From assembly GCF_000711225.1 (NCBI RefSeq), contig NZ_JOMG01000002.1:1562501-1626500 (forward strand): 64,000 nucleotides of DNA, given 5' to 3'. This DNA comes from Pelobacter seleniigenes DSM 18267 (GTDB lineage: Bacteria > Desulfobacterota > Desulfuromonadia > Desulfuromonadales > Geopsychrobacteraceae). Of the stretch, positions 1 to 64,000 are shown in pieces; positions within the stretch are counted from its first letter, which is position 1, and each line of letters starts with the position of its first letter. Below the pieces are notes generated by a model. That model did not search any database, was not told the DNA's origin, and saw nothing but the letters and a program-made list of their open reading frames with translations. A program made the translations under genes and the position numbers.

Positions 1-441
1 CTCATGATCTCGATCATTTTTGCCGCGGGGATTTTTACCGGGATCATGAAAGGCTCAGGCATGATCAAAGACCTGGCCGAAGCGTTGGTGTCTTTTATCC
101 CCCATGGCATTGGTGGGCATCTGCCGGTTTTGACCGGGATTACTTCCATGCCGGCGAGTCTGCTGTTCGATCCCGATTCTTATTACTTTGGCGTTTTGCC
201 GGTGCTGGCATCGGCGGCCGAAGCTTTTCATGTTCCCGGTGTTGAGGTGGCCCGGGCTGCAATTCTGGGCCAGATGACCACCGGTTTCCCGGTTAGCCCG
301 TTGACGGCGTCGACCTTTCTGTTGATCGGTCTGGCCGGTGTCGACCTTGGCGACCATCAGAAAAAGACCATTCCGTTGGCCTTCCTGGTCACTCTGGTCA
401 TGGTCGTGGTTGCGGTCATCAGCGGAGCGATCCGGCTTTAG
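1..441 (+). CDS. CitMHS-family organic-acid:cation symporter, C-terminal part (5' end outside window)
   Basis: The frame is open from the first base of the window to a TAG at 439-441, so only the last ~146 residues are present. They are strongly hydrophobic, with helices around residues 1-20, 60-80, 95-118 and 125-145. They carry the Gly/Pro-rich segment (FPVSPLTASTFLLIGLAGVDLG) seen near the end of CitMHS-family carriers, which move metal-citrate or related carboxylates with protons. The AtuA-family gene starts 27 bp downstream on the same strand, so this permease probably feeds that catabolic operon. The substrate is not determined; citrate-like or other di/tricarboxylates are the family default. 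Confidence 0.8.
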   Translation, partial: LMISIIFAAGIFTGIMKGSGMIKDLAEALVSFIPHGIGGHLPVLTGITSMPASLLFDPDSYYFGVLPVLASAAEAFHVPGVEVARAAILGQMTTGFPVSPLTASTFLLIGLAGVDLGDHQKKTIPLAFLVTLVMVVVAVISGAIRL

Positions 442-468
442 CATATTTATCAGTACAGGAGTAGGTAC

Positions 469-1827
469 ATGGCTTTGAAACAAGGGAAAACCGTGGTCAT
501 CGGTTCCGGGGCGGGTTATTCGGGAGACCGGATTGAGCCAGCCGAGGAACTGGTGCGCAGCGGCAAGTTGGACTACATCAGTTTTGAGTGCCTGGCAGAG
601 CGAACCATTGCCCTGGCGCAACTGAAAAAGAGTAAAGATCCATTGGCCGGTTACGATCCGCTGCTGGTCGAGCGGATGGAGCGGATTCTGCCACTCTGTT
701 ATCAGAACAAGGTGAAGCTGATTACCAATATGGGGGCTGCCAATCCTCTGGCTGCCCTTAACAAGACCCTGGAGATCGCCCGTAAGCACAACCTCAAGGG
801 GCTTAAGATCGCCGCGGTCTATGGGGATGATGTGGCAACTCTGGTCAAACAGCTTGACCCGGTATTGCTGGAGACGGAACAGCCGCTGAGTCAATCGATC
901 AGTGAAGTGGTGTCAGCGAATACCTACCTCGGGGTGGAGAGCATTCTGCCGGCGCTGCAGCAGGGGGCGGACGTCATTATCACCGGCCGGGTATCGGATC
1001 CCGCCCTGTTCCTGGCCCCGCTGGTCCATGAGTTCGGTTGGGATCTGCAGGACTGGACCATGCTCGGGAAGGGGACGGTGATCGGCCATCTCCTGGAGTG
1101 CGCCGGGCAGATCACCGGCGGTTACTATGCGGAGCCAGGGAAAAAAGATGTGCCGGATTTTGCCCGGTTGGGGTTCCCGTACATGGAAGTTAAGAGCAAC
1201 GGTGATGCCGTGGTGACCAAATTGGCTTCAGCCGGTGGTCGGGTGGATCCCTCGACCTGTAAGGAACAGATCGTTTATGAGATCCATGATCCGAGTAAAT
1301 ACCTGACCCCGGATGTGACGGCGGATTTTTCCAAGGTTCATTTCGAACAGGTTGGCCCCGATCGGGTCAAGATTGGCGGTGGGGATGGGGCTCCGCGGCC
1401 TGAACAATTGAAGGTCAGTATCGGCTATCACGGCGGTTACATCGGTGAAGGGAGTATCGGCTATGCCGGACCCGGTGCGGTTGCCCGGGCGCAGTTGGCC
1501 GCCGAGACCGTCAAGGAAAGGCTGGCCATTATCGGTGCACAATACTCTGAATTGCGCTGTGATCTGGTGGGAGTGAATGCCCTGCACCGGGAGAGTTCGG
1601 ACCTGGATAACTTTGAACCTTACGAGGTGCTGCTGCGGGTGGCGGCGAAGACCGCAACCTTGAAGGACGCGGCTCTGATCGGCCGGGAAGTGGAAACCCT
1701 TTACACCAACGGGCCTGCCGGCGGCGGTGGCGCGACCAAGGGAACCCGTGAAATTATCGCCGTCATGTCGGCGTTCATTCCCCGCGAGGCAGTGACCCCG
1801 CAGCTGGCAATCAAGGAGGTCGAATAA
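469..1827 (+). CDS. AtuA-family (DUF1446) protein
   Basis: This 452-residue protein matches the DUF1446/AtuA family over its full length. It has an N-terminal Gly-rich segment (GSGAGYSGDRIEPAEELV), a TNMGAANP segment near residue 87 and a C-terminal Gly-rich stretch (NGPAGGGGATKGTRE). AtuA itself belongs to acyclic terpene degradation in Pseudomonas, but most family members have no known reaction, so the specific name should not be transferred. The ATG is preceded by AGGAG at a suitable distance. The next gene starts 2 bp after the stop and encodes the small protein usually found as its partner, which suggests a two-subunit enzyme. The thiolase and CoA-transferase neighbours suggest a role in breaking down an organic acid to acyl-CoA units. 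Confidence 0.85.
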   Translation: MALKQGKTVVIGSGAGYSGDRIEPAEELVRSGKLDYISFECLAERTIALAQLKKSKDPLAGYDPLLVERMERILPLCYQNKVKLITNMGAANPLAALNKTLEIARKHNLKGLKIAAVYGDDVATLVKQLDPVLLETEQPLSQSISEVVSANTYLGVESILPALQQGADVIITGRVSDPALFLAPLVHEFGWDLQDWTMLGKGTVIGHLLECAGQITGGYYAEPGKKDVPDFARLGFPYMEVKSNGDAVVTKLASAGGRVDPSTCKEQIVYEIHDPSKYLTPDVTADFSKVHFEQVGPDRVKIGGGDGAPRPEQLKVSIGYHGGYIGEGSIGYAGPGAVARAQLAAETVKERLAIIGAQYSELRCDLVGVNALHRESSDLDNFEPYEVLLRVAAKTATLKDAALIGREVETLYTNGPAGGGGATKGTREIIAVMSAFIPREAVTPQLAIKEVE

Positions 1828-1828
1828 C

Positions 1829-2146
1829 ATGGCCATTGTCAAACTTTGGGAAATTGCCCATGCCAGAACCGGCGACAAGGGGGATACCTCAAATATTTCG
1901 CTGATTCCCTATGATGAACGGCATTATGACCTGCTCAAGGAGAAGGTGACTGCTGAAGTGGTCAAAAACCATTTCGCGAAAGTCGCTCATGGTGAGGTGG
2001 TCCGCTACGAAATGCCCGCGATTGCCAGTTTCAATTTTGTGCTGCGCAAAGCACTGTGCGGCGGGGTGACGTCATCGCTGGCCCTCGATACCCATGGCAA
2101 GTCGTTGAGTTCGGCTTTGCTGAATCTTGAAATCGACATGCCCTGA
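1829..2146 (+). CDS. AtuA-associated small protein (AtuA-like ferredoxin-fold family)
   Basis: This 105-residue protein begins with the motif LWEIAHARTGDKGDTSNISLIPY, typical of the small partner found next to, or fused to, AtuA-family proteins. It starts 2 bp after the AtuA-family stop, and its ribosome-binding site (AAGGAGG) lies inside the end of that gene, so translation is probably coupled. The conserved ARTGDKGD segment may be catalytic or ligand-binding; this is inferred from conservation only. No signal peptide or membrane segment is visible, so it should be cytoplasmic and complexed with its neighbour. Confidence 0.8.
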   Translation: MAIVKLWEIAHARTGDKGDTSNISLIPYDERHYDLLKEKVTAEVVKNHFAKVAHGEVVRYEMPAIASFNFVLRKALCGGVTSSLALDTHGKSLSSALLNLEIDMP

Positions 2147-2176
2147 GCGCGGGACCCTGATCTGAAAGGAAAAGTC

Positions 2177-3355
2177 ATGAAAGATGTTTATATCAGCGGG
2201 GCGGCTCGCACCCCGATCGGCAGTTTTGGTGGCAGCCTGGCCCAGCTCAGCCCGGTCGAATTGGGCAGAATTGCAGTGCTTGAAGCCATGCAGCGGGGTG
2301 GGGTGAACGCGGCAGAGATTGACGAAGTGATCTTCGGGACCGTGCTGCAGGCCGGGCTCGGCCAGAATCCCGCCCGCCAGGTACAGTTGGCCGCCGGTAT
2401 CCCGCAGGAGCGGTGCGCCCAGACCGTCAACATGGTCTGTGGTTCCGGGTTGCGCACGGTTGCCGCCGCGGCCCAGGCCATCCAATGCGGTGATGCCGAT
2501 ATCGTGGTGGCCGGCGGGGCTGAGAACATGAGCCAGGCCCCCTATGTCCTGCCGCAGGCGCGGACCGGCTATCGCATGGGGCATGGCGAACTGGTCGACA
2601 CCATGGTCCATGATGGGCTGTTTGATATTTTTAACCGCTATCACATGGGGATTACGGCTGAAAACTTGGCCGAAAAATACGCTTTCAGCCGAGCCGACCA
2701 GGACGATTTTGCCGCCCAGAGCCAGCAGCGCGCCGAAGCCGCAATCACGGCGGGGCGTTTTGAGGACGAAATCGTCGCGGTCAGCATTCCGCAACGCCGG
2801 GGTGAGCCAAAAATCGTCGCGAGTGACGAATTTCCTCGTTTCGGCACCACTGCCGAGTCGCTCGGCAAGCTCAGACCTGCCTTCAAACCGGATGGCACGG
2901 TGACCGCCGGGAATGCTTCCGGTGTCAATGATGGCGCGGCCGCTCTGATCGTGGCCGGCGAGGAGGTTGTCAACGACAAAGGGCTGCGGCCCCTGGCCCG
3001 GATTGTTTCCTCGGCCTGGCATGGTTGCGACCCGGCCATCATGGGGATCGGCCCGGTCGAGGCGACGCGCAAGGCCTTGAAAAAAGCCGGCTGGAAGAGC
3101 AGTGATCTGGATCTGATCGAAGCCAATGAAGCCTTTGCCGCCCAGGCCCTGGCGGTGATGCGGGAACTGGAGCTGGACCCGGCCATTGTCAATGTCAACG
3201 GCGGAGCTATTGCGTTGGGGCATCCTATCGGTGCCTCCGGGGCACGGATTTTAACCACCCTGCTTTACGAGATGATCAGACGCGATGTCAGGAAAGGGCT
3301 TGCGACCCTCTGTATCGGTGGCGGCATGGGAATCGCCATGTGTGTGGAACGCTGA
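2177..3355 (+). CDS. Acetyl-CoA C-acetyltransferase (thiolase)
   Basis: This 392-residue enzyme has all thiolase signatures: nucleophilic Cys88 in NMVCGSGLR, the NEAFAAQ segment, His349 in [10 protein letters not shown] and a second catalytic Cys near 379 in CIGGGMG. Length and motifs fit biosynthetic/degradative acetoacetyl-CoA thiolases, which interconvert acetoacetyl-CoA plus CoA with two acetyl-CoA. AAAGGA precedes the ATG. It lies between the AtuA pair and a CoA transferase, so it most likely performs the final thiolytic cleavage of a 3-oxoacyl-CoA made by this operon. The exact acyl chain length cannot be read from the sequence. Confidence 0.93.
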
Positions 3356-3377
3356 CAGGCTGTTTTTCAACCGCCTG
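3356..3377. repeat. Short intergenic palindrome, CAGG-CTGTT family
   Basis: Directly after the thiolase stop lies an inverted repeat of the form CAGGCTG-TTTTTCAAC-CGCCTG. Close relatives occur at 8290-8312, 21142-21162 and 49012-49033, always outside genes. It may be a terminator stem or a small dispersed repeat. Confidence 0.5.
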
Positions 3378-3399
3378 CTAAGGCCATTTAATTTTAAGA

Positions 3400-3465
3400 A
3401 GAAAAGGTTGACCTATGAATAAAGAGACAAACAGAAAAGGTTGACCTATGAATAAAGAGACAAAC
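3400..3465 (+). repeat. Perfect 33-bp tandem duplication of ribosome-binding site and start codon
   Basis: Positions 3400-3432 and 3433-3465 are identical. Each unit holds GAAAAGG, an ATG seven bases later and the codons for Asn-Lys-Glu-Thr-Asn. The first ATG (3415) therefore opens a 9-residue reading frame that ends with TGA at 3442-3444, three bases before the second ATG (3448), which starts the CoA-transferase alpha subunit. Confidence 0.95.
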
Positions 3466-4146
3466 CTGGAAGCGGTCTTGGCCCGGATCAACAGCGGTAT
3501 GACCATCATGAGCAATGGCTTTATGGGGGTGAAGAGTCCGGAGACCATAATCGATGCCATGGTTGAGAAAGGGATCGACAACCTGACCTTGATTTCCACG
3601 GATACCGCCGTCCCCAATAAGGCTTCGGGCAAGCTGATCTGCAACCGCCGGGTGAAAAAGCTCTATGCATCCCATATCGGTTTGAATCCAGAGACCGGGG
3701 CGCAGATGAATAATGGTGAGTTGGAGGTGGAACTGGTCCCCCAGGGGACTCTGGCCGAACGGATTCGCTGCGGCGGGGCCGGGCTGGGCGGGGTGTTGAC
3801 CCCGACCGGGATCGGCACAGAAGTGGAGTTAGGCAAGCAGAAGTTGACCGTTAACGGCAAAGACTACCTGCTGGAACTGCCCCTGCATGCCGATGTGGCC
3901 ATTATCAAGGGCACGGTCTGCGACCGGGCTGGCAACGTGTTCTATCGTGGCACCTCGAAAAACTTCAGCATGGTCATGGCCATGGCGGCTGACTATGTCA
4001 TTGTCGAAGCCGATAAGATTGTCGAGGTTGGGGAATTGAGCCCGGAACAGATCTTGACTCCGGGAGTTTTTGTTGATGCGGTGGTGCTGGCGGCTGAACA
4101 GTACCGGATTGCGGAGGACAAACTCGAGGAGGTCGTCCATGGCTGA
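3448..4146 (+). CDS. CoA transferase subunit A (acetoacetate/3-oxoacid type)
   Basis: This 232-residue alpha subunit belongs to family I CoA transferases (AtoD/ScoA-like). It shows the GFMGVKSPETIID segment near the N-terminus, GLGGVLTPTGIGTEVE in the middle and an IIKGTVCDRAGNV segment. The enzyme moves CoA between a 3-oxo or short-chain acid and acetyl- or succinyl-CoA. Its last 8 bp overlap the beta-subunit gene, so the two are translationally coupled. The start used here is the second of two duplicated ribosome-binding-site/ATG units; the first opens only a 9-codon frame. Confidence 0.9.
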   Translation: MNKETNLEAVLARINSGMTIMSNGFMGVKSPETIIDAMVEKGIDNLTLISTDTAVPNKASGKLICNRRVKKLYASHIGLNPETGAQMNNGELEVELVPQGTLAERIRCGGAGLGGVLTPTGIGTEVELGKQKLTVNGKDYLLELPLHADVAIIKGTVCDRAGNVFYRGTSKNFSMVMAMAADYVIVEADKIVEVGELSPEQILTPGVFVDAVVLAAEQYRIAEDKLEEVVHG

Positions 4147-4789
4147 GTTAAGTGATAAGGATTTGATCGCCCGGCGGGCGGCTCAAGAACTCGAAGATGG
4201 CGATGTCGTCAACCTGGGGATCGGTTTGCCAACCTTGGTGTCCAACCATGTGCCGGACGGGGTCCAGATCACCCTGCATGCCGAAAACGGTATTCTCGGT
4301 ATGGGGCCGCTCTGCCTGCCCGGTGTGGAAGACAGCGATGTGATCAACGCCGGCAATCAGTTTGTACATATCCTGCCGGGGGCGAGCTTTTTCGACAGCG
4401 CGACCTCCTTCGCCATTATCCGTGGTGGCCATGTTGATGTGACCGTGCTCGGCGCATTACAGGTCGACCAGGAGGGCAACATCGCCAGCCACGTCGTGCC
4501 CGGGAAAATGGTTCCGGGCATGGGTGGGGCCATGGACCTGGTGGCTGGCGCCAAGAAAGTCATTGTCGCCATGCAACATACCGCCAAAGGAACCCCTAAG
4601 ATCATGCGGAAATGTACCTTGCCGCTGACCGGGATGAAGTGTGTCGATATGATCATCACCGAAAAGGCGGTTTTCGAAGTCACTGAACAGGGCTTGCTGC
4701 TCACCGAGATCATGCCCGGTTCGTCCCTGGCCGATATTCAGCAGTCCACCGAGGCGGAGCTGTTGGTGGCTGAAGGGGGCACCGGCTGA
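4139..4789 (+). CDS. CoA transferase subunit B (acetoacetate/3-oxoacid type)
   Basis: This 216-residue beta subunit (AtoA/ScoB-like) contains the catalytic glutamate Glu49 in HAENGILGMG, which forms the glutamyl-CoA thioester in this family, and the GIGLPT segment at 28-32. I chose the ATG at 4139 over upstream in-frame starts because it overlaps the alpha-subunit stop by 8 bp, follows a good ribosome-binding site (GAGGAGG) and gives the normal family N-terminus. With subunit A and the thiolase it completes an activation-and-cleavage module for a short-chain keto acid. The physiological acid is unknown. Confidence 0.92.
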   Translation: MAELSDKDLIARRAAQELEDGDVVNLGIGLPTLVSNHVPDGVQITLHAENGILGMGPLCLPGVEDSDVINAGNQFVHILPGASFFDSATSFAIIRGGHVDVTVLGALQVDQEGNIASHVVPGKMVPGMGGAMDLVAGAKKVIVAMQHTAKGTPKIMRKCTLPLTGMKCVDMIITEKAVFEVTEQGLLLTEIMPGSSLADIQQSTEAELLVAEGGTG

Positions 4790-4827
4790 GGCTGCAGCTT
4801 CGGACACGCCTAACCCGATTCCGCCGG

Positions 4828-4881
4828 CATTCCGATCGGAGCTTCCGTGTCGATACCTCACGGAAGTCACCGATCGGGATG
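4828..4881. terminator. Long imperfect hairpin after the CoA-transferase operon
   Basis: Arms 4828-4849 and 4859-4881 pair over about 22 bp (CATTCCGATCGG.. with ..CCGATCGGGATG, plus the inner perfect pair CTTCCGTG/CACGGAAG) around a 9-nt loop. It follows the last gene of the operon but has no clear T-tract, so a terminator, RNA-stability or REP-like role are all possible. Confidence 0.5.
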
Positions 4882-4983
4882 CCGAGCAAGGGCGTCGTGT
4901 GCAGATTGAGATTGTGTCCCGGCCGATTTAATGCGACGATATCTCAGCTGCTTCATCATGACCACTCACCTGCGGAGTCCGTT

Positions 4984-5253
4984 ATGAACCAAAGTGACAG
5001 AATTAAAGTGAAAACTGAATCCGGGCAGGTTATTGAAGTCACGGTCACCAGCAAAACGGCCGAGGCGATCTGGATTCTGATCGGGGACGGGCCGCATAGC
5101 AGCAAGTGCAAATTGGAACCGACCCGAAACGGCCTGGCTTATGCCGGTTCCATCATGGGCCGGGAACTGATTTATGAGCAGAGCAGCACAGCGGTGCGCC
5201 AGGAATTAGCCCGCAGTGACCAGCACGGAATGCCGCGCCGCCGGCCGCGCTGA
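4984..5253 (+). CDS. Small hypothetical protein
   Basis: This 89-residue protein has no family that I recognise. It begins MNQSDRIKVKTESGQVIEVTVTSKT, is rich in beta-forming residues in the first two thirds and ends with a basic Arg/Pro-rich tail (RRRPR). I preferred the ATG at 4984 to the upstream in-frame start at 4879 because GGAG lies 7-8 bases before it and the upstream segment overlaps the long hairpin. There is no signal peptide or membrane helix. It may be an independent unit, because a hairpin separates it from the CoA-transferase operon. Confidence 0.6.
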   Translation: MNQSDRIKVKTESGQVIEVTVTSKTAEAIWILIGDGPHSSKCKLEPTRNGLAYAGSIMGRELIYEQSSTAVRQELARSDQHGMPRRRPR

Positions 5254-5635
5254 GCCGTTTTGCGGGGACGGATTCCTAACCTGCTTAAAAAAAAGAGAAA
5301 ATCTTTGCTTTCCAGGAGTTTCTCTGTTATTGTTCCATGATTAAGAAAGTTTGTGTAGGTTTTAAACAATTCATTTGCCTGATTGGCACTGAATAGATCC
5401 GTTTATACGCAGACCCACTTGGGCTGCTTTTTTTATTTTCGGGTTTTTGTCTCACCCCCAACCCGCACAATTCCTTCATCACCCGTGCGCCCTTCGATCG
5501 GCGTTGTTTTACGTGTTCTCGGTCATTTCTTTTCGACATTTCCCTGACACCAATTATGTTGTTTCAGCCTGAGATCGTCCCACTGTCAATGACAGCAGGG
5601 TGGCTGGCAATCCATCCGGAGTAACAATAAATTTT
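5254..5635 (+). other. 382-bp intergenic region holding a strong terminator and possible small RNA or long 5' leader
   Basis: No gene is seen here. It is AT-rich in the middle (5285-5400), with a possible stem AGAGAAA/TTTCTCT around 5297-5330, then a strong intrinsic terminator at 5409-5439. After the terminator nearly 200 bp remain before rhlE. Either the terminator ends the upstream transcript, or this is an independent small RNA or an attenuated leader of the helicase gene. Confidence 0.4.
5409..5439 (+). terminator. Intrinsic terminator upstream of rhlE
   Basis: The stem GCAG(A)CCC / GGGCTGC with an ACTT loop is followed at once by seven T and a further ATTTT. This is the clearest rho-independent terminator in the first 20 kb. 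Confidence 0.8.
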
Positions 5636-6934
5636 ATGACGTTTCATCAACTCGGCCTGTCGGCCGAACTTCTTCGTGCTGTGACTGAACAAGGTTACAG
5701 CGAACCGACCCCCATCCAGGCCCAGGCTATTCCTGTGGTGCTGTCCGGCCTTGATGTCCTGGCCGGGGCGCAGACCGGCACCGGCAAGACGGCCGGTTTT
5801 ACCTTGCCGCTCTTGCAGCGGTTGCATGGCAGTGCTCAGGCAGGGGGACGGCGGCCGGTGCGGGCGCTGGTGTTGACCCCGACCCGGGAACTGGCCGCTC
5901 AGGTCGGTGACAGTATTCACTGCTATGGCAAATACCTGCCGCTCCGCAGTACCACCATTTTTGGTGGAGTGCCGCTTCGGCCGCAGATTGCGACCTTGCG
6001 CAAAGGGGTCGACATCCTGGTGGCCACTCCTGGGCGTCTGCTTGATCATGTCGGCCAGAAAACCCTGGATCTATCCCAGGTCGAGATCCTGGTGCTGGAT
6101 GAGGCGGATCGCATGCTGGATATGGGTTTTATCAATGATATCCGCAAAATTCTTGCCTTGCTGCCGAAGCAGCGCCAGAACCTGCTGTTTTCAGCGACCT
6201 TCTCCAGCAAGATCAAGCAGCTTGCGGACAGCTTTCTGGTTAGCCCGCGGTTGATCGAGGTTGCCCGGCGTAATACCACCGCAGAGCATGTGCAGCAGGC
6301 GGTTTATCAGGTAGATAAAAGCCGCAAAAGAGAACTGCTCTCGAACCTGATCGGTGCGGAAAGCTGGCCACAGGTGTTGGTTTTCACCCGGACTAAACAC
6401 GGCGCCAACCGGCTTACCAGCCAATTGGAAAAAGACGGCATCAAGGCCACGGCCATTCATGGCAATAAAAGCCAGGGTGCCAGGACCAAAGCGTTGGCGG
6501 AGTTTAAAAACGCTCAGGTCAGGGTGCTGGTGGCCACGGATATTGCTGCGCGCGGGCTGGATATCGACCAGCTTGCCTGCGTGGTGAATTACGAGCTCCC
6601 CAACGTGCCGGAAGATTATGTGCACCGGATCGGCAGAACCGGTCGCGCCGGCCGCAGCGGCATGGCCATTTCTCTGGTCAGCGCTGACGAAATCAAGTTG
6701 CAGCGCGATATTGAGGCCTTGTTGGGTGGCAAGCTGCCAAAAATGGTTGCCAAAGGGTATGAGCTGACGGCCAACCATGTCGCCTGCGAAGACCAGAGAA
6801 CCGCGCCGCGCAAGGCCAGGTCCGAGCGGAAAATCCCCGGCTCCAGACAGAGAAGCGGCAGGAGAAGCTTCGCTGGGGGCAGGAATTCCGAGCGGACGGC
6901 TGCCGGGCGCAGCTCTTCGGCACGGTCTGTCTGA
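5636..6934 (+). CDS. rhlE: DEAD-box ATP-dependent RNA helicase, RhlE type
   Basis: This 432-residue helicase unwinds short RNA duplexes during RNA decay or ribosome assembly. All motifs are present: Q motif (YSEPTPIQ, 21-28), motif I AQTGTGKT (45-52), [16 protein letters not shown] (155-158), SAT (186-188), [12 protein letters not shown] and [11 protein letters not shown] (from 330). The C-terminal ~50 residues are a basic Arg/Ser/Gly-rich tail, as usual for RhlE proteins. I took the ATG at 5636 because it gives the standard MTFHQLGLS start; an in-frame start exists at 5600. The gene appears monocistronic. Confidence 0.93.
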
Positions 6935-7383
6935 TCCTCTGGTGGCACTGCACGTGCTTGGTCGCCTGTCGTGCCCCTTATTTTCCTGATTTCTTCGCCC
7001 GGCCCGCTGGTTTTCCTGCGGTCCGGGCTTGCTTCCCTGCTTACGGCAATGCTGCCGTTTTACCACCCTCTCAGCGTTGGTCTTTTTCCGGTTGGTCCGG
7101 CCTCTCCGCCGCTTGCCAGCTCATCCCCCGGCACGTACTCATCATTTTCTGGTGAATTCAACCTCAGTCTGATTCAGTTAGATCACGGGCAATAGCAGCA
7201 GCATAACTGAATTGGCCGCTGGCACCCGGCGTTAACAATACAAACGTGACCCAGCCGTAGCCTTTTGGTAAATTCTTTATATCTGTCTTGCTACGAGCTT
7301 TGCCGTGCTTCGATCAAGCAGGCTGAAAAGGCTGCCGGTTGCTGCTGCAGAGCTGGAACTATCAAACTAACGGAGTAATGAAA
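6935..7383. other. 449-bp intergenic region, no gene recognised
   Basis: Short frames occur on both strands, but none has a ribosome-binding site with a recognisable product. The last 200 bp are less GC-rich and should carry the promoter of the reductase gene; I see no convincing -35/-10 pair. Confidence 0.4.
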
Positions 7384-8253
7384 ATGGCAAACTACGGTTT
7401 CTTGGGACTTGGAATCATGGGCCGGGCCATGGCCGAAAACTTGGTCAAGGCCGGTCATGAGGTAACGGTGTGGAATAGAAACGCGACTAAATGTGCGGAA
7501 CTGGTGGCCCTGGGGGCAACTCAGGCCGACTGTCCGCGGGCGGTGGCAACCGCCTGTGATATTACCTTCGCTATGGTTTCCGACCCGACGGCCGCTGCGG
7601 AGATCTGTTTTGGCGAGCAGGGAGTGATTGGCGGAATCGGTGACAGTCGCGGTTATGTGGACATGTCTACTGTCGACGCGGAAACCTCCGCAAAAATCGC
7701 CCGGGCGGTTGCTGCAGCCGGGGGACGTTTTCTTGAAGCGCCGGTGTCCGGAACTAAAAAACCGGCCGAGGACGGCACCCTGATTATCCTCGCGGCCGGC
7801 GACCGCAGTCTCTATGATGAAGCCATGCCGGCCTTCGAGGTGATGGGGAAAATGGCCCCGTACCTGGGCGAGGTGGGGCAAGGCGCCAAGATGAAACTCG
7901 TAGTCAATATGATCATGGGGGGGATGCTGACCGCTTTCTGTGAAGGGATGGCGCTGGGTCAGAAAAGTGGCCTTGACGGCAACAAAATTCTTGAGGTGTT
8001 GGATGCTGGTGCCCTGGCTAACCCAATGTTCAAAGGGAAGGGGGCGATGCTGCTGAAAGAAGATTACAGTACCAATTTTCCCCTCAAGCATATGCAGAAA
8101 GATATGCGCCTGGCGGTTGCCTTGGGGGATGAACTCAGTCAGCCCCTGGCAACCGCGGCAACCGCCAACGAATCCTTCAAGCGGGCCCGGCAGGCCGGTT
8201 TTGCAGACGAGGATATTGTTGCGGTGTATAAAACCATCCACGGGGAAAAGTAA
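7384..8253 (+). CDS. NAD(P)-dependent reductase, 3-hydroxyisobutyrate dehydrogenase / succinic semialdehyde reductase family
   Basis: This 289-residue enzyme starts with the dinucleotide-binding motif GLGIMGRAMAENL and has the family segment EAPVSGTKKPAEDGTL and a catalytic-Lys region (GAKMKLVVNMIMGG). The nearest relatives I can name are the Geobacter-type glyoxylate/succinic-semialdehyde reductases, which reduce small aldehydes with NADPH. I chose the ATG at 7384: CGGAG lies 9 bases upstream, whereas the ATG at 7378 would be too close to it. It appears to be a single-gene unit, with palindromic repeats downstream. Confidence 0.85.
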   Translation: MANYGFLGLGIMGRAMAENLVKAGHEVTVWNRNATKCAELVALGATQADCPRAVATACDITFAMVSDPTAAAEICFGEQGVIGGIGDSRGYVDMSTVDAETSAKIARAVAAAGGRFLEAPVSGTKKPAEDGTLIILAAGDRSLYDEAMPAFEVMGKMAPYLGEVGQGAKMKLVVNMIMGGMLTAFCEGMALGQKSGLDGNKILEVLDAGALANPMFKGKGAMLLKEDYSTNFPLKHMQKDMRLAVALGDELSQPLATAATANESFKRARQAGFADEDIVAVYKTIHGEK

Positions 8254-8578
8254 GCGACTGGCAATCCTCTCCGGTGAAGCCCGGTCTGGCAGGTTGTTGA
8301 ACAAACAGCCTGCTGAGCCCATGGCCGGGTGTTCATACACAATGACGATTTGCTAACTTTTTGATTTTGTGGGCTGGGGAAAAGAACTTTTTTCCAATCT
8401 GCTTGAAAAAGTCCCGGGATGGGCTTTTGCAACAACCTGTTGCTGGTGTAATGTTCTCTTTGCCGGTCGGCCGTGCAGTGCCAAGCGCAATAACCGTTGC
8501 GGACAGGACCTGCGCAAAGGCCATTTTCCGGGACATTTTTCCAATCTTTCCACCTGTAACTTGTGAACGAGTAACCGC
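8254..8578. other. 325-bp intergenic region filled with palindromic repeat sequence
   Basis: No gene is seen. Positions 8290-8312 hold the CAGGTTGTT..AACAGCCTG palindrome, 8421-8439 a second arm (GGGCTTTTGCAACAACCTG) that can pair with it, and 8362-8453 a stretch with clear similarity to 45913-46003. Confidence 0.5.
8290..8453. repeat. Dispersed intergenic repeat, copy 1
   Basis: The segment from TGATTTTGTG (8362) to GTAATG (8453) aligns with 45911-46003. Shared blocks are ATTTTGTG, GGAAAA, CTTTTT-CCA, CTGCTTGA and CAACAACCTGTTG. Within it, GGGGAAAAGAAC/TTTTTTCC can form a stem. Its left end carries the short palindrome at 8290-8312. Confidence 0.55.
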
Positions 8579-9304
8579 ATGAAAAAACTATATATTGTCA
8601 AAGCCGGGACGACTTTTTCCTCGACGCTGCAACGATTTGGTGATTTTGATCAATGGACCAGAACCGCTTTGGGACCGACGACCTTGCCCATTGCCATCAT
8701 TGATGTCGAAGATATGGCGGCCTTGCCGGCTGCCGAGGACTGTGCCGGGGTTACGGTGACCGGATCTCATGCCATGGTGACCGATAAACTGGAATGGAGT
8801 GTTAGGCTGGAAGATTGGATTGCCGGGCTGGTTGCTCGGCAGGTCCCTTTTTTCGGGATCTGTTATGGTCACCAACTCCTTGGCAGTGCTCTTGGCGGCG
8901 AGGTCGGCTATCATCCCCGGGGTAAGGAGATCGGTACCACTCTGATTCGCTGCCGGAAGGAAGCCGCCGAGGATCCATTGTTCAGTGCGCTACCGCGTGA
9001 ATTCTGGGCTCATACCACCCATTCGCAGACGGTGTTGCAGTTGCCGCCACAAGCGATTGCGCTGGCGGAAAACGATTTTGAACCCCACCATGCTTTTCGG
9101 GTTGGCCCCTGTGCCTGGGGGGTGCAGTTTCATCCGGAGTATACGGGGGCGATCATGGGTGCCTATATTGAGGAGCAGGCTACCCAGCTGAGCGCAGCCG
9201 GACAGTCGGTCGAGACGCTTTTGGCGGCGGTCAGAGAGACCCCGGCGGCGGCCGAACTGTTTCGCCACTTTACCCGCTATGCAGCAGAGCGGCTGGCGGG
9301 CTGA
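8579..9304 (+). CDS. Class I glutamine amidotransferase-like protein
   Basis: This 241-residue protein has a complete GATase-I triad: Cys95 in GICYGHQLLG, His185 and Glu187 in GVQFHPEY. No synthetase domain is fused to it, so it belongs to the stand-alone GMP-synthase-like amidotransferases, which hydrolyse glutamine or gamma-glutamyl compounds. Members of this group include gamma-glutamyl-polyamine hydrolases and uncharacterised proteins; the substrate cannot be told here. The start ATG is preceded by GAG about 7 bases upstream. It converges with the TetR gene across a hairpin. Confidence 0.8.
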   Translation: MKKLYIVKAGTTFSSTLQRFGDFDQWTRTALGPTTLPIAIIDVEDMAALPAAEDCAGVTVTGSHAMVTDKLEWSVRLEDWIAGLVARQVPFFGICYGHQLLGSALGGEVGYHPRGKEIGTTLIRCRKEAAEDPLFSALPREFWAHTTHSQTVLQLPPQAIALAENDFEPHHAFRVGPCAWGVQFHPEYTGAIMGAYIEEQATQLSAAGQSVETLLAAVRETPAAAELFRHFTRYAAERLAG

Positions 9305-9318
9305 TTTGGTTGTTTTGA

Positions 9319-9342
9319 AGCCGCGGGATATGTACCGCGGCT
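9319..9342. terminator. Hairpin between convergent genes
   Basis: A perfect 8-bp stem AGCCGCGG/CCGCGGCT with an 8-nt loop lies 14 bp after the amidotransferase stop and 16 bp after the TetR stop on the other strand. Its position suggests a bidirectional terminator; a T-tract is lacking. Confidence 0.55.
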
Positions 9343-9358
9343 ACTGAAAGCAGCGGAC

Positions 9359-9973
9359 TCAGGCCGCCTTGATGCTGGCCCAGGCGTTCTCGAAAATCTG
9401 CTCAGCCATTTCACACAGGGGCTGTTCCAGCTGGCCATTCAGGCGCAGTTCCACCGCCTGGAGAATAACTCCGCAGTAGGCGGCAGCACAGAGGGAATGA
9501 TTGCCGGGGCGCAACTCTCCCGAAGCAATGCCGTTGTCGATGATCTTTTCCAGGCGATGAAACACCGCCGTATTGTAAAAGGACAACGCTCCCGGATAAT
9601 AGCCCTGGCGAATGGACAGCAGATACTCCATCATTTCCGGGTCATCTTCGGTGATCTCGAAAATCAGTTCGGCAATGTCGGCCAGAATCTCGCGGGCGCA
9701 GCAGGTCTGCAGCGGCCGTTCATCGAATTTTTGAAAGAGCCGGTCGAGAAATTCTTTTGAAGCCTGCTGGTAAACGGCGGTGGCCAGTTTTTCCTTATTG
9801 CCGAAATGCAGGTAAATGGCTCCAACGCTGACCCCGGAGGCTTTGACGATATCCGGGATCGAAACGGCATGAAAGCCTTTTTCCAGAAAAAGTTTTCTCG
9901 CCGTGCGCAGGACCAGGTCCATCTTTCTGGTCGGGTTGATGTTTCTTTTTTTTATTTTTTGACTCATTTTCAT
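9359..9973 (-). CDS. TetR-family transcriptional regulator
   Basis: This ~204-residue regulator has a TetR N-terminal helix-turn-helix (AARKLFLEKGFHAVSIPDIVKASGVSVGAIYLHFGNKEKL) and a variable ligand domain. The chosen start gives a basic leader MKMSQKIKKR ahead of the DNA-binding domain; a longer in-frame extension to 10078 encodes no conserved sequence. It is the last co-oriented gene after the aromatic-acid/ABC block (10.3-20.3 kb) and could control that block. TetR regulators near acyl-CoA genes often sense acyl-CoA thioesters, so an aryl-acetyl-CoA ligand is a reasonable guess. A hairpin at 10162-10207 separates it from paaK. Confidence 0.88.
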   Translation of the reverse strand: MKMSQKIKKRNINPTRKMDLVLRTARKLFLEKGFHAVSIPDIVKASGVSVGAIYLHFGNKEKLATAVYQQASKEFLDRLFQKFDERPLQTCCAREILADIAELIFEITEDDPEMMEYLLSIRQGYYPGALSFYNTAVFHRLEKIIDNGIASGELRPGNHSLCAAAYCGVILQAVELRLNGQLEQPLCEMAEQIFENAWASIKAA

Positions 9974-10277
9974 ATACCGTTTCTCAAAATGAAAGACTTC
10001 CCGGCGCTGTAGAGGTGGCCCGGTTCCGTAAAACCCACTGTTTTTGCGGAAAATGCCAACAAAACCCGAGTAGAACATTCTTTCTTTGCAAAATTTGGTC
10101 CAAAATAGCCGGAAGGATTGTCAATTGAGCAAGGTGGTCGGCGGTTTGAAAGGGTGGGACATGGCGGACTCAGCAGGCGGTTGAGAGGTTGTCTGCCGAG
10201 TCCACCAAGGGATGAGGGTATATTAAACCAGCGCCAGGAATTCCGGGTTAAGTCCCGCAAACGTCCCGGTTCTGGCG
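9974..10277. other. 304-bp intergenic region with a long hairpin
   Basis: No gene is seen. The main structure is the hairpin at 10162-10207. The AT-rich part at 10060-10130 probably holds the TetR promoter. Confidence 0.4.
10162..10207 (-). terminator. Hairpin between livF-paaK and the TetR gene
   Basis: Arms 10162-10178 and 10191-10207 pair over 17 positions with three non-Watson-Crick pairs (core GGACTC/GAGTCC and GCAG/CTGC). It follows the paaK stop on the minus strand by about 70 bp and lacks a strong T-tract. Confidence 0.5.
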
Positions 10278-12365
10278 TTAAACGATTTCATCTTGAATTC
10301 TGTTATCAAAAACGCGCCGACTCTTTTTTTCCGAGCGCGGCAGCTGGCCGTAGCCGGTCAGTTCGATATCCGCGGACACCAGCAGCTGTTTCTTGATCTG
10401 GTGACCGATTTCATGCATCAACTCCGGCGAACGTTGCTCTGCGACCCCTTCCCCGCGTTCCACGAGTAGGCGCATGTGATCGCGTCCCGCTTCATCCCGG
10501 GTCAAATGAATCTGGTATTCCGAACCGATCCCGGGCACCGTCGAAAGGATGGTGTCGACACTGCTCGGATAGATATTAACCCCGCGGAACTTGATGGTGT
10601 CGTCGCTACGCCCTTTGATGCGTGAATGACGCGGGAGGATACTGCCGCAACTGCAGTTGCCGGGGATAATCCGGGTGATGTCATGGGTCCGGTAGCGGAT
10701 CAGCGGCACCGCCTCTTTACACAGGGTGGTGACGACCATCTCCCCCCACTCCCCGTCCGGGACCGGCTGCAGCGTCTCCGGGTCAAGGACTTCCAGCAGG
10801 TAATAATCCCCCCAGTAGTGGATGCAGTCATGCTCGCTGCATTCGATGCCGGTGCCCGGGCCGTACAGCTCGGTGAGCCCGGTAATGTCGAACAGCTCGG
10901 CGCCGCCGAACAATTCGGAAATCTTTTTGCGCATGGAGCGGCTGGAGCGTTCCGAACCGTAGATGATTTTTTTGATCGCGATTTTGTCGGCAATGCCGCG
11001 CTTGTGAATCTCTTCGGCCATGAGCAGGGCCATGGATGCGGTTGAGCAGAACACCGTCGACTGGAAATCGAGCAAAAACTGAATCTGCATATCGATGTTC
11101 CCCGGGCCGATGGGAACGGCCAGGGCGCCAATCTTTTCACAGCCGAGCTGAAATCCCATCCCCGCGGTCCAGACGCCGTAACCGACGGCGACCTGAACCC
11201 GGTCCAGGGGGGTGACCCCGGCCATCTGATAGCAGCGGGCAAAGAAATCGGTCCAGTCGTCCAAATCCTTCTGGGTATAGCAGAGGACCTTGCGTTTGCC
11301 GGTGGTTCCGGACGAGGCATGGATGCGAACGATCTGCTCGTAAGGCACGGCGCGCAACGGAAACGGATAGCCGTCACGCAGATCATCGGCACAGGTAAAC
11401 GGCAGCCGGCGCAGGTCGTCCAGGGACTGCACCGATTCCGGACTAACCCCGGCGGCCTCCAGTTTCTGTCGATAGACGGCAGAGCCTTCGTAAGCATGGC
11501 GTACCGTCCATTGCAGCCCTTTGAGCTGATGTTCTTTAAGTTCGTCGACAGAGGAAAAAGCGGGCATGAAATTCTGCTTGAGCATATCGGGTTTCTCCAA
11601 ACGGATATTGGTCAGTCCGGCAGCACCCAGGCGGCTGGCAGCGGGGTTGGCTGCGCTGGCTGCACCCAGGAAGGTCGAACGGAGGATCGGATCATTGAGC
11701 AGGTGCGCACTCTGCCCCTGCTCGACAATTTTACCGTTGGCCAGCAGATAGGCCCGGTCAGAGGCGGACAGGGCTCGGGCCGCATTCTGCTCCACCAGCA
11801 GGATGGTGGTGCCGGCCCGTGCCAGTTGGCGCACGATGGCGAATATTTCGTCGGTAATCAGCGGCGCCAGACCCAGACTCGGTTCATCCAGCAGGAGCAG
11901 GTCCGGTTTGGCCATCAGCGCCCGGCCCATGGCGAGCATTTGCTGTTCGCCGCCGGAGAGAGTCCCGGCCGCTTGCTTTTGCCGTTCGGCCAATTTGGGA
12001 AAGCGCTGAAAGACTTCGGCGATGCGCTCGGCGGCCACGCTTTTGGATAGTTTCAGGGGGATCGCTCCAAGGCGCAGGTTTTCCAGCACATCGAGATGGC
12101 CGAAAACCTCCCGCCCTTCCGGTGACAGGGCCAGACCCATGCGGACCATCTTGGCCGGGCTGCTGCCGGTCACGTCTTTGCCGTTCAAGGTGATGCTCCC
12201 CCGGGTCGGCTTGACCAGTCCCATCAGGCATTTGAGCAAGGTGCTCTTGCCGGCTCCGTTGGCACCGACCAGGGCGATGGTTTCGCCCCTCGCAACTTCA
12301 AGGTCGACCCCGAAGAGCGCCTGGGCGGCACCGTAATGAGCGGTAAGATCGGATATTTTCAGCAT
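10278..12365 (-). CDS. LivF-type ABC ATPase fused to phenylacetate-CoA ligase
   Basis: This single 695-residue reading frame encodes two complete proteins. Residues 1-235 are a LivF-like branched-chain/amide ABC ATPase: Walker A GANGAGKST (33-41), signature LSGGEQQ (136-142), Walker B LLLLDEP (156-162). Residues ~261-695 are a phenylacetate-CoA ligase of the PaaK family: SSGTTGKRK (351-359), IIYGSERSSRSM, ITGLTELYGPG and RIKGRSDDTIKFRGVNIYPS. The ligase part starts at an internal Met261 (A at 11585) with GGAG nine bases upstream, so it may also be made separately. PaaK activates aryl acetates to CoA esters with ATP. A sequencing error removing a stop between the halves would look the same. 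Confidence 0.9.
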   Translation of the reverse strand: MLKISDLTAHYGAAQALFGVDLEVARGETIALVGANGAGKSTLLKCLMGLVKPTRGSITLNGKDVTGSSPAKMVRMGLALSPEGREVFGHLDVLENLRLGAIPLKLSKSVAAERIAEVFQRFPKLAERQKQAAGTLSGGEQQMLAMGRALMAKPDLLLLDEPSLGLAPLITDEIFAIVRQLARAGTTILLVEQNAARALSASDRAYLLANGKIVEQGQSAHLLNDPILRSTFLGAASAANPAASRLGAAGLTNIRLEKPDMLKQNFMPAFSSVDELKEHQLKGLQWTVRHAYEGSAVYRQKLEAAGVSPESVQSLDDLRRLPFTCADDLRDGYPFPLRAVPYEQIVRIHASSGTTGKRKVLCYTQKDLDDWTDFFARCYQMAGVTPLDRVQVAVGYGVWTAGMGFQLGCEKIGALAVPIGPGNIDMQIQFLLDFQSTVFCSTASMALLMAEEIHKRGIADKIAIKKIIYGSERSSRSMRKKISELFGGAELFDITGLTELYGPGTGIECSEHDCIHYWGDYYLLEVLDPETLQPVPDGEWGEMVVTTLCKEAVPLIRYRTHDITRIIPGNCSCGSILPRHSRIKGRSDDTIKFRGVNIYPSSVDTILSTVPGIGSEYQIHLTRDEAGRDHMRLLVERGEGVAEQRSPELMHEIGHQIKKQLLVSADIELTGYGQLPRSEKKSRRVFDNRIQDEIV
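11586..11598 (-). promoter_or_regulatory. Internal ribosome-binding site for the PaaK half
   Basis: On the minus strand, TTGGAG (GGAG at 11598-11595) precedes an in-frame ATG at 11585 by nine bases. That is the spacing used by other genes here. The ATG lies at the exact start of the ligase domain. Confidence 0.6.
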
Positions 12366-12481
12366 GGTTGTCGGTTCTCGTTCGGTTTGCGGGCATGCCC
12401 CGTCAAGCAGGGCGGGCCGATGATCAGCGCTTCATTTAGGGCTGGCAAAGGTCCGGCCCGATTTGAACAGGCAGCTGCAGG

Positions 12482-13246
12482 TTAAGCGGTTGCTTCCAGC
12501 CGGCCCAGATAGGCTTCCAGAACCAGCGGGTTGCGCCGGACCTGGTCCGGCGTACCCGTGGCGATACAGCGACCGCTGTCAAGCACCACGACCTGGTCGG
12601 CGATCTCCATGACCAAGTCCATATCATGTTCCACCAGCAGCATGGTATGCCCTTTGCCGCGCAGCAGGCGTAACTGTTCGCCGACGGCCGCGGTTTCCTG
12701 GGCATTCAGGCCGGCGACCGGCTCATCCAGCAGCAGCAGGTGGGGATTGCCGACCGTGGCCCGCGCCAGCTCCAGACGTTTCTTGTCGCCGTAAGCCAGC
12801 ACCCCGGCCGGCCAGTTGGCCTTGTCAGCCAGTTGAAAACGATCCAGCGCTTCCAGCGTCCGCAGTTTGAGGCGGCGTTCCCGGTGCCTTAAATAGGGCA
12901 GGCGCAACATGGCCATGAGCATGGAATGGCCGGCCTCACAGGTCAACCCGGCGAGGACATTATCGAGCACGCTCAGCCGGGGAAAGATTTTCAGGTTCTG
13001 GAAAGTCCGGCCGATCCCGGCCCGGCTGATGGCATGGGGTGGCATCCCTGCCAGTTCGAGATCGCGAAAGCGCAGCGAACCGTTGGTCGGGGCAAGCACC
13101 CCGGTAATGCAGTTGATCAGGGTGCTTTTCCCGGCGCCGTTGGGGCCGATCAGGGCCGTGAGCTGGCCGGTGCGGATCTCGAAGGAGACCTCGCTCAACG
13201 CGGGCAGGCCGCCGAAGGACTTGCTGACATTATTCAGCTTGAGCAT
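12482..13246 (-). CDS. livG: High-affinity branched-chain amino acid/amide ABC transporter ATPase LivG
   Basis: This 254-residue ATPase has Walker A GPNGAGKST (residues 34-42), the LivG-type insertion before the signature, Walker B LLLLDEPVAG and the H-loop VEHDMDLVM. It starts inside the last 17 bp of livM, so the two are coupled. Paired with the LivF domain encoded 116 bp downstream, it would power import through LivH/LivM. The signature region (LAYGDKKRLELARA) is the degenerate form normal for LivG. Confidence 0.93.
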   Translation of the reverse strand: MLKLNNVSKSFGGLPALSEVSFEIRTGQLTALIGPNGAGKSTLINCITGVLAPTNGSLRFRDLELAGMPPHAISRAGIGRTFQNLKIFPRLSVLDNVLAGLTCEAGHSMLMAMLRLPYLRHRERRLKLRTLEALDRFQLADKANWPAGVLAYGDKKRLELARATVGNPHLLLLDEPVAGLNAQETAAVGEQLRLLRGKGHTMLLVEHDMDLVMEIADQVVVLDSGRCIATGTPDQVRRNPLVLEAYLGRLEATA

Positions 13247-14231
13247 GTTTGTGCCTCCGCAATGTCAGTCTGACCTTGACCATATCGATGATGCCGGTGA
13301 CCAGCCCCTGAGGCAGGAACATCAGCACCAGAACCAGGATGCCCCCGTGGACCAGATCCTTGTAGTTATCGAACAGATCCATCCATTCAGGCAGCATGGT
13401 CATGACTGCGGCACCGAACAGCGACCCCCAGATCGAACCCATGCCGCCAACGACGACCATGATGGCAAAATCGGTGGCCGCAAAAATATCAAAGGAATCC
13501 GGGCTGATAAACGCATAGGTGTGGGCATAGAGGCTGCCGGCCAGCGAGGCCAGTACCGCAGAGAGGACGAATACCTTGACCTTGGTGGCGCGGGTGTCGA
13601 CCCCCAGTGCCGCGGCTGCCGTCTCATCCCCGGCCAGGGCTGCCATGCCCCGGCCGACTCCGCTGCGCACCAGATTGAGGCAGAGCAGTAGACAGACCAT
13701 GGCGACGGTCCAGATCAAATAGTGGAGGCGGACCTCGTCATCGAAGGCAAAGGACCCGATAGCTAGATAGGGGATGCCGTAGAAGCCGCTCGGCCCGCCG
13801 GTCACCCCGTCCCACTGGAGGAGGATAATATGGAAAACGAAGTTCAGGCCGAGGGTGGCCATGGCCAGATAGTGACCTGAAAGGCGTAGCGCCGGAATCC
13901 CGACCACCAGAGCGACCAGGGCTACCAGCCCCGCGACCAGCAGCATGGCCGGCCAGGGCGGCACCCCGAGGGTGACCGTGGCAATCGCCGAACCGTAGGC
14001 GCCGAGGCCGAAAAAAGCGGCATGGCCGAGGGAGATCTGCCCGGCATAACCGATGAACAGGTTCAGGCCGAGCACGACAATGGCGTTGATGGCGATGAGA
14101 TTGGTCAGGCCCAGAGTATAGGGATTGTCTTCAACCAGCGGAAACAGCACCAGTGCCAGGGCCAGGCCGATAACGGTCAGCCCGGTTCGGTGCAGGTAGA
14201 GGAAATAGAAAAATTTCTGTTTGCCGGTCAT
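13230..14231 (-). CDS. livM: Branched-chain-type ABC transporter permease LivM
   Basis: This ~333-residue inner-membrane permease has about nine hydrophobic helices and the BPD_transp_2 segments NLFIGYAGQISLGHAAFFGLGAYG and GGMGSIWGSLFGAA. I chose the ATG at 14231 because AGGA lies about seven bases before it; the frame extends to 14291 without conserved sequence. livM follows iorB after 79 bp and overlaps livG. It should form the heterodimeric channel with LivH, which is encoded on the other side of iorAB. Confidence 0.9.
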   Translation of the reverse strand: MTGKQKFFYFLYLHRTGLTVIGLALALVLFPLVEDNPYTLGLTNLIAINAIVVLGLNLFIGYAGQISLGHAAFFGLGAYGSAIATVTLGVPPWPAMLLVAGLVALVALVVGIPALRLSGHYLAMATLGLNFVFHIILLQWDGVTGGPSGFYGIPYLAIGSFAFDDEVRLHYLIWTVAMVCLLLCLNLVRSGVGRGMAALAGDETAAAALGVDTRATKVKVFVLSAVLASLAGSLYAHTYAFISPDSFDIFAATDFAIMVVVGGMGSIWGSLFGAAVMTMLPEWMDLFDNYKDLVHGGILVLVLMFLPQGLVTGIIDMVKVRLTLRRHKHAQAE

Positions 14232-14310
14232 GGTTGTTCCTGGTCTGGTTGGTTGTGCCAACGCTGCAATCTTTTTGCAGCGGCTTGTCAAAGGGGGCTG
14301 CCGGAACTGC

Positions 14311-14811
14311 TCAGCTGGTCAGCCCCTTCTGAAATGCCTGCAGGTTCTGCTCGACAAAGCGTTGCGGGGCCAGTTTGCGGATGGCCGCTGCGCATTCTTC
14401 CGCGCTGCAGAAGATTGCCTGCTCCCGGACCGCCCGGCCGAGCAGGATCAGGTTCAAGAGCACCGCATTGCCGAGCTCACGGGCCAGTTTGGCGGCGTCA
14501 AGGCGGATTCCTTCCCCGGTTTGCTCGGAGTTCAGGAGGATGGTGCCGGTGCTTTTCAGCAGGGTCCGGTGCACCGCCAGGTTGTCGTCCCAGAGCAGCA
14601 GCCCGAGGTCGCCCTGCCCGGTGCGGATCAGCGGGCTGGCGAAGTTGCCGACCTTGATGGTCGAGAGCACCGTGCCGCCGCGCTGGGCCATGCCGTGGGT
14701 CTCCGCGGTCAGTACCGGCAGCCCGCGGTCGACGGCGACCTGGGCGATCACCCGGGTCAGAAACAGGACCCCCTGACCGCCAATACCGCTGACGATGATC
14801 TGCTGTTTCAT
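14311..14811 (-). CDS. iorB: Indolepyruvate:ferredoxin oxidoreductase beta subunit
   Basis: This 166-residue gamma-type subunit has the GIGGQGVLFLTRVIAQVA motif at the N-terminus and the AETHGMAQRGGTV segment typical of 2-oxoacid oxidoreductase gamma/IorB subunits. Its ATG overlaps the iorA stop by 4 bp (ATGA). IorAB oxidatively decarboxylates aryl pyruvates (from Trp, Phe, Tyr) to aryl-acetyl-CoA and reduces ferredoxin. The length is at the short end for IorB, which usually reaches ~190-200 residues. Confidence 0.92.
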   Translation of the reverse strand: MKQQIIVSGIGGQGVLFLTRVIAQVAVDRGLPVLTAETHGMAQRGGTVLSTIKVGNFASPLIRTGQGDLGLLLWDDNLAVHRTLLKSTGTILLNSEQTGEGIRLDAAKLARELGNAVLLNLILLGRAVREQAIFCSAEECAAAIRKLAPQRFVEQNLQAFQKGLTS

Positions 14812-16640
14812 GATTTGCCCTCCTTGATAATGGCGTTGACCGGGCAGACCGGAATACAGCAGCCGCAACCGACGCAGCGATCCTGATCGACCAGGGCCAG
14901 TTTCCGCTCCGTATCCAGCGACAACGCCGGGCATTCAAAGGCGCCGACGCATTTGCCGCAGCCGATGCAGCTCTCGAGGATGCGGATGGTTGCCGTCTCC
15001 TGGCCCTTGCGCACAGCCGGGTCCATAAGGCAGCCATGGCGCGAGATGATAACGGCGACGCCCCCTTCCGGGCTGCGGATATAAGCGTCCGCCTGGTTGA
15101 GGAGCTGCTCGAAACGGTCGTTATCGTAAGGGTCGCAGCATTCGATGAAGTCGACGCCGCTCGCCTTGACCAGCGGTTCGATGGCGATGGCCCGGGTCGG
15201 CCGCCCTCCGGCCGCGATACCCATATGCGGAACCGGTTGTCCGCCGGTCATGGCCGTGGTGGCATTATCCAGAATGACAACGATCATGCGGGTTTGTTGA
15301 ATGACCGCGTTGATCAGGGCCGGAATCCCGGAATGGAAGAAGGTCGAATCGCCGATACTGACGACAATGGTCGGAAAATCGGCGGTGTCCTGGCGGTAGG
15401 ACTGGAAAAACCCCGCTCCTTGGCTGATGCAGGCCCCCATGCAGTGGACAGTGTTGACCGCACCGAGGTTCATGCCCAGGGTGTAGCAACCGATATCGGA
15501 CGGAAAGATGCCTTTTGGGAAACATTTTTTGATACTGTAAAAGGCCGCCCGGTGCGGGCAGCCGGGGCACAGCGAGGGTCTCTGCCCGCGCCGTTCCAGG
15601 GGCTGCTCCGCCGGGGGCGGCAATTCCAGGAACGCGGCCAGGGCCGTATAGATGACATCGGGGCTGAGTTCGCCTTCGCGCGGCACCGCTCCGGTCTGTT
15701 TCCCGGCGGCGCCCGGATGGTCGAGCTGCAGTTCGATCACCGGGTAGGTTTCCTCAAGGATCAGGATGCGTTCATAGTCGGCTTCCAGCCGGGCTTTAAA
15801 GTCCGGGTTGAGAGGGTAGGGCATGACCACCTGGTACAGGTCAAGCCGCCCGGTCAGGCCCAGCTCTTCCAACAGGTCGACCAGGTGGGCGTAAGCGATC
15901 CCGCCCGCGACCAGTGCGGTGCGGCCATAGCTGCCGTCGCCGGCGGTCAAACGGGGCTGCCAGTCCGGTTCACAGGCGATTTTGGCCAGATTGTCATTAA
16001 GCTTACGGTGCAGAGCCGGTAAAAAGGCCGGGGTTGCCGCCCAGCGGGCCGGATCTTTTTTAAAATCAGCGTGGCGACGGAGTTCCCGCGGTTGGCCCAG
16101 GGCAACGTTCTGGCGCGAGTGGCAGATCCGCGTAGTCGGGCGCAGGACGATATTCATCTCATACTTTTCCGACAGCTCGAAGGCCGCGCTGATCAACTGC
16201 TTGGCTTCGGCCGGACTGGCCGGATCGATGACCGGCACCCGCCCCTGCAGGCAGAACAGTCGGGTGTCCTGCTCGTTCTGGGAGCTGTGCGGGCCAGGGT
16301 CGTCTGCGACCACGGTGAGCATTCCCCCCTTGACCCCCAGGTAGGCAGTGCGCATGAACGGGTCGGCGGCCACATTGAGGCCGACCTGCTTCATCATCGC
16401 GACTGAACGCTTACCGGTGTAGCTGGCCGCAAGGGCGACTTCAAAGGCAATTTTCTCGTTGACCGACCATTCGATATGAAGCGGTTCAACGGCCTGTTGC
16501 TGCCGGTCGATGACCGCCTGGAGGATTTCCGTCGAAGGCGTGCCCGGGTAGGCGGCGGCAACCTGGCAGCCGGCCTCGATCAGGCCGAGACCGATGGCTT
16601 CATTCCCCATTAACAGTTCGATCTGTTTCTCTTCATCCAT
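14808..16640 (-). CDS. iorA: Indolepyruvate:ferredoxin oxidoreductase alpha subunit
   Basis: This 610-residue subunit has the pyrimidine-binding domain first (AAAYPGTPSTEI near residue 30), then a central domain and the TPP-pyrophosphate domain (CPGCPHRAAFY; GDSTFFHSGIPAL). It ends with two 4Fe-4S motifs (CIGCGKCVGAFECP and CVGCGCCIPVCP). The first cluster motif has three residues in place of two before its last Cys, as in other IorA proteins. The enzyme is cytoplasmic and oxygen-sensitive. It starts 5 bp after the livH stop and is followed by iorB with a 4-bp overlap, so it is embedded in the liv transporter operon, linking aryl-pyruvate oxidation to uptake. Confidence 0.95.
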   Translation of the reverse strand: MDEEKQIELLMGNEAIGLGLIEAGCQVAAAYPGTPSTEILQAVIDRQQQAVEPLHIEWSVNEKIAFEVALAASYTGKRSVAMMKQVGLNVAADPFMRTAYLGVKGGMLTVVADDPGPHSSQNEQDTRLFCLQGRVPVIDPASPAEAKQLISAAFELSEKYEMNIVLRPTTRICHSRQNVALGQPRELRRHADFKKDPARWAATPAFLPALHRKLNDNLAKIACEPDWQPRLTAGDGSYGRTALVAGGIAYAHLVDLLEELGLTGRLDLYQVVMPYPLNPDFKARLEADYERILILEETYPVIELQLDHPGAAGKQTGAVPREGELSPDVIYTALAAFLELPPPAEQPLERRGQRPSLCPGCPHRAAFYSIKKCFPKGIFPSDIGCYTLGMNLGAVNTVHCMGACISQGAGFFQSYRQDTADFPTIVVSIGDSTFFHSGIPALINAVIQQTRMIVVILDNATTAMTGGQPVPHMGIAAGGRPTRAIAIEPLVKASGVDFIECCDPYDNDRFEQLLNQADAYIRSPEGGVAVIISRHGCLMDPAVRKGQETATIRILESCIGCGKCVGAFECPALSLDTERKLALVDQDRCVGCGCCIPVCPVNAIIKEGKS

Positions 16641-16645
16641 AAAAA

Positions 16646-17506
16646 TTATTCCTTACCGAGCAACCCGGTCGGTTTGACAAACAACACCAGGACCAGGACA
16701 ACAAAAGCAACCACGTCTTTATAGGCGCTTGAAAAATAACCTGACGACAGGGATTCGAGCAGGCCCAGGCCGAGCCCGCCGAGCACGGCCCCGGGAAACG
16801 ATCCGAAACCGCCGAGAATCGCTGCGGCAAAGCCTTTGAGACCGAGCAGGACGCCGACATCGTAACTCAGGGTGGTGATCGGGGTGACCAGCACCCCGGC
16901 CAGGCCACCGAGGGCTCCGGCAATGGCATAGCTGGTCAGGCGGACCCGCCCGGCGGGGATACCGACAATGGCCGCCGCCTTCGGATTGGAGGCTACGGCT
17001 CGCATCGACAGGCCCAGCGGGGTGCGGTAAAAGAACCAGGTCAGCAGGGCGATGGCGATGACCGTCAGCAGCAGAATCCAGAGCGCCTGCGGCAGTACGC
17101 TGGCACCGAAAATTTCCACCGGCACATCCGGGGTGAGGGGCGGCAGGGCCATGCGGTTTTTCCCCCAGACCAGCTTGATCACCCCGCGCAGGATGATCGA
17201 CAGGCCGACGGTCAGAAAAACCAGCACCATGTGATTTTCGGAGCGCGCCGGACGAAGCCCGAAGCGCTCGATCAGCATGGCAATCAGGGCCACTCCGGCC
17301 ACCGCCAGCAGCAACCCGGGAATCACCGGCAGGCCGATGCCGAACAGGGCCGAAAACATCAGCATGCCGCCCAGGGTGACAAAATCGACCTGAATAAAAT
17401 TGAGAATCCCCATGGTGTTGTTGACCACGCAGAACCCCAGGGCAATCAGGGCGTAAATGGCGCCATTCGTCAGTCCGGAGAAGATGAATTGCAGAAAATC
17501 GGTCAA
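16646..17506 (-). CDS. livH: Branched-chain-type ABC transporter permease LivH
   Basis: This ~286-residue inner-membrane permease begins LTDFLQFIFSGLTNGAIYALIALGFCVV, the standard LivH start, and contains the EAA-like segment GLKGFAAAILGGFGSFPGAVLGG. I chose the TTG at 17506 because GGAG lies seven bases before it; an ATG at 17533 and a TTG at 17548 are alternatives without a good ribosome-binding site. No Liv-type periplasmic binding protein is encoded nearby, so the cognate receptor must lie elsewhere. Confidence 0.88.
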   Translation of the reverse strand: MTDFLQFIFSGLTNGAIYALIALGFCVVNNTMGILNFIQVDFVTLGGMLMFSALFGIGLPVIPGLLLAVAGVALIAMLIERFGLRPARSENHMVLVFLTVGLSIILRGVIKLVWGKNRMALPPLTPDVPVEIFGASVLPQALWILLLTVIAIALLTWFFYRTPLGLSMRAVASNPKAAAIVGIPAGRVRLTSYAIAGALGGLAGVLVTPITTLSYDVGVLLGLKGFAAAILGGFGSFPGAVLGGLGLGLLESLSSGYFSSAYKDVVAFVVLVLVLFVKPTGLLGKE

Positions 17507-17644
17507 GTGGCGGCTCCGCTGCGGGCGGGGCATCCCCACCGAAAGCAAAACAGTTCAAAGGCGTCAGATTAGGTCACCAACGAACGCAGGTCAAGTCCTG
17601 AAAATCATTGCCTCCGGGCGTCCTGGTCGGGCGGGAGCGAACGG

Positions 17645-18439
17645 TCAGATCAACAGCATGCGGTCGGAGACAAAATCTTCGCCACGAACCCGGTAAAATT
17701 GTTCGAGCAGATCTTCCACCTGCATCGCCTGTTTGGCGGGGCCGCTGATATCCAGAATGATCCGGCCGCCATGCAGCATGATCAGGCGGTTGCCGAGTTG
17801 GAGGGCCTGGCGCATGTTGTGAGTCACCATCAGAGCGGTGATCTGCTGTTCGTCGATCAGCCGGCGGGTGAGTTCCAGCACCTGCTGGGCGGTTTTCGGA
17901 TCCAGGGCCGCGGTGTGTTCGTCGAGCAGCAACACTTGCGGTTTGACCAGGGTCGCCATGAGCAGGGTCAGGGCTTGACGCTGGCCGCCGGAGAGCAAGC
18001 CGACGCGATCTTTGAGGCGATCTTCGAGACCCAGGCCGAGTTGGGCCAGTTGGCTGCGGAACAGGGCGCGGTCACTCTGGCGAACCCCTTTGCCGAGTCC
18101 GTGAGTGCCGCCGCGGCGGTTGGCCAGGGCCAGGTTCTGCTCAATGGCCAGCGGGCCGCAGGTGCCGAGCAGGGGATCCTGAAAGACCCGGCTGATCAGC
18201 AGGGCCCGGCGATGTTCGGGCCAGCGGGTGACGTCCTGACCGGCAATGCTGATCCGGCCGCTGTCAATGCTCTGGCTGCCGGCCAGGCAATTGAGCAGGG
18301 TGCTTTTGCCGGCACCGTTGGAACCGATCACGGTGATGAAGTCCCCCTCTTTGATGCTCAGGTTGAGAGCGCTCAGGGCCTTGACTTCATTGACGCTGTG
18401 GCGATGGAATATTTTGTCCAGCGCGGTAATCTCGATCAT
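17645..18439 (-). CDS. ABC transporter ATPase (TrpZ-like, aromatic amino acid type)
   Basis: This 264-residue ATPase has Walker A GSNGAGKST (~39-47), signature LLSGGQRQALTLLMA and Walker B VLLLDEHTAALD. The DEH in place of DEP in Walker B is characteristic of the COG1101 ATPases that go with PF04392-type receptors. It overlaps the permease gene by 4 bp. Streptococcal relatives (TrpXYZ) are implicated in tryptophan uptake. An aromatic amino acid substrate fits the downstream iorAB and paaK genes but is inferred. Confidence 0.88.
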   Translation of the reverse strand: MIEITALDKIFHRHSVNEVKALSALNLSIKEGDFITVIGSNGAGKSTLLNCLAGSQSIDSGRISIAGQDVTRWPEHRRALLISRVFQDPLLGTCGPLAIEQNLALANRRGGTHGLGKGVRQSDRALFRSQLAQLGLGLEDRLKDRVGLLSGGQRQALTLLMATLVKPQVLLLDEHTAALDPKTAQQVLELTRRLIDEQQITALMVTHNMRQALQLGNRLIMLHGGRIILDISGPAKQAMQVEDLLEQFYRVRGEDFVSDRMLLI

Positions 18440-19323
18440 CGCCGCAGCACCTTTCTGCGCAGCCCGGGCAGGGTCAGGGCAAACACGACCAGCAGGGCGG
18501 TCAACAGGTTGAGGTCACTCGGGGTAAAGGAAAACCGCCCGAGCTTGAGGCTGAGGGCCAGGGCGATGGCCAGCCGGTAGGCCAGAGAGCCGAGCAGGGC
18601 TGCAAACAGGGCACGGCTGATGGTGCGGCGGCCGAACAGGGTCTCGCCGACAATGACCGAAGCCAGCCCGGCAACAATGGTGCCGACCCCCATATTGACA
18701 TCCGCGGCACCCTGACTTTGACAGAGCAGTGCGCCGCTGACTGCGGCCAGGCCGTTGGAAAGGCCGACGGTCAGGATGATGATGCGGTCGGTATTGACTC
18801 CCTGGCTGGTGATCATTTGCGGGTTGGCACCGGTCGCCTGCATGGCCAGCCCGAAAGCGGTGTGCAGCAGCCAGAGCAGCACCAGCAGGGCCACACCGGA
18901 CATGAGCCCGAACAGCAGGGGGGCGGCATTGAACATGCCGATTCCAGCGCTGGTCAGCGGATCGAGGATGGTGGGTTTGCCGAGCAGGGTCATGTTGGGA
19001 CGGCCCATGATCCGCAAGTTCACGGAATACAGGGCGATCATGGTCAGGATGGAGGCGAGCAGATGAAGAATACCGAACTTGGTGTTCAGCACGCCGGTGA
19101 CCATCCCGGCCACAAAGCCCGCCGCCAAAGCGAACAGCAGGGATAAAAACGGGTTGCAGCCGGCACTGATGGCCACGGCCGAAACCGCAGCGCCCAGGGG
19201 CAGGCTGCCGTCGACGGTCAAATCCGGGAAATCGAGAACCCGGAAGGTCAGATAGACACCGAGTACCAGGAACCCGTAGGCAAACCCCTGTTCAAGGGCT
19301 CCCATGAAAGCGAAATAGGTCAT
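18436..19323 (-). CDS. ABC transporter permease (TrpY-like)
   Basis: This 295-residue protein has about eight to nine membrane helices and the segment YLTFRVLDFPDLTVDGSLPLGAA, typical of COG4120 permeases paired with ABC_sub_bind receptors. The loop GNxx/ATGANPQMITSQGVNTD is the likely contact with the ATPase. It sits 9 bp downstream of the receptor gene and overlaps the ATPase gene by 4 bp. This makes a compact three-gene importer. Confidence 0.88.
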   Translation of the reverse strand: MTYFAFMGALEQGFAYGFLVLGVYLTFRVLDFPDLTVDGSLPLGAAVSAVAISAGCNPFLSLLFALAAGFVAGMVTGVLNTKFGILHLLASILTMIALYSVNLRIMGRPNMTLLGKPTILDPLTSAGIGMFNAAPLLFGLMSGVALLVLLWLLHTAFGLAMQATGANPQMITSQGVNTDRIIILTVGLSNGLAAVSGALLCQSQGAADVNMGVGTIVAGLASVIVGETLFGRRTISRALFAALLGSLAYRLAIALALSLKLGRFSFTPSDLNLLTALLVVFALTLPGLRRKVLRR

Positions 19324-19332
19324 CAGCGTCGT

Positions 19333-20283
19333 CTATTGAATAATTTTGTCAGCCTTCTGCAACAGGGTCGGGGGGATCTTCAGACCCATTTTGGCAGCAG
19401 AACCGGGATTGAGATAGATCTGAAATTCGCGCAGGGTCTCCACCGGCATGTCGGCGGGGCGGGCGCCTTGCAGTATGCGGCTGACCATCTCGCCGGTCTG
19501 TCGACCCATCCGGTAGTAGTCAACGGCCAGGGCGGCCACGGCACCCCGTCCGACCGAGTCGGTATCCGCTGCAAAAATCGGTAATTTAGCCTGATAGCCG
19601 ATCTGGGTGATGGCTTCAAAAGCTGAGACCACGGTGTTGTCGGTGGGGATATAGACCGCCTGGACTCGGCCGATCAGGCTTTTGGCCGCCTGAAAGACCC
19701 CGGCTGAATTGCTGACCGTGGCTTCTTCGACGCTGATCCCCTTTTTTGCGGCCTGCTCTTTGAGCACCCGCACCAGGGTCAGGGAGTTCGCCTCCCCGGA
19801 ATTATAGATAACCCCGAGGCTGTGCAGCTCGGGCAGGAATTGCTGAATCAGCTCAAGCTGCCGGTCGATGGGGCTCATGTCCGTGGTCCCGGTGACATTG
19901 CCGCCGGGCTTGCCCAGGCTCTTGACCAGCCCGGCCCCGACCGGGTCGGTCACCGCGGCAAAGACGATGGGGATGGACCGGATCGCCTGGGCACAGGCTT
20001 GAGCCGTCGGCGTGGCGATGCCGACCACGACATCCGGCTGCTCGCCGAGGATCTGTTTGGCGATCAGGTTAGCAGTGGCGATATTGCCTTGGGCGATATG
20101 ATCGTTGTAAACGACTGACAAACCTTGCGTGGCCAATTCGTCTTTAACACCCTGGCGCAGTGCGTCGAGGGCGGGATGCTCCACTATCTGGTTGAACGAT
20201 ACCGTATAGTCCGCCGCCAGTGCTCCGCCAGAGGCCAACAGGCTGACAACGAAATAGAACAGGAACGCCGAGATTCTTTTCAT
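19333..20283 (-). CDS. ABC transporter substrate-binding protein (PF04392, TrpX-like)
   Basis: This 316-residue periplasmic receptor has a cleavable signal peptide (MKRISAFLFYFVVSLLASGG, then ALA/ADY near residue 23). The family segments IPIVFAAVTDPVGAGLVKSLGKPGGNVTGTTD and YIPTDNTVVSAFEAI are present. In TrpX these loops bind two aromatic amino acids. It is the first gene of the minus-strand block and diverges from truC across a 104-bp gap that must hold its promoter. Confidence 0.92.
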   Translation of the reverse strand: MKRISAFLFYFVVSLLASGGALAADYTVSFNQIVEHPALDALRQGVKDELATQGLSVVYNDHIAQGNIATANLIAKQILGEQPDVVVGIATPTAQACAQAIRSIPIVFAAVTDPVGAGLVKSLGKPGGNVTGTTDMSPIDRQLELIQQFLPELHSLGVIYNSGEANSLTLVRVLKEQAAKKGISVEEATVSNSAGVFQAAKSLIGRVQAVYIPTDNTVVSAFEAITQIGYQAKLPIFAADTDSVGRGAVAALAVDYYRMGRQTGEMVSRILQGARPADMPVETLREFQIYLNPGSAAKMGLKIPPTLLQKADKIIQ

Positions 20284-20387
20284 GAACCAGCTCCTTTGTG
20301 CTATGAAAATGCTGCTGAGGCGCTTAATCTAACGTCTGCTGCCGAGGCGGGTCAAGATTTGCTTTACACTGCCGACAGGAATGACCT

Positions 20388-21152
20388 TTGGGGAAAGAGC
20401 TACTGGAAATTCTGTACCGGGACGAGCACCTGGTCGCCATTAACAAGCCGACTGGACTGCTGGTTCACCGCAGTTCAATCGACCGCCGGGAAACCCGTTT
20501 CGCCGTGCAGCTGCTGCGCAATCAGCTTGGCCAGCGGGTCTATCCGGTCCATCGCCTGGACAAGCCGACTTCCGGGGTCTTGCTGTTCGCCCTGTCCGGT
20601 GAGATGGCCGGCCGCCTGGCCCGGGATTTTGCCGGCCAGTTGGTCAAAAAACGCTACCTGGCCGTGGTCAGGGGGTGGCCGGAAGAGCAAGGCGAAATCG
20701 ATTATCCGCTGGTCGACGGACCGGAGTGGGGTCGCCAGAGCGCGCCTGAAACACCGCGCCCGGCCGTGACCCTATACCGGACTCTGGCCCGTAACGAAGT
20801 TCCTTTTGCGGTCGGCCGCTATCCGCAGAGCCGCTATGCCCTGTTGGAGGCCTTTCCACAGACTGGCCGGCGGCATCAGATCAGGCGTCATTTCAAACAT
20901 ATCTTTCATCCGCTCATCGGCGATACCCGCTACGGCGAGGGTCGCCATAATCGCCTGTTTCGTGATCATTTCGCGGCCGAGCGGCTGCTCCTGCATGCGC
21001 TGGAGCTGGTCTGTAATCATCCGTACAGCGGCGATCGTCTGACCATCAAGGCATCTTTGCCCGCAGATTTTCAGCAGACCCTGGTGTTGGCCGGGTTGAG
21101 CCACGGCCTGCTGGCAGAACGGGCCACGCCGGAAGGAGCAGCAGGTTGTTGA
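20388..21152 (+). CDS. truC: RluA-family pseudouridine synthase, TruC-like
   Basis: This 254-residue enzyme has the RluA catalytic motif HRLDKPTSGVLLFALS with the nucleophilic Asp, the NKPTGLLVHRS segment and the C-terminal TGRRHQIRRHF motif. Length and the absence of an S4 domain fit TruC, which modifies U65 in the tRNA acceptor stem. RluA or RluC-like specificity cannot be excluded. The start is a TTG at 20388 with AGGA about eight bases upstream; there is no in-frame ATG close by. A palindromic terminator-like repeat follows the stop. Confidence 0.85.
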   Translation: MGKELLEILYRDEHLVAINKPTGLLVHRSSIDRRETRFAVQLLRNQLGQRVYPVHRLDKPTSGVLLFALSGEMAGRLARDFAGQLVKKRYLAVVRGWPEEQGEIDYPLVDGPEWGRQSAPETPRPAVTLYRTLARNEVPFAVGRYPQSRYALLEAFPQTGRRHQIRRHFKHIFHPLIGDTRYGEGRHNRLFRDHFAAERLLLHALELVCNHPYSGDRLTIKASLPADFQQTLVLAGLSHGLLAERATPEGAAGC

Positions 21153-21194
21153 AAACAGCCTGTCGAGCCATGGATGGGCTTTTTCACCAACCTG
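21142..21194. repeat. Nested palindromic repeat acting as probable terminator
   Basis: CAGGTTGTTGAAAA (from 21142) pairs with TTTTTCACCAACCTG (ending 21194). Inside, GAGCCATGG/TGGGCT can form a second stem, with a T5 run at the end of GGGC. It fits exactly between the truC stop and the DMT-transporter stop on the other strand, and it shares its core with repeats at 3356, 8290 and 49012. Confidence 0.6.
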
Positions 21195-22103
21195 TCAGGG
21201 CTGGGCTTGAGGATCTGGGAAACGGCTGATACGGTTTCGGGCAGAGAGCTGCCGCAGTGAGAGCAGGGTGTGAACCAGCAGGGTGCCGACAATCAGCAGC
21301 CCCGCAACCACGGTTCTGATATGCGGAATCTCATTGAGTGCTAGCCAGACCCAGACTGGGCCGACCACGGTTTCGGTGAGCAGAATTAGGCTGACTTCGG
21401 GAGCCTGCAGGTGGCGGGGGCCAAGGGTGATCAGGCCGAAGGAGATCGGCAGGACCAGGCACCCGAGCAGCGCCAGAAAGCCTGCATCCGCTGGACTGAC
21501 GGCGAGGGGCTGGGCGCCCAGGAACCAGGCGATCGGCACGACGCAGAGATTGCCGAGGGCATTGGCCGGAATCATGTTGACGTTTTTGCCGCTACGGATA
21601 ATGACGATGTTGCTGCCCCACATGGTGGTTGCCCCGAGGGCCAGCAGGTCACCGAGCAGCAGCCCGTGGTGCAGGCTACCGGAGAAAATCAATAGAATGC
21701 CGCCAAAACAGATCGTGATGGCAATTTTGGTGCGCAAGGGTATTTTTTCTTTCAGAAACAGGCCGCTCAACAGGCTGCTGATCACCGGAGTCGCGGCCAG
21801 GATGATCAGGGTATTGGCGGCGGTGGTCTGTTTCAGAGCGTTGACGAAGAGTAGTGAACCGATGGTAATGGTCAGGCTGGAGAGCAGGCCGGTCCGGCCG
21901 ATGGCTTTGACCGTGGGGATAAACCGCCGACGGTAGCGCAGCAGCAGAAAGAGCGACAGCATGGTGGACGTCAGCAGGCAGCGCCAGAACAGCAGGGTCC
22001 AGATATCGGCCTGAATCAGCCGCACCAGGAGTGCATCCGGGCTGAGAATCAGCACGGCGGTAAATGTCAGCAGCAGGCCTTTGAGATGTTCCGAATCGTT
22101 CAT
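21195..22103 (-). CDS. DMT-superfamily (EamA) transporter
   Basis: This 302-residue protein has ten predicted membrane helices arranged as two EamA repeats (about residues 10-145 and 155-290). A motif LLLGDLLALGATTMWGSNIVIIRS opens the second repeat. EamA carriers export amino acids, nucleotides or other metabolites across the inner membrane; nothing here fixes the substrate. The gene is divergent from a small hypothetical gene that starts 92 bp away. Confidence 0.85.
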   Translation of the reverse strand: MNDSEHLKGLLLTFTAVLILSPDALLVRLIQADIWTLLFWRCLLTSTMLSLFLLLRYRRRFIPTVKAIGRTGLLSSLTITIGSLLFVNALKQTTAANTLIILAATPVISSLLSGLFLKEKIPLRTKIAITICFGGILLIFSGSLHHGLLLGDLLALGATTMWGSNIVIIRSGKNVNMIPANALGNLCVVPIAWFLGAQPLAVSPADAGFLALLGCLVLPISFGLITLGPRHLQAPEVSLILLTETVVGPVWVWLALNEIPHIRTVVAGLLIVGTLLVHTLLSLRQLSARNRISRFPDPQAQP

Positions 22104-22195
22104 GGAGAATTGATCTCACAGGCCGAATGGGAAAGCAAGGGAATAGCGGCGGCTTGCTTTGCGCATGAAACGAAAAACTTTCCAGGAGGAAATCA

Positions 22196-22465
22196 ATGGC
22201 AATTTCCGGCAGCCCCAAGAAGATGGCAGAGGATATCGCCGGTGGGTTTTTCAGCCTCTCACCGCCGGTTCTGAAAAAATATACTCCCGCCGATCTGAAA
22301 GTGATTCTGAACAATTTGCAACTGGTCCAGCGAGAAATCCGCCAGACTCAGGTCCCCTTGGAGGACGTTCAGCAGGTGAAGGCCAAGAATATGCGTCTGT
22401 CACGGATGAATCAGGCCGAAATGGTGCTGCGCAGCTACTGTAAGAAAAAGCGTATTCCCCTCTGA
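22196..22465 (+). CDS. Small hypothetical protein
   Basis: This 89-residue protein is preceded by a strong ribosome-binding site (AGGAGG, 6-7 bases upstream), so it is very likely expressed. It is predicted mostly alpha-helical (YTPADLKVILNNLQLVQREIRQT...), basic at the C-terminus (SYCKKKRIPL), and has no signal peptide or membrane helix. I do not recognise a family. It converges with the PilZ-domain gene, with 14 bp between stops. Confidence 0.65.
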   Translation: MAISGSPKKMAEDIAGGFFSLSPPVLKKYTPADLKVILNNLQLVQREIRQTQVPLEDVQQVKAKNMRLSRMNQAEMVLRSYCKKKRIPL

Positions 22466-22479
22466 ACGGCTCGGGTGGA

Positions 22480-22851
22480 TCAGGCTTTCGGCTCCTGCTT
22501 AAGCCAGTGGGAAAATTCCTGTTCAGCCTGCTCGGCATCTCCAAAATTCAGCTCCAGCAGGCGGCGCAGGTGGGCCATGCTGTCGGCGTCTTCCGAAACG
22601 AACAGAAAACCGTAATAATCGCCCCGTTGATGAATCAACTCGGCCTCAAAGGTCATCCTGATTGCGGAGTCGGGCAAAAAGATATTCAGTGTCGCCCGGG
22701 CTTCCACCGGCAGCGGGATCGTCTGTGCTGATTTGAACAATGCTCCCTGAAGAGCCAGGTCCACCAGTTCACAGGGGTAGCTGTTTGCGCCGACATCAAT
22801 ATGTGCTTCGGTTCGAAATCCGATCCGTCGATAATTTCTCTGTTCAGACAT
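22480..22851 (-). CDS. PilZ-domain protein
   Basis: This 123-residue protein has the RxxxR c-di-GMP-binding motif at its start (RRIGFR, residues 8-13) and the second motif in degenerate form (DLALQGAL where D/NxSxxG is usual), followed by beta strands typical of PilZ. The missing Ser at the second motif means c-di-GMP binding should be tested and not assumed. It is cytoplasmic and divergent from prc. Confidence 0.8.
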   Translation of the reverse strand: MSEQRNYRRIGFRTEAHIDVGANSYPCELVDLALQGALFKSAQTIPLPVEARATLNIFLPDSAIRMTFEAELIHQRGDYYGFLFVSEDADSMAHLRRLLELNFGDAEQAEQEFSHWLKQEPKA

Positions 22852-23153
22852 CGTGATCTCCTTTGGCAGGATAGTTCCCTGTCGGCCGCTAATCTCATGC
22901 CGGTCTTGTTACGGTTGTCGCAGCCAAAGCGGATTCATGTCAGTTCTTGCAGACCTGCAGGTTCTTTCTCATTCTAACAGGATTTTGGTTTTTTTCTCTG
23001 CTGAAGGGGTGGAAGTGAAGCCGGGAACCAGTAAAATAAGGAATTCCTGCTTGCGATTGGCCAGTTGACAAGGGTACATTGTCTTAGTATCCCTTAAACT
23101 GGTCTGAATTTGCCGTTCCGGACCGAAACTTAGCAAAGGGTTGAGGCTTTTTT
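22852..23153. other. 302-bp divergent promoter region between the PilZ gene and prc
   Basis: No gene is seen. It holds a good sigma-70-type promoter for prc at 23065-23093. Confidence 0.5.
23065..23093 (+). promoter_or_regulatory. Probable sigma-70 promoter of prc
   Basis: TTGACA (23065-23070), a 17-bp spacer and TATCCC (23088-23093) lie about 60 bp upstream of the prc start codon. Confidence 0.55.
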
Positions 23154-25241
23154 ATGTTTAATTCCATGAAATATTTCCGCAGGGTCCTGATTGCTCTTTT
23201 GCTCGTAGCGTTGCCGCTAAATGCCTGGAGCAAAGAGGTCGATCCCTTCGATAGTAACCGGGCCCGGTTGCTGGGGCACATGCTGCAGCAGCAGCTTAGC
23301 AGTAAACATTACAGTCAGAAGCCGATGGATGACGCCTTATCCGAAGCGGCCTTCGATCTCTATCTGAAACAGCTCGATTTTCAAAAGCGCTTCCTGCTGC
23401 AAAAGGATGTCGCGGAGTTGACCGAATACCGGGATCAGATCGATGATGCGATCCGCCGCGGCCGCCTTGAGTTACCCATCAAAGGGCGTGAACTTCTCAA
23501 TCAGCGGATTAACCAGGTCTCCGCTATGCTTGATGAGTTGCTGAAGCAGAAGATTGATCCGAAAGTCAAAGAAAGTATTGAGAGTGATCCCAAAAAACTG
23601 GACTTTGCCGCTGATTTGACAGAATTGCGAAATCGCTGGCGGAAAGTCCTCAAGTTTCAGATTCTCAATCGTTACATCAGTCTGCGGGAAGATGATATCG
23701 GCACCGACGACAGCGGCGCGCTGTTGCCGGTGGATGAGAAAACCGACCGGGAGCTGTTGGAAAAGGCTCGGGAAAAGGTCGGCAAAACCACCCGGAATCT
23801 GCTTGAACGAATGTTGGAAGAGTCGCTGCAGGATCATTATGATCGCTACCTCAACGCTATCGCCCGGGCCTACGATCCGCATACCAGTTATATGCCGCCG
23901 ACCTCCAAGGAGGATTTCGATATCCAGATGAGCGGGTCCCTGGAAGGGATCGGTGCGACCCTGCGCGAAGAGGACGGTTACATCAAGGTGGTGCGGGTGA
24001 TTCCCGGTAGCGCCGCCGCCAAGCAGGGGCAGCTGGAAGCCGACGACATCATCCTCAAAGTTGCCGAAGGGGCCGAAGAACCGGTGGATATTACCGATAC
24101 CCGGATTCGTGATGCCGTGGCCCTGATTCGGGGGAAAAAGGGGACCGAGGTACGGCTGACGGTGAAAAAGCCGGACGGCAGGCAGTTGACCATCCCGATA
24201 ATCCGCGATGTGGTCGAAATCGAGGAAACCTTTGTCAAGGGGACAACGATCAGCGACCCGGACGGCAAGGGTAAGGTCGGTTATGTCAAGATTCCATCTT
24301 TTTACCGGGATTACAGCGGTAAAACCGATCGCAACGTGACCGATGACTTGCGCGAGGAACTGGACAAGCTCAATACAGAACATATCACCAGTCTGATCCT
24401 TGATCTGCGCAACAACGGCGGCGGGTCTCTTTCCGATGCCGTCAGTGTCACCGGCCTGTTCATTCCAACCGGTCCGGTGGTGCAGATTCGTGACGGGCAG
24501 GGGGATATCCGGGTGATGAGCGATGATGATCGTTCAGTCGCATATTCCGGGCCGATGATTGTCCTGGTCAACCGCTTCAGTGCGTCGGCCTCGGAAATCC
24601 TGGCCGGGGCACTGCAGGATTATGACCGGGCCCTGATCGTCGGCGATGAGCATACCCACGGCAAGGGGACGGTTCAGGCGTTGCTTGATCTCGATCGGTT
24701 TGTCAACCTGCGTGGCATGGACAAATATATGCCGTTAGGGGCGATCAAAGTCACCATCCAGAAGTTCTACCGGATCAGCGGGGAATCGACCCAGGAAAAA
24801 GGTGTCACCCCAGATGTGGTTCTGCCTTCACGGCTGGACGGCCTTGAGAGTGGTGAAAAATATCTGGATAACGCCTTGCCATGGGATCATATCGCACCGG
24901 TCAAGTACAGCCTCTGGGTTCCACCGGTCGACCACCTCGATCTGTTACGCCAGCAGAGTCATGCCCGCATTGAGAACAGCAAGGACTTTCAGGAGATTAT
25001 CAGTGAAACGGTCAGCGCCAAGAAGCGCCGCGAGCACACCCGCCAGTCCCTGTTGTTGAAAGATCTGCTCACCGAACGCCGCGAATTGCGGCAGGAAGAA
25101 AAGAACGGACCGCATTTCGGGATGATGAGTGAACCTGAAGAAGATGTTCCGCAGGAGGATCTGGACAAGCAGATTGCCGACGACCCTTATGTCAAAGAAG
25201 GGATTCACCTGCTTGACGATATGCAGGGTTTTGCCAGCTGA
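23154..25241 (+). CDS. prc: Carboxy-terminal (tail-specific) processing protease Prc
   Basis: This 695-residue S41 peptidase has an N-terminal signal peptide (MKYFRRVLIALLLVALPLNAWS). A long helical Prc N-terminal domain follows, then a PDZ domain around residues 245-330 and the catalytic Ser478 in NRFSASASE with Lys504 in HGKGTVQ. Length and the C-terminal helical region match E. coli Prc more than the shorter CtpA type. It acts in the periplasm, removing C-terminal tails of envelope proteins and muropeptide enzymes. GAGG lies seven bases before the ATG. A strong intrinsic terminator follows. Confidence 0.93.
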   Translation: MFNSMKYFRRVLIALLLVALPLNAWSKEVDPFDSNRARLLGHMLQQQLSSKHYSQKPMDDALSEAAFDLYLKQLDFQKRFLLQKDVAELTEYRDQIDDAIRRGRLELPIKGRELLNQRINQVSAMLDELLKQKIDPKVKESIESDPKKLDFAADLTELRNRWRKVLKFQILNRYISLREDDIGTDDSGALLPVDEKTDRELLEKAREKVGKTTRNLLERMLEESLQDHYDRYLNAIARAYDPHTSYMPPTSKEDFDIQMSGSLEGIGATLREEDGYIKVVRVIPGSAAAKQGQLEADDIILKVAEGAEEPVDITDTRIRDAVALIRGKKGTEVRLTVKKPDGRQLTIPIIRDVVEIEETFVKGTTISDPDGKGKVGYVKIPSFYRDYSGKTDRNVTDDLREELDKLNTEHITSLILDLRNNGGGSLSDAVSVTGLFIPTGPVVQIRDGQGDIRVMSDDDRSVAYSGPMIVLVNRFSASASEILAGALQDYDRALIVGDEHTHGKGTVQALLDLDRFVNLRGMDKYMPLGAIKVTIQKFYRISGESTQEKGVTPDVVLPSRLDGLESGEKYLDNALPWDHIAPVKYSLWVPPVDHLDLLRQQSHARIENSKDFQEIISETVSAKKRREHTRQSLLLKDLLTERRELRQEEKNGPHFGMMSEPEEDVPQEDLDKQIADDPYVKEGIHLLDDMQGFAS

Positions 25242-25309
25242 AGGATTGTTGACCCGGCAGCCCCTGGTGTGCTCGGGCATGGGAAAGATGAGAAGTGCCT
25301 GAATAATGT

Positions 25310-25347
25310 CGCGGCCGTTTCTGTGGAAACGGCCGCGTTGCGTTTTT
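25310..25347 (+). terminator. Intrinsic terminator after prc
   Basis: A perfect 12-bp stem (CGCGGCCGTTTC / GAAACGGCCGCG) with a TGTG loop is followed by TTGCGTTTTT. It ends the prc transcript and lies just before the convergent znuA stop. Confidence 0.9.
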
Positions 25348-25355
25348 GCCGCTGG

Positions 25356-26306
25356 TTAATGCAGACCTTGATAAAGATTATCCGCCAGGCGGTGCAGCAG
25401 GACAAAATAGGTGTCCTGGTTCGCCGGCAGATCCGCCCCCAGGGGATCGAGAACGCCGGTGCGGGTGTCGGTTCCTTCAATGATGGTCTTGACCAGGTTT
25501 GATTGGAACTGGGGCTCGCTGAACACACAACGGGCATGGAGGCTTTTGATCTTATCACGGATGGCCAGGATGCGTTTGACGCCCGGTTTGTGGTCCGGCG
25601 AAATTGTCACCGAGCCGACCGCATTGAGACCGTAAGTGGCTTCAAAATACTGATAGGCAGCGTGAAAGACAATATAGGGGGTGTCCTTGACCGGGGCCAG
25701 TTGCTGACGCAGCTCGCGGTCCAGGGTCCTGAGCCGTTCGGTGACCCGGGCCGCGTTGGCCCGGTAATTGTCCTGATGGGCTGGATCGACAGCAATCAGG
25801 GCGTCTTTGCAGAGCGCAACAATCTTTTCGGCCATGGCCGGGCTGAGCCAGATGTGCGGGTCGAAATGGTCCAGATCTGCTTCGGCGTGGTCATGGTGTT
25901 GCTCTGCATGCTCCCCTTCGTCGTGATGCTCATGTTTTTCCCAGGTTCCGCCACTGCGGGCCGGGAGCAGGTAAGGTTGCAGGCGTTGGCTCAATTCCAA
26001 CTGCACGGCGGTCGGGCTCAGGGTGGCCAGGGCTTTTTCGAGAAAACCCTCCAGTCCCGGGCCGACCCAGACGATCAGCTGGGCATCAGCCAGGGCAACG
26101 GCTTCGGAAGGGCGTAGGGAATAGCCGTGGGGCGAGCCGCCACCATTGATCAGCAATTGCGGTTGACCGACCCCTTCCATCAGCCCGGCCACCAGGGAAT
26201 AGAGGGGTTTGATGCTGACCACCACCTGTGGTGCAGGCTGTTCGGTGGCACTGACCGACGAACCGAACAGGCAGATCAGTAAGAGGGGGAAAAGGAATCT
26301 CTTCAT
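25356..26306 (-). CDS. znuA: Zinc ABC transporter periplasmic binding protein
   Basis: This 316-residue cluster A-I receptor has a signal peptide (MKRFLFPLLLICLFGSSVSA) and the metal ligands expected for ZnuA: His in GSPHGYSLRPS, His in FDPHIWLSP, His in VFHAAYQYFE and Asp near the C-terminus. A His/Asp/Glu-rich flexible loop (about residues 124-146) is the hallmark of zinc rather than manganese receptors. It diverges from zur-znuCB across a palindromic operator. Because it is transcribed apart from znuCB, the receptor can be induced independently. Confidence 0.93.
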   Translation of the reverse strand: MKRFLFPLLLICLFGSSVSATEQPAPQVVVSIKPLYSLVAGLMEGVGQPQLLINGGGSPHGYSLRPSEAVALADAQLIVWVGPGLEGFLEKALATLSPTAVQLELSQRLQPYLLPARSGGTWEKHEHHDEGEHAEQHHDHAEADLDHFDPHIWLSPAMAEKIVALCKDALIAVDPAHQDNYRANAARVTERLRTLDRELRQQLAPVKDTPYIVFHAAYQYFEATYGLNAVGSVTISPDHKPGVKRILAIRDKIKSLHARCVFSEPQFQSNLVKTIIEGTDTRTGVLDPLGADLPANQDTYFVLLHRLADNLYQGLH

Positions 26307-26347
26307 TGTGTTTCTCCGAGGATTAAGTTAGGATAAAGAATGATTTG

Positions 26348-26368
26348 AAATGTTATAATATAACATTT
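26348..26368. promoter_or_regulatory. Zur box between znuA and zur-znuCB
   Basis: A perfect palindrome with 10-bp arms around a central A (AAATGTTATA-A-TATAACATTT) fits the known Zur operator pattern GTTATAATATAAC. It contains TATAAT on the plus strand and TATTAT on the minus strand, so a bound repressor would block both divergent promoters. It lies 41 bp upstream of znuA and 27 bp upstream of the zur start. Confidence 0.88.
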
Positions 26369-26395
26369 AGAAAAGCAAGCCGGAGTTTTCTTTTT

Positions 26396-26896
26396 ATGGC
26401 AACACCAAGTCATCACCTGCATTTCATCAGTGACGACCATGATCATCAAAGCTGTATGGCCGTGGCCATGCGTAATGCCGAACAGGTCTGTCAGAACAGC
26501 GGGCAACGCTTTACCACATTGCGCAGGCGGGTTTTCGAACTGGTCTGGCAGCAGCACCGGCCGATCGGGGCCTATGAGGTTCTTGAACAACTGCAGCGGG
26601 ACGGTCGCGCCGCGCCGCCAACGGTGTACCGGGCCCTCGATTTTCTGCTGGAGCTGGGCCTGGTTCATCGCATCGCGTCCCTCAATGCCTACGTCGGCTG
26701 TATCCATCCCCACCAGCCCCATGAAGGACAATTTCTGATCTGCGAGTCCTGTAAGGCATATGCTGAACTTGACGCTGCGGCGATCACCGCTGCCATCAAT
26801 CAATGCGCCGCGGATTCGGGGTTTGTGGTGCGCCAGCATACCGTGGAGATCATGGGTCTGTGCCCGCGCTGTAAGGAAAGCAGGGAAAAACAATGA
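26396..26896 (+). CDS. zur: Zinc uptake regulator, Fur family
   Basis: This ~166-residue Fur-family repressor has a winged-helix domain (RFTTLRRRVFELVWQQ ... PPTVYRALDFLLELGLVHRI). Metal sites include His-rich HPHQPHEGQ, Cys pair CESC and Cys pair CPRC. I placed the start at the ATG 26396; the frame continues up to 26345, but that stretch overlaps the operator. Its own location beside a palindromic Zur box and in one operon with znuCB supports zinc rather than iron. The extra His-rich N-terminus (SHHLHFISDDHDH) may add a metal site. Confidence 0.9.
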   Translation: MATPSHHLHFISDDHDHQSCMAVAMRNAEQVCQNSGQRFTTLRRRVFELVWQQHRPIGAYEVLEQLQRDGRAAPPTVYRALDFLLELGLVHRIASLNAYVGCIHPHQPHEGQFLICESCKAYAELDAAAITAAINQCAADSGFVVRQHTVEIMGLCPRCKESREKQ

Positions 26897-27651
26897 TTGA
26901 TCAGAATCAGCCATTGCTCAGTTTGGCCGCAGTCAACTATGCCAGCGGCGGGCGACTGTTGCTGGAAAATATCGATCTGCAGCTGCAGGCCGGGGAAGTT
27001 TTAACGGTGATCGGTCCCAACGGCGCCGGCAAGACCACCCTGTTGCGGGTTGCCCTGGGCTTGTTGCAGCCGCAGCAGGGAACGGTTTACCGGCGGGCGG
27101 GGGTTACCATCGGCTATATGCCGCAGCGGTTGCAGCTTGACCCGACCTTTCCATTGACCGTCAAGCGGTTCCTGGCCACCGCCTGCCATAATGACCGCAA
27201 GCGGGCTCACCGTCTGCTTTGTGAGGTCGGCGCCGAACAGGTCTATGATTCCCCTATGCAGACCCTGTCCGGCGGGGAGCTGCAGCGTGTTCTGCTCGCC
27301 CGGGCCCTGGTGCGTGAGCCCGACCTGCTGGTGCTGGATGAACCGGTACAGGGGGTCGACGTCCATGGACAGGTCGAACTCTACCAGCTGATCGCCAATA
27401 TCCGCGATCAGCGTGGCTGTGCTGTGCTGATGGTGTCCCACGATCTGCACCTGGTGATGGCGGCCACGGATCGAGTGCTCTGCCTGAACCGGCATATCTG
27501 CTGCAGCGGAACCCCGGAAGCGGTCACCGGGCATCCGGCTTATGCCGAACTGTTTGGCCCGCTGGCGGTCAATCATCTGGCCGTCTATGTCCACGACCGC
27601 AATCATCAGCATGACCACTGTGCCCATTGTGACAGGAATCTGAAAATATGA
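26893..27651 (+). CDS. znuC: Zinc ABC transporter ATPase
   Basis: This 252-residue ATPase has Walker A GPNGAGKTTLL (~residues 39-47), Q-loop GYMPQRL, signature LSGGELQRVLLARAL and Walker B LLVLDEPVQGVD. The VDVHGQ segment after Walker B is typical of ZnuC. The C-terminus is His/Cys-rich (HDRNHQHDHCAHCD), a feature also seen in other ZnuC proteins and possibly a zinc-sensing tail. It overlaps zur and znuB by 4 bp (ATGA) on each side. Confidence 0.94.
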   Translation: MIDQNQPLLSLAAVNYASGGRLLLENIDLQLQAGEVLTVIGPNGAGKTTLLRVALGLLQPQQGTVYRRAGVTIGYMPQRLQLDPTFPLTVKRFLATACHNDRKRAHRLLCEVGAEQVYDSPMQTLSGGELQRVLLARALVREPDLLVLDEPVQGVDVHGQVELYQLIANIRDQRGCAVLMVSHDLHLVMAATDRVLCLNRHICCSGTPEAVTGHPAYAELFGPLAVNHLAVYVHDRNHQHDHCAHCDRNLKI

Positions 27652-28454
27652 GTGAAGACTTTTTTCTGCGCGCCTTGCTTGGTGGGCTCGGTGTTGCCCT
27701 GATTGCGGGGCCGTTCGGCTCTTTTGTGGTCTGGCGCAGATTGGCTTATTTCGGGGAGACCCTGGCCCATTCCGCTTTGCTCGGTGTTGCCCTGGGCTTT
27801 CTTTTCCACCTCAATCCGACGGTCGGCATTATCGTTGTCTGTCAGCTGCTGGCCGTACTGCTATTTTACAGCCGTCGGCAGCGCCATCTGGCCGGCGATA
27901 CCCTGCTGGGGATTTTTGCCCACGGTGCACTCTCCCTGGGGCTGGTGGTCCTGGCTTTTATGGAGAATGTCAGAGTCGATCTGATGGCTTATCTGTTCGG
28001 CGACATCCTCGCCATCGGCCCGGCTGATCTGGCCTGGATTTTCGGTGTCGGAGGACTTGCCCTGCTCGGCCTGCTCTGGCTCTGGAAGCCGCTGCTGGCC
28101 ATCACCATTCATGAAGATCTGGCCCGGGTGGAAGGGATTGCCGTGGACCGGATAAACTGGCTGTTTCTGGCTCTGATCGCCCTGACCGTGGCGGTGATGA
28201 TGAAGGTCGTCGGTCTGCTGCTGGTGACTTCTCTGCTGATTATACCGGCGGCCACCGCGCGCCGCTTTTCCGCTGGGCCGGAAGCCATGGCGGTGCTGGC
28301 CAGCCTGATCGGTTGTCTGGCGGTCGGCTGCGGCCTCTATGGCTCCTTTCAATGGGATACCCCGACCGGACCGAGCATTGTGGTGGCGGCCTGTTTGCTG
28401 TTTATGCTTGGCCTGCTGGTGCCGCGGCGTTGGTTGCCAGGCGGTGGCGGTTAG
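27648..28454 (+). CDS. znuB: Zinc ABC transporter permease
   Basis: This 268-residue inner-membrane protein of the ABC-3 family has about eight helices. It begins with the family start (FFLRALLGGLGVALIAGPFGSFVVWRRLAYFGETLAHSALLGVA) and has the segment KVVGLLLVTSLLIIPAATAR. It forms the channel for ZnuC-driven uptake of zinc delivered by ZnuA. Its TAG stop overlaps the TAA stop of the convergent panE gene (shared TTAG). Confidence 0.94.
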   Translation: MSEDFFLRALLGGLGVALIAGPFGSFVVWRRLAYFGETLAHSALLGVALGFLFHLNPTVGIIVVCQLLAVLLFYSRRQRHLAGDTLLGIFAHGALSLGLVVLAFMENVRVDLMAYLFGDILAIGPADLAWIFGVGGLALLGLLWLWKPLLAITIHEDLARVEGIAVDRINWLFLALIALTVAVMMKVVGLLLVTSLLIIPAATARRFSAGPEAMAVLASLIGCLAVGCGLYGSFQWDTPTGPSIVVAACLLFMLGLLVPRRWLPGGGG

Positions 28455-29377
28455 TTCGGCCCGGCTTTTTTTGCGCAAAAATCAAGCAGCTGGTAGAGCA
28501 TCTCAATGCGCGGCATTTCAACTCCGGCGGCTTTCGCCTGGCGTAGCGGAGTGGCGAAGATCGCCTCCAGCTCCATGGGTCGGCCCTGCTCCCGGTCGAC
28601 CAGCATGCTGGGCCGGTAAGGGTTCATTTTTTCGGTGAAGGCAATCAGCTTTTGACTGAATTCCTGCGCATCGATCCGGCTTTTAAGCGGCTGGGCATTG
28701 GCTCCGGCGGCAACTTCGAGCATGATTTGTCGGGCTAGCTCTTTGCTTGGCGAGTGGGCCATCAGTTGGGCGGTGTTGCAACGGTGAAGCGCGGCAAGAC
28801 CGTTAAAGGGGATGTTCCAACCCAGTTTTTCCCAGCGGATGCGGCGCAGGTCCTCAACGGCCCGGCAGGGGATACCGGCAGCATTGAACATGGCGGCTAA
28901 GTTGCGGCAGCGCGCGGAAATATCCCGATCAAACTCACCAAGGTCGATTTTTCCTGCGTCAATATGATGCAGCACACCCGGTTCGCCACGATTGGTCCCC
29001 AGGTAAGCTACCCCACCAAGAATGCGTTCTGCTCCGAACGCTGCGGCGAGCAGCTCTTCGTTGCCGAGCCCGTTCTGCAGGGTGAGGATCGCGGTCCGGG
29101 GTCCGACCAGGGGGGTGACCAGCTCCACCAGCTGATCATTGGCGCCGGTCTTGAGGCCGACGATGACCAGGTCGACCGGGCCGATATCGGCCGCCTGGCG
29201 ATAGGCGTTCAGCTGTGGCAGGTGAAAATTGCCGTTGGGCGAATAAACCTGCAGGCCATTGGCGCGGATGGCGTCATAGTCGCGGCGCAGCAGAAAGTGA
29301 ATATCTCCGCCGTTACGCTGCAGCATGGAACCGTAATAGAGGCCCAGGGCGCCTGAGCCGATAACACCGATACGCAT
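28451..29377 (-). CDS. panE: 2-dehydropantoate 2-reductase family protein (copy 1)
   Basis: This ~308-residue NADPH-dependent reductase has the binding motif GSGALGLYYGSMLQRNG, a catalytic Lys in GLKTGAN and the C-terminal helical domain with ~EKLGWNIPFNGLAAL. PanE makes pantoate for CoA synthesis, but this family is broad and not every paralogue is a true PanE. I chose the ATG at 29377 with AGGA eight bases upstream; the frame extends to 29446 without conserved sequence. It diverges from carD. A second paralogue lies at 46.0 kb. Confidence 0.85.
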   Translation of the reverse strand: MRIGVIGSGALGLYYGSMLQRNGGDIHFLLRRDYDAIRANGLQVYSPNGNFHLPQLNAYRQAADIGPVDLVIVGLKTGANDQLVELVTPLVGPRTAILTLQNGLGNEELLAAAFGAERILGGVAYLGTNRGEPGVLHHIDAGKIDLGEFDRDISARCRNLAAMFNAAGIPCRAVEDLRRIRWEKLGWNIPFNGLAALHRCNTAQLMAHSPSKELARQIMLEVAAGANAQPLKSRIDAQEFSQKLIAFTEKMNPYRPSMLVDREQGRPMELEAIFATPLRQAKAAGVEMPRIEMLYQLLDFCAKKAGPN

Positions 29378-29597
29378 ATCGAATTCCTTATTCCTGATGG
29401 TGAGAGGGCCATCTCTTCCGTTGTCCTGTCCCGTGGTGCTTAGCAAGGGGGGAACTGGTTGTGGATGGCTGTTTCCGGTTGCCGCGGGGCCTGGAAAAGC
29501 GCCGCTTTTGCGGGAAATCCTAGCACAGCCCTGTCAAGCCCCTCCATAAAAAACCATTTTCCCATATGAATCAAGACGTTATCCCTGGTGTCCGGAA

Positions 29598-29626
29598 TTG
29601 ACGGGGAATGCCTTTTGTGATAGTAT
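29598..29626 (+). promoter_or_regulatory. Sigma-70 promoter of carD
   Basis: TTGACG (29598-29603), a 17-bp spacer and TAGTAT (29621-29626) lie just upstream of the AAAGGAG ribosome-binding site of carD. Confidence 0.7.
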
Positions 29627-29654
29627 CAGTAGGTCTAGCAAAAGGAGTTTTGTT

Positions 29655-30134
29655 TTGTTTAAAGTTGGTGATATGGCAGTTTATCCAACCCAGGGGGTTG
29701 GAGTGATCGAGGATATCGAGATCCGGGAGTATTCAGGACACAGTCAGAAATTCTATATCCTGAGGATTGTCGACACGGACATGAAAATCATGGTCCCGGT
29801 CGGCAATGCCGGTAACGTCGGTCTGCGGCGGTTGATCGACCAGAAATTGATCACCGGGGTATTCGATGCGCTAGCGGAGCCGGGTGAAAATGGCAAAATC
29901 GCTTCCTGGAGCCGGCGCCAGCGCGAGTATAACGACAAACTGAAAACCGGTGATCTGCTGGAAGTCGCCGAAGTGCTGCGCGATCTTTATCAGATCAGCT
30001 CGGAAAAGGAACTTTCCTATGGCGAAAAGAAAGTTCTTGAGCAGGCCCGCAAGCTGCTGGTGACTGAGGTCGCCTTGGCTGAGGGTGCCAAAGAGGATCA
30101 GGTCGTTCAGCGGTTGGAAAATATCTTTCACTGA
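29655..30134 (+). CDS. carD: CarD-family transcriptional regulator
   Basis: This ~159-residue protein has the RNA-polymerase-interacting N-terminal domain (FKVGDMAVYPTQGVGVIEDIE) and a helical C-terminal domain, the CarD/CdnL arrangement. Such proteins bind the beta subunit and stabilise open promoter complexes. I chose the TTG at 29655: AAAGGAG ends seven bases before it and the product then starts as other CarD proteins do (LFKVGDMAVYP). The -10 element lies 28 bp upstream. It is followed by a hairpin and then ispD. Confidence 0.9.
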   Translation: MFKVGDMAVYPTQGVGVIEDIEIREYSGHSQKFYILRIVDTDMKIMVPVGNAGNVGLRRLIDQKLITGVFDALAEPGENGKIASWSRRQREYNDKLKTGDLLEVAEVLRDLYQISSEKELSYGEKKVLEQARKLLVTEVALAEGAKEDQVVQRLENIFH

Positions 30135-30155
30135 ACTGCTCGAATATGTGTGAGA

Positions 30156-30192
30156 AACGGACCGGGCGTGATACGCCTGGTCCGTTCTGTTT
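30156..30192 (+). terminator. Hairpin terminator after carD
   Basis: AACGGACC(G)GGCG and CGCC(T)GGTCCGTT form a stem of about 12 bp with a short loop, followed by CTGTTT. It lies 21 bp after the carD stop. Confidence 0.65.
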
Positions 30193-30231
30193 CAGGGCTT
30201 AAAACAATTATCCAACCCGAAAAGGTTGCCG

Positions 30232-30945
30232 ATGAAAGCAGCTGTCCTTGTTCCGGCGGCGGGGCTGGGTCGCCGAATGGGGGCCTCGATCAGCAAGCAG
30301 TATCTGGAGCTGCACGGTAAACCGCTGCTCGCCCACACCCTGTCCCTGTTTGACTCCCACCCGTTGGTCGAGTCGATCTATCCTATCGTTCCAGCAGAAG
30401 ATTTTACTTTTTGTCAAGAGCAGATCATTGAACGGTTCGGTCTGCGAAAAGTCCGGCGCCTGGTGCAGGGCGGGGCAGAGCGGCAGGATTCTGTCCGCAA
30501 CGGCCTGGTGGCTCTGCGCGAGGATGGTTATACTGAAGCTCAGCGGCCGATTCTGATCCATGACGGGGCGCGACCCTTGTTCAATCCTGCTCAGCTGCCC
30601 GCTTTGCTGGAGGTCATCCGGGAGGTAGGTGCCTGCATCCTGGCGGTGCCGGTCAAGGACACCATCAAGCGAGTGGCCGAGGAACTGATTGTCGCCTCGC
30701 CGGAGCGTAAATTCCTATGGCAGGCCCAAACCCCACAGGGATTTTTGTATCCGCTGCTGGAGCAGGCTTTTGCCGAGGCGGATCGGGCCGGTTTTCGCGC
30801 GACCGATGACGCTTCCCTGTTGGAGCGCCTGGGGCGGCCGGTGCGGATTGTGGCGGGGGATTACCGCAATATCAAGGTGACAACCCCGGAAGATCTTGTT
30901 ATTGCAACAGCTTTGCTTGACAGTATGGAGGAGAAATCGGCATGA
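30232..30945 (+). CDS. ispD: 2-C-methyl-D-erythritol 4-phosphate cytidylyltransferase
   Basis: This 237-residue MEP-pathway enzyme joins CTP to methylerythritol phosphate. The nucleotide-binding loop AAGLGRRMG (residues 9-17), KQYLEL, the [13 protein letters not shown] segment, HDGARPL and TTPEDL are all present. I used the ATG at 30232, with AAAGG seven bases upstream; a TTG at 30226 is the alternative. It overlaps ispF by 4 bp, so consecutive pathway steps are co-translated. Confidence 0.95.
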
Positions 30946-31457
30946 TGCGCATCGGCCATGGTTACGACGTTCATCGCCTGGTCAAGGATCGACCGCTGAT
31001 TATCGGCGGGGTCGAGATCGCCTTTGAATTCGGCCTGCTCGGTCATTCAGATGCCGATGTCCTGCTGCACGCTATCTGCGATGCCATTCTCGGTGCCCTC
31101 GGCCGGGGCGATCTGGGGCGGCATTTCCCGGATAACGATGCCGCCTTTGCGGGCATCGACAGCCGCAAGCTGCTGCGCAATGTTGTTGGCCAGATGGCGG
31201 AGCTCGGTTACGTTATCGGCAACCTTGATGCCACGGTCATTTGCCAGCGGCCGAAACTGGCCGAGTACATCCCGGCGATGGTCGCCACCATAGCCGAAGA
31301 TTGCCGGGCGGCAACAAGTCGCATCAATGTTAAAGCCACGACCACTGAAAAGCTCGGTTTTTGCGGCCGCGGCGAAGGGATCGCAGCACACTGCGTGGTA
31401 TTGCTGCAGCACAACAACAAAGGTCAGGTCGCAAAGAGTGCGGCCATTATTGCATAG
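30942..31457 (+). CDS. ispF: 2-C-methyl-D-erythritol 2,4-cyclodiphosphate synthase
   Basis: This 171-residue trimeric zinc enzyme has DVH (zinc ligands) in [23 protein letters not shown] with the third His ligand, and the C-terminal [25 protein letters not shown]. It runs about 12 residues past the usual end of IspF ([15 protein letters not shown] tail). It starts at one of two consecutive ATGs overlapping the ispD stop. glnS follows after 17 bp, probably in the same transcript. Confidence 0.95.
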
Positions 31458-31474
31458 GAATTGAGGATCTCGCT

Positions 31475-33139
31475 ATGAGCACATCGGAGTTGCCTGTCAG
31501 CTCGAACTTTATCCGTACCATCATCACTGAAGACCTGGAGAGTGGCAAGCGGCAGCAGGTGGTGACGCGTTTTCCCCCGGAGCCGAACGGTTACCTGCAC
31601 ATCGGTCATGCCAAGAGTATCTGTATCAATTTCGGGCTGGCCGAGGAATTCAAGGGGCGCTGCCATTTGCGCTTCGATGACACCAATCCGGTCAAGGAAG
31701 ACGACGAATATGTCGAGGCGATCAAGGACGATGTGCGCTGGCTCGGTTTCGATTGGGGTGAGCACCTGCATTTCGCATCGGATTATTTCGACCAGCTTTA
31801 TGCCTGGGCGGTTCAGCTGATCAAGGCCGGCCAGGCCTATGTCGACAGCCAGAGCGCCGAAGAGATGCGCGCCAACCGTGGCACCTTGACCGAGCCCGGG
31901 AAAGACAGTCCGTACCGGGAGCGCAGTATCGAAGAGAACCTGGACCTGTTCGAAAAGATGAAGAACGGCGAGTTTCCGGACGGTAGCCATGTGCTGCGCG
32001 CCAAAATCGATATGGCTGCGCCCAACATGAACCTGCGCGATCCGGCCATGTACCGGATTCTGCACGCTCATCATCACCGCACCGGCGATAAGTGGTGCAT
32101 CTATCCGATGTACGATTTCGCCCATGGTCAGGGGGATTCCATCGAAGGGGTGACCCATTCCATCTGTACCCTGGAGTTTGAAGATCACCGGCCCCTTTAT
32201 GAGTGGTTCATCAAAACCCTGGACATTTTTGCTCCGCAACAGATCGAATTTGCCCGTCTCAACCTCAGCTACACGGTCATGAGCAAGCGCAAACTGCTGC
32301 AGCTGGTCAGGGAAAATTATGTCTCCGGCTGGGATGATCCGCGCATGCCGACCCTGGTGGGGATGCGTCGGCGCGGCTATCCGGCCGCCGCGGTGCGCAA
32401 TTTTTGCGAGCGGATCGGGGTTGGCAAGGGAGCCAGCTGGATCGACCTGTCAGTGCTGGAAGACTGCGTCCGCGAACAGCTCAATGAGACCGCTTACCGG
32501 CGCATGGCGGTGCTCGACCCGCTGAAAGTCACCATTACCAATTACCCGGCTGATCAAGTGGAAGACATTCAGTCTCCCAACCATCCGCAACAACCGGAGC
32601 TGGGCAATCGAGTGGTGCCGTTTACCAACGAGCTGTATATCGAGCGGGATGATTTCATGGAAGATCCGCCGAAAAAGTTTTTCCGCCTCGGCCCCGGTCG
32701 TGAGGTGCGCTTGCGCAACGCTTATATCATCCGCTGTGACGAAGTCATCAAGGATGAGCAGGGCCAGGTCATTGAGTTGCGCTGCAGCGCCGATCTCGAT
32801 ACGCTGGGGGAAGCGCCGGCTGACGGGCGGAAAGTCAAAGGGATTATCCACTGGGTCTCGGCCCGGCATGCCGAGGAAGTCGAGGTTCGGCTCTATGACC
32901 GGCTGTTCAGTCAGGAGAACCCGGACAAGGCGGAAAATTACCTGAGCGCCCTCAATCCGCAGTCATTGCAGATCATCCGGGCCTATGCCGAGCCGGGCCT
33001 GCTAGCCGCTGCCGCAGGGGAAACCTTTCAGTTTGAACGGGTCGGTTATTTCTGTGTCGACAGTCGTGAGTCGCAGGCCGGGCAGCCGGTCTTCAACCGC
33101 ACCGTGACCCTGCGGGATGCCTGGGCCAAGCTCAAGTAG
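31475..33139 (+). CDS. glnS: Glutaminyl-tRNA synthetase
   Basis: This 554-residue class I synthetase has the HIGH motif HIGHAKS, the KMSKS-type motif VMSKRKLL and the GlnRS anticodon-binding beta-barrels at the C-terminus. The N-terminus [17 protein letters not shown] and the [14 protein letters not shown] segment identify GlnRS rather than GluRS. I chose the ATG at 31475 with GAGG nine bases upstream; the longer frame overlaps ispF. Direct glutaminylation implies tRNA-Gln does not depend on GatCAB here. Confidence 0.95.
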
Positions 33140-33151
33140 CCGTTGCCATGA

Positions 33152-33185
33152 GGTACGGTTTGAAGCCCGTTAGGGAAGCCGTACC
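33152..33185 (+). terminator. Hairpin after glnS
   Basis: GGTACGG / CCGTACC form a 7-bp perfect stem (extendable with TTT/AAG) 13 bp after the glnS stop. There is no T-tract, so termination is uncertain. Confidence 0.4.
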
Positions 33186-33251
33186 AATCTGCTGATGAAA
33201 AGAATTGCTCGTTTACGAAGGCCTGATTTGAGCTGAGCGAGGGAGAGTTTT

Positions 33252-34697
33252 ATGAGTTTACGTGTTTACAACACCATGACCGCCCAAAAAGAAGAGTTTC
33301 GTCCGCTGGTTCCCGGCAAGGTCGGAATGTATGTCTGTGGTGTCACCGTATACGATTACTGCCATATCGGCCACGCCCGGGCCAATATTGTCTTTGATGT
33401 TATTTATCGATATCTGCAGTTCGCCGGTTTTGAGACCACCTATGTGCGTAACTATACCGATGTTGACGACAAGATCATCAATCGCGCCAACGAACGCCAT
33501 ATCTCCAGCAAGGATCTGGCGGAAGAGTTTATTACCGCTTTTGACCAGGACATGGACGCCCTGGGGTTGCTGCGCCCGACCCATGAGCCGCGGGCGACCG
33601 AATACATTGCGGAAATTATCGGGATCTGCGAGAAGCTGATCGACAAGGGGCTGGCCTACGCCTCCGGCGGGGACGTTTATTACAGCGTCGACAAATTCCC
33701 CAGCTACCTGAAGCTCTCCAAACGCAACATGGAAGAAATGCAGGCCGGCGCCCGCATTGCTCCGGGGGAGCAGAAGCGCAACCCCATGGACTTTGCTCTC
33801 TGGAAAGCTGCCAAGCCGGGCGAACCGAGTTGGGAGTCACCCTGGGGTCCGGGACGGCCGGGTTGGCACATCGAATGTTCGGCCATGAGTTCCTCCCTGC
33901 TTGGGGATACTTTCGATATTCACGGCGGTGGCCGCGACCTGATTTTTCCCCACCATGAAAACGAGATCGCCCAGAGTGAAGGAGCGAGCGGCAAGCCCTT
34001 TGCCAAATATTGGATTCATAACGGTTTTGTCAACGTCAACCAGGAGAAGATGAGCAAGTCGCTGGGGAACTTTTTTACCATCCGCGATATTCTTCAGAGC
34101 TATGATCCGGAAGTGGTGCGGTTCTTCATTTTGACGGCCCACTACCGTTCGCCCATCGATTTTTCCGACCAGAACCTGCTCGAAGCACAAAGCGGGCTGA
34201 GCCGTTTTTACGAAGCTCTGGAACTGGCTGAAACCCAGTTGGCCGCTATCCCCGCAGGGTCTGAAGCGAGCGCGGAAGGGGCGCAACTGGAAGAGAAATT
34301 CCGGGCCGCCATGGATGACGATTTCAATACCGCCCTGGCCATCGCCCACTTGTTTGAAGGGGTGCGGACCATGAACCGCCTGATTGCGACCAAGAAGTTT
34401 GCCAAGAAAGCCGATCTGGTCGCCCAGGTCCGCGACCTGCAGGCGACCATCCTGCGCCTGGGCGAGGTTCTGGGCCTGTTCCGTTCCGTTCCTGCCGTCT
34501 GGCTCGAAAAGGTCCGCATGGCCGGGTTGAGTCGTCTCGAGATCAGTCAGGAAGAAATCGAACAGCTCATTCAGGAACGGCTGACCGCGCGGCAGGAGAA
34601 AAATTTCGCCCGCGGCGATGAGATCCGCGATGAGCTCGATGCCAGGGGCATCATTCTTCTCGACACCCGGGAGGGGACGAGCTGGAAGTTGAAATGA
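33252..34697 (+). CDS. cysS: Cysteinyl-tRNA synthetase
   Basis: This 481-residue class I synthetase has [17 protein letters not shown] (HIGH motif with a zinc Cys), the other zinc ligands in WHIECSAM and HHENE, and [10 protein letters not shown]. Its length matches bacterial CysRS. GGGAGAG precedes the ATG. It is separated from glnS by 112 bp with a hairpin, so it may have its own promoter. Confidence 0.96.
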
Positions 34698-34771
34698 GCG
34701 TAAATGTTCTGAATATCGAATAGGAACCGTAGTGCCTCGTCAGTTGTTTTTGGCGGGGCATTCTTATTTAG

Positions 34772-34852
34772 ACCTGCCGAAGCTGTTCGCGCAAAGACGA
34801 TTTTCTGGCTAGGGTCGGCGGCGACAAATTTGCCATCCTGCTGCCGGATTGA
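34772..34852 (+). pseudogene. Remnant of a GGDEF (diguanylate cyclase) domain
   Basis: In one frame this stretch reads SRKDDFLARVGGDKFAILLPD and then TGA at 34850-34852. This is the heart of a GGDEF domain (usually DxxARxGGDEFAxLLP), with the catalytic Glu changed to Lys. There is no start, no upstream domain and a stop right after, so it is a relic of a lost diguanylate cyclase gene. The rest of 34698-34935 holds no gene. Confidence 0.7.
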
Positions 34853-34935
34853 TCAGAAGTGAAAAATCCTCTGCTGAGGAGCAACCCGGAGCGCTCAACG
34901 AACGAGGCACTCCGGGTTTGAACATTCTGCTTTAT

Positions 34936-35853
34936 TTAACCGTTCTGCAACAGGTGCTTTTCACCATAATACAGGATGACCATGGCGGCGAGCAGGAACA
35001 GCCCGCCGAGTATTCCGGTCGGAGCCAGCCGTTCGCCAAACATAAACCAGGACAAAATTGTCGCCGTCAATGGTTCGAGCAGGGTCAGGATCGAAGCACT
35101 GGCCGCCCTGATGCTGCGCATGCCGGTGAAAAACAGCAGGTAGGCCACGGCGGTCGGCACCAGGCCGATGTAGCAGATGACTTCCCAGATCCTGGTCGTG
35201 TAAGTGACCGCTGCCAGATTGGCCGCGGCAAAGGGGAGCAGCAACAAGGCCCCGCTGCCGAAGGCGACGGTGGTCGACAGGAGCGCATGGCAGGAACGGG
35301 CAATATGCCGGCCGCTGATGGTGACGATCGCATAGCCGGTGGCTGAGCCCAGGGACAGGACCACGCCGAGTGGCAGACTGCCCTGGATCGGGACATTGCC
35401 GGGGCGGCCCACCAGCAGGACGATGCCGACGACTGCTGCACTCAGGGAGAGCAGGGTTGCACCGGTCAATCGTTCCCGCAAAACGACAACGGAAATAACC
35501 GCCACCAGGACCGGCGCGGTGCAGAGAGTGATCAGCGTCGCAACCGCCACACCGATTTGGCTGATGGCGGCGAAAAAGAACACCTGATAAAGGGCCAGCA
35601 GGATGCCGACCAGACCCATCTGTAGATAGTGTCGGACGGGCAGTCGGCAGTCCTTGCCGACAATTTTCCAGCACAGTGCCGCAACAAACGGAAAACCGCA
35701 GGCCAAGCGGTAAAAGCCGACGGATACCGCCGACAGGTCAGATTGCCGATAAATGGTTTGGGTGGCAACCCCGACTGTTCCCCAGAGCATGGCGGACAAG
35801 GCAACGGCAAAGATACCGGCGGCGGAACTCTGAAACGAAGAACGAGACAACAT
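34936..35853 (-). CDS. DMT-superfamily (EamA) transporter
   Basis: This 305-residue, ten-helix inner-membrane carrier has two EamA repeats (about residues 15-145 and 155-290). The second opens with LPLGVVLSLGSATGYAIVTISGR, and the first has the YRLACGFPFVAALCW segment. Export of an amino acid or other small metabolite is the family role; the substrate is unknown. It is not closely similar by eye to the other DMT carrier at 21.2 kb. Confidence 0.85.
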   Translation of the reverse strand: MLSRSSFQSSAAGIFAVALSAMLWGTVGVATQTIYRQSDLSAVSVGFYRLACGFPFVAALCWKIVGKDCRLPVRHYLQMGLVGILLALYQVFFFAAISQIGVAVATLITLCTAPVLVAVISVVVLRERLTGATLLSLSAAVVGIVLLVGRPGNVPIQGSLPLGVVLSLGSATGYAIVTISGRHIARSCHALLSTTVAFGSGALLLLPFAAANLAAVTYTTRIWEVICYIGLVPTAVAYLLFFTGMRSIRAASASILTLLEPLTATILSWFMFGERLAPTGILGGLFLLAAMVILYYGEKHLLQNG

Positions 35854-36190
35854 GGATTTTTCCTTCCCGATGATGTGCAGTGAGATGACGATCAGTAAGG
35901 AAGGTATAGGGCATAGAACGACTCTGTTTCAAATCGCCGCTGCGAATTGAAAAGAATGTTTGCCGATGAATTCCTTCCTTGAATCAGGACTGGGAAGGAA
36001 CGGGTGGGGGAGTTCGATAGAGCATGGAAATCCTCAACGAAGTAGGTACGAATGACGACAACGTACCGCTTTACGATAGCAGAAAAATCAGTGGGGCAAA
36101 ACAAATTTCCCAAAGTGCCAAGTGAAAAAGCCCACCCCGATTTCGACCAAGGGCATTCTTAAATAAAGTGCCCCTGGTCGTCCTCTGGCC
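35854..36190. other. 337-bp intergenic region, hairpins only
   Basis: No gene is seen. TTCCTTCC (35971) and GGAAGGAA (35993) form an 8-bp stem that would lie in the leader of the minus-strand DMT gene. GGTACG/CGTACC (about 36043-36066) is a second small stem. The terminator of the SBF/ACR3-like gene is at 36145-36179. Confidence 0.4.
36145..36179 (-). terminator. Terminator hairpin after the SBF/ACR3-like gene
   Basis: On the minus strand, GACCAGGGGCA and TGCCCTTGGTC form an 11-bp stem with one G-U pair, 12 bp after the stop. A T5 run occurs about 15 nt further on. Confidence 0.6.
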
Positions 36191-37207
36191 TCAGGCGCTT
36201 TGCGACTCTTCCAATGTCGTGGCCGGCTGCTGGTGGGGGCCGAAAATCCAGGGTACCAGTTTGATGTACCAGGCCGCGGACTGGATCTGGAAAATATAGG
36301 CTAGCGCGATGAGCAGGGCGATGGTTGACCCTTCCTTGCCGAAGGCGGTCATGGCAATGGCCAGAGCAATGGACAGGTCGCGCATGACCACCCCGAAGAC
36401 CATGGCGATGGCATCTTCGCGGCTGAAAAACAGCTTGCCGATGATCGACAGCAGGGTATAGGACAGCAGGTAGAAAATCACCAGCGGGATAACGATAGTG
36501 AGCAGATCCTGCGGGTTGGCAATGATGTTTTTGGCTTTGAGAGACATGGCGACAAAGGCGATCAGCACGACGCCAAGTGCTGAGAACGGTGGAAATTTAG
36601 GCTTGTAGACCTCCAGCCAGGCCATTCTGCCATGTTTCTTGATCAGGTAGGTCTGGGTTGCCAGCCCGGCCAGCAGCGGAGCGAAGACAAAGATGCAGAT
36701 CTGCTGGAACATGTGCAGCATGTCCACATCCACAGTGGTACCCATGAAAACCTTGGTGTAGACCGGCGCGGCCGCCGCACCGATCAATAGCCCGAAGACC
36801 AGCATCTTGGTGGCCGCCTCCTTATTGCCGTTGGCAAAGCCGGTCCAGGAAATCGTCATCCCCGAAGCCGGCAGCACGCCGATCAGGAACAGCCCGACCG
36901 CCCAGAGGCCGAATTTGGTTTCGGGTCCGTTCAGGAACAGTTTTCCGAGGAAAAAGACCAGCACCGGCACCAGGACGAAATTGATCAGTTGGGTGGTCAG
37001 TTGCAGGCGCGAGTCCCTGCCGGAAAAAACCGACCGGATATTGAGGGTGGTCATCATCGGATAGATCATCACAAAGGTAATGGGAATGATCAGCATCTTC
37101 AACGGCCTGGCGTCAAAGACAAAGCCTCCGCCAACCAGGCCGAGAAGCATCGCCAGTGGAATCGCATAGACCAGGTTTCTCTGTAAAAACATTAAAGATC
37201 TCAGCAT
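36191..37207 (-). CDS. SBF/ACR3-like membrane transporter
   Basis: This 338-residue protein has ten predicted helices and resembles the bile acid:sodium symporter/arsenite efflux superfamily, closest to proteins often labelled arsenic resistance protein. The position where ACR3 arsenite pumps have the essential Cys (usually APCTAMVF) reads VLPASGMTISW, with Ser in place of Cys, so arsenite transport is doubtful. A DUF302 gene lies 34 bp upstream in the same direction and probably forms an operon with it. The substrate is unknown. Confidence 0.75.
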   Translation of the reverse strand: MLRSLMFLQRNLVYAIPLAMLLGLVGGGFVFDARPLKMLIIPITFVMIYPMMTTLNIRSVFSGRDSRLQLTTQLINFVLVPVLVFFLGKLFLNGPETKFGLWAVGLFLIGVLPASGMTISWTGFANGNKEAATKMLVFGLLIGAAAAPVYTKVFMGTTVDVDMLHMFQQICIFVFAPLLAGLATQTYLIKKHGRMAWLEVYKPKFPPFSALGVVLIAFVAMSLKAKNIIANPQDLLTIVIPLVIFYLLSYTLLSIIGKLFFSREDAIAMVFGVVMRDLSIALAIAMTAFGKEGSTIALLIALAYIFQIQSAAWYIKLVPWIFGPHQQPATTLEESQSA

Positions 37208-37241
37208 AGTTTCACTCCTTCTTGGGGACCTGGGTCACCTG

Positions 37242-37643
37242 TTACAGACTTTCTTCAATGGTCGCGATGATCTCGGCAGAGGCTCCGGCAATGATGGCGC
37301 TGAAGCGGTCATCCCCCAGCAGCTGAGCCACGGTCTGTGCGTCATAATGAAGAAAGCGCACCTGGGTATGGTTATCCTGACTGAAAGCGATCACGAATTT
37401 GGGCATTAATGCGGCACGTTCCGGGTTAGCGCTCATCACCTGGGCTGCTTTAGCCGGTTTGCAGAACTGCAGCATGTGGATGTCGAAATCCTCCCTGACC
37501 GGGACATTGTGCAGGGCAAATGAGCGGGCCATGTCCATAGCCCCCTTGTTATGGATGATGAAATCATGCTGTTGTGCCCGCTGTTCAAGGTCGGCAACAA
37601 ATTGGGGCAGCGGTTTAATGGTCCGATTGGTGTAAAGTTGCAT
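37242..37643 (-). CDS. DUF302-family protein
   Basis: This 133-residue protein has the DUF302 pattern: FDIHMLQFCKPAKAAQVMSANPERAALMPKFVIAF corresponds to the usual CNPxxAxxxLxxxPxxxxLLPC region. The second Cys/Asn positions differ (Lys-Phe-Val at the end). The single Cys in QFCKP is kept. The biochemical role of DUF302 is not established. No signal peptide is visible. It is the first gene of a two-gene unit with the SBF/ACR3-like carrier. Confidence 0.7.
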   Translation of the reverse strand: MQLYTNRTIKPLPQFVADLEQRAQQHDFIIHNKGAMDMARSFALHNVPVREDFDIHMLQFCKPAKAAQVMSANPERAALMPKFVIAFSQDNHTQVRFLHYDAQTVAQLLGDDRFSAIIAGASAEIIATIEESL

Positions 37644-38033
37644 GCTGTTTCCCTCTTAAAGATAGATGAAGGTCGCGGGTTGCTGTTCTGACAAAAAAGC
37701 AGAGCACGTGGGATTTTATTTTGAGCATATGCACACTACCTGTAATATTCAGAAAAATCAATATATTTATTGCTGAATGTATTGGTGGTTTATTTTTCTG
37801 TCACTTCACAATGATGTTTGTCGGGTGGGGTTACGCTGAACAAGTACAAATGTTATATCAGTTATTTTAGGTATGTCATTTTTTGATATACACAAAAATT
37901 AGCATATCTTATTATGGAGAGTAGCTCGGCAATTATGAAATGGAAAATAGAGTTATTGATCGGCAAGTTAACAGAACCAGCTGGCATTTTATGCTGTGCT
38001 GTCTGTGCACCTAACCCGGAACGGAGAGTATAG
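37644..38033. other. 390-bp AT-rich divergent promoter region
   Basis: No gene is seen. The region marks an abrupt drop in GC and lies between the DUF302 gene and the GntR regulator. Imperfect inverted pieces (TATTCAG at 37748 and CTGAATG at 37774) could be part of a regulator site, but this is only suggestive. Confidence 0.4.
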
Positions 38034-38717
38034 ATGGAAGAGAAAACAAAATCCTTTTTTTCTGATCAGGCCGAAGAAAATGGATTTAAGACCGCAGGTC
38101 AAAAAGCCTACGATATCATTTCCCAAAAAATCCTGAATGGTGAATTTGAACCCGGTCTGAAGCTTTCTAGAAGGAAAATGGCTGACGTGACAGGGGTAAG
38201 TGTCATCCCCGTGATCGAGGCTCTTAACCGTCTTGAGGAAGACGGCTTGGTGGAATCCAAGCCTCAATGGGGATCGTTTGTCACCGTACCGACCAGAAGA
38301 AAAATCGAAGAGATGTATATGCTTCGAGAGGCCATCGAATGCCAGGTTGCAAGGATCCTTTCTCAAACTATGACTCAAGAGCAGGAACAGGCATTACGGC
38401 TTATCGCAAAACAATTGGACAATGTAAAATTTGCCAAAGAGACCCATGTGGATATCAGTAAGCTTCATTATCAGTTTCACTATAGGATGACAGAGTTTAC
38501 CGGGTACACTTCTTTGCAGAACGCTCTTCGCCGGACCAACCTTTTTTACTTGTTGTATAAAGCTGTCGCTCACACGAGGGTCAATGCCATGATCGGGCCC
38601 AGGTATTGGCATGAACTACTGATTGATGAAATTAAAGTCGGGGACCAGAGTCATGCTGAAATTGCGATGCGTAAACATGTCGACGAATCTCTTCAAGCCA
38701 TCCTCAGAGACATTTAA
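38034..38717 (+). CDS. GntR-family (FCD subfamily) transcriptional regulator
   Basis: This 227-residue regulator has an N-terminal winged helix (KAYDIISQKILNGEFEPGLKLSRRKMADVTGVSVIPVIEALNRLEEDGLVESKPQWGSFV) and a helical FCD ligand domain (MYMLREAIECQVARIL ... H at the metal/ligand site). FCD regulators usually sense the sugar acid or carboxylate whose catabolism they control. It stands directly upstream of the TctCBA importer and dehydrogenase cluster and is very likely its local regulator. Confidence 0.88.
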   Translation: MEEKTKSFFSDQAEENGFKTAGQKAYDIISQKILNGEFEPGLKLSRRKMADVTGVSVIPVIEALNRLEEDGLVESKPQWGSFVTVPTRRKIEEMYMLREAIECQVARILSQTMTQEQEQALRLIAKQLDNVKFAKETHVDISKLHYQFHYRMTEFTGYTSLQNALRRTNLFYLLYKAVAHTRVNAMIGPRYWHELLIDEIKVGDQSHAEIAMRKHVDESLQAILRDI

Positions 38718-38896
38718 CTCATAGAAATATAAACATAAATATGGTGAGGTAAAAAGAGGTAGATTAGGTTTGGATAAAGTGTTATAACAGTAATTCCAGT
38801 CATTCCATTTATCTGTCATTATAACAATTACGTTCGAAACTCAGCCCGCGATCTAAACGGTCGTGAGATATTATCTAACTCGATGTGGAGGACAAG

Positions 38897-39880
38897 ATGA
38901 AGCAAAAGAGATTAAATCTGTTGGCAATCCGGTGCTTGATCCTTTTGATGTTACTGACATTGTTTGCTGCTTCTGCGTTTGCAGCAGGTTATCCGAGTAA
39001 GCCAATTCAAGTTATTGTTCCGGTGGGTGCAGGTGGCGACACAGATCTCAATGCCAGGTTGTTTGCTAAGTATCTGGAGAAAGAGTTGGGGCAATCGCTG
39101 GTTATCGTCAATGTCAAAGGCGGCGGTGGAACCCTTGGCATGAAGAGGGTTATGGAATCCGATCCGGATGGCTATACGGCACTGTTTTTTCACGGTGAGG
39201 CGATGATTCCGAAGCTGGCCGGGTTGACGGACTGGGGTATCGAAGCTTTTGAAATGGTCGGTATCGGGGTCATTGATAATACCACGGTTCTGGCAACTCA
39301 CCCTGGACTGCCCTATAAAACGCTGAACGAATTAATCGATTATGCCAAAAAGAATCCCTACGAAGTCGAATTTGGTATTCAAACAGGCGGTTATCCCCAT
39401 TTGATCGGGGTCGCTTTTGAGGATACTGCTGGTATTGAGTTCAATAAAGTTGATGTCGGTGGTAACGCAGCGAAAACGGTTGCTCTCAAAGGTCATAAGA
39501 TTGATGTCATTAACACTCAATACGGCCTGACCTACGATTACTTCAAGTCGGGCGATTTCACCTGCCTCGGCCTTCTCTCTGAAGAGCGTAATCCACTGTT
39601 CCCGGATGTCCCAACTGCAAAAGAGCAAGGACTGCCATTAGTTTTTAATAAGTTCTTCTTCTATGGTATGCCAAAGGGCACCCCTGCCGATGTAGTCGAT
39701 ACCTTTTCTGCAGCCATGAAGCGGGTGGTCGAAAATCCAAAGTATCAAGCTGATGCTAAGAAGATTTTTGTCACCCCGACATACATGGGACCGAAAGAAG
39801 CGACCGATTACGCTCAAAAACAGTTTGCTTACTTCTCGAAATTTCAGGATCTGTTCCGCGCCGGAAGTAGCAAAAAATAA
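38897..39880 (+). CDS. tctC: Tripartite tricarboxylate transporter receptor (TctC/Bug family)
   Basis: This ~327-residue periplasmic receptor has a signal peptide (LNLLAIRCLILLMLLTLFAASAFA) and the Bug-family start YPSKPIQVIVPVGAGGDTDLNARLFAKYLEK. GVPxxxG-type elements and PAxxVDTFSAAMKRV near the C-terminus agree. Bug receptors bind carboxylates and occasionally amides. The ATG at 38897 follows GGAGG closely; the GTG at 38885 is part of that ribosome-binding site. A terminator-like hairpin separates it from tctB. Confidence 0.92.
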   Translation: MKQKRLNLLAIRCLILLMLLTLFAASAFAAGYPSKPIQVIVPVGAGGDTDLNARLFAKYLEKELGQSLVIVNVKGGGGTLGMKRVMESDPDGYTALFFHGEAMIPKLAGLTDWGIEAFEMVGIGVIDNTTVLATHPGLPYKTLNELIDYAKKNPYEVEFGIQTGGYPHLIGVAFEDTAGIEFNKVDVGGNAAKTVALKGHKIDVINTQYGLTYDYFKSGDFTCLGLLSEERNPLFPDVPTAKEQGLPLVFNKFFFYGMPKGTPADVVDTFSAAMKRVVENPKYQADAKKIFVTPTYMGPKEATDYAQKQFAYFSKFQDLFRAGSSKK

Positions 39881-39900
39881 ATAGGTTCCATCCGTATCGA

Positions 39901-39937
39901 CCGGGGCTTTTACGAGTTGAAAGTCCCGGGTTTTTAT
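39901..39937 (+). terminator. Intercistronic terminator between tctC and tctB
   Basis: CCGGGGCTTT (39901-39910) and AAAGTCCCGG (39920-39929) form a 10-bp stem with one G-U pair, followed by GTTTTTATTG. It sits 20 bp after tctC, so it probably cuts most transcripts and lets receptor exceed membrane subunits. Confidence 0.8.
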
Positions 39938-39954
39938 TGTTAGAGAGGCTTCTC

Positions 39955-40464
39955 ATGCTGATGACACGTATGAAAAATGTTGCGACTGATACCAATTTCT
40001 GGACGGGTATCGGCACGATTCTTTTAGCCGTTCTGCTCTATACAGCCAGCTTCAATATCCAGGAATTTATTGCAACGCGGGTCGGTGCTTCGTTTTTACC
40101 GCGCGTAGCCGCGGTTCTTTTTGCAATTCTTGGAATTCTTCTAATAGTTGGTAGTTTTCGCTGTGCTCCGACAGACCCTATTGTTAAAGAGGAAAGTCAG
40201 GAACCGACAGAAACAACCTTCGGCGGTTTGCCGGCGGTTCTTCTGTCCGCATTTCTTATGTGTGCTTATGTCGGTTTGATGAGCAGGCTCGGATTTATTA
40301 TCACATCGGCTGTTTACATCTTTTTCCAGATATTGGTTCTGGCGAAAGGAGCAAAACGCCAGTACCTGCTGTTTGTAGTGATTTCACTCATTACTCCAAT
40401 CTTGGTCTATATGCTGTTCGTCCATGTTTTTAAAGTAATGATTCCGGCTGGAATTTTGAGCTGA
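39955..40464 (+). CDS. tctB: Tripartite tricarboxylate transporter small membrane subunit
   Basis: This ~169-residue TctB-family protein has four predicted helices (around residues 15-35, 45-65, 95-115 and 130-160) and the segment FNIQEFIATRVGASFLPRVAAVLFAILGILLIV. It pairs with TctA to form the membrane part of a TTT carrier driven by an ion gradient. GAGAGG precedes the ATG at 39955 by six bases. tctA starts 15 bp downstream. Confidence 0.88.
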   Translation: MLMTRMKNVATDTNFWTGIGTILLAVLLYTASFNIQEFIATRVGASFLPRVAAVLFAILGILLIVGSFRCAPTDPIVKEESQEPTETTFGGLPAVLLSAFLMCAYVGLMSRLGFIITSAVYIFFQILVLAKGAKRQYLLFVVISLITPILVYMLFVHVFKVMIPAGILS

Positions 40465-40479
40465 AAAGGAAAATAACAA

Positions 40480-41967
40480 ATGCTGCTCACTGGAATTCTT
40501 TCAGTTTTTACCGTTAAGACATTGATCTTTATCCTGGGGGGGACTGTTGCCGGCATCATCATGGGCTCGATCCCTGGATTGACCGTAACGATGGGGGTTG
40601 CCCTGTTTCTGCCGATCACCTTTGGGATGACCCCGGTTGAGGGTCTTTCCCTATTGCTCGGTCTCTATATCGGTGGGACTTCAGGCGGGTTAATGTCTGC
40701 AATCCTGCTTAAAATTCCGGGAACGCCTGCATCAATTGCAACGACCTTTGATGGTGCCCCTATGGCTGCACAGGGGCAGGCCGGAAAAGCTTTGGGAATA
40801 GGGATTGTCTACTCCTTTATCGGGGGCATGTTCAGTCTTCTGGTGCTGATTTTTATTTCGCCGCTTCTGGCTCAGGTGGCATTGCAATTCGGGCCTTATG
40901 AATATTTCGCTATTGCAGTTTTTTCCTTAACTCTGGTCGCTGGCCTTTCTAGCGGATCACTTATCTTGGGGCTGATTGCTGCTCTTCTCGGGCTAACCAT
41001 TTCTTTTATCGGTATGGCTCCGATCACGGCATTTCCGCGATTTACTTTCGGTTTTTCCGCTCTGGATGAAGGGATTAGTCTATTGCCGGCACTGATCGGA
41101 CTTTTCGCTGTTTCTCAAGTTCTTGAAGAAGCCGAGGACCGAACGGTTTTAAAAAACATCGATATGCCGAAGTATGACATCAAAGGGTTCGGGTTTTCGA
41201 TGAAAGAATTTCGCAGTCAAATTACCAACTGTATCCGTTCCTCAGTTATTGGTACTGGTATCGGTATATTGCCAGGTCTCGGTGGGGCTGTCTGCAATAT
41301 CATGGCCTACGGCGCAGCGAAAAAGCGCTCCAAATATCCGGAAAAATTCGGAACCGGGATAATGGATGGAATCGTTGCCAGTGAGGCTTCAAACAATGCC
41401 TCGACGGGCGGGGCGTTGGTCCCGCTTATGACCCTCGGTATTCCTGGGGACAATACCACCGCTATTTTGCTGGCTGGATTTATGATTCACGGCATAACCC
41501 CGGGGCCGCTTTTATTTGAATCTGACGGTGTCCTGGTCTATGGCATTTTTACGGCACTGGTTATTTCAAATATTTTTATGATCGCCACAATGTTCTGGGG
41601 CATGCGCTTCTTTGTTCGGGTTCTTTCTGTTCCCAAACATGTGCTTTTGCCAGTGATTATAACGCTTTGTGTGGTTGGCTCTTACGGATTGAACAATCGT
41701 TTATTCGATGTCGGGACCATGCTCGCTTTCGGCGGTATCGGTTTTTTGATGAAAAAACTATCTTTGCCGAATACGCCATTACTGCTTGGCTTTATTCTTG
41801 GGCCGATTGTTGAAGTTAATCTGCGGCGGGGACTTATGAAAAGTAGGGGCGAAATGACTCCGTTTTTCACCGAACCGATATCCGGTGTCATCCTGCTGAT
41901 CACTGTTATTGTCGTTATCGTTACTGCTTACAAGGAATATAAAAAATTTAATCAATGTCAATATTAG
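40480..41967 (+). CDS. tctA: Tripartite tricarboxylate transporter large membrane subunit
   Basis: This 495-residue protein with about 11-12 helices has the TctA signatures GSIPGLTVTMGVALFLPITFGM near the N-terminus, and ILPGLGGAVCNIMAYGAAKK and EASNNASTGGALVPLMTLGIPGD in the middle. It is the transport subunit working with TctC and TctB for carboxylate uptake. Base composition is clearly AT-richer than the flanking regions. A 243-bp stretch without a recognised gene follows before the dehydrogenase genes. Confidence 0.94.
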   Translation: MLLTGILSVFTVKTLIFILGGTVAGIIMGSIPGLTVTMGVALFLPITFGMTPVEGLSLLLGLYIGGTSGGLMSAILLKIPGTPASIATTFDGAPMAAQGQAGKALGIGIVYSFIGGMFSLLVLIFISPLLAQVALQFGPYEYFAIAVFSLTLVAGLSSGSLILGLIAALLGLTISFIGMAPITAFPRFTFGFSALDEGISLLPALIGLFAVSQVLEEAEDRTVLKNIDMPKYDIKGFGFSMKEFRSQITNCIRSSVIGTGIGILPGLGGAVCNIMAYGAAKKRSKYPEKFGTGIMDGIVASEASNNASTGGALVPLMTLGIPGDNTTAILLAGFMIHGITPGPLLFESDGVLVYGIFTALVISNIFMIATMFWGMRFFVRVLSVPKHVLLPVIITLCVVGSYGLNNRLFDVGTMLAFGGIGFLMKKLSLPNTPLLLGFILGPIVEVNLRRGLMKSRGEMTPFFTEPISGVILLITVIVVIVTAYKEYKKFNQCQY

Positions 41968-42210
41968 GTTCCGTTCGGGCGACGAGTTGAAAAGTCTGTC
42001 TGCTTCTGGGTCGTACGGATACAGGGCGGCAGAATTCGGATCAGAAATGAAAAGGTATTTAAGGCGGCCCCAAAAAAGAACCAGCGCTTGGGCGGTGGCG
42101 AATGTGGTCCGTCGAAGGGATCAGAGCAACAAGAGCGCACTATCTTCTAAAGAGTTGTTTATGGACGAACGAGACCTAAATTATTTGATGATATGAAGGA
42201 GAGAACTGAA

Positions 42211-43149
42211 ATGAAGTTTCACATATTGCAAACTGCCAAATTATCCCCAAAATTGGATGCAGAGCTTGAAAACGAATTTTATGTTCATCGGCAGTGGGAG
42301 CAGGATTGTATTGAAAAGTATCTTTCTGAGCATGGTGATAAAATTCAGGGAGTTGCGACATGTGCTCCGGTGGGGGTTTCTGTTGAGCTGATGAAGATGC
42401 TTCCAAATCTTAAAGTTATCTCCTCGCGTGGGGTCGGGCTTGAAAAAATTGATTTTGATGCTGCTCGAACCAAAGGGATTCAAGTGGGCGGAACTCCAGG
42501 AGTATTGACTGATTGCGTCGCTGATCTTGGCCTTGCTTTGTTGCTTGATGTCTCTCGTCAGGTCAGCGCCGCCGATCGTTATGTCCGTAAAGGCTTGTGG
42601 CTGGAGAAAAAATATCCCATGACTGCCAGCGTTTCAGGAAAAAAACTTGGGATTGTCGGCTTGGGCCAGATTGGACGTGCCGTTGCCAGCCGGGCCGCCG
42701 GGTTTAATCTGACAATACATTATACTGACCGCCAATTTTTAGCGGATGTTCCTTATGGGTTTGAAGCATCAGTGGTCGAACTGGCTCGATGGGCTGATTT
42801 TCTCATTGTCACCGTGTCCGGCGGTCCGGCGACCCATCACATGATATCCGCAGAGGTTATCAATGCGTTGGGGCCGAAGGGATTCCTGATTAATATTTCG
42901 CGGGGGACTGTCATTGATCAGGATGCATTGGTGAATGCACTGATAAATGGTGATATTGGCGGAGCAGGACTGGATGTTTTTAATGATGAGCCAGAAACGC
43001 CTCAAGAGCTCTGGGCCCTTGATAATGTTGTCCTGACTCCCCATATGGCCAGTGGAACAGCGGAAACACGGGAGAAAATGGAAGACCTTGTTTTCGAAAA
43101 CTTAACGACATTTTTCGCGACAGGGAAAGTCAAGACGCCTGCTTTTTGA
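42211..43149 (+). CDS. D-2-hydroxyacid dehydrogenase family protein
   Basis: This ~312-residue NAD(P)-dependent enzyme has the nucleotide motif GLGQIGRAVASRAAGF and the catalytic trio: Arg in NISRGTVIDQDAL, Glu in FNDEPETPQ, His in LTPHMASGT. It resembles glyoxylate/hydroxypyruvate reductases and 2-ketogluconate reductases, which interconvert a 2-keto acid and its D-hydroxy acid. I chose the ATG at 42211, with AAGGAG nine bases upstream. It is the first enzyme gene after the TctCBA importer, so its substrate is probably the imported acid or a product of it. Confidence 0.88.
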   Translation: MKFHILQTAKLSPKLDAELENEFYVHRQWEQDCIEKYLSEHGDKIQGVATCAPVGVSVELMKMLPNLKVISSRGVGLEKIDFDAARTKGIQVGGTPGVLTDCVADLGLALLLDVSRQVSAADRYVRKGLWLEKKYPMTASVSGKKLGIVGLGQIGRAVASRAAGFNLTIHYTDRQFLADVPYGFEASVVELARWADFLIVTVSGGPATHHMISAEVINALGPKGFLINISRGTVIDQDALVNALINGDIGGAGLDVFNDEPETPQELWALDNVVLTPHMASGTAETREKMEDLVFENLTTFFATGKVKTPAF

Positions 43150-43176
43150 TGAAAAACCTTTCGAAGGAATGTTCAG

Positions 43177-43926
43177 ATGGATATTAGCGGAAAAGTTGCG
43201 GTTGTGACCGGGGCGACCGGTGGTCTCGGCTGGGATATCTGCCGGAGTTTGGCCAGAGAAGGTGTCAAGCTGTGCATGGTTTATGGCACATCGGTGGACA
43301 AGGCTGAGGCGCAGCAGCAGGAACTGGCTGCAGCAGGCTGTGATGCTATCGCAGTGCAGGCGGATATCGGCAATCAGCAAGGAATTGATGTGATGCTGAA
43401 AGCAGCTGAGGACGCTTTTGGGGGGATTGATATCCTGGTTCTTGACGCAGCTTATAATGAGTCAATTCCGTTTCGGGATCTTGACGCCCTTGATGCTGAT
43501 AAATGGAGCCACATCATTGATTTTAACCTGACGGCACCATATCTCGCAGTTAGGGCTGCGGTGCCCTATTTGCAAAAGCGGGGTGGCGGTCGGATTGTCA
43601 CGGTGTCGTCTGTCGGCGGGAATCTTCCGGCTTCGAGTTCGATCGCCTATTCGGTGTCAAAGGCAGGTCTGCAGCATTTATCCCGCTGTCTTGCTGTTGC
43701 TCTGGCTCCGGATATTCTGGTCAATGATGTCGCCCCTGGATTGATGGCGGGCACCCGCATGACCGGTAAACTGACCGAAGAACATTTTAACCGCTCAAAA
43801 GACTCATCTGCTCTAAAAAAGACTGTAGACAGGGATGATGTGGCCGCAGCGGTTGTTATGTTTGCCAAGACCGACAGCATCACCGGGCAAAGCCTGGTGA
43901 TTGATTCGGGCCGCTGTTTTAAATAA
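43177..43926 (+). CDS. Short-chain dehydrogenase/reductase
   Basis: This 249-residue classical SDR has TGATGGLGWDI for cofactor binding, a Tyr/Lys pair in YSVSKAG, a catalytic Ser in TVSSVGG and a C-terminus ITGQSLVIDSGRCFK. The YGTSVDK segment after beta-2 suggests NADP preference, which is tentative. It starts 27 bp after the hydroxyacid dehydrogenase gene with a ribosome-binding site (GAAGGA). The likely role is oxidation of a hydroxyl group in the same pathway. Confidence 0.9.
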   Translation: MDISGKVAVVTGATGGLGWDICRSLAREGVKLCMVYGTSVDKAEAQQQELAAAGCDAIAVQADIGNQQGIDVMLKAAEDAFGGIDILVLDAAYNESIPFRDLDALDADKWSHIIDFNLTAPYLAVRAAVPYLQKRGGGRIVTVSSVGGNLPASSSIAYSVSKAGLQHLSRCLAVALAPDILVNDVAPGLMAGTRMTGKLTEEHFNRSKDSSALKKTVDRDDVAAAVVMFAKTDSITGQSLVIDSGRCFK

Positions 43927-44017
43927 ATCTCTGCTCTGTGCCTTGGCTTTCGGTCACTCAAGAGACCCTTCCTGCCGGGATCAACGCAGAGCAGAATAAT
44001 ACCGAAAGATTAGAGCG

Positions 44018-45052
44018 ATGAGCTATCAGCGTGAGTTCAAAAATAAAATCAAGGTCGGCATTATTGGGATCGGTTCCCACAGCTACAGAAATATTCTTCC
44101 GGCAATGAATTACCTGCCGGTGCAGGTGACAGCTGTGTGTAATCGCAACCTTGATATCGGCAGGGTTACAGCCGAGCAATATGGCTGTACGCATTATCAA
44201 AGCCCTGTAGAGATGTATGATCATGAAGAGATTGATGCGGTTTTTATCAGCGTCAGTGCGCAGCTTCATCCCCGGTTTGTCATCGAAGCATTGGACCGCG
44301 GAAAACACGTCTGGGTTGAAAAACCCATTGCAATGCGGGCTCATGATGTCGAAGCCATGCTCGCCCATCGCACCGACCAGGTTGTGGTGGTTGGATATAA
44401 AAAGGTCTTTTCTCCAGCAGCGCAAAAAGCGACTGAAATTGTCAATTCTGATAAATTCGGGGAATTGCAGTCCATGCTGTCTGTTTACCCGATGACAGTT
44501 CCGCTGGATGGGAAAAAGGCGCTTGCCGCTCCAGATGTGTCTAATTGGCTTAATAACGGAATTCACCCGCTTTCATTTATGATGGCTCTGGGTGGAAAAG
44601 TTGCCGGAGTGACCACTCTCTGTAACGACGCGGGTCGGGGCATCGTTGCTTTGCATTTTGCCAGCGGTGTGATGGGAAATTTTCACATGTCTTCTGGCCC
44701 TCAGCCAAGGCTTGAACGGTATGCCGTGTACGGTGAAAGTTGGCAGCTTGATATAGAAAATTCAAGAATCACGCTACACCGGGGCATCCCTTTCAGTTAC
44801 AAGGAAACGACGAATTACGCTCCGCCAGGTGACGGTCATGGAGCCATTGTCTGGGAACCCTCAAATTGTATGGCGACACTGGAAAACAAGGCCTTATTCA
44901 CTCAGGGAATGTATTTTGAAATGAAGTATTTCTGTGATTGTATTTTGGAGAAGATTCAACCCGAAAAGGGAACGCTTGAGTTTTCTCTGGAATTAATGAA
45001 AGTCTATGAGGCTGGATTATTGTCGGCTGGCAAGACCATCTATCTTGACTAG
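44018..45052 (+). CDS. Gfo/Idh/MocA-family oxidoreductase
   Basis: This 344-residue protein has an N-terminal Rossmann domain (KVGIIGIGSHSYRNILPAMNYL) and the family signature HVWVEKPIAM with the catalytic Lys. The C-terminal alpha/beta domain is the Gfo/Idh type. Such enzymes oxidise or epimerise sugars, inositols and sugar acids with NAD(P). With an SDR and a hydroxyacid dehydrogenase in one transcript, a polyhydroxylated acid is a plausible substrate class. Confidence 0.88.
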   Translation: MSYQREFKNKIKVGIIGIGSHSYRNILPAMNYLPVQVTAVCNRNLDIGRVTAEQYGCTHYQSPVEMYDHEEIDAVFISVSAQLHPRFVIEALDRGKHVWVEKPIAMRAHDVEAMLAHRTDQVVVVGYKKVFSPAAQKATEIVNSDKFGELQSMLSVYPMTVPLDGKKALAAPDVSNWLNNGIHPLSFMMALGGKVAGVTTLCNDAGRGIVALHFASGVMGNFHMSSGPQPRLERYAVYGESWQLDIENSRITLHRGIPFSYKETTNYAPPGDGHGAIVWEPSNCMATLENKALFTQGMYFEMKYFCDCILEKIQPEKGTLEFSLELMKVYEAGLLSAGKTIYLD

Positions 45053-45151
45053 GTCCAGAACTGTCCGGTGCTGCCCCTGTTTCTCCTTTTTCAGCGCCGC
45101 TGTTCTTCCAATGTTACCTGACTCCCCATTTCTCAGAAAGTGAGATCTGAC

Positions 45152-45556
45152 ATGGAACTCAATCTGCCAATGGCTCAGGCCATGATCATTAAAGTACTTG
45201 AAACAGCGGCCCGTGAATTTGACCGGCCGATATGCGTGTCAGTATGTGATTCGGCTGGGTTGTTGATGGCTTTTAATCGTGTAGAAGGAGGCCATGCCCG
45301 CAGTGTTGATATTTCCCAGGCCAAAGCATACACCGCTGCGCGTATGGGGGTCGATACCGATGCTTTTCTGGCGCGATTGCAAAATGAAAACCTTTCAATC
45401 AGTTACTTTTGTGATCCCAAGATGACAGCCCTTCCCGGGGGCATTGTATTAAAAGATCCCGCCGGGAAAGTGCTCGGTGGTATCGGTGTCAGTGGCCTTA
45501 AAGCCGAGGAGGATGCCGTAGTTGCCAGGGCTGCCGCTGAATTGCTGCAGGCTTAA
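45152..45556 (+). CDS. GlcG/HbpS-like (DUF336) protein
   Basis: This ~134-residue protein has the heme-degrading/GlcG fold pattern: AxxxxRPICVSVCDSAGLLMAFNRVEGG, SQAKAYTAARMG, LPGGIVLKDPAGKVLGGIGVSGLKAEED. Members are found in glycolate (glc), propanediol and other catabolic operons, where the function is uncertain. It closes the island operon; a strong hairpin follows. A GTG at 45140 is an alternative start. Confidence 0.85.
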   Translation: MELNLPMAQAMIIKVLETAAREFDRPICVSVCDSAGLLMAFNRVEGGHARSVDISQAKAYTAARMGVDTDAFLARLQNENLSISYFCDPKMTALPGGIVLKDPAGKVLGGIGVSGLKAEEDAVVARAAAELLQA

Positions 45557-46000
45557 CGCTGCGGCCGTAAGGGCCCACCTCTGTATCTATCTGAAAACAA
45601 AACTGTCTCCCTGTTGTTCCGCTCTGTTCTTCTCAGAGCAGGACGGAACAACAACGATTCAGTCTTCCGTTATCTCATCGATAAACCCCGTCCCTAGCGT
45701 TCTTATCCCTGTCTCGACAGGTAAAAGCTCATTCAGGGGAGAGATTCAGGTTTACGATTTGCCATAATTGCCATTGGTCTGTGTGTTCGCCTCTGTTAGA
45801 TTGCTACTGAAGCCCGCTCTTTGCCGTCAAATGTAGATATCACGACAATTCTGCCGACTATAGGGATCATCGCTGGCTTGCATTGTGAAATCGATGTTTT
45901 TTTAAGGGATTAATTTTGTGAGGTTGGAAAAATCCCTTTTTCCAGACCCTGCTTGACAATGTCTCAGAGTGAGTATTTCCAACAACCTGTTGGGGGCACA
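45557..46000. other. 444-bp intergenic region with terminator and dispersed repeat
   Basis: No gene is seen. The region holds a hairpin at 45613-45652 (end of the island operon) and the second copy of a dispersed repeat at 45911-46003, just upstream of panE copy 2. Confidence 0.5.
45613..45652 (+). terminator. Hairpin after the GlcG-like gene
   Basis: GTTGTTCCG / CGGAACAAC form a 9-bp stem with an inner CTCTG/CAGAG stem. It lies 56 bp after the last island gene. No strong T-tract follows. Confidence 0.55.
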
Positions 46001-46003
46001 ATG
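45911..46003. repeat. Dispersed intergenic repeat, copy 2
   Basis: The sequence aligns over ~90 bp with 8362-8453. It includes an internal stem TTGGAAAAA/TTTTTCCAG and ends with CAACAACCTGTTG; its right end overlaps the ribosome-binding region and start codon of panE copy 2. Confidence 0.55.
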
Positions 46004-46948
46004 AAATTTCTGATTTGGGGTGCCGGAGGAATCGGTGCCTATTATGGCGCACGGTTGATTCGTGCCGGACATGAGGTGGTGCTGGTAGCGCGCGGCGAAC
46101 ATCTGCAGGCGCTGCAGGCAACCGGGCTGAATATTGACCATGAAGATTTTTGCTTCGAAGAACCGATCTGCGCGGTATCCTGGGCAGAACTGGAACAGAA
46201 CTACTGCGCCGCTGATTTTGACGCGATTCTGTTGACAATTAAAGCCAACGGCACTGCCGCGCTGCTACAACAGGCCGGCTCCTGGTTGAAAGCCGGCAAT
46301 TGTCCGGTGATTTCCCTGCAGAATGGGGTGGATAACGAAGAGTTGCTGGCCGGCAGTTTGCCAGCCCGGCGGGTGATCGGCGGTCTGGCCGTGCGTATTG
46401 GCGGCCATGTTATTGCCCCGGGGAAGATCCAGGCCCGCGGCCCGGCCCAGCTGATCATCGGTCATTGGCCGCAGGGAGCGACAGAGCCCGCTTCTCCTCT
46501 TGAGTTGTTGGGCAGGACGTTCAATGAGGCGGGAATTCCAACCAGGGTAACAACCGATATCCGTTATGAGCTGTGGCGCAAACTGCTCATCAACAACGGG
46601 GTCAATCCGCTTTCCGCACTGACCCGGCTGGATACCCAAACCCTGACCCGGCACGCTGAGTTTGGGTCCATTGTTTACGGACTGATGCAGGAAGCGGCCC
46701 GGGCCGCCAATGCTGCCGGGGTATCCCTGGGGCAGGCTGATATCGATGAAATGTTCGAGCTGATCCGCACTTTTGCGGCCATCAAGACCTCCATGCTGGT
46801 CGATCTGGAGATGGGGCGGCCGCTGGAACTCGACGCGATCTGTGGAGCAGTGGTCGAACGTTGCCGCGCCACGGGGCAGGACGCACCTTATACGAGCCTG
46901 GTGCTGGCGTTGCTTCGCCAATCGATCAATAAACAGGGGGACGTATGA
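46001..46948 (+). CDS. panE: 2-dehydropantoate 2-reductase family protein (copy 2)
   Basis: This ~315-residue NADPH-dependent reductase has GAGGIGAYYGARLIRAGHEV, a catalytic Lys in LTIKANGTA, SLQNGVDNEE and the C-terminal LWRKLLINNGVNPLSAL segment, which fits PanE better than copy 1. I placed the start at the ATG 46001; the upstream extension to 45953 lies within a dispersed repeat. It may supply pantoate or reduce another 2-keto acid. A MITE-like repeat begins 2 bp after its stop. Confidence 0.87.
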   Translation: MKFLIWGAGGIGAYYGARLIRAGHEVVLVARGEHLQALQATGLNIDHEDFCFEEPICAVSWAELEQNYCAADFDAILLTIKANGTAALLQQAGSWLKAGNCPVISLQNGVDNEELLAGSLPARRVIGGLAVRIGGHVIAPGKIQARGPAQLIIGHWPQGATEPASPLELLGRTFNEAGIPTRVTTDIRYELWRKLLINNGVNPLSALTRLDTQTLTRHAEFGSIVYGLMQEAARAANAAGVSLGQADIDEMFELIRTFAAIKTSMLVDLEMGRPLELDAICGAVVERCRATGQDAPYTSLVLALLRQSINKQGDV

Positions 46949-46949
46949 A

Positions 46950-47128
46950 ATGGCTGCTAGTTTAAGCAACTTTGCAGTAAACTCGGGACTGTCCCCAGGG
47001 TCATCGGGGGCTGTCCCAAGAGTTTGCGAGCCATGAAACTGTCGCGGTTAACACCGCAAAGACCTGGGACAGCCCCCGTGCGGGGACAGTCCCGGTTTTG
47101 CTGCCAGCGACTCTTAAACTAGCGCCAT
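46950..47128. repeat. MITE-like nested palindromic repeat, copy 1
   Basis: This ~179-bp element is nearly identical to 56420-56596 over its inner ~150 bp. It contains GGGACTGTCCCC and GGGGGCTGTCCC on the left and their reverse complements GGGACAGCCCCC and GGGGACAGTCCC on the right, around a central stem GCGGT/ACCGC. Its ends form imperfect terminal inverted repeats (CTAGTTTAAG left, CTTAAACTAG right). No transposase gene is inside. Confidence 0.9.
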
Positions 47129-47174
47129 TCGGGACAGTATCTGATGCAGAGAGCCTCTGCAAGGAGCCAAGCTC

Positions 47175-47435
47175 ATGGATTTTCAGCTGTTTATTGATTG
47201 GGCCAACAGTTTTTACCAACAATATCCTCTCTTTTGTTATGTCGTGGGCGGCATCTTGCTGCTCATGACCCTCTGGAAACCACGCAAGGTTCTCCGCAGC
47301 CTGCTGCTGGCCTTGGTCCTAGTTGCGCTGCTCTATATCAGTTTTTGGCTGATCGATTCCATCAATTTCGGCAAGGATCTCACGGAAAAAGGGATTCAAC
47401 GGTCGGAACAGGCGATCGAGCAACAAGCGCAGTGA
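47175..47435 (+). CDS. Small two-helix membrane protein of unknown function
   Basis: This 86-residue protein starts 8 bases after AAGGAG. It has two hydrophobic segments (about residues 18-35 and 42-62) and a polar, Glu/Gln-rich C-terminal tail (GIQRSEQAIEQQAQ). I do not recognise a family. It converges on hgcB, with 37 bp between stops. Nothing ties it to mercury metabolism except position. Confidence 0.6.
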   Translation: MDFQLFIDWANSFYQQYPLFCYVVGGILLLMTLWKPRKVLRSLLLALVLVALLYISFWLIDSINFGKDLTEKGIQRSEQAIEQQAQ

Positions 47436-47472
47436 TGGGGATAACAGTGACGGGAAAGCCTGCCGGCGCTGT

Positions 47473-47757
47473 TCAGCACCCCCCTTTGATCCGCAGGGAG
47501 AATTTTTCTTCCAGCCACTCAGACAACAGCCCGGAGGCGCAGCCGACCCCGGAATCGACGCTGAGCACGGCGACCGGGCAGTTGCGGGCGCAGGCACCGC
47601 ATTCCATGCAGGCATCCAGATCGACAATTCTTGCCCGGCCGGATTCCAGGACCAGGACGGCATGGGGGCAGACTTCAACACAGCGGCCGCAGCCAATACA
47701 GTGCTCGGCATCCAGGCTCAGGGTGGCCACATTCTTGATATATCTGAAATTATCCAT
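47473..47757 (-). CDS. hgcB: HgcB, 4Fe-4S ferredoxin required for mercury methylation
   Basis: This 94-residue ferredoxin has two cluster motifs, CIGCGRCVEVCP (from residue 20) and the HgcB-type CMECGACARNCP, followed by the conserved PVAVLSVDSGVGCASG and a C-terminal Cys. It is thought to pass electrons to the HgcA corrinoid and handle Hg(II) through its C-terminal Cys. The gene starts 19 bp after hgcA with CAGGA upstream. The product ends Gly-Gly-Cys followed by UGA, where well-studied HgcB proteins have a vicinal Cys pair, so either one Cys suffices or the stop is recoded (see findings). Confidence 0.93.
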   Translation of the reverse strand: MDNFRYIKNVATLSLDAEHCIGCGRCVEVCPHAVLVLESGRARIVDLDACMECGACARNCPVAVLSVDSGVGCASGLLSEWLEEKFSLRIKGGC

Positions 47758-47776
47758 GGCGGATGTCCTGTTCCAG

Positions 47777-48865
47777 TTATGAAAAAAGTGCCCAGCCGCA
47801 GAGTAGGGCCGCGCAAAGCAGAGCGGCGAGCATGACGGGCAGGGCGATATTCATCTCTTTGCGCACCCCGGAGCGCGAGGTAAAGGGGGTGCTGCCGGTG
47901 AAATTCATGGCGTAAAAGGAGCTGATGCTGGTCAGGACGAGAACCGCTGCCGCAATCGCCGCCGGGCTGAACCCCGGCCACATGGCCCAGGCCCAGCAGG
48001 CGCTGCCGAGCAAACCGAGGAGCATCCCCTTAAAAGCGAAACTTGGCCCAGGCAGCCAGGGCAGGAGGATGGGGAGCAGAACCGTTCCGGTCAGGACCGC
48101 TCCGCAAAGTGCCGCAGCAGCAGCCAGGCCGAAGCTGGCCCCCCTGAACCACCATCCGACCAGGAATGTCACCACGCTTGCAGGCAGCGAGAATTGCAGC
48201 GAGTGAATCAGCTCGACCGGGATCAGCACCAGTCGCTGGCGCAGGGAGAAGATCAGTTTTCTCATCTCCGGAGTTGTGACCAGACCGTTATCCAGGTATT
48301 CGGGAAGGTCGGCAATATCAATGGCCGCATAGCGAATTCTAAAACCGGTTGCCCTGGTGACCTCGTGGGCAGCGATGCCCGGCGCGCCCAGGATCGGCAG
48401 GATGATAGATCGATTATCGATCAGTTCCTTGAGGGCGGTGGACTGAATGCGCCCGATCAGTTCCCTGGTTCCGAAGGAGCCCTTGCCCGCTGCACACCAG
48501 ACATTGATCCCGTAAGTTTCCAGAACCAGGATCCAGACATTCCTGCCCCTGAGGGTGCTGCGCACCAGGTCGTAACTCATTTTATAGTTTGCGGTAACCA
48601 CGACGGGAGCCAAAGTGTCGGGGTTTCCAACGGCGTATAAGCCCGGCGGGACAATGTAGGAATCCCGCCCGATCCCCCAACGGGCTTTCCAGCAGCCGAG
48701 GCGATCCCGCCAGCTGAGTTGGGATGAGATCCGGGGGACTTTGCCGACTGTTGTGGTCAGCCAGGATGTGAAGCCGGGGACCTGGTCATTGATTTCTCCG
48801 CCACCGGCGGAGTTCTCCGGGCCTCAGCAGGGGGGCTTGTCGATGTCGGTAACGGTTGTTTTCAA
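47777..48865 (-). CDS. hgcA: HgcA, corrinoid protein of mercury methylation, read through an in-frame UGA
   Basis: HgcA transfers a methyl group from its cobalamin to Hg(II). The family-defining cap-helix motif NVWCAAGKG is at residues 121-129, with the Co-coordinating Cys124. RDSYIVPPGLYAVGNPD and TANYKMSYD precede it, and about five membrane helices follow from residue ~230. The conserved sequence upstream of position 48613 has no ATG, GTG or TTG before a single in-frame UGA (48826-48824). Read as an amino acid, the UGA becomes residue 14 (PPC-U-GPEN) and the frame reaches the TTG at 48865, with GGAG nine bases upstream. The full product is 362 residues. A SECIS-like hairpin follows the UGA. 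If the UGA were a true stop the gene would be broken. Confidence 0.88.
48796..48826 (-). promoter_or_regulatory. Candidate bacterial SECIS element of hgcA
   Basis: On the minus strand the UGA (48826-48824) is followed after 11 nt by a perfect 7-bp stem CTCCGCC/GGCGGAG with the three-base loop GGU. The loop begins 19 nt after the UGA, which from memory equals the distance of the SelB-contacted GGU in E. coli fdhF. Confidence 0.6.
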
Positions 48866-48871
48866 GATTTT

Positions 48872-48916
48872 TTACTCCATTGGTTCCAGCTCGGTTGGCT
48901 CCGGATGATGCTTCAT
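48872..48916 (-). CDS. Possible 14-codon leader ORF ahead of hgcA
   Basis: An ATG at 48916 opens a 14-residue frame (MKHHPEPTELEPME) that ends with TAA at 48874-48872, overlapping the GGAG used by hgcA. Translation of it could couple ribosomes to the TTG start of hgcA. No strong ribosome-binding site precedes it, so it may be chance. Confidence 0.25.
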   Translation of the reverse strand: MKHHPEPTELEPME

Positions 48917-49011
48917 GACCAGTGTTGCCTGGTGAGAATCTTAACGGTAGATATTTTCATTGCCAATATGCCTGATTCCGAATGCGGCCGTCCAGTCTGG
49001 AATCTTTGGCG

Positions 49012-49033
49012 CAGGTTGTTTTTCAACAGCCTG
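49012..49033. repeat. Short intergenic palindrome, CAGG-TTGTT family
   Basis: CAGGTTGTT-TTTC-AACAGCCTG between hgcA and the histidine kinase gene; the same core occurs at 3356, 8290 and 21142. The rest of 48917-49080 holds no recognisable gene. Confidence 0.5.
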
Positions 49034-49080
49034 GCAAGGTGTTGGTTAGCGCAGCTGGTAGAAGTCGGGGAGAAAAGGAA

Positions 49081-52000
49081 TTATTGCAGAACTCTGCTGA
49101 TGGTGGCGAGTAATGCTGACATTTCCAACGGCTTCAGGCAGAACGCATCAATTTCGAGGCGCTCGATGTCCTCTTCCGACACTTTGGAGCTGTAACCGGA
49201 ACAGAGAATGACCGGAAGATCCGGTTTGATGGCCTTGGCTTTGGCAATGAGTTCCGTGCCGGTCAATTCCGGCATGGTTTGATCGGTCAACAGCAGATCA
49301 AACTGTTCCGGGGTCTCCTTGAGTCTCTTCAGCCCGGCTGTGCTGCTGGTTTCGGTGGTCACCTGATAACCCACATCGGTCAACATCATGCTGATCATTT
49401 CTGTCAGCATCTGTTCATCATCGATGAGCAGGATATGTCCCGAGCCGGTTGGCAATTGCTGGTTATCGGTTTTTGGCTGTACGGAAGAGTTGGGTTCTGT
49501 CGTCAACGGAAACAGCAGCTCAAAAGAACTCCCCTGGTTCACTGTGCTCTGTAACCGGATCATACCGCGGCTTTTTTTGACAAATCCCTGGACAGTCGCC
49601 AGCCCCATACCGGTCCCCTGTTCCACGTCCTTGGTGGTGAAGAACGGGTCAAAGATTCTGTCAATGACTTGCGGCGCTATGCCGCAGCCGGTATCCGTGA
49701 TCTTGATGCTGATATAGGACCCTGGCTGGCAGGAGTATTGCGGCAGAAGGTCTTGCTCCTGCAGGTCGGCAGTCGCCAGGGCGATGGTCAGGTCGCCTTT
49801 TTCCTCCATGGCATGAACGGCGTTGGTGCAAAGATTGATCAGGGCTTCCTCAAGTTTGGTGGAATTGGCTTCGATGGTGGCCACGGCAGCGCTCGAAGCG
49901 ACTTGGTAGCATAGGTTGATGGTCGAAGGAAGGGTGGCTTTCAACAATTTGACTGTTTCTTCGATAACCATGTTCGGTTGGACCGACTCGATCTGTTCCG
50001 ATTCCTTGCGACTGTAGGCAAGGATCTGCCGTACCAGATCACGGGACCGGCGCACCGCAATCTGGGCATTGTGGAGAAAGGTTTTGACCTCTTCGTCGGC
50101 TGAGTTTTTTCTCTGTGCCAGCTCCAGGTTGCCAAGGATAATGGCCAGATTGTTGTTGAAATTATGGGCAATCCCGCCGGCCATAACGCCAACCGCTTCC
50201 ATTTTGTATTTCTGGCGAAGGTGATTCTCCAGGTTTTCTTTATCCTGCTGGGCCTTGTTGCGCTGGGTGATATCGCGCTCAATGGCGAGAATAAATTCCT
50301 GCTCATCGAGCTGCAGCGGACGCAGGGTGACTTCGACCGGGAAAATTTTGCCATCCTTACAGCGGTGGGAAACTTCGAAAGTGAGTGTTTCCCCGGGTTT
50401 CAGATTACGGATCGGGGCGTCCTCCGAGATCAGGTCCGCGCCGTCGACATCGAGCAGGTTGATGGATTTGCCAATGAGTTCGTGGCGTTCATAACCATGG
50501 TGGCGGCAGGCCGATTCGCTAAGATCGACAATGAACAAATCATCGTCTTGCCGCTGCAGAACCAGCGCATAGTCGGCAACATGTTCAAACAGAGTATGAA
50601 ATTTCTGTTTTTCAGCCTGAAGGATTGCTTCGGTCTGTCTGCGAACGGCGATTTCCCGCTGCAGTTCAGCGGTTTTTTGATTGACCTGTTTTTTCAGGGT
50701 TCTGCTCCAGAGAGAGATCACCAGCAGCAGGATAAAGACTGGAGTAACACCGTAAATTACGTATCTGATGGTCGTTTTAAAACTGTTCTCGGAGGAGTCG
50801 TAGGGAGCAAACCATTTGGAATAAAGTTGCCGGTATTGGCCGTTTTCTTTGAGAATATGGAGTCCTTCCGAGAAATCGGCGAGGAGAGCTCCGTTGCCAT
50901 GCAGGGTGGCGTAGCTGTATTCGGGGGAAAGAATCGATTTCTGCCCGACCAGCAGATTGTCCCAGTGGTGTTTTCTGATCCAATAAAATGCCGGGATTCG
51001 GGCGACTAAAGCACAGTCTGCCTGCCCATCGGCAAGGCGACGGAGGGCTTCTTCCTGGGTAGAGACGGTGATCAATTCCTTGGCCAGTCCCATTTTTACG
51101 GCCAGGTCGTGGAGGATGTCCCCCTCCATGACCAGAATGGATTTTCCGCTCAGTTGGCCGAGATTGGCAAAGGGCAGATCCCCTTTCCTGGTGATGATGG
51201 CATGGCCAACAACGGAGTGGGGTGGTGAAAAATCCACCACTTTATCCCGTTCGGGAGAATAGAACATTCCCTCAATAATATCGATGTTGCCGTTGGAGAG
51301 CCCCTGCCGAATGTTGTTCCAGGAGTCAAGTTCGATACTGATATCGAGATTCAACTGTTTGGCGATCGCCCGGGTCAGGTCGACGTTGAACCCGGCGGGC
51401 TGGCCGTTTTCATCCAGGTACTCATAGGGCGGGTACTGTTTGTCGCCACCGACGATGATGCGGCTTTTGGGCCTGACCAGCGGGGCGAACCATTTTTCGT
51501 GCAGCTTCTGAAAAGTGCCGTCGGCAATGACAATGGAAAGGCCTTCGTTGAGTATGCTTAACAGCTGCCGCTGACCTTTGGGGACGGCAAAGCAGAAGGA
51601 TTGCACGAATTGCTCAAGGGGGGGACCGACCGCCTGGAGGTTTTTGAGGCTGTACTGTTGAAGCAGCTGGAAAGCCAGCAGTTTCTGGATGACGACCGCA
51701 TCATAATGTCCCTGTGACAAATCCAGCAATGCCGTCGCAAAAGAGTCGGTCGGGACGATAGTCGCACCCAGGTTGCTGTGGCGCAGAAATTCTTCCGCGC
51801 TGTCACCACGTAACACTGCGACCTGTTTGCCACGGAGGTCGCTAAGGGAGTTGATCTCTTTATTGTCGGTCCGGGCGATGATGGTGCCGTGCATATGGAG
51901 GTAGGGGAAGGTGAAATCGAACAATTTTTCCCGCTCCGGCGTTCGCCCAACCAGCGGGAGAACTTGAATTTGCTTGTCAATCAGCTGCTGTTTGATCTTG

Positions 52001-52239
52001 GCCCAGGAGCCGGTGGTAAAGGTCACCTCATAGCCCATGGCCTGCAGCGTCGCTTTGAGCAGTTCGACCGAGAACCCGGTAGGTTGATTATTTTCATCGA
52101 TCAGGCTGAACGGGGGATAATCAAATTCGGCGGCGGAAAGGATAGGAGATCGGTCGGTTGGCTGAGTTTGGGCAAAGAGGCCGGAGACCCAGAATAAGCA
52201 GAAAAAGACCGTTAAAATAAAAGCGCGTCTTGGCTTCAT
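49081..52239 (-). CDS. Hybrid sensor histidine kinase with two periplasmic solute-binding domains
   Basis: This 1052-residue membrane sensor begins with a signal peptide (to about residue 24). Two tandem SBP_bac_3 domains follow (~30-255 and ~265-485), then a membrane helix near 500-520 and a PAS domain (~545-665). The kinase core has the phospho-acceptor His692 in GIAHNFNNNLAIILGN and ATP-binding boxes DTGCGIAP and GTGMGLATV. It ends with a receiver domain with Asp986 in LLTDQTMPELTG. The double periplasmic module resembles BvgS/EvgS. It probably senses an amino-acid-like ligand; no partner response regulator is encoded nearby. Confidence 0.93.
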   Translation of the reverse strand: MKPRRAFILTVFFCLFWVSGLFAQTQPTDRSPILSAAEFDYPPFSLIDENNQPTGFSVELLKATLQAMGYEVTFTTGSWAKIKQQLIDKQIQVLPLVGRTPEREKLFDFTFPYLHMHGTIIARTDNKEINSLSDLRGKQVAVLRGDSAEEFLRHSNLGATIVPTDSFATALLDLSQGHYDAVVIQKLLAFQLLQQYSLKNLQAVGPPLEQFVQSFCFAVPKGQRQLLSILNEGLSIVIADGTFQKLHEKWFAPLVRPKSRIIVGGDKQYPPYEYLDENGQPAGFNVDLTRAIAKQLNLDISIELDSWNNIRQGLSNGNIDIIEGMFYSPERDKVVDFSPPHSVVGHAIITRKGDLPFANLGQLSGKSILVMEGDILHDLAVKMGLAKELITVSTQEEALRRLADGQADCALVARIPAFYWIRKHHWDNLLVGQKSILSPEYSYATLHGNGALLADFSEGLHILKENGQYRQLYSKWFAPYDSSENSFKTTIRYVIYGVTPVFILLLVISLWSRTLKKQVNQKTAELQREIAVRRQTEAILQAEKQKFHTLFEHVADYALVLQRQDDDLFIVDLSESACRHHGYERHELIGKSINLLDVDGADLISEDAPIRNLKPGETLTFEVSHRCKDGKIFPVEVTLRPLQLDEQEFILAIERDITQRNKAQQDKENLENHLRQKYKMEAVGVMAGGIAHNFNNNLAIILGNLELAQRKNSADEEVKTFLHNAQIAVRRSRDLVRQILAYSRKESEQIESVQPNMVIEETVKLLKATLPSTINLCYQVASSAAVATIEANSTKLEEALINLCTNAVHAMEEKGDLTIALATADLQEQDLLPQYSCQPGSYISIKITDTGCGIAPQVIDRIFDPFFTTKDVEQGTGMGLATVQGFVKKSRGMIRLQSTVNQGSSFELLFPLTTEPNSSVQPKTDNQQLPTGSGHILLIDDEQMLTEMISMMLTDVGYQVTTETSSTAGLKRLKETPEQFDLLLTDQTMPELTGTELIAKAKAIKPDLPVILCSGYSSKVSEEDIERLEIDAFCLKPLEMSALLATISRVLQ

Positions 52240-52386
52240 TAATCTCTCGGTTGTTAGACCAGATCTTCTTTTTCAGGCGATGTTCATGTCTTGGGAGGCT
52301 GAATTGTAGCAATAATTTTAAAAAAAGTTAATCGAAATTTCAACTGTCAAAGCTGCCTGATCGCGCGTTAAAGCATTCATACCCCG

Positions 52387-52414
52387 GGTTATGGTAGCGG
52401 ATGCTACCATAACC
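52387..52414. terminator. Perfect 12-bp hairpin between chemoreceptor and kinase genes
   Basis: GGTTATGGTAGC (52387-52398) and GCTACCATAACC (52403-52414) are exact inverted copies around GGAT. It follows the chemoreceptor stop on the minus strand by 50 bp. Without a T-tract it could equally be an operator for the kinase gene. Confidence 0.55.
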
Positions 52415-52464
52415 GGAATAATCCACGCTGATTTCCGGGAGCGGAAACCAGCGCGGGAGAGGGG

Positions 52465-54813
52465 TCAGTATTTACCGAATTCGCTGTCCTCCAGAGGTAT
52501 CTGCTGCTTCATTGCTATTCTCGGCTGGATGTTGTGGTTGCCCCAGCCGCCGGTCGGGCGGTTCTTCTTGCTGACAAACTCGACCTGGTTGGCACCCCGA
52601 TTGTTCTTATCCAGAATGAATCTTTTCAGCATTTCGCGCATCTGCATGGCCTGGCTGGACAACTCTTCAGCAGCGGCCGCGCTTTCTTCGGCGCTGGCGG
52701 TATTCTGCTGGGTCACCTGGTCGATCTGGGTCAGCCCGGTGGTCACCTGGCTGATGCCCTGGGCCTGCTCATTGGATGCCGCAGCGATTTCCTCAAGCAG
52801 GGCCGCCACCTGGTTGGTCCCCTGCATGATCTCTTTCAGGGCTGCTGCGGTCTGCTCAGCCATCTGGTTGCCGCGGTCGGTCAAGACCACCGACCCTTCG
52901 ATCAATTCTGCGGTCTCTTCGGCAGCTTTGGCACTGCGCGCAGCAAGGTTACGCACCTCTTCGGCTACCACCGCAAACCCCTTCCCATGCTGGCCGGCCC
53001 GGGCGGCTTCGACCGCGGCATTAAGGGCGAGCAGGTTGGTCTGGAAGGCGATTTCGTCAATGACTTTGATAATTTTGCTGATGTTCTGCCCAGCCTGGTT
53101 GATTTCCCCCATGGCCGCAACCATTTCCGCCATCTGCCGGTCACCCTTTTCCGCAGCTTGTTTGGATTCATTGGACAGCCGGTTGGCGGTAGAGGCATTT
53201 TCGGCATTGGTCCGGACTTGATTGGCCATTTCATTCATCGAGGCCGTTACTTCTTCCAGGGAGCTGGCCGACTCCGTTGCCCCCTGCGACAGGGCCTGAC
53301 TGGCATCAGACACTTGGCCGGAGCCGGAGGCAATCTGTTCCCCAGCCACCTGAATCCCGCCGACCATCTCCCGCAGCCCTTCGAGCATTGCTTTCAACGC
53401 GTTGCCGAGCTGATCAGCAGAGGAGGCGATTTTGACCTCATGAGTCAGATCGCCCTGGGCAATGGCTTCAGCCAGTTCGCTGCGTCCCTGCAGGCTTTGG
53501 GCCATGCCGACCAGAACCGAGCCGAGCTCGGTGATTTCGTCGCGAGCCTGGTAGGCTTTGCATTGGCGGCAGTCGTTGTAGGTGCCGTTAGTGAGTTTGA
53601 CACAGATCGGATTGGGGCCGAAGGAGCCGGTGTCGACCCAGCAGTGGACTTCCTTGCCGTAGCTGGGACAGTCCTGCTGGCTGCAGTTGCCAAGGCTTGA
53701 GCAATTGATTTTGGCGCCCATCGGCAGGCTCTGATCCCTGGTGTCACCCTTGCCGTACTGGCTGATCACGGTAAAGGCCCGATGCAACGGTTTGGTGATA
53801 CTGCGGGTGATCAGGGTGGCAGCTGCCAGGCCGATCAAAGTGGCCATGATCAGTCCACCGATCATGGTACGGCCGGCGCTGCTTAATGCCTCGACGGCAA
53901 CAGTGGCGATGTTCTGGGTTCCTTCCATCCCGGCGACGGCAACGGCGCGAGCTTCCTTGACCACCGCATCGCCGAGGTCATTACGTTGTTGGCCCAATTC
54001 ATTGTTTTTGATCCAGTTGGCCAGGTAACTGTTCATGGCTGTTTGATAATCAGCGGCCGCCTGCTCGGTATTGGCAATCCGCTTCATATCATCCTGATGG
54101 GTGGTTATCTTTCTCAGCTCTGCGAACCTAGCCTTCATCAGGGCAAAATTTTCATTAGCGTCCTTGATCAGCTGCGGGTCCCGTTTAGCCTGAGATTTCC
54201 ATGCGGCCAGCCGGGTTGCGTTGCCGACATTGACAATGTCATTGGCGATGGTGATTTTTTTCAGGCGTTCCAGTAAGTCTGCCGGAGAGGACCCTGCCGT
54301 GATTTGGTCGGTCATCTTTTGGGTTTGCCCGGTCAGATATTCTTCGCAGTTGGTCATGTATTGAGCTGCTGCGGCATCGAGATTCTGCTGATTCTCAGCC
54401 ATGTTAGCGTTCACGGCGATGGTTTGATCGACCAGTTGCCGGTAAGAGGCAAATTCCGTTTCAACTTTTTCAACCGCCGGACGTAACGCCTTCAGGTGAG
54501 GCGCCTGGTCACCGAGGGCCTTGGCTGTGGTAAGACGTTCGGTCAGCATGGCCATGTTTTCTTTGGCGCTGGCGAGCAGGCTTTCATCTGCGGTGAATCC
54601 GTAGCCGCGCATGGCATACATGGTTCTGAATGAGCTGCGCTCGATCTTATTGGCAATATCGACCTCAGGAACATATTCCTGCTGCAGCATGACCGACTTG
54701 GTTTCGACTTTCTCCATATTGACAACGGCCAGAGCCCCGAGGACGATAGCGAGAATAAGCAGAACTCCAAAGCCACCGCCGATTTTTGTTCCTAACTTCA
54801 AATTTTTAAACAT
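52465..54813 (-). CDS. Methyl-accepting chemotaxis protein with a cysteine-rich linker module
   Basis: This ~782-residue receptor has TM1 (residues ~12-32), a helical periplasmic domain of ~280 residues, TM2 (~315-334) and a HAMP-like segment. A Cys-rich insertion (about 366-421) follows, with seven Cys in the pattern NC-x5-NC-x4-DCP ... HCW ... IC ... DCRQC. The signalling domain carries [18 protein letters not shown] at its hairpin tip. I chose the ATG at 54813, with AAAGGA eight bases upstream. The Cys module on the cytoplasmic side may bind a metal or cluster and sense redox state. The C-terminus lacks an NWETF-type tether. Confidence 0.92.
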
Positions 54814-55458
54814 CAGTCGATCCTTTCTCCAAATTAAGAGGCTTGATTCATTCAAACGCAAGAGATCACTTCTGTTGCAAAAGCTTCCTGGCGGTCGTTG
54901 TTTTGCCAATGTTGCCAAACCACCGCCCTACATTCGTGGGGACAAGTCCTTTTTTATGACGGTAAATCGTGAGTAAATCCGGGTGTGCCCAGTTGATCAG
55001 TGCTTCATCACCTGACCTGGAACGAGTCACATTTAGGCCTTGCCGCCAAGAGGAAGAGACAGTTTTTCAGCTTTCGGCGGACAGGGCCGTTATCTGATTG
55101 TGGCGCTGTTCGTGTGGAGATCAACTCTCCAAAATAAAGCACAATTAATGCCAACTAACATTGTTGGTAATTCTCTGATTTTTATGGGAAAATGAATAGG
55201 TAACCGGGATGAGATGGAAGAGGAAAGGAAAGATAAGTTGCTTCTTTTTGACGACGGGAAAAGTCAATTGTTTAATAATACTAATAGAAATTCACGAAGG
55301 AAAAAAATCTTGCAGGTGCAATTATTATTGCATCCCTTACTGGGATAAATATCAATGACGATCTTCTAACACATTGATCAGGTGAACTGGGTCCTTGAAA
55401 TTCGGTGTGAAACTGGTTCCCTGCCAGGACAGCTTTCAATTTGCCAGGGCTCTGCTTT
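54814..55458. other. 645-bp intergenic region, no gene recognised
   Basis: AT-rich between about 55130 and 55380. Small stems occur (TGGAGA/TCTCCA near 55113; CCAAC/GTTGG near 55151). It must hold the chemoreceptor promoter; no convincing coding frame or known RNA is visible on either strand. Confidence 0.4.
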
Positions 55459-56328
55459 TCAATTCTGCTTGGCCGCGGCCATCTCCTGGCGCAAGGCATT
55501 GCGCAAACTTTTGGCAATGGGGCCGACCGTCCCCTGGTTAATGGTAAAATCATCGACCTTGACCACCGGCATGACTTCCAGTGAGGTCGAGGTGATGAAA
55601 ACCTCATCGGCAAATTTGAGATCCTGCAGTTTGAATTCACCGGTGACCACGCGCAGATTCAATTTCTGTTCACAGAGCCGCATGATAGTGGCCCTGGTGA
55701 CCCCTTCCAGCAGCCCGGTCGAGACGTCGGGGGTGAAGACCCACTGTCCTTTGCTCCAAAAAATATTCGACGAGGCACCCTCACAGATGTGTTTTTTATT
55801 GTTGAGCATGATCACTTCGAAAGCCCCGGCGGCCCTGGCCTCAAGCTTGCCGAGCAGGCTGTTGAGGTTGCTGATGGCCTTGATCTGCGGGTTGATCGCC
55901 TCGGGGGCATTGCGCCGGGTTGCGGCTACCCGCAGCCGGATGCCCTGCTCATAGTGTTCAGCGCCGAAACCGGAAAATTCGCGGGCCATAATCAGGCAGG
56001 TCAGGTTGCTGTCCATATGGTGCTGGAAGCCGATCTCGCCGCGGCCCCGGGTGATGGTGATGCGGAAGTAGCCATGAGTCAGTTCGTTCAAGCGTTGTAA
56101 TTCGAGCAGAATCTCTTCTAGGTCCTGCTGGGAGAAAGTCAGAGGATAGTTAAGGGCACGAGCCGACTGCAGCAAGCGTCGGTAATGCTGGTCAAACTGG
56201 TAAAGGCGGCCGTTAACTGAGCGAAAGCTTTCGAAAATTCCGTCACCGTAAAGAAAGCCCTGATCGAACACCGAAATCGTGGCTTGATCGCTGCAGATAA
56301 ATCCGCCGTTGAGGTATACATAACCCAT
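55459..56328 (-). CDS. Class IV PLP-dependent aminotransferase (branched-chain / D-amino-acid / ADC-lyase fold)
   Basis: This 289-residue fold-type IV enzyme has FLYGDGIFESFRSVNG near the N-terminus, the PLP lysine in IKAISNLNSLLGKLEA and CEGASSNIFWSKG followed by GLLEGVTRATIM. These motifs cover branched-chain aminotransferases, D-amino acid transaminases and aminodeoxychorismate lyases. The EAxxxAGAFEVIMLNNKKHICEG segment favours an aminotransferase, but the substrate is not fixed. It appears monocistronic, bounded upstream by the MITE-like repeat. Confidence 0.87.
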   Translation of the reverse strand: MGYVYLNGGFICSDQATISVFDQGFLYGDGIFESFRSVNGRLYQFDQHYRRLLQSARALNYPLTFSQQDLEEILLELQRLNELTHGYFRITITRGRGEIGFQHHMDSNLTCLIMAREFSGFGAEHYEQGIRLRVAATRRNAPEAINPQIKAISNLNSLLGKLEARAAGAFEVIMLNNKKHICEGASSNIFWSKGQWVFTPDVSTGLLEGVTRATIMRLCEQKLNLRVVTGEFKLQDLKFADEVFITSTSLEVMPVVKVDDFTINQGTVGPIAKSLRNALRQEMAAAKQN

Positions 56329-56419
56329 GCTTTATCGATCCTTTCCGGAGGTTGTGAGGGAGAGCATCTTCTTTGTCTCCAGATTTTACCATGAACGCAA
56401 ACTTTGGAGACAGCCAGGA

Positions 56420-56596
56420 ATGCGCGAGCTTAAGCAGCTTTGCAGTAAACTCGGGACTGTTCCCAGGGTCATCGGGGGCTGTCCCAAGAGTTTGCGAGCC
56501 ATGAAACTGTAACGGTTAACACCGCAAAGGCCTGGGACAGCCCCCGTGCGGGGACAGTCCCGGTTTTGCTGCCAGCGACTCTTAAATAAGCGCCAT
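56420..56596. repeat. MITE-like nested palindromic repeat, copy 2
   Basis: This ~177-bp element has the same nested inverted structure as 46950-47128, with only a few substitutions in the inner part (for example GTTCCC for GTCCCC at 56459 and TAACGG for TCGCGG at 56509). The outermost 15-20 bases are more diverged. It lies between the aminotransferase and efflux operons. Confidence 0.9.
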
Positions 56597-56620
56597 TCAT
56601 GACAGTCACTGCTTCCCCGG

Positions 56621-58213
56621 TCAATCGCTGACGACAACCCCGCGCCGCTCCAGCAGGCTCCCTTCGGCAAGATACAGATTGACCAGGGCAATGCGATAGC
56701 TGACCACCGCATCGATTTCGGCAATCTGGGTCTGCAGCAGGTCACGCTGGGCCTGGGCTACCAGCAGCGCAGTGCTGATACCGACCTCAAAGCGTTCCCG
56801 CTCGGCCGCCAGGGTCTGTTCCTGGAAAATCCGGGTGGTGTGGCTGGCAGCGATTTGTTGGCGGGTGCGTTCGACTTCGTTGGCGGCCAGACGCACATCC
56901 AACTGCACCAGTTGGCTGAGATTGGTCACGGCGGCAAGAGCCTGTTGCCGGGAGCTTTGGGCGGCCAGGTTACGGGCTTTGGCGGCACGGTTACCGAGCA
57001 GATAGCTAAGCTGCAGGCCGCTGGTCAAATCATAGGTGTTGCCGTCAAGATCGCGAAAAGCGGCGGAAAAGTTCTCCGCATAACCTGTTTTACCCAGGGC
57101 GATGAAAAAATCCAGGCGCGGCAGCAGGCCGTTACGGGTGACCAGGGTTTCCAGGCGATTTTGCTGCAGCCGCAGGCGCGCTTCATTGAGATCGGCGCGC
57201 AGCCGTTGCGCCAGGGCCAGGCGGTCGTCCAGATCGGTCAGCGGCTGGGCAGAGATGCGTGGATTACTGGTGGTTTCGATGGGCTGGTCATGATCATTCT
57301 CAAGCGAAGGGGTGAGCAGGCGCAGCAGGCGCAGCCGCCGTTCTTCAAGCAGACTGCGGGCATCGAGGAGCGCCTGAATGCGCAAGGCTTCTTCCGCTTG
57401 GGCGGCCGCAACTTCAATTTTAGGCAAGGTGCCGACCTCGATACGGGCCTCGATATCTTCCCGCTGCTGTCTGGCCACGGCCAGGGACGCTTCGAAAATG
57501 GCGATCTCCTCCCGGGCGAGGACATAATTCCAGTAAGCGATTTCTGTATCGGCCAGCAGGGTTTCGCTGAAGCCGCGTAGTTCATCCAGGCTGATCCGGG
57601 TCTCCAGTTCCGCCTGGCGGATGGACGCCAGGTTGACGGCAGGTCCCCGGCCGCGCAGCAGGGACTGGGTGATGCTCAGTTCCAGCCGGGCGGTCTGCTG
57701 TTCGGGTTCGCGATTGGAAATGGTCCGCTCATGGCTGACCGTTCCTTCAACAACCGTTCCCGTGGGCAACTCCTGGCGCAGCCCGGCGCTCGAGATGGTA
57801 TCATCGCCCACGACATTGTACAGCTCGCCGCTGGAGCGGGAGGTTTCAGTGGCTTTTTCTTTATAGTATTCGAATTTGGCAAAAAGTTCCGGATCGTACC
57901 TGCCGCGTTCGATCTGGGCGAAGGTTCCGCTGATAACCGGACCAAAGCGGCGTACCTGCAGGTCAGTGTTGTTATGCAGGGCCAGCAATACCGCCTGCTC
58001 CACGGACAGCGTTGCCAGGTTGGCCGGCTCGGGGGATGTTTTTGGGGCAGAGGGTGGTTCAGTCAACACGGCAGAGAGGCTGTCCAGGGCTGCTGGCGGT
58101 GCGGCGACCGGTTCGCTGGTAAAAGGCGGCCAGCGGTCAACCGGGGTGCAGCCGGAGCTGAACAGCAACCAGACCAGGCCGCATAACAGGGCTGTCGATG
58201 ATCTAACTGTCAT
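56621..58213 (-). CDS. TolC-family outer-membrane efflux lipoprotein
   Basis: This 530-residue outer-membrane factor has a lipoprotein signal peptide (lipobox FSSGC, acylated Cys at ~22). Two OEP repeats rich in long helices follow ([17 protein letters not shown] and [16 protein letters not shown]). It would form the outer channel of the tripartite pump encoded upstream in the same operon; its start overlaps the RND gene by 4 bp. The substrate is probably a hydrophobic or amphiphilic toxic compound, as for HAE-type pumps. Confidence 0.9.
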
Positions 58214-61200
58214 GGTTTCGGCTCTTTGGGTTGAGGGTGGAAGAGGGAATAGACGACGGGAATCAGCACCAGGGTGATTAGGGTTGATCCGCTCAGGCCA
58301 CCGATCACCACCCGGGCCAGTGGGGCCTGGGCATCCGCTCCTTCGCCGATCCCGAAGGCCAGCGGCATCAGGGCGAGGATGGTGGTCAGGGTGGTCATCA
58401 GGATCGGCCGCAGCCGGCGTCGTCCGGCCTCGGCGACCGCGTCCTCCACCGGCATTCCCCAGCGCACCAGCTGACCGGCCTGGTCGACCAGCAGGATAGC
58501 GTTGTTGACCACGATTCCTCCCAACATGATACAGCCGATGAAGGATTGCAGGTTCAGGGTGGTCTGGGTCACAAACAGGATGGCCAGCACCCCGACGGCG
58601 GAAACTGGCACCGAGACCATAACCACCAGTGGGTCGCGCAATGACTCATACTGGCAGGCCAGGACCATGTAGACCAAGAGCAGTGCCAGGACCAGGGACA
58701 GAATCAGTTCGTCGAAGGCTTTCTGCTGTTCTTCGTAATTACCGGTCACCAGCAGATCGTAACCGACCGGGCGGGGGATCTCATCGATGGCTGCTTGCAC
58801 GTCGCCGGCCACCGAACCCAGATCGCGGTCGGTCACGTTGGCCTGGACGGTCACCAGCCGTTGCTGGTCCTTGCGATCGATCTGCACCGGACCGCGCGCC
58901 GCCTGATTGCTGACCATGTTGCGCAGGGCCACCTGGCTGCCGTCCGGGGTGGTCAGGGTCAGGTCGAGGATTTCGTCCAGAGAACGTTTTTCGGCGTCCT
59001 TGAGCTGGACAAAGATCCGGTAGGAATTCCCTTCAGCTCGGAACTCGCCAGCCTTGCTCCCGGCAATGGCGGTCTCCAGGATTTCGCTGACATCGCGAAT
59101 GCTCAGGCCGAGATCGGCAATTTTGTTACGGTCGATCTGGATGTTCTGCTGAGGAATCCCGGCGACCTGGCTGCTTTCGATGTCAGAGATACCAGTGATG
59201 CCAGCGAGCCGCTGCCTGACCTGGTTGGCCAGGGAATCGAGCACCTGCAGATCGAAACCGCGCACTTCGACACTCAACCCCGAATCGCCGCCGAGGATCC
59301 GTTCGAGGAGAAATTGCCCCTGGGGGGCCCTGGTGCGGATGGTCATGCCGGGAATTTTGCCGCTCAGGCGCTGCCGCAGATCCGCGGCGATGTCCTTATT
59401 GGAACGGGTTCTTTGCCCGGCCGGGGCCAGGGACATGCGGATTTCGGTTTTGGCGGCGTCGCTCGGCCGCCAGCCCGAGGAGCCGACATTGATCACCGTG
59501 GAAATCGCCTCGGGGACGCTGCCGTAAACCAGCTGCTCCATTTTTCGAGCCTGGCGGTCCAACAATTCCAGGGTGGTGCCGATTTCCATTTCCCCAGTCA
59601 CCCGAACTTCCCCCTCATCGCTTGGTGGCAAAAATTCGCTGCCGATAAAGGGCAACAGCAGCAGGCTGGCGCCGAGCAGAGACAGGGCCAGGAGCACGGT
59701 CGCCAGGCGCTGGCGTAAAATGCGTTTGAGCAGGTTGCGGTAGCCGTTATCCAGTCCTTTGAGCAGTTCGCCCGACCAGTCGATGAGGCGCATGATACCG
59801 GGCGGACGTCTGGCTTCCAGCTGGGCTTCGGTTTTGAGCAGGCGCGACGCCAGCATCGGCAGCAAACTCAGGGAAACCAGCAGGGAACAGACCAAGGCAA
59901 AGATGATGACGTAGGACAGCTCCTGAAAAAGGACCCCGGCTACGCCGCGCACAAATACCAGGGGGAGGAAAATTACCAGGGTGGTGATGGTGCTGGCAAT
60001 GATGGCCGGGCCGACTTCCCGCGCCCCTTCTACCGCTGCAAAATCCGGGTCTTCATGGTTTTCCTGCTGGCGGCGGAAGATATTTTCCAGCACCACCACC
60101 GAGCTGTCGACCATCATCCCCACCCCGAGAGCCAGACCGCCCAGGGTCATCAGATTAAGGGTGAACCCGCCGAAATAAATCAGGGCAAAGGTGGCAATAA
60201 CCGAAATCGGGATAGCCAGGGAGATGACCAGAGTCGAGCGAATGTTGCGCAGGAAAAAGAGCAGGACCAGGATTGCCAGACCACCGCCGTAGATGACCGA
60301 CTGGGCGACATTGGCGATGGAGCGTTCGATGAAATTACCCTGATTGATGACCGGGATAATGCGAATTTGCGGGAAAGCGCGGTTGACCGCATCGATCTCG
60401 CCAAGGATGGCCTTGGCGACCTCCACGGTATTGGCGTCAGCCTGTTTGCGCACGGCCACCCGCAGGCCACGCTGGCCATTCACCCTGACGATCCGCTGAA
60501 GTTTTTCATAAGTATCACTGACCCTGGCCAGCTGTCCCAGAGTAACGGCAGCGCCGTCGCGACGGAAAATGACCGTATTGCGGAGCTGATCCAGGGAGGT
60601 GAACTCGGCCGCGGCCCGCAAGGAGACTTCGTAACGGCCCTGTTCGATTTTGCCGGCCGGCAGATCGAGGTTGGCGTCGCGAATGGCCTGCAACACCTGA
60701 TCGAAGGGCAGGCTGAGGGCCTTGACCCGATCGGGGTCGAGCTCGACCCGGACTTCTCGTTTAAACTCTCCCCACAGATCGACCTGGGCGACACCGGGCA
60801 GGCGGGCAAAACGATAGCGGATTTGATCCTCGATCAACTGGGTCAGCTCAACCGGATCGAGATTGCTGGAAATGCCCATGATCACCACCGGAAAGCTGGC
60901 GACATCGAACTTGCTGACCCGGGGGCGGACAATGTCGTCCGGCAGTTCGTTGATTTCGTCTTCAAGCTTCGACTGGACATCAAGGGCGGCGGTATCGATA
61001 TCCGTACCCCAGACAAAGCTGACCCGGACCGTGCTGTTGCCTTCGGACGACTGGGAGGTCATGTCCTTGACTCCGGGCACGGTGGCGACGATCTCTTCGA
61101 TGATCTGAGTCACCAGCCGTTCCATGACTTCGGGGCTGGCTCCTTCATACTGGGTGCGGATGGTCAACGTCGGCAGTTCGATATCCGGGAGCAGGTCGGT

Positions 61201-61299
61201 TTTCAGGCGGCTGAGGGAGAAGGCCCCGATAATGACGATGATCAGGGTGACCATGGTGGTGAACACCGGTCTGCACACGCTGAATCCGGGAAGGTTCAT
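58210..61299 (-). CDS. RND efflux pump inner-membrane subunit (HAE-1-like)
   Basis: This 1029-residue, 12-helix transporter has two large periplasmic loops and the standard start [20 protein letters not shown]. In TM4, [23 protein letters not shown] keeps the first of the two proton-relay Asp residues, with Ser at the second, a variant common in this subfamily. It lies 18 bp downstream of the adaptor gene and overlaps the outer-membrane factor gene. The pump is powered by the proton gradient; drug versus metal specificity is not certain, but no heavy-metal motif is seen. Confidence 0.94.
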
Positions 61300-61317
61300 G
61301 AATCCCCCCTGCTCATC

Positions 61318-62511
61318 TTAGTGGTTGGCCGGAGCAGTGCTCTGCTCAGCCGGGATGGTAATGGCCGAACCGTCGCCCAGCAACTGCTGACCGAGGGTGA
61401 CGACGCGTCCACGCAAAGAAGAACCGACCAGTTCCACCCGTTCGGCGTTGCGGATGCCGACCTCGACCTCCTGCCAGGACACCGAGTGCCCATCGGCCGC
61501 AACCAGGAAGACCCCGGTTTGCCCGTCTCTGGTGGTCAGCGCCTGTTCCGGAACGATAACGGCTTCGCTCTGCCGGGCCAGCACCGCCGTGGCGCGGATG
61601 AACATACCGGGCTTAAGGCGTTGGCCGGGATTGTCAATAAGCAGTTCGACGCGGGCCTGACGAGTGGCTTCCTTGAAAACCGGGGCGATCCGCTCAATTT
61701 GGCCTGGAAAAACCTCGCCCGGGAAAGCGTCAGTGGTGAGCCGGACCGGGAGGCCGGGCTGGAGCAGGGCGTAATCGCGTTCGGCGACATAGATGACACC
61801 GATGATCGGATCAAGCTCGACGATGCGCAGCAGCGGTGCATTGGCCGCCACCATTTCGCCTTCATCGACAAACCGTTCGGCAACCACCCGGCGCTCCTCG
61901 CCGCCGCTCCAGTTGGCGGTGATGCGGGTATAACCGAGACGGATATTGGCTGTCTCCAGGGCTGCTTCAGCATGGGCGACCTGTGCTTCAGCGGCATTCA
62001 AACCGACCTGTTTGGCGAGCTGGTTGGCCTGCGCCGCATCGAACTGGGATTCCGAGGCCACCCCGCGCTGGCGCAAGGTCTTCATTCGTTCGAATTCGCG
62101 CGCGCCGATGGCCAGCGCGCTGCGGGCTTCTGCCAGATTGGCCCTGGCCACGGCCAGGTCGGCTTTGGCCTGGGAAACCGCCTGGATATATTCCCCGTTA
62201 TCCAGCTCCCCGACCGTTTGATTGCGCTGGACCGCATCGGCAATATTAGCGCTCAAGTGCACCACGCGGCCTGCCACTTTGGGCGCGACCACGAACTCGG
62301 CGCGAGGGGCTAGAGCTCCGCTGAAGGAGCGCTGCAGTTCGATGGGGCCGTGTTCGATCGCGGTTACTTCAACCGGCGCCGGCCGCTTCGCCCCAGCCTT
62401 GGCTCCCCCCGTCCTGCCTGCGGGATTGCGTAGCGCGACCTGCCAGACCAGGCCTGCTGCAGCGGCCCCCAGAATAATCAGCAAGACCATCTTGGCGGTG
62501 GTTATCTTCAT
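61318..62511 (-). CDS. RND efflux periplasmic adaptor subunit
   Basis: This ~397-residue membrane-fusion protein has an N-terminal anchor helix (KMVLLIILGAAAAGLVW) and the lipoyl/barrel-sandwich halves around residues 60-100 and 185-215, split by a helical hairpin rich in Ala/Glu. A beta-barrel segment (GVIYVAERDYALLQPGLPVRL) and a membrane-proximal domain follow. The start is uncertain: ATG at 62511 gives the cleanest N-terminus, while ATG 62532 or TTG 62550 would add 7-13 residues. It is the first gene of the efflux operon. Confidence 0.9.
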   Translation of the reverse strand: MKITTAKMVLLIILGAAAAGLVWQVALRNPAGRTGGAKAGAKRPAPVEVTAIEHGPIELQRSFSGALAPRAEFVVAPKVAGRVVHLSANIADAVQRNQTVGELDNGEYIQAVSQAKADLAVARANLAEARSALAIGAREFERMKTLRQRGVASESQFDAAQANQLAKQVGLNAAEAQVAHAEAALETANIRLGYTRITANWSGGEERRVVAERFVDEGEMVAANAPLLRIVELDPIIGVIYVAERDYALLQPGLPVRLTTDAFPGEVFPGQIERIAPVFKEATRQARVELLIDNPGQRLKPGMFIRATAVLARQSEAVIVPEQALTTRDGQTGVFLVAADGHSVSWQEVEVGIRNAERVELVGSSLRGRVVTLGQQLLGDGSAITIPAEQSTAPANH

Positions 62512-62765
62512 CGTTGTTGATCCGGATGTCATTGGGATATGAAGTGGCAACGCCTTATGAATCAGGGTGTTGCCTCGGTTATGACAGAATTCTTACCCGT
62601 CAGCTACACAAATCATAACAAGTTTATGCGGATAAATACCATGCCGAAGGTCTGGATTAGGAGTTTTCAGGCGTGCATATACCCCTGGGGCGAAGCCAGA
62701 CAAGCGTCTGAATCAAGAGGAGAGAGGCTGTCCGATGGGGTTCCCGGAGTAGCGCAAAGCCGGGC

Positions 62766-63533
62766 TCAGGAGGTGATAACGGACGACATGCTGCCCTTGA
62801 AATAGGCGAGGCGATAACTGGCCGGGATGGTCCCGTCCTGGTTGGCGAACTCCTGTTCATAGCTGCGAATAAAGGCCTGCAACGCGGCCCGGCCACCTGC
62901 TCGGCCGTGCCCGGAGTAACCGGCGCCGGTGGCTTGCTGGGTGTGCAACAGGGTCATCACATCAGGGTAAGAGCGGATGACGGTCTCTGCCTGCATGGTC
63001 ACGGTCTGCCGGGTGGTTCGCTGCAGCAGTTGCAGGAACTGCTGTTCGCCGGGGAGGGGATAGACCCGACCGAAACCGCTACTCTGGTTGAGCTGTGCCA
63101 TTTCGGCAAAGGTGCCGCGGCAGAACAGGGCAAAGAGGAAGGTTCCGCCCGGCCGCAGACAACTGAGCAGGCGAGGGATGGATTGCTCCGGCTGGCTGAG
63201 CCACTGCAGGCTGGAGGAGCTGACCAGCAGATCGATGCTGCCGGGGCGGATCGGCAAGGCTTCCGCATCAGCCTGAATCCTGTGAGGGGCCAGGTGCGCC
63301 GGCAGCCTGAGCAGGGGCGCGCGGGCGATATCCAAGGTGAGCAGGGTTTCGATCTTAACTCGATCAACCAGTTTTTCAGTGAACAGGCCATCGCCGCTGC
63401 CGATTTCCAGCACGGTCCGACAATGTTTCATATCCAGCAGCGCGGCCAACTTGGCAGCCGCCTCCGCCTGCACCGTGGCGGCCTGGCGATAACTGGCCGC
63501 GGCCCGGTCAAAAGAGCGCTGAACCGCTAACAT
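62766..63533 (-). CDS. bioC: Malonyl-ACP O-methyltransferase
   Basis: This 255-residue SAM-dependent methyltransferase has VLEIGSGDGLFTEKL (SAM motif I), the DIARAPL acidic strand end and the BioC segment SSSSLQWLSQPEQSIPRLLSCLRPGGTFLFALFCRGTFAE. BioC methylates malonyl-ACP to start pimelate assembly for biotin. Its start overlaps the upstream hydrolase gene by 26 bp, which fits a BioC plus esterase pair. No other biotin gene is inside the window; they may lie beyond the right edge. Confidence 0.9.
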   Translation of the reverse strand: MLAVQRSFDRAAASYRQAATVQAEAAAKLAALLDMKHCRTVLEIGSGDGLFTEKLVDRVKIETLLTLDIARAPLLRLPAHLAPHRIQADAEALPIRPGSIDLLVSSSSLQWLSQPEQSIPRLLSCLRPGGTFLFALFCRGTFAEMAQLNQSSGFGRVYPLPGEQQFLQLLQRTTRQTVTMQAETVIRSYPDVMTLLHTQQATGAGYSGHGRAGGRAALQAFIRSYEQEFANQDGTIPASYRLAYFKGSMSSVITS

Positions 63534-64000
63534 CCGCGATGATCCTTGTCAGTTGGGGTTCTGTTGGCAGATGCGCTGCAGCAATACTGGTGACGGAAGC
63601 ATGGCCGAGGGCGCCCAGGGTGGCCTGAAAAGCCGCCTCCGGAACCAGTTGATCGTCCTGGCAACGAACCAGGGTTAGCCGGGAGGCGCGACCAGCTTCG
63701 GGTTTGGCTGTGGAGCTGTTGAGAAAGTCCAGCCCCGTGGCCAGGCTTTCGATCTGTTCTTTTTTCAACGGCGGGCAAGCCTGGTGGCGATTACCGCAGC
63801 GGGCCCAGAAATCCTCCACCGTGGCCTCTGCTTCCCGCAGCAGGCGCTGGCGCATTCGGTTGACAATACGCGGGGCCACGCAGTTCGGAAAATCCAGAAA
63901 AGGGGCGATCAGGATAATCTGTCCGGCAGTGCGGCCGGCCAGTTCCAGCTGTTTGAGGATCAAGTGAGCGCCGGTCGACCAGCCGATCAACAGCTCGCAT
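63508..64000 (-). CDS. Alpha/beta hydrolase, probable BioH-type pimeloyl-ACP methyl ester esterase (5' end outside window)
   Basis: The frame is open to the right edge; the first visible residues are CELLIGWSTGAHL, containing the nucleophile elbow GWSTG, so the N-terminal ~70-80 residues are missing. A later Asp (RCQDDQLVPE) and His (AAHLPTEPQ) complete the catalytic triad. Placed directly before bioC, it most likely removes the methyl ester in pimelate synthesis (BioH, BioG and related esterases). The exact esterase family cannot be settled from the fragment. Confidence 0.75.
   Translation of the reverse strand, partial: CELLIGWSTGAHLILKQLELAGRTAGQIILIAPFLDFPNCVAPRIVNRMRQRLLREAEATVEDFWARCGNRHQACPPLKKEQIESLATGLDFLNSSTAKPEAGRASRLTLVRCQDDQLVPEAAFQATLGALGHASVTSIAAAHLPTEPQLTRIIADVSGSALF

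What the first reader, a model, noticed from the sequence alone, without database searches (positions are those of the whole stretch)
48613..48865. hgcA contains an in-frame UGA next to Cys: candidate selenocysteine HgcA
Seen directly: minus-strand translation from the TTG at 48865 reads MKTTVTDIDKPPC, UGA, GPENSAGGGEIND and runs unbroken into conserved HgcA sequence (RDSYIVPPGLYAVGNPD, NVWCAAGKG). Between the UGA and position 48613 there is no ATG, GTG or TTG, although recognisable HgcA sequence occupies that stretch, so initiation must lie upstream of the UGA. The TTG has GGAG nine bases before it. A Cys-UGA pair followed by Gly-Pro is a typical context for a redox-active selenocysteine, and Desulfobacterota are rich in selenoproteins (general knowledge). 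If real, an N-terminal Cys-Sec pair could bind or deliver Hg(II), because Hg has very high affinity for selenolates. I know of no described selenoprotein HgcA. Automatic annotation would cut the first 84 residues or call a pseudogene.
Basis: partly seen in the sequence, partly recalled or inferred. Interest (0 to 1): 0.95.

Follow-up and report, generated by a model that had tools for sequence, protein, structure and literature searches.

The report
Mercury-methylating HgcA is a selenoprotein
The mercury-methylation gene hgcA in this bacterium very probably reads an internal stop codon as the selenium amino acid selenocysteine, next to a cysteine in a flexible front arm of the protein, a trait already listed in print for the family, so that making methylmercury may here depend on selenium.

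Summary
On the minus strand hgcA starts at a TTG (48865), has UGA as codon 14 (48826-48824) and runs open to 47777; the next common start is at 48613. The UGA is almost certainly selenocysteine. Of the 109 best matches in a 277-genome class search, 95 have UGA and 14 Cys in this column. A bSECIS-like hairpin follows (48812-48796): 87 of 96 unique UGA genes pass published limits, against 0 of 15 Cys orthologues and about 10% of synonymous shuffles, with covariation. The genome has selA, selB, selC and a UGA-containing selD. Sec after Cys also appears in two other HgcA groups with different hairpins. Function is inferred: a flexible Cys-Sec arm that binds and hands over Hg(II) or methylmercury, making methylation selenium-dependent. 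Against: two near-complete UGA genomes show no selA, selB or selC over cut-off.

The parts
47777..48865 (-). hgcA, corrinoid protein of mercury methylation, with UGA as codon 14; 362 residues if read through
   Evidence: translation; NF040863 425.1 bits (cut-off 275); best solved-structure match is the HgcAB model 9a0b_A, then CFeSP chains
48824..48826 (-). UGA codon, read as selenocysteine, directly after Cys13
   Evidence: same column UGA in 95 and Cys in 14 of the 109 best matches
48796..48812 (-). bSECIS-like hairpin: 7-bp stem, GGU loop, 18 nt between UGA and loop, -11.5 kcal/mol
   Evidence: limits of the bSECIS model seen in a passage of PMC13188914
48863..48865 (-). TTG start codon of hgcA
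   Evidence: only ATG/GTG/TTG between the in-frame TAA 48874-48872 and the UGA; ATG in L023 at the aligned position
48875..48878 (-). GGAG, Shine-Dalgarno-like, nine bases before the TTG
   Evidence: read
48494..48496 (-). codon of Cys124 in NVWCAAGKG, likely counterpart of the cobalt-ligating Cys93 of ND132 HgcA
   Evidence: invariant column; role of Cys93 from PMC11588087 (passages); that Cys93 sits in this motif is recalled, the ND132 sequence was not aligned here
47473..47757 (-). hgcB, dicluster ferredoxin; GVGC has Cys, and the gene ends in one Cys followed by a UGA that looks like an ordinary stop
   Evidence: NF040864 121.7 bits (cut-off 99)

Best explanation
hgcA encodes a selenoprotein. 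SelB with Sec-tRNA reads UGA codon 14 as selenocysteine, guided by the hairpin whose loop lies 18 nt downstream, so HgcA begins with a short flexible arm carrying a Cys13-Sec14 pair ahead of the corrinoid domain. Shown by comparative evidence: column identity, hairpin, machinery, and hence recoding. Inferred: the vicinal thiolate-selenolate pair is a soft-metal ligand that captures Hg(II) or accepts CH3Hg+ and exchanges it with HgcB Cys73, the HgcB C-terminal Cys and the corrinoid centre; full-length HgcA, and with it methylation, then needs selenium. The confidence given is for the selenocysteine; I put the ligand role at about 0.5.
For: UGA in 95 and Cys in 14 of the 109 best matches of the class search, each read at the site. 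Sequence before the site is conserved: PPC directly before it in 99 of 108 UGA and 8 of 17 Cys entries, C before it in every entry (entries were picked by C[C/U]GP). Hairpin: 6.67 of 7 pairs on average in 96 unique UGA genes against 4.29 (highest 4.60) in 300 synonymous-shuffle sets; 3.80 against 3.60 in 15 unique Cys genes. Published bSECIS limits met by 87 of 96 UGA genes, 0 of 15 Cys orthologues, 10% of shuffles on average. Covariation on 43 genes: 4 of 7 pairs with double changes (3 of 500 shuffles as many), 11 such cells (0 of 500). Own genome: tRNA-Sec 70.2 bits and ARAGORN tRNA-SeC, SelA 592.4, SelB 351.9, SelD 369.6 bits with its own UGA. SelB over cut-off in 62 of the 66 UGA genomes tested. 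A CU pair also in two other HgcA groups with different hairpins. In the AlphaFold model residues 1-11 have pLDDT under 50 and residues 11-20 average 50, as expected for a flexible arm. For the role: PMC7305189 discusses Cys pairs in Hg trafficking and a flexible Cys tail of HgcB (passages).
Against: No protein or 75Se data. Two UGA genomes of 99% estimated completeness, G227 and G216, show no SelB, SelA or tRNA-Sec over cut-off: machinery missing from the bin, or HgcA in decay there. Nine of 96 UGA genes miss the hairpin energy limit. A cruder folding test over 42 nt was weak (17% of 96 UGA genes at p<0.05, 7% of 15 Cys genes); the signal shows when the hairpin is tested as such. SelB is also present in 10 of 14 Cys genomes, so machinery alone does not predict the UGA. 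Twelve of 122 HgcAs have neither a CC nor a Cys-UGA pair in the stretch before the core, so the pair is not needed for every HgcA; its Hg role is untested.
Confidence: 0.9

Rival explanations
1. The UGA is a real stop (point mutation or sequencing error) and hgcA is truncated or a pseudogene, translated if at all from 48613.
For: A plain ORF call starts at 48613; no protein data.
Against: The same UGA in 95 of the 109 best matches, conserved sequence on both sides, a covarying hairpin that 0 of 15 Cys orthologues have within the limits, an otherwise intact 362-residue frame and hgcB.
Confidence: 0.02
2. The UGA is a conserved translational switch: the short leader ends at the UGA in most rounds, and HgcA is made from a downstream non-standard start; Sec is not the point.
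For: The UGA lies only 13 codons into the gene; in-frame CTG codons follow.
Against: The column is Cys, not a stop, in 14 of the 109 best matches, where the arm is open; the hairpin fits bSECIS limits in 87 of 96 UGA genes and 0 of 15 Cys genes.
Confidence: 0.04
3. Sec in the arm works in redox (keeping HgcA thiols or the corrinoid active), not as an Hg ligand.
For: Cys-Sec pairs are common redox centres (general knowledge); corrinoid enzymes need reduction (general knowledge).
Against: HgcB clusters are described as the electron source (PMC11588087, passages); repeated CC motifs in other HgcA arms look more like metal ligands than a single redox pair. None of this is a test.
Confidence: 0.3
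4. UGA is reassigned (Trp or another residue) in this genome.
For: None found.
Against: hgcB ends at UGA and relatives show no conserved sequence beyond that stop; selB and tRNA-Sec present; the relatives without UGA have Cys, not Trp, in the column.
Confidence: 0.01

Closest known systems
Selenoprotein HgcA as listed in the table of PMC13188914 (NF040863, motif CU, example WP_250697417.1), credited there to its refs 61 and 63 (63 = Haft & Gwadz 2023, J Bacteriol, not held)
   Same: HgcA with a CU motif, Sec directly after Cys
   Different: Which HgcAs were covered, and whether hairpin variants or Sec/Cys exchange were described, could not be read; the window gene may be one of theirs. The 2008 paper that stands before ref 62 in the reference list (PMC2398784) holds none of the terms acetyl-CoA, corrinoid or CODH in its main text
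HgcA of Pseudodesulfovibrio mercurii ND132
   Same: Corrinoid domain plus membrane domain (ND132 facts from passages of PMC7305189 and PMC11588087)
   Different: No selenium is mentioned for it in the passages seen; its corrinoid domain is given as residues 15-166; its own N-terminus was not compared here
Selenoprotein HgcB (GVGU; table of PMC13188914)
   Same: Partner protein, Sec in place of a conserved Cys
   Different: Here HgcB has Cys at that place, as in the 119 of 122 loci in which hgcB was found
Other CU selenoproteins of the same table (SaoC, SaoL, MbdU)
   Same: A Cys-Sec pair in proteins named for organometals or metals
   Different: No homology was tested here

Membership tests
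HgcA (NF040863) | Score over the curated cut-off | tested here: met
   425.1 bits, cut-off 275
HgcA (NF040863) | hgcB next to it | tested here: met
   NF040864 121.7 bits, cut-off 99, directly downstream
HgcA (NF040863) | Corrinoid domain with NVWC cysteine plus C-terminal membrane helices | tested here: met
   alignment; AlphaFold pTM 0.81 with five long C-terminal helices; HgcAB model 9a0b_A E 6.1e-20, then CFeSP chains; PF03599 36.8 bits, cut-off 24.8
HgcA (NF040863) | Methylates mercury | not testable with these tools
   needs an assay
Bacterial selenoprotein gene | Homologues with Cys at the UGA column | tested here: met
   14 of the 109 best matches, the other 95 UGA
Bacterial selenoprotein gene | bSECIS: loop 3-9 nt, upper stem 4-16 bp, G in the first two loop positions, 16-37 nt from UGA, at most -7.5 kcal/mol | tested here: met
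   window: GGU, 7 bp, 18 nt, -11.5 for the stem-loop alone; limits from a passage of PMC13188914
Bacterial selenoprotein gene | selA, selB, selC, selD in the genome | tested here: met
Bacterial selenoprotein gene | Selenium found in the protein | not testable with these tools
   needs 75Se or mass spectrometry

The most novel reading that the evidence does not exclude
Methylmercury production in many Desulfuromonadia, and in further Desulfobacterota, is gated by selenium: HgcA cannot be completed without Sec. The Cys-Sec pair has been gained or lost many times (at least 10 changes on the quick tree, 5 forced by well-supported branches), and three unlike SECIS hairpins serve it, which suggests repeated selection for a selenolate in the mercury-handling arm of HgcA.
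Probability: 0.4. Interest if true: 0.8.

Novelty: new member of a known kind. Interest (0 to 1): 0.5.

Why it matters
Methylmercury is a major environmental neurotoxin, and hgcA is the marker gene for its makers. If the HgcAs of this clade (95 of 109 best matches with UGA) need selenocysteine, selenium supply should control HgcA synthesis and perhaps its chemistry; a plain ORF call cuts the arm off, and gene models or constructs that begin after the UGA would miss the part that may touch mercury. Whether Haft & Gwadz 2023 gives some of this could not be checked.

Tried and rejected
Second Sec in HgcB: the window hgcB ends KGGC-UGA, where ND132 has two C-terminal Cys. Rejected: sequence past the UGA is not conserved, single-Cys ends also carry TAG (L026) and TAA (L046), and UGA is the commonest hgcB stop (76 of 119). 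Not excluded by experiment.

Trade-off between HgcA arm and HgcB tail cysteines: mean Cys after GVGC 2.49 (59 Sec), 3.50 (48 Cys), 3.83 (12 other); it follows lineage (the 8 Cys orthologues of the CCGP clade with hgcB in view also have 2), so no claim.

Free-energy z-scores over 42 nt: weak; replaced by tests of the hairpin itself. The stem was chosen by looking at the UGA genes, so the Cys orthologues, the synonymous shuffles and the published limits are the controls that count. In one search I applied the -7.5 limit to an unbroken stem-loop alone, which may be stricter than the published use.

SelB as predictor of UGA: 62 of 66 against 10 of 14 (Fisher p 0.03), suggestive only, as the genomes are related. 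One search was given 80 of the 108 genomes (all 14 Cys genomes, 66 of 94 UGA genomes), with E at most 1e-60.

Phylum-wide count with NF040863 (395 genomes, 114 over the cut-off): not used, because the model begins after the arm and cannot tell Sec from Cys.

Rows left out or limited: the 109 are the rows at 350 bits or more; lower rows, among them G052 and G185 with one TGA and an unlisted remainder, are not in the count. L069 is cut before the site; L048 and L129 have CCGP elsewhere in the arm and were not counted as orthologues; L175 and L227 were missed by the script and read (both UGA), so they are not in the hairpin counts. L112 has a UGA in the arm but not after Cys and is labelled 'other'. 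Sec/Cys labels come from text patterns in the last 95 residues before the core, so a wrong start could mislabel a row.

Full report
What is there. The minus strand carries hgcA and hgcB (NF040863 425.1 bits, cut-off 275; NF040864 121.7 bits, cut-off 99). hgcA opens at a TTG (48865), nine bases after GGAG and just after an in-frame TAA, has UGA as codon 14 (48826-48824) and is then open to 47777. The next ATG, GTG or TTG in frame is at 48613.

Column identity. A search of 277 genomes of the class (162 with a match) gave 109 rows of 350 bits or more, from 108 genomes; 95 have one TGA inside and 14 none (recounted). I fetched the site for each of these genomes: the UGA rows have TGA in the window's column, the 14 others TGC or TGT. 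Cys stands directly before the site in all 125 entries, preceded by PP in 99 of 108 UGA and 8 of 17 Cys entries. So translation passes through the site in the Cys genes, and the sequence before it is held in the UGA genes as well.

Hairpin. The stem of positions 12-18 with 22-28 after the UGA has 6.67 of 7 pairs on average in 96 unique UGA genes; 300 sets of synonymous shuffles gave 4.29 on average and 4.60 at most. In 15 unique Cys genes it has 3.80, shuffles 3.60. On 43 aligned UGA genes 97.0% of cells are paired, 4 of 7 pairs have double changes, and the covariation score is 0.232 against 0.153 in shuffles (0 of 500 as high) and at most 0.119 when the partner is slid; RNAalifold finds six of these seven pairs on its own. 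The bSECIS limits printed in PMC13188914 (passage seen) are met by 87 of 96 UGA genes, 0 of 15 Cys orthologues and 10% of shuffles on average. For the window: GGU loop, 7 bp, 18 nt, -11.5 kcal/mol. An earlier, cruder folding test was weak.

Machinery. The own genome has tRNA-Sec (70.2 bits; ARAGORN) and a selA-selB-selD run on one contig; SelD itself has a UGA in SSG-UGA-AAKIG followed by a stem of GCUCAG with CUGAGC. Among 80 of the 108 genomes, SelB passes its cut-off in 62 of 66 with UGA and 10 of 14 with Cys. Of the four UGA genomes without SelB, G083 and G157 have tRNA-Sec over cut-off, and G157 has SelA; G227 and G216, both 99% complete, have none of the three over cut-off. That is the main result against the reading, and I cannot say whether the genes are missing from the bins or lost.

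Beyond the window's clade. In 122 HgcA cores (named and unnamed loci, duplicates removed) 59 have a UGA directly after Cys in the arm, 51 a Cys pair and 12 neither, by text pattern. The quick tree needs at least 10 changes between Sec and the rest, 5 forced by well-supported branches; shuffled labels need 41 on average. The 59 are 43 with CUGP (the window's clade and L077), four with CUPPKAPPGA from genomes of the window's order (L036, L041, L046, L047), and twelve with CUP or CUA from records titled Deltaproteobacteria, Desulfobacterales and the like. The last two groups have hairpins of their own: GCGCCGC stem with CGGGT or CGGGA loop in the four, mostly a GGCUC stem with an AGGU-like loop in the twelve. 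Of these 16, 11 pass the limits against 7% of shuffles on average; 3 of 40 other CC genes pass. The tree is not rooted, so gain and loss cannot be told apart.

How it likely works. The AlphaFold model (mean pLDDT 88.2) is confident over most of the corrinoid and membrane domains; residues 1-11 are under 50 and 11-20 average 50. Its best solved-structure match is the HgcAB model 9a0b_A, then CFeSP chains. So Cys13-Sec14 probably sits on a flexible arm before the corrinoid domain. PMC7305189 (passages) proposes that the flexible C-terminal Cys of HgcB carry Hg(II) or CH3Hg+ and reports that one of the two is enough; the window's HgcB has one. I infer that the HgcA arm is a second such carrier, and that selenium raises its affinity or exchange rate for mercury. 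The pair is not universal (12 of 122 lack it), so it is an aid, not the catalyst. A redox role is the main rival. None of this was tested.

What is known. Selenoprotein HgcA is in print as a prediction: PMC13188914 lists it with motif CU, and HgcB with GVGU, citing among others Haft & Gwadz 2023, whose title names methylmercury biosynthesis (passages seen); PMC11588087 says that some hgcA and hgcB homologues may be selenoproteins (passage). The 2023 paper is not held, so I cannot say which of the points above it makes. Searches of the held library for selenocysteine or selenoprotein with HgcA, and for selenium with mercury methylation, listed no other paper that by title and abstract deals with this; of the listed papers I opened only PMC13188914, PMC11588087, PMC7305189 and PMC12013277 (plus PMC2398784 by its id), and of those saw passages.

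Verdict. Very probably a real selenoprotein HgcA; a new member of a known, predicted kind. I saw no laboratory test of the selenocysteine in the passages and listings above.

Noticed in passing
window 47473-47757: hgcB ends in a single Cys directly followed by UGA, where ND132 has two C-terminal Cys; checked and judged an ordinary stop.
   Followed up: yes
L052 (G000:C1:130000-142000): selA-selB-selD run; selD is itself a UGA gene (SSG-UGA-AAKIG) with a GCUCAG/CUGAGC stem that recalls the GGCUC stems of the second HgcA kind.
   Followed up: partly
L036, L041, L046, L047 (arms): A second Sec site kind, CUPPKAPPGA, in HgcAs of the window's order, on the tree among arms with repeated CC motifs; the conserved peptide coincides with the hairpin.
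   Followed up: partly
L035, L037-L040, L042-L045, L048-L051 (HgcA arms): Arms with several CC motifs, often CCPP, before the core, as in a repeated metal-binding tail.
   Followed up: no
G216 and G227 (L159, L139): UGA-hgcA with a full (L159, -11.5) or slightly weak (L139, -7.3) hairpin in 99% complete genomes without SelA, SelB or tRNA-Sec over cut-off.
   Followed up: partly
L059, L056: Geobacter-type HgcA in records titled Nitrospirae GWC2_56_14 (UGA) and Syntrophobacteraceae (Cys): gene transfer or wrong binning.
   Followed up: no
window 49081-52239: Hybrid sensor kinase with SBP_bac_3, PAS and receiver domains, next upstream of hgcA on the same strand.
   Followed up: no
window 56621-62550: RND efflux set (OEP, AcrB-type pump, CusB/HlyD-like adaptor) on the hgcA strand.
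   Followed up: no
L112 arm: UGA in an HgcA arm not next to Cys (PLT-UGA-ATSC); could be a further Sec site or lie before the true start.
   Followed up: no
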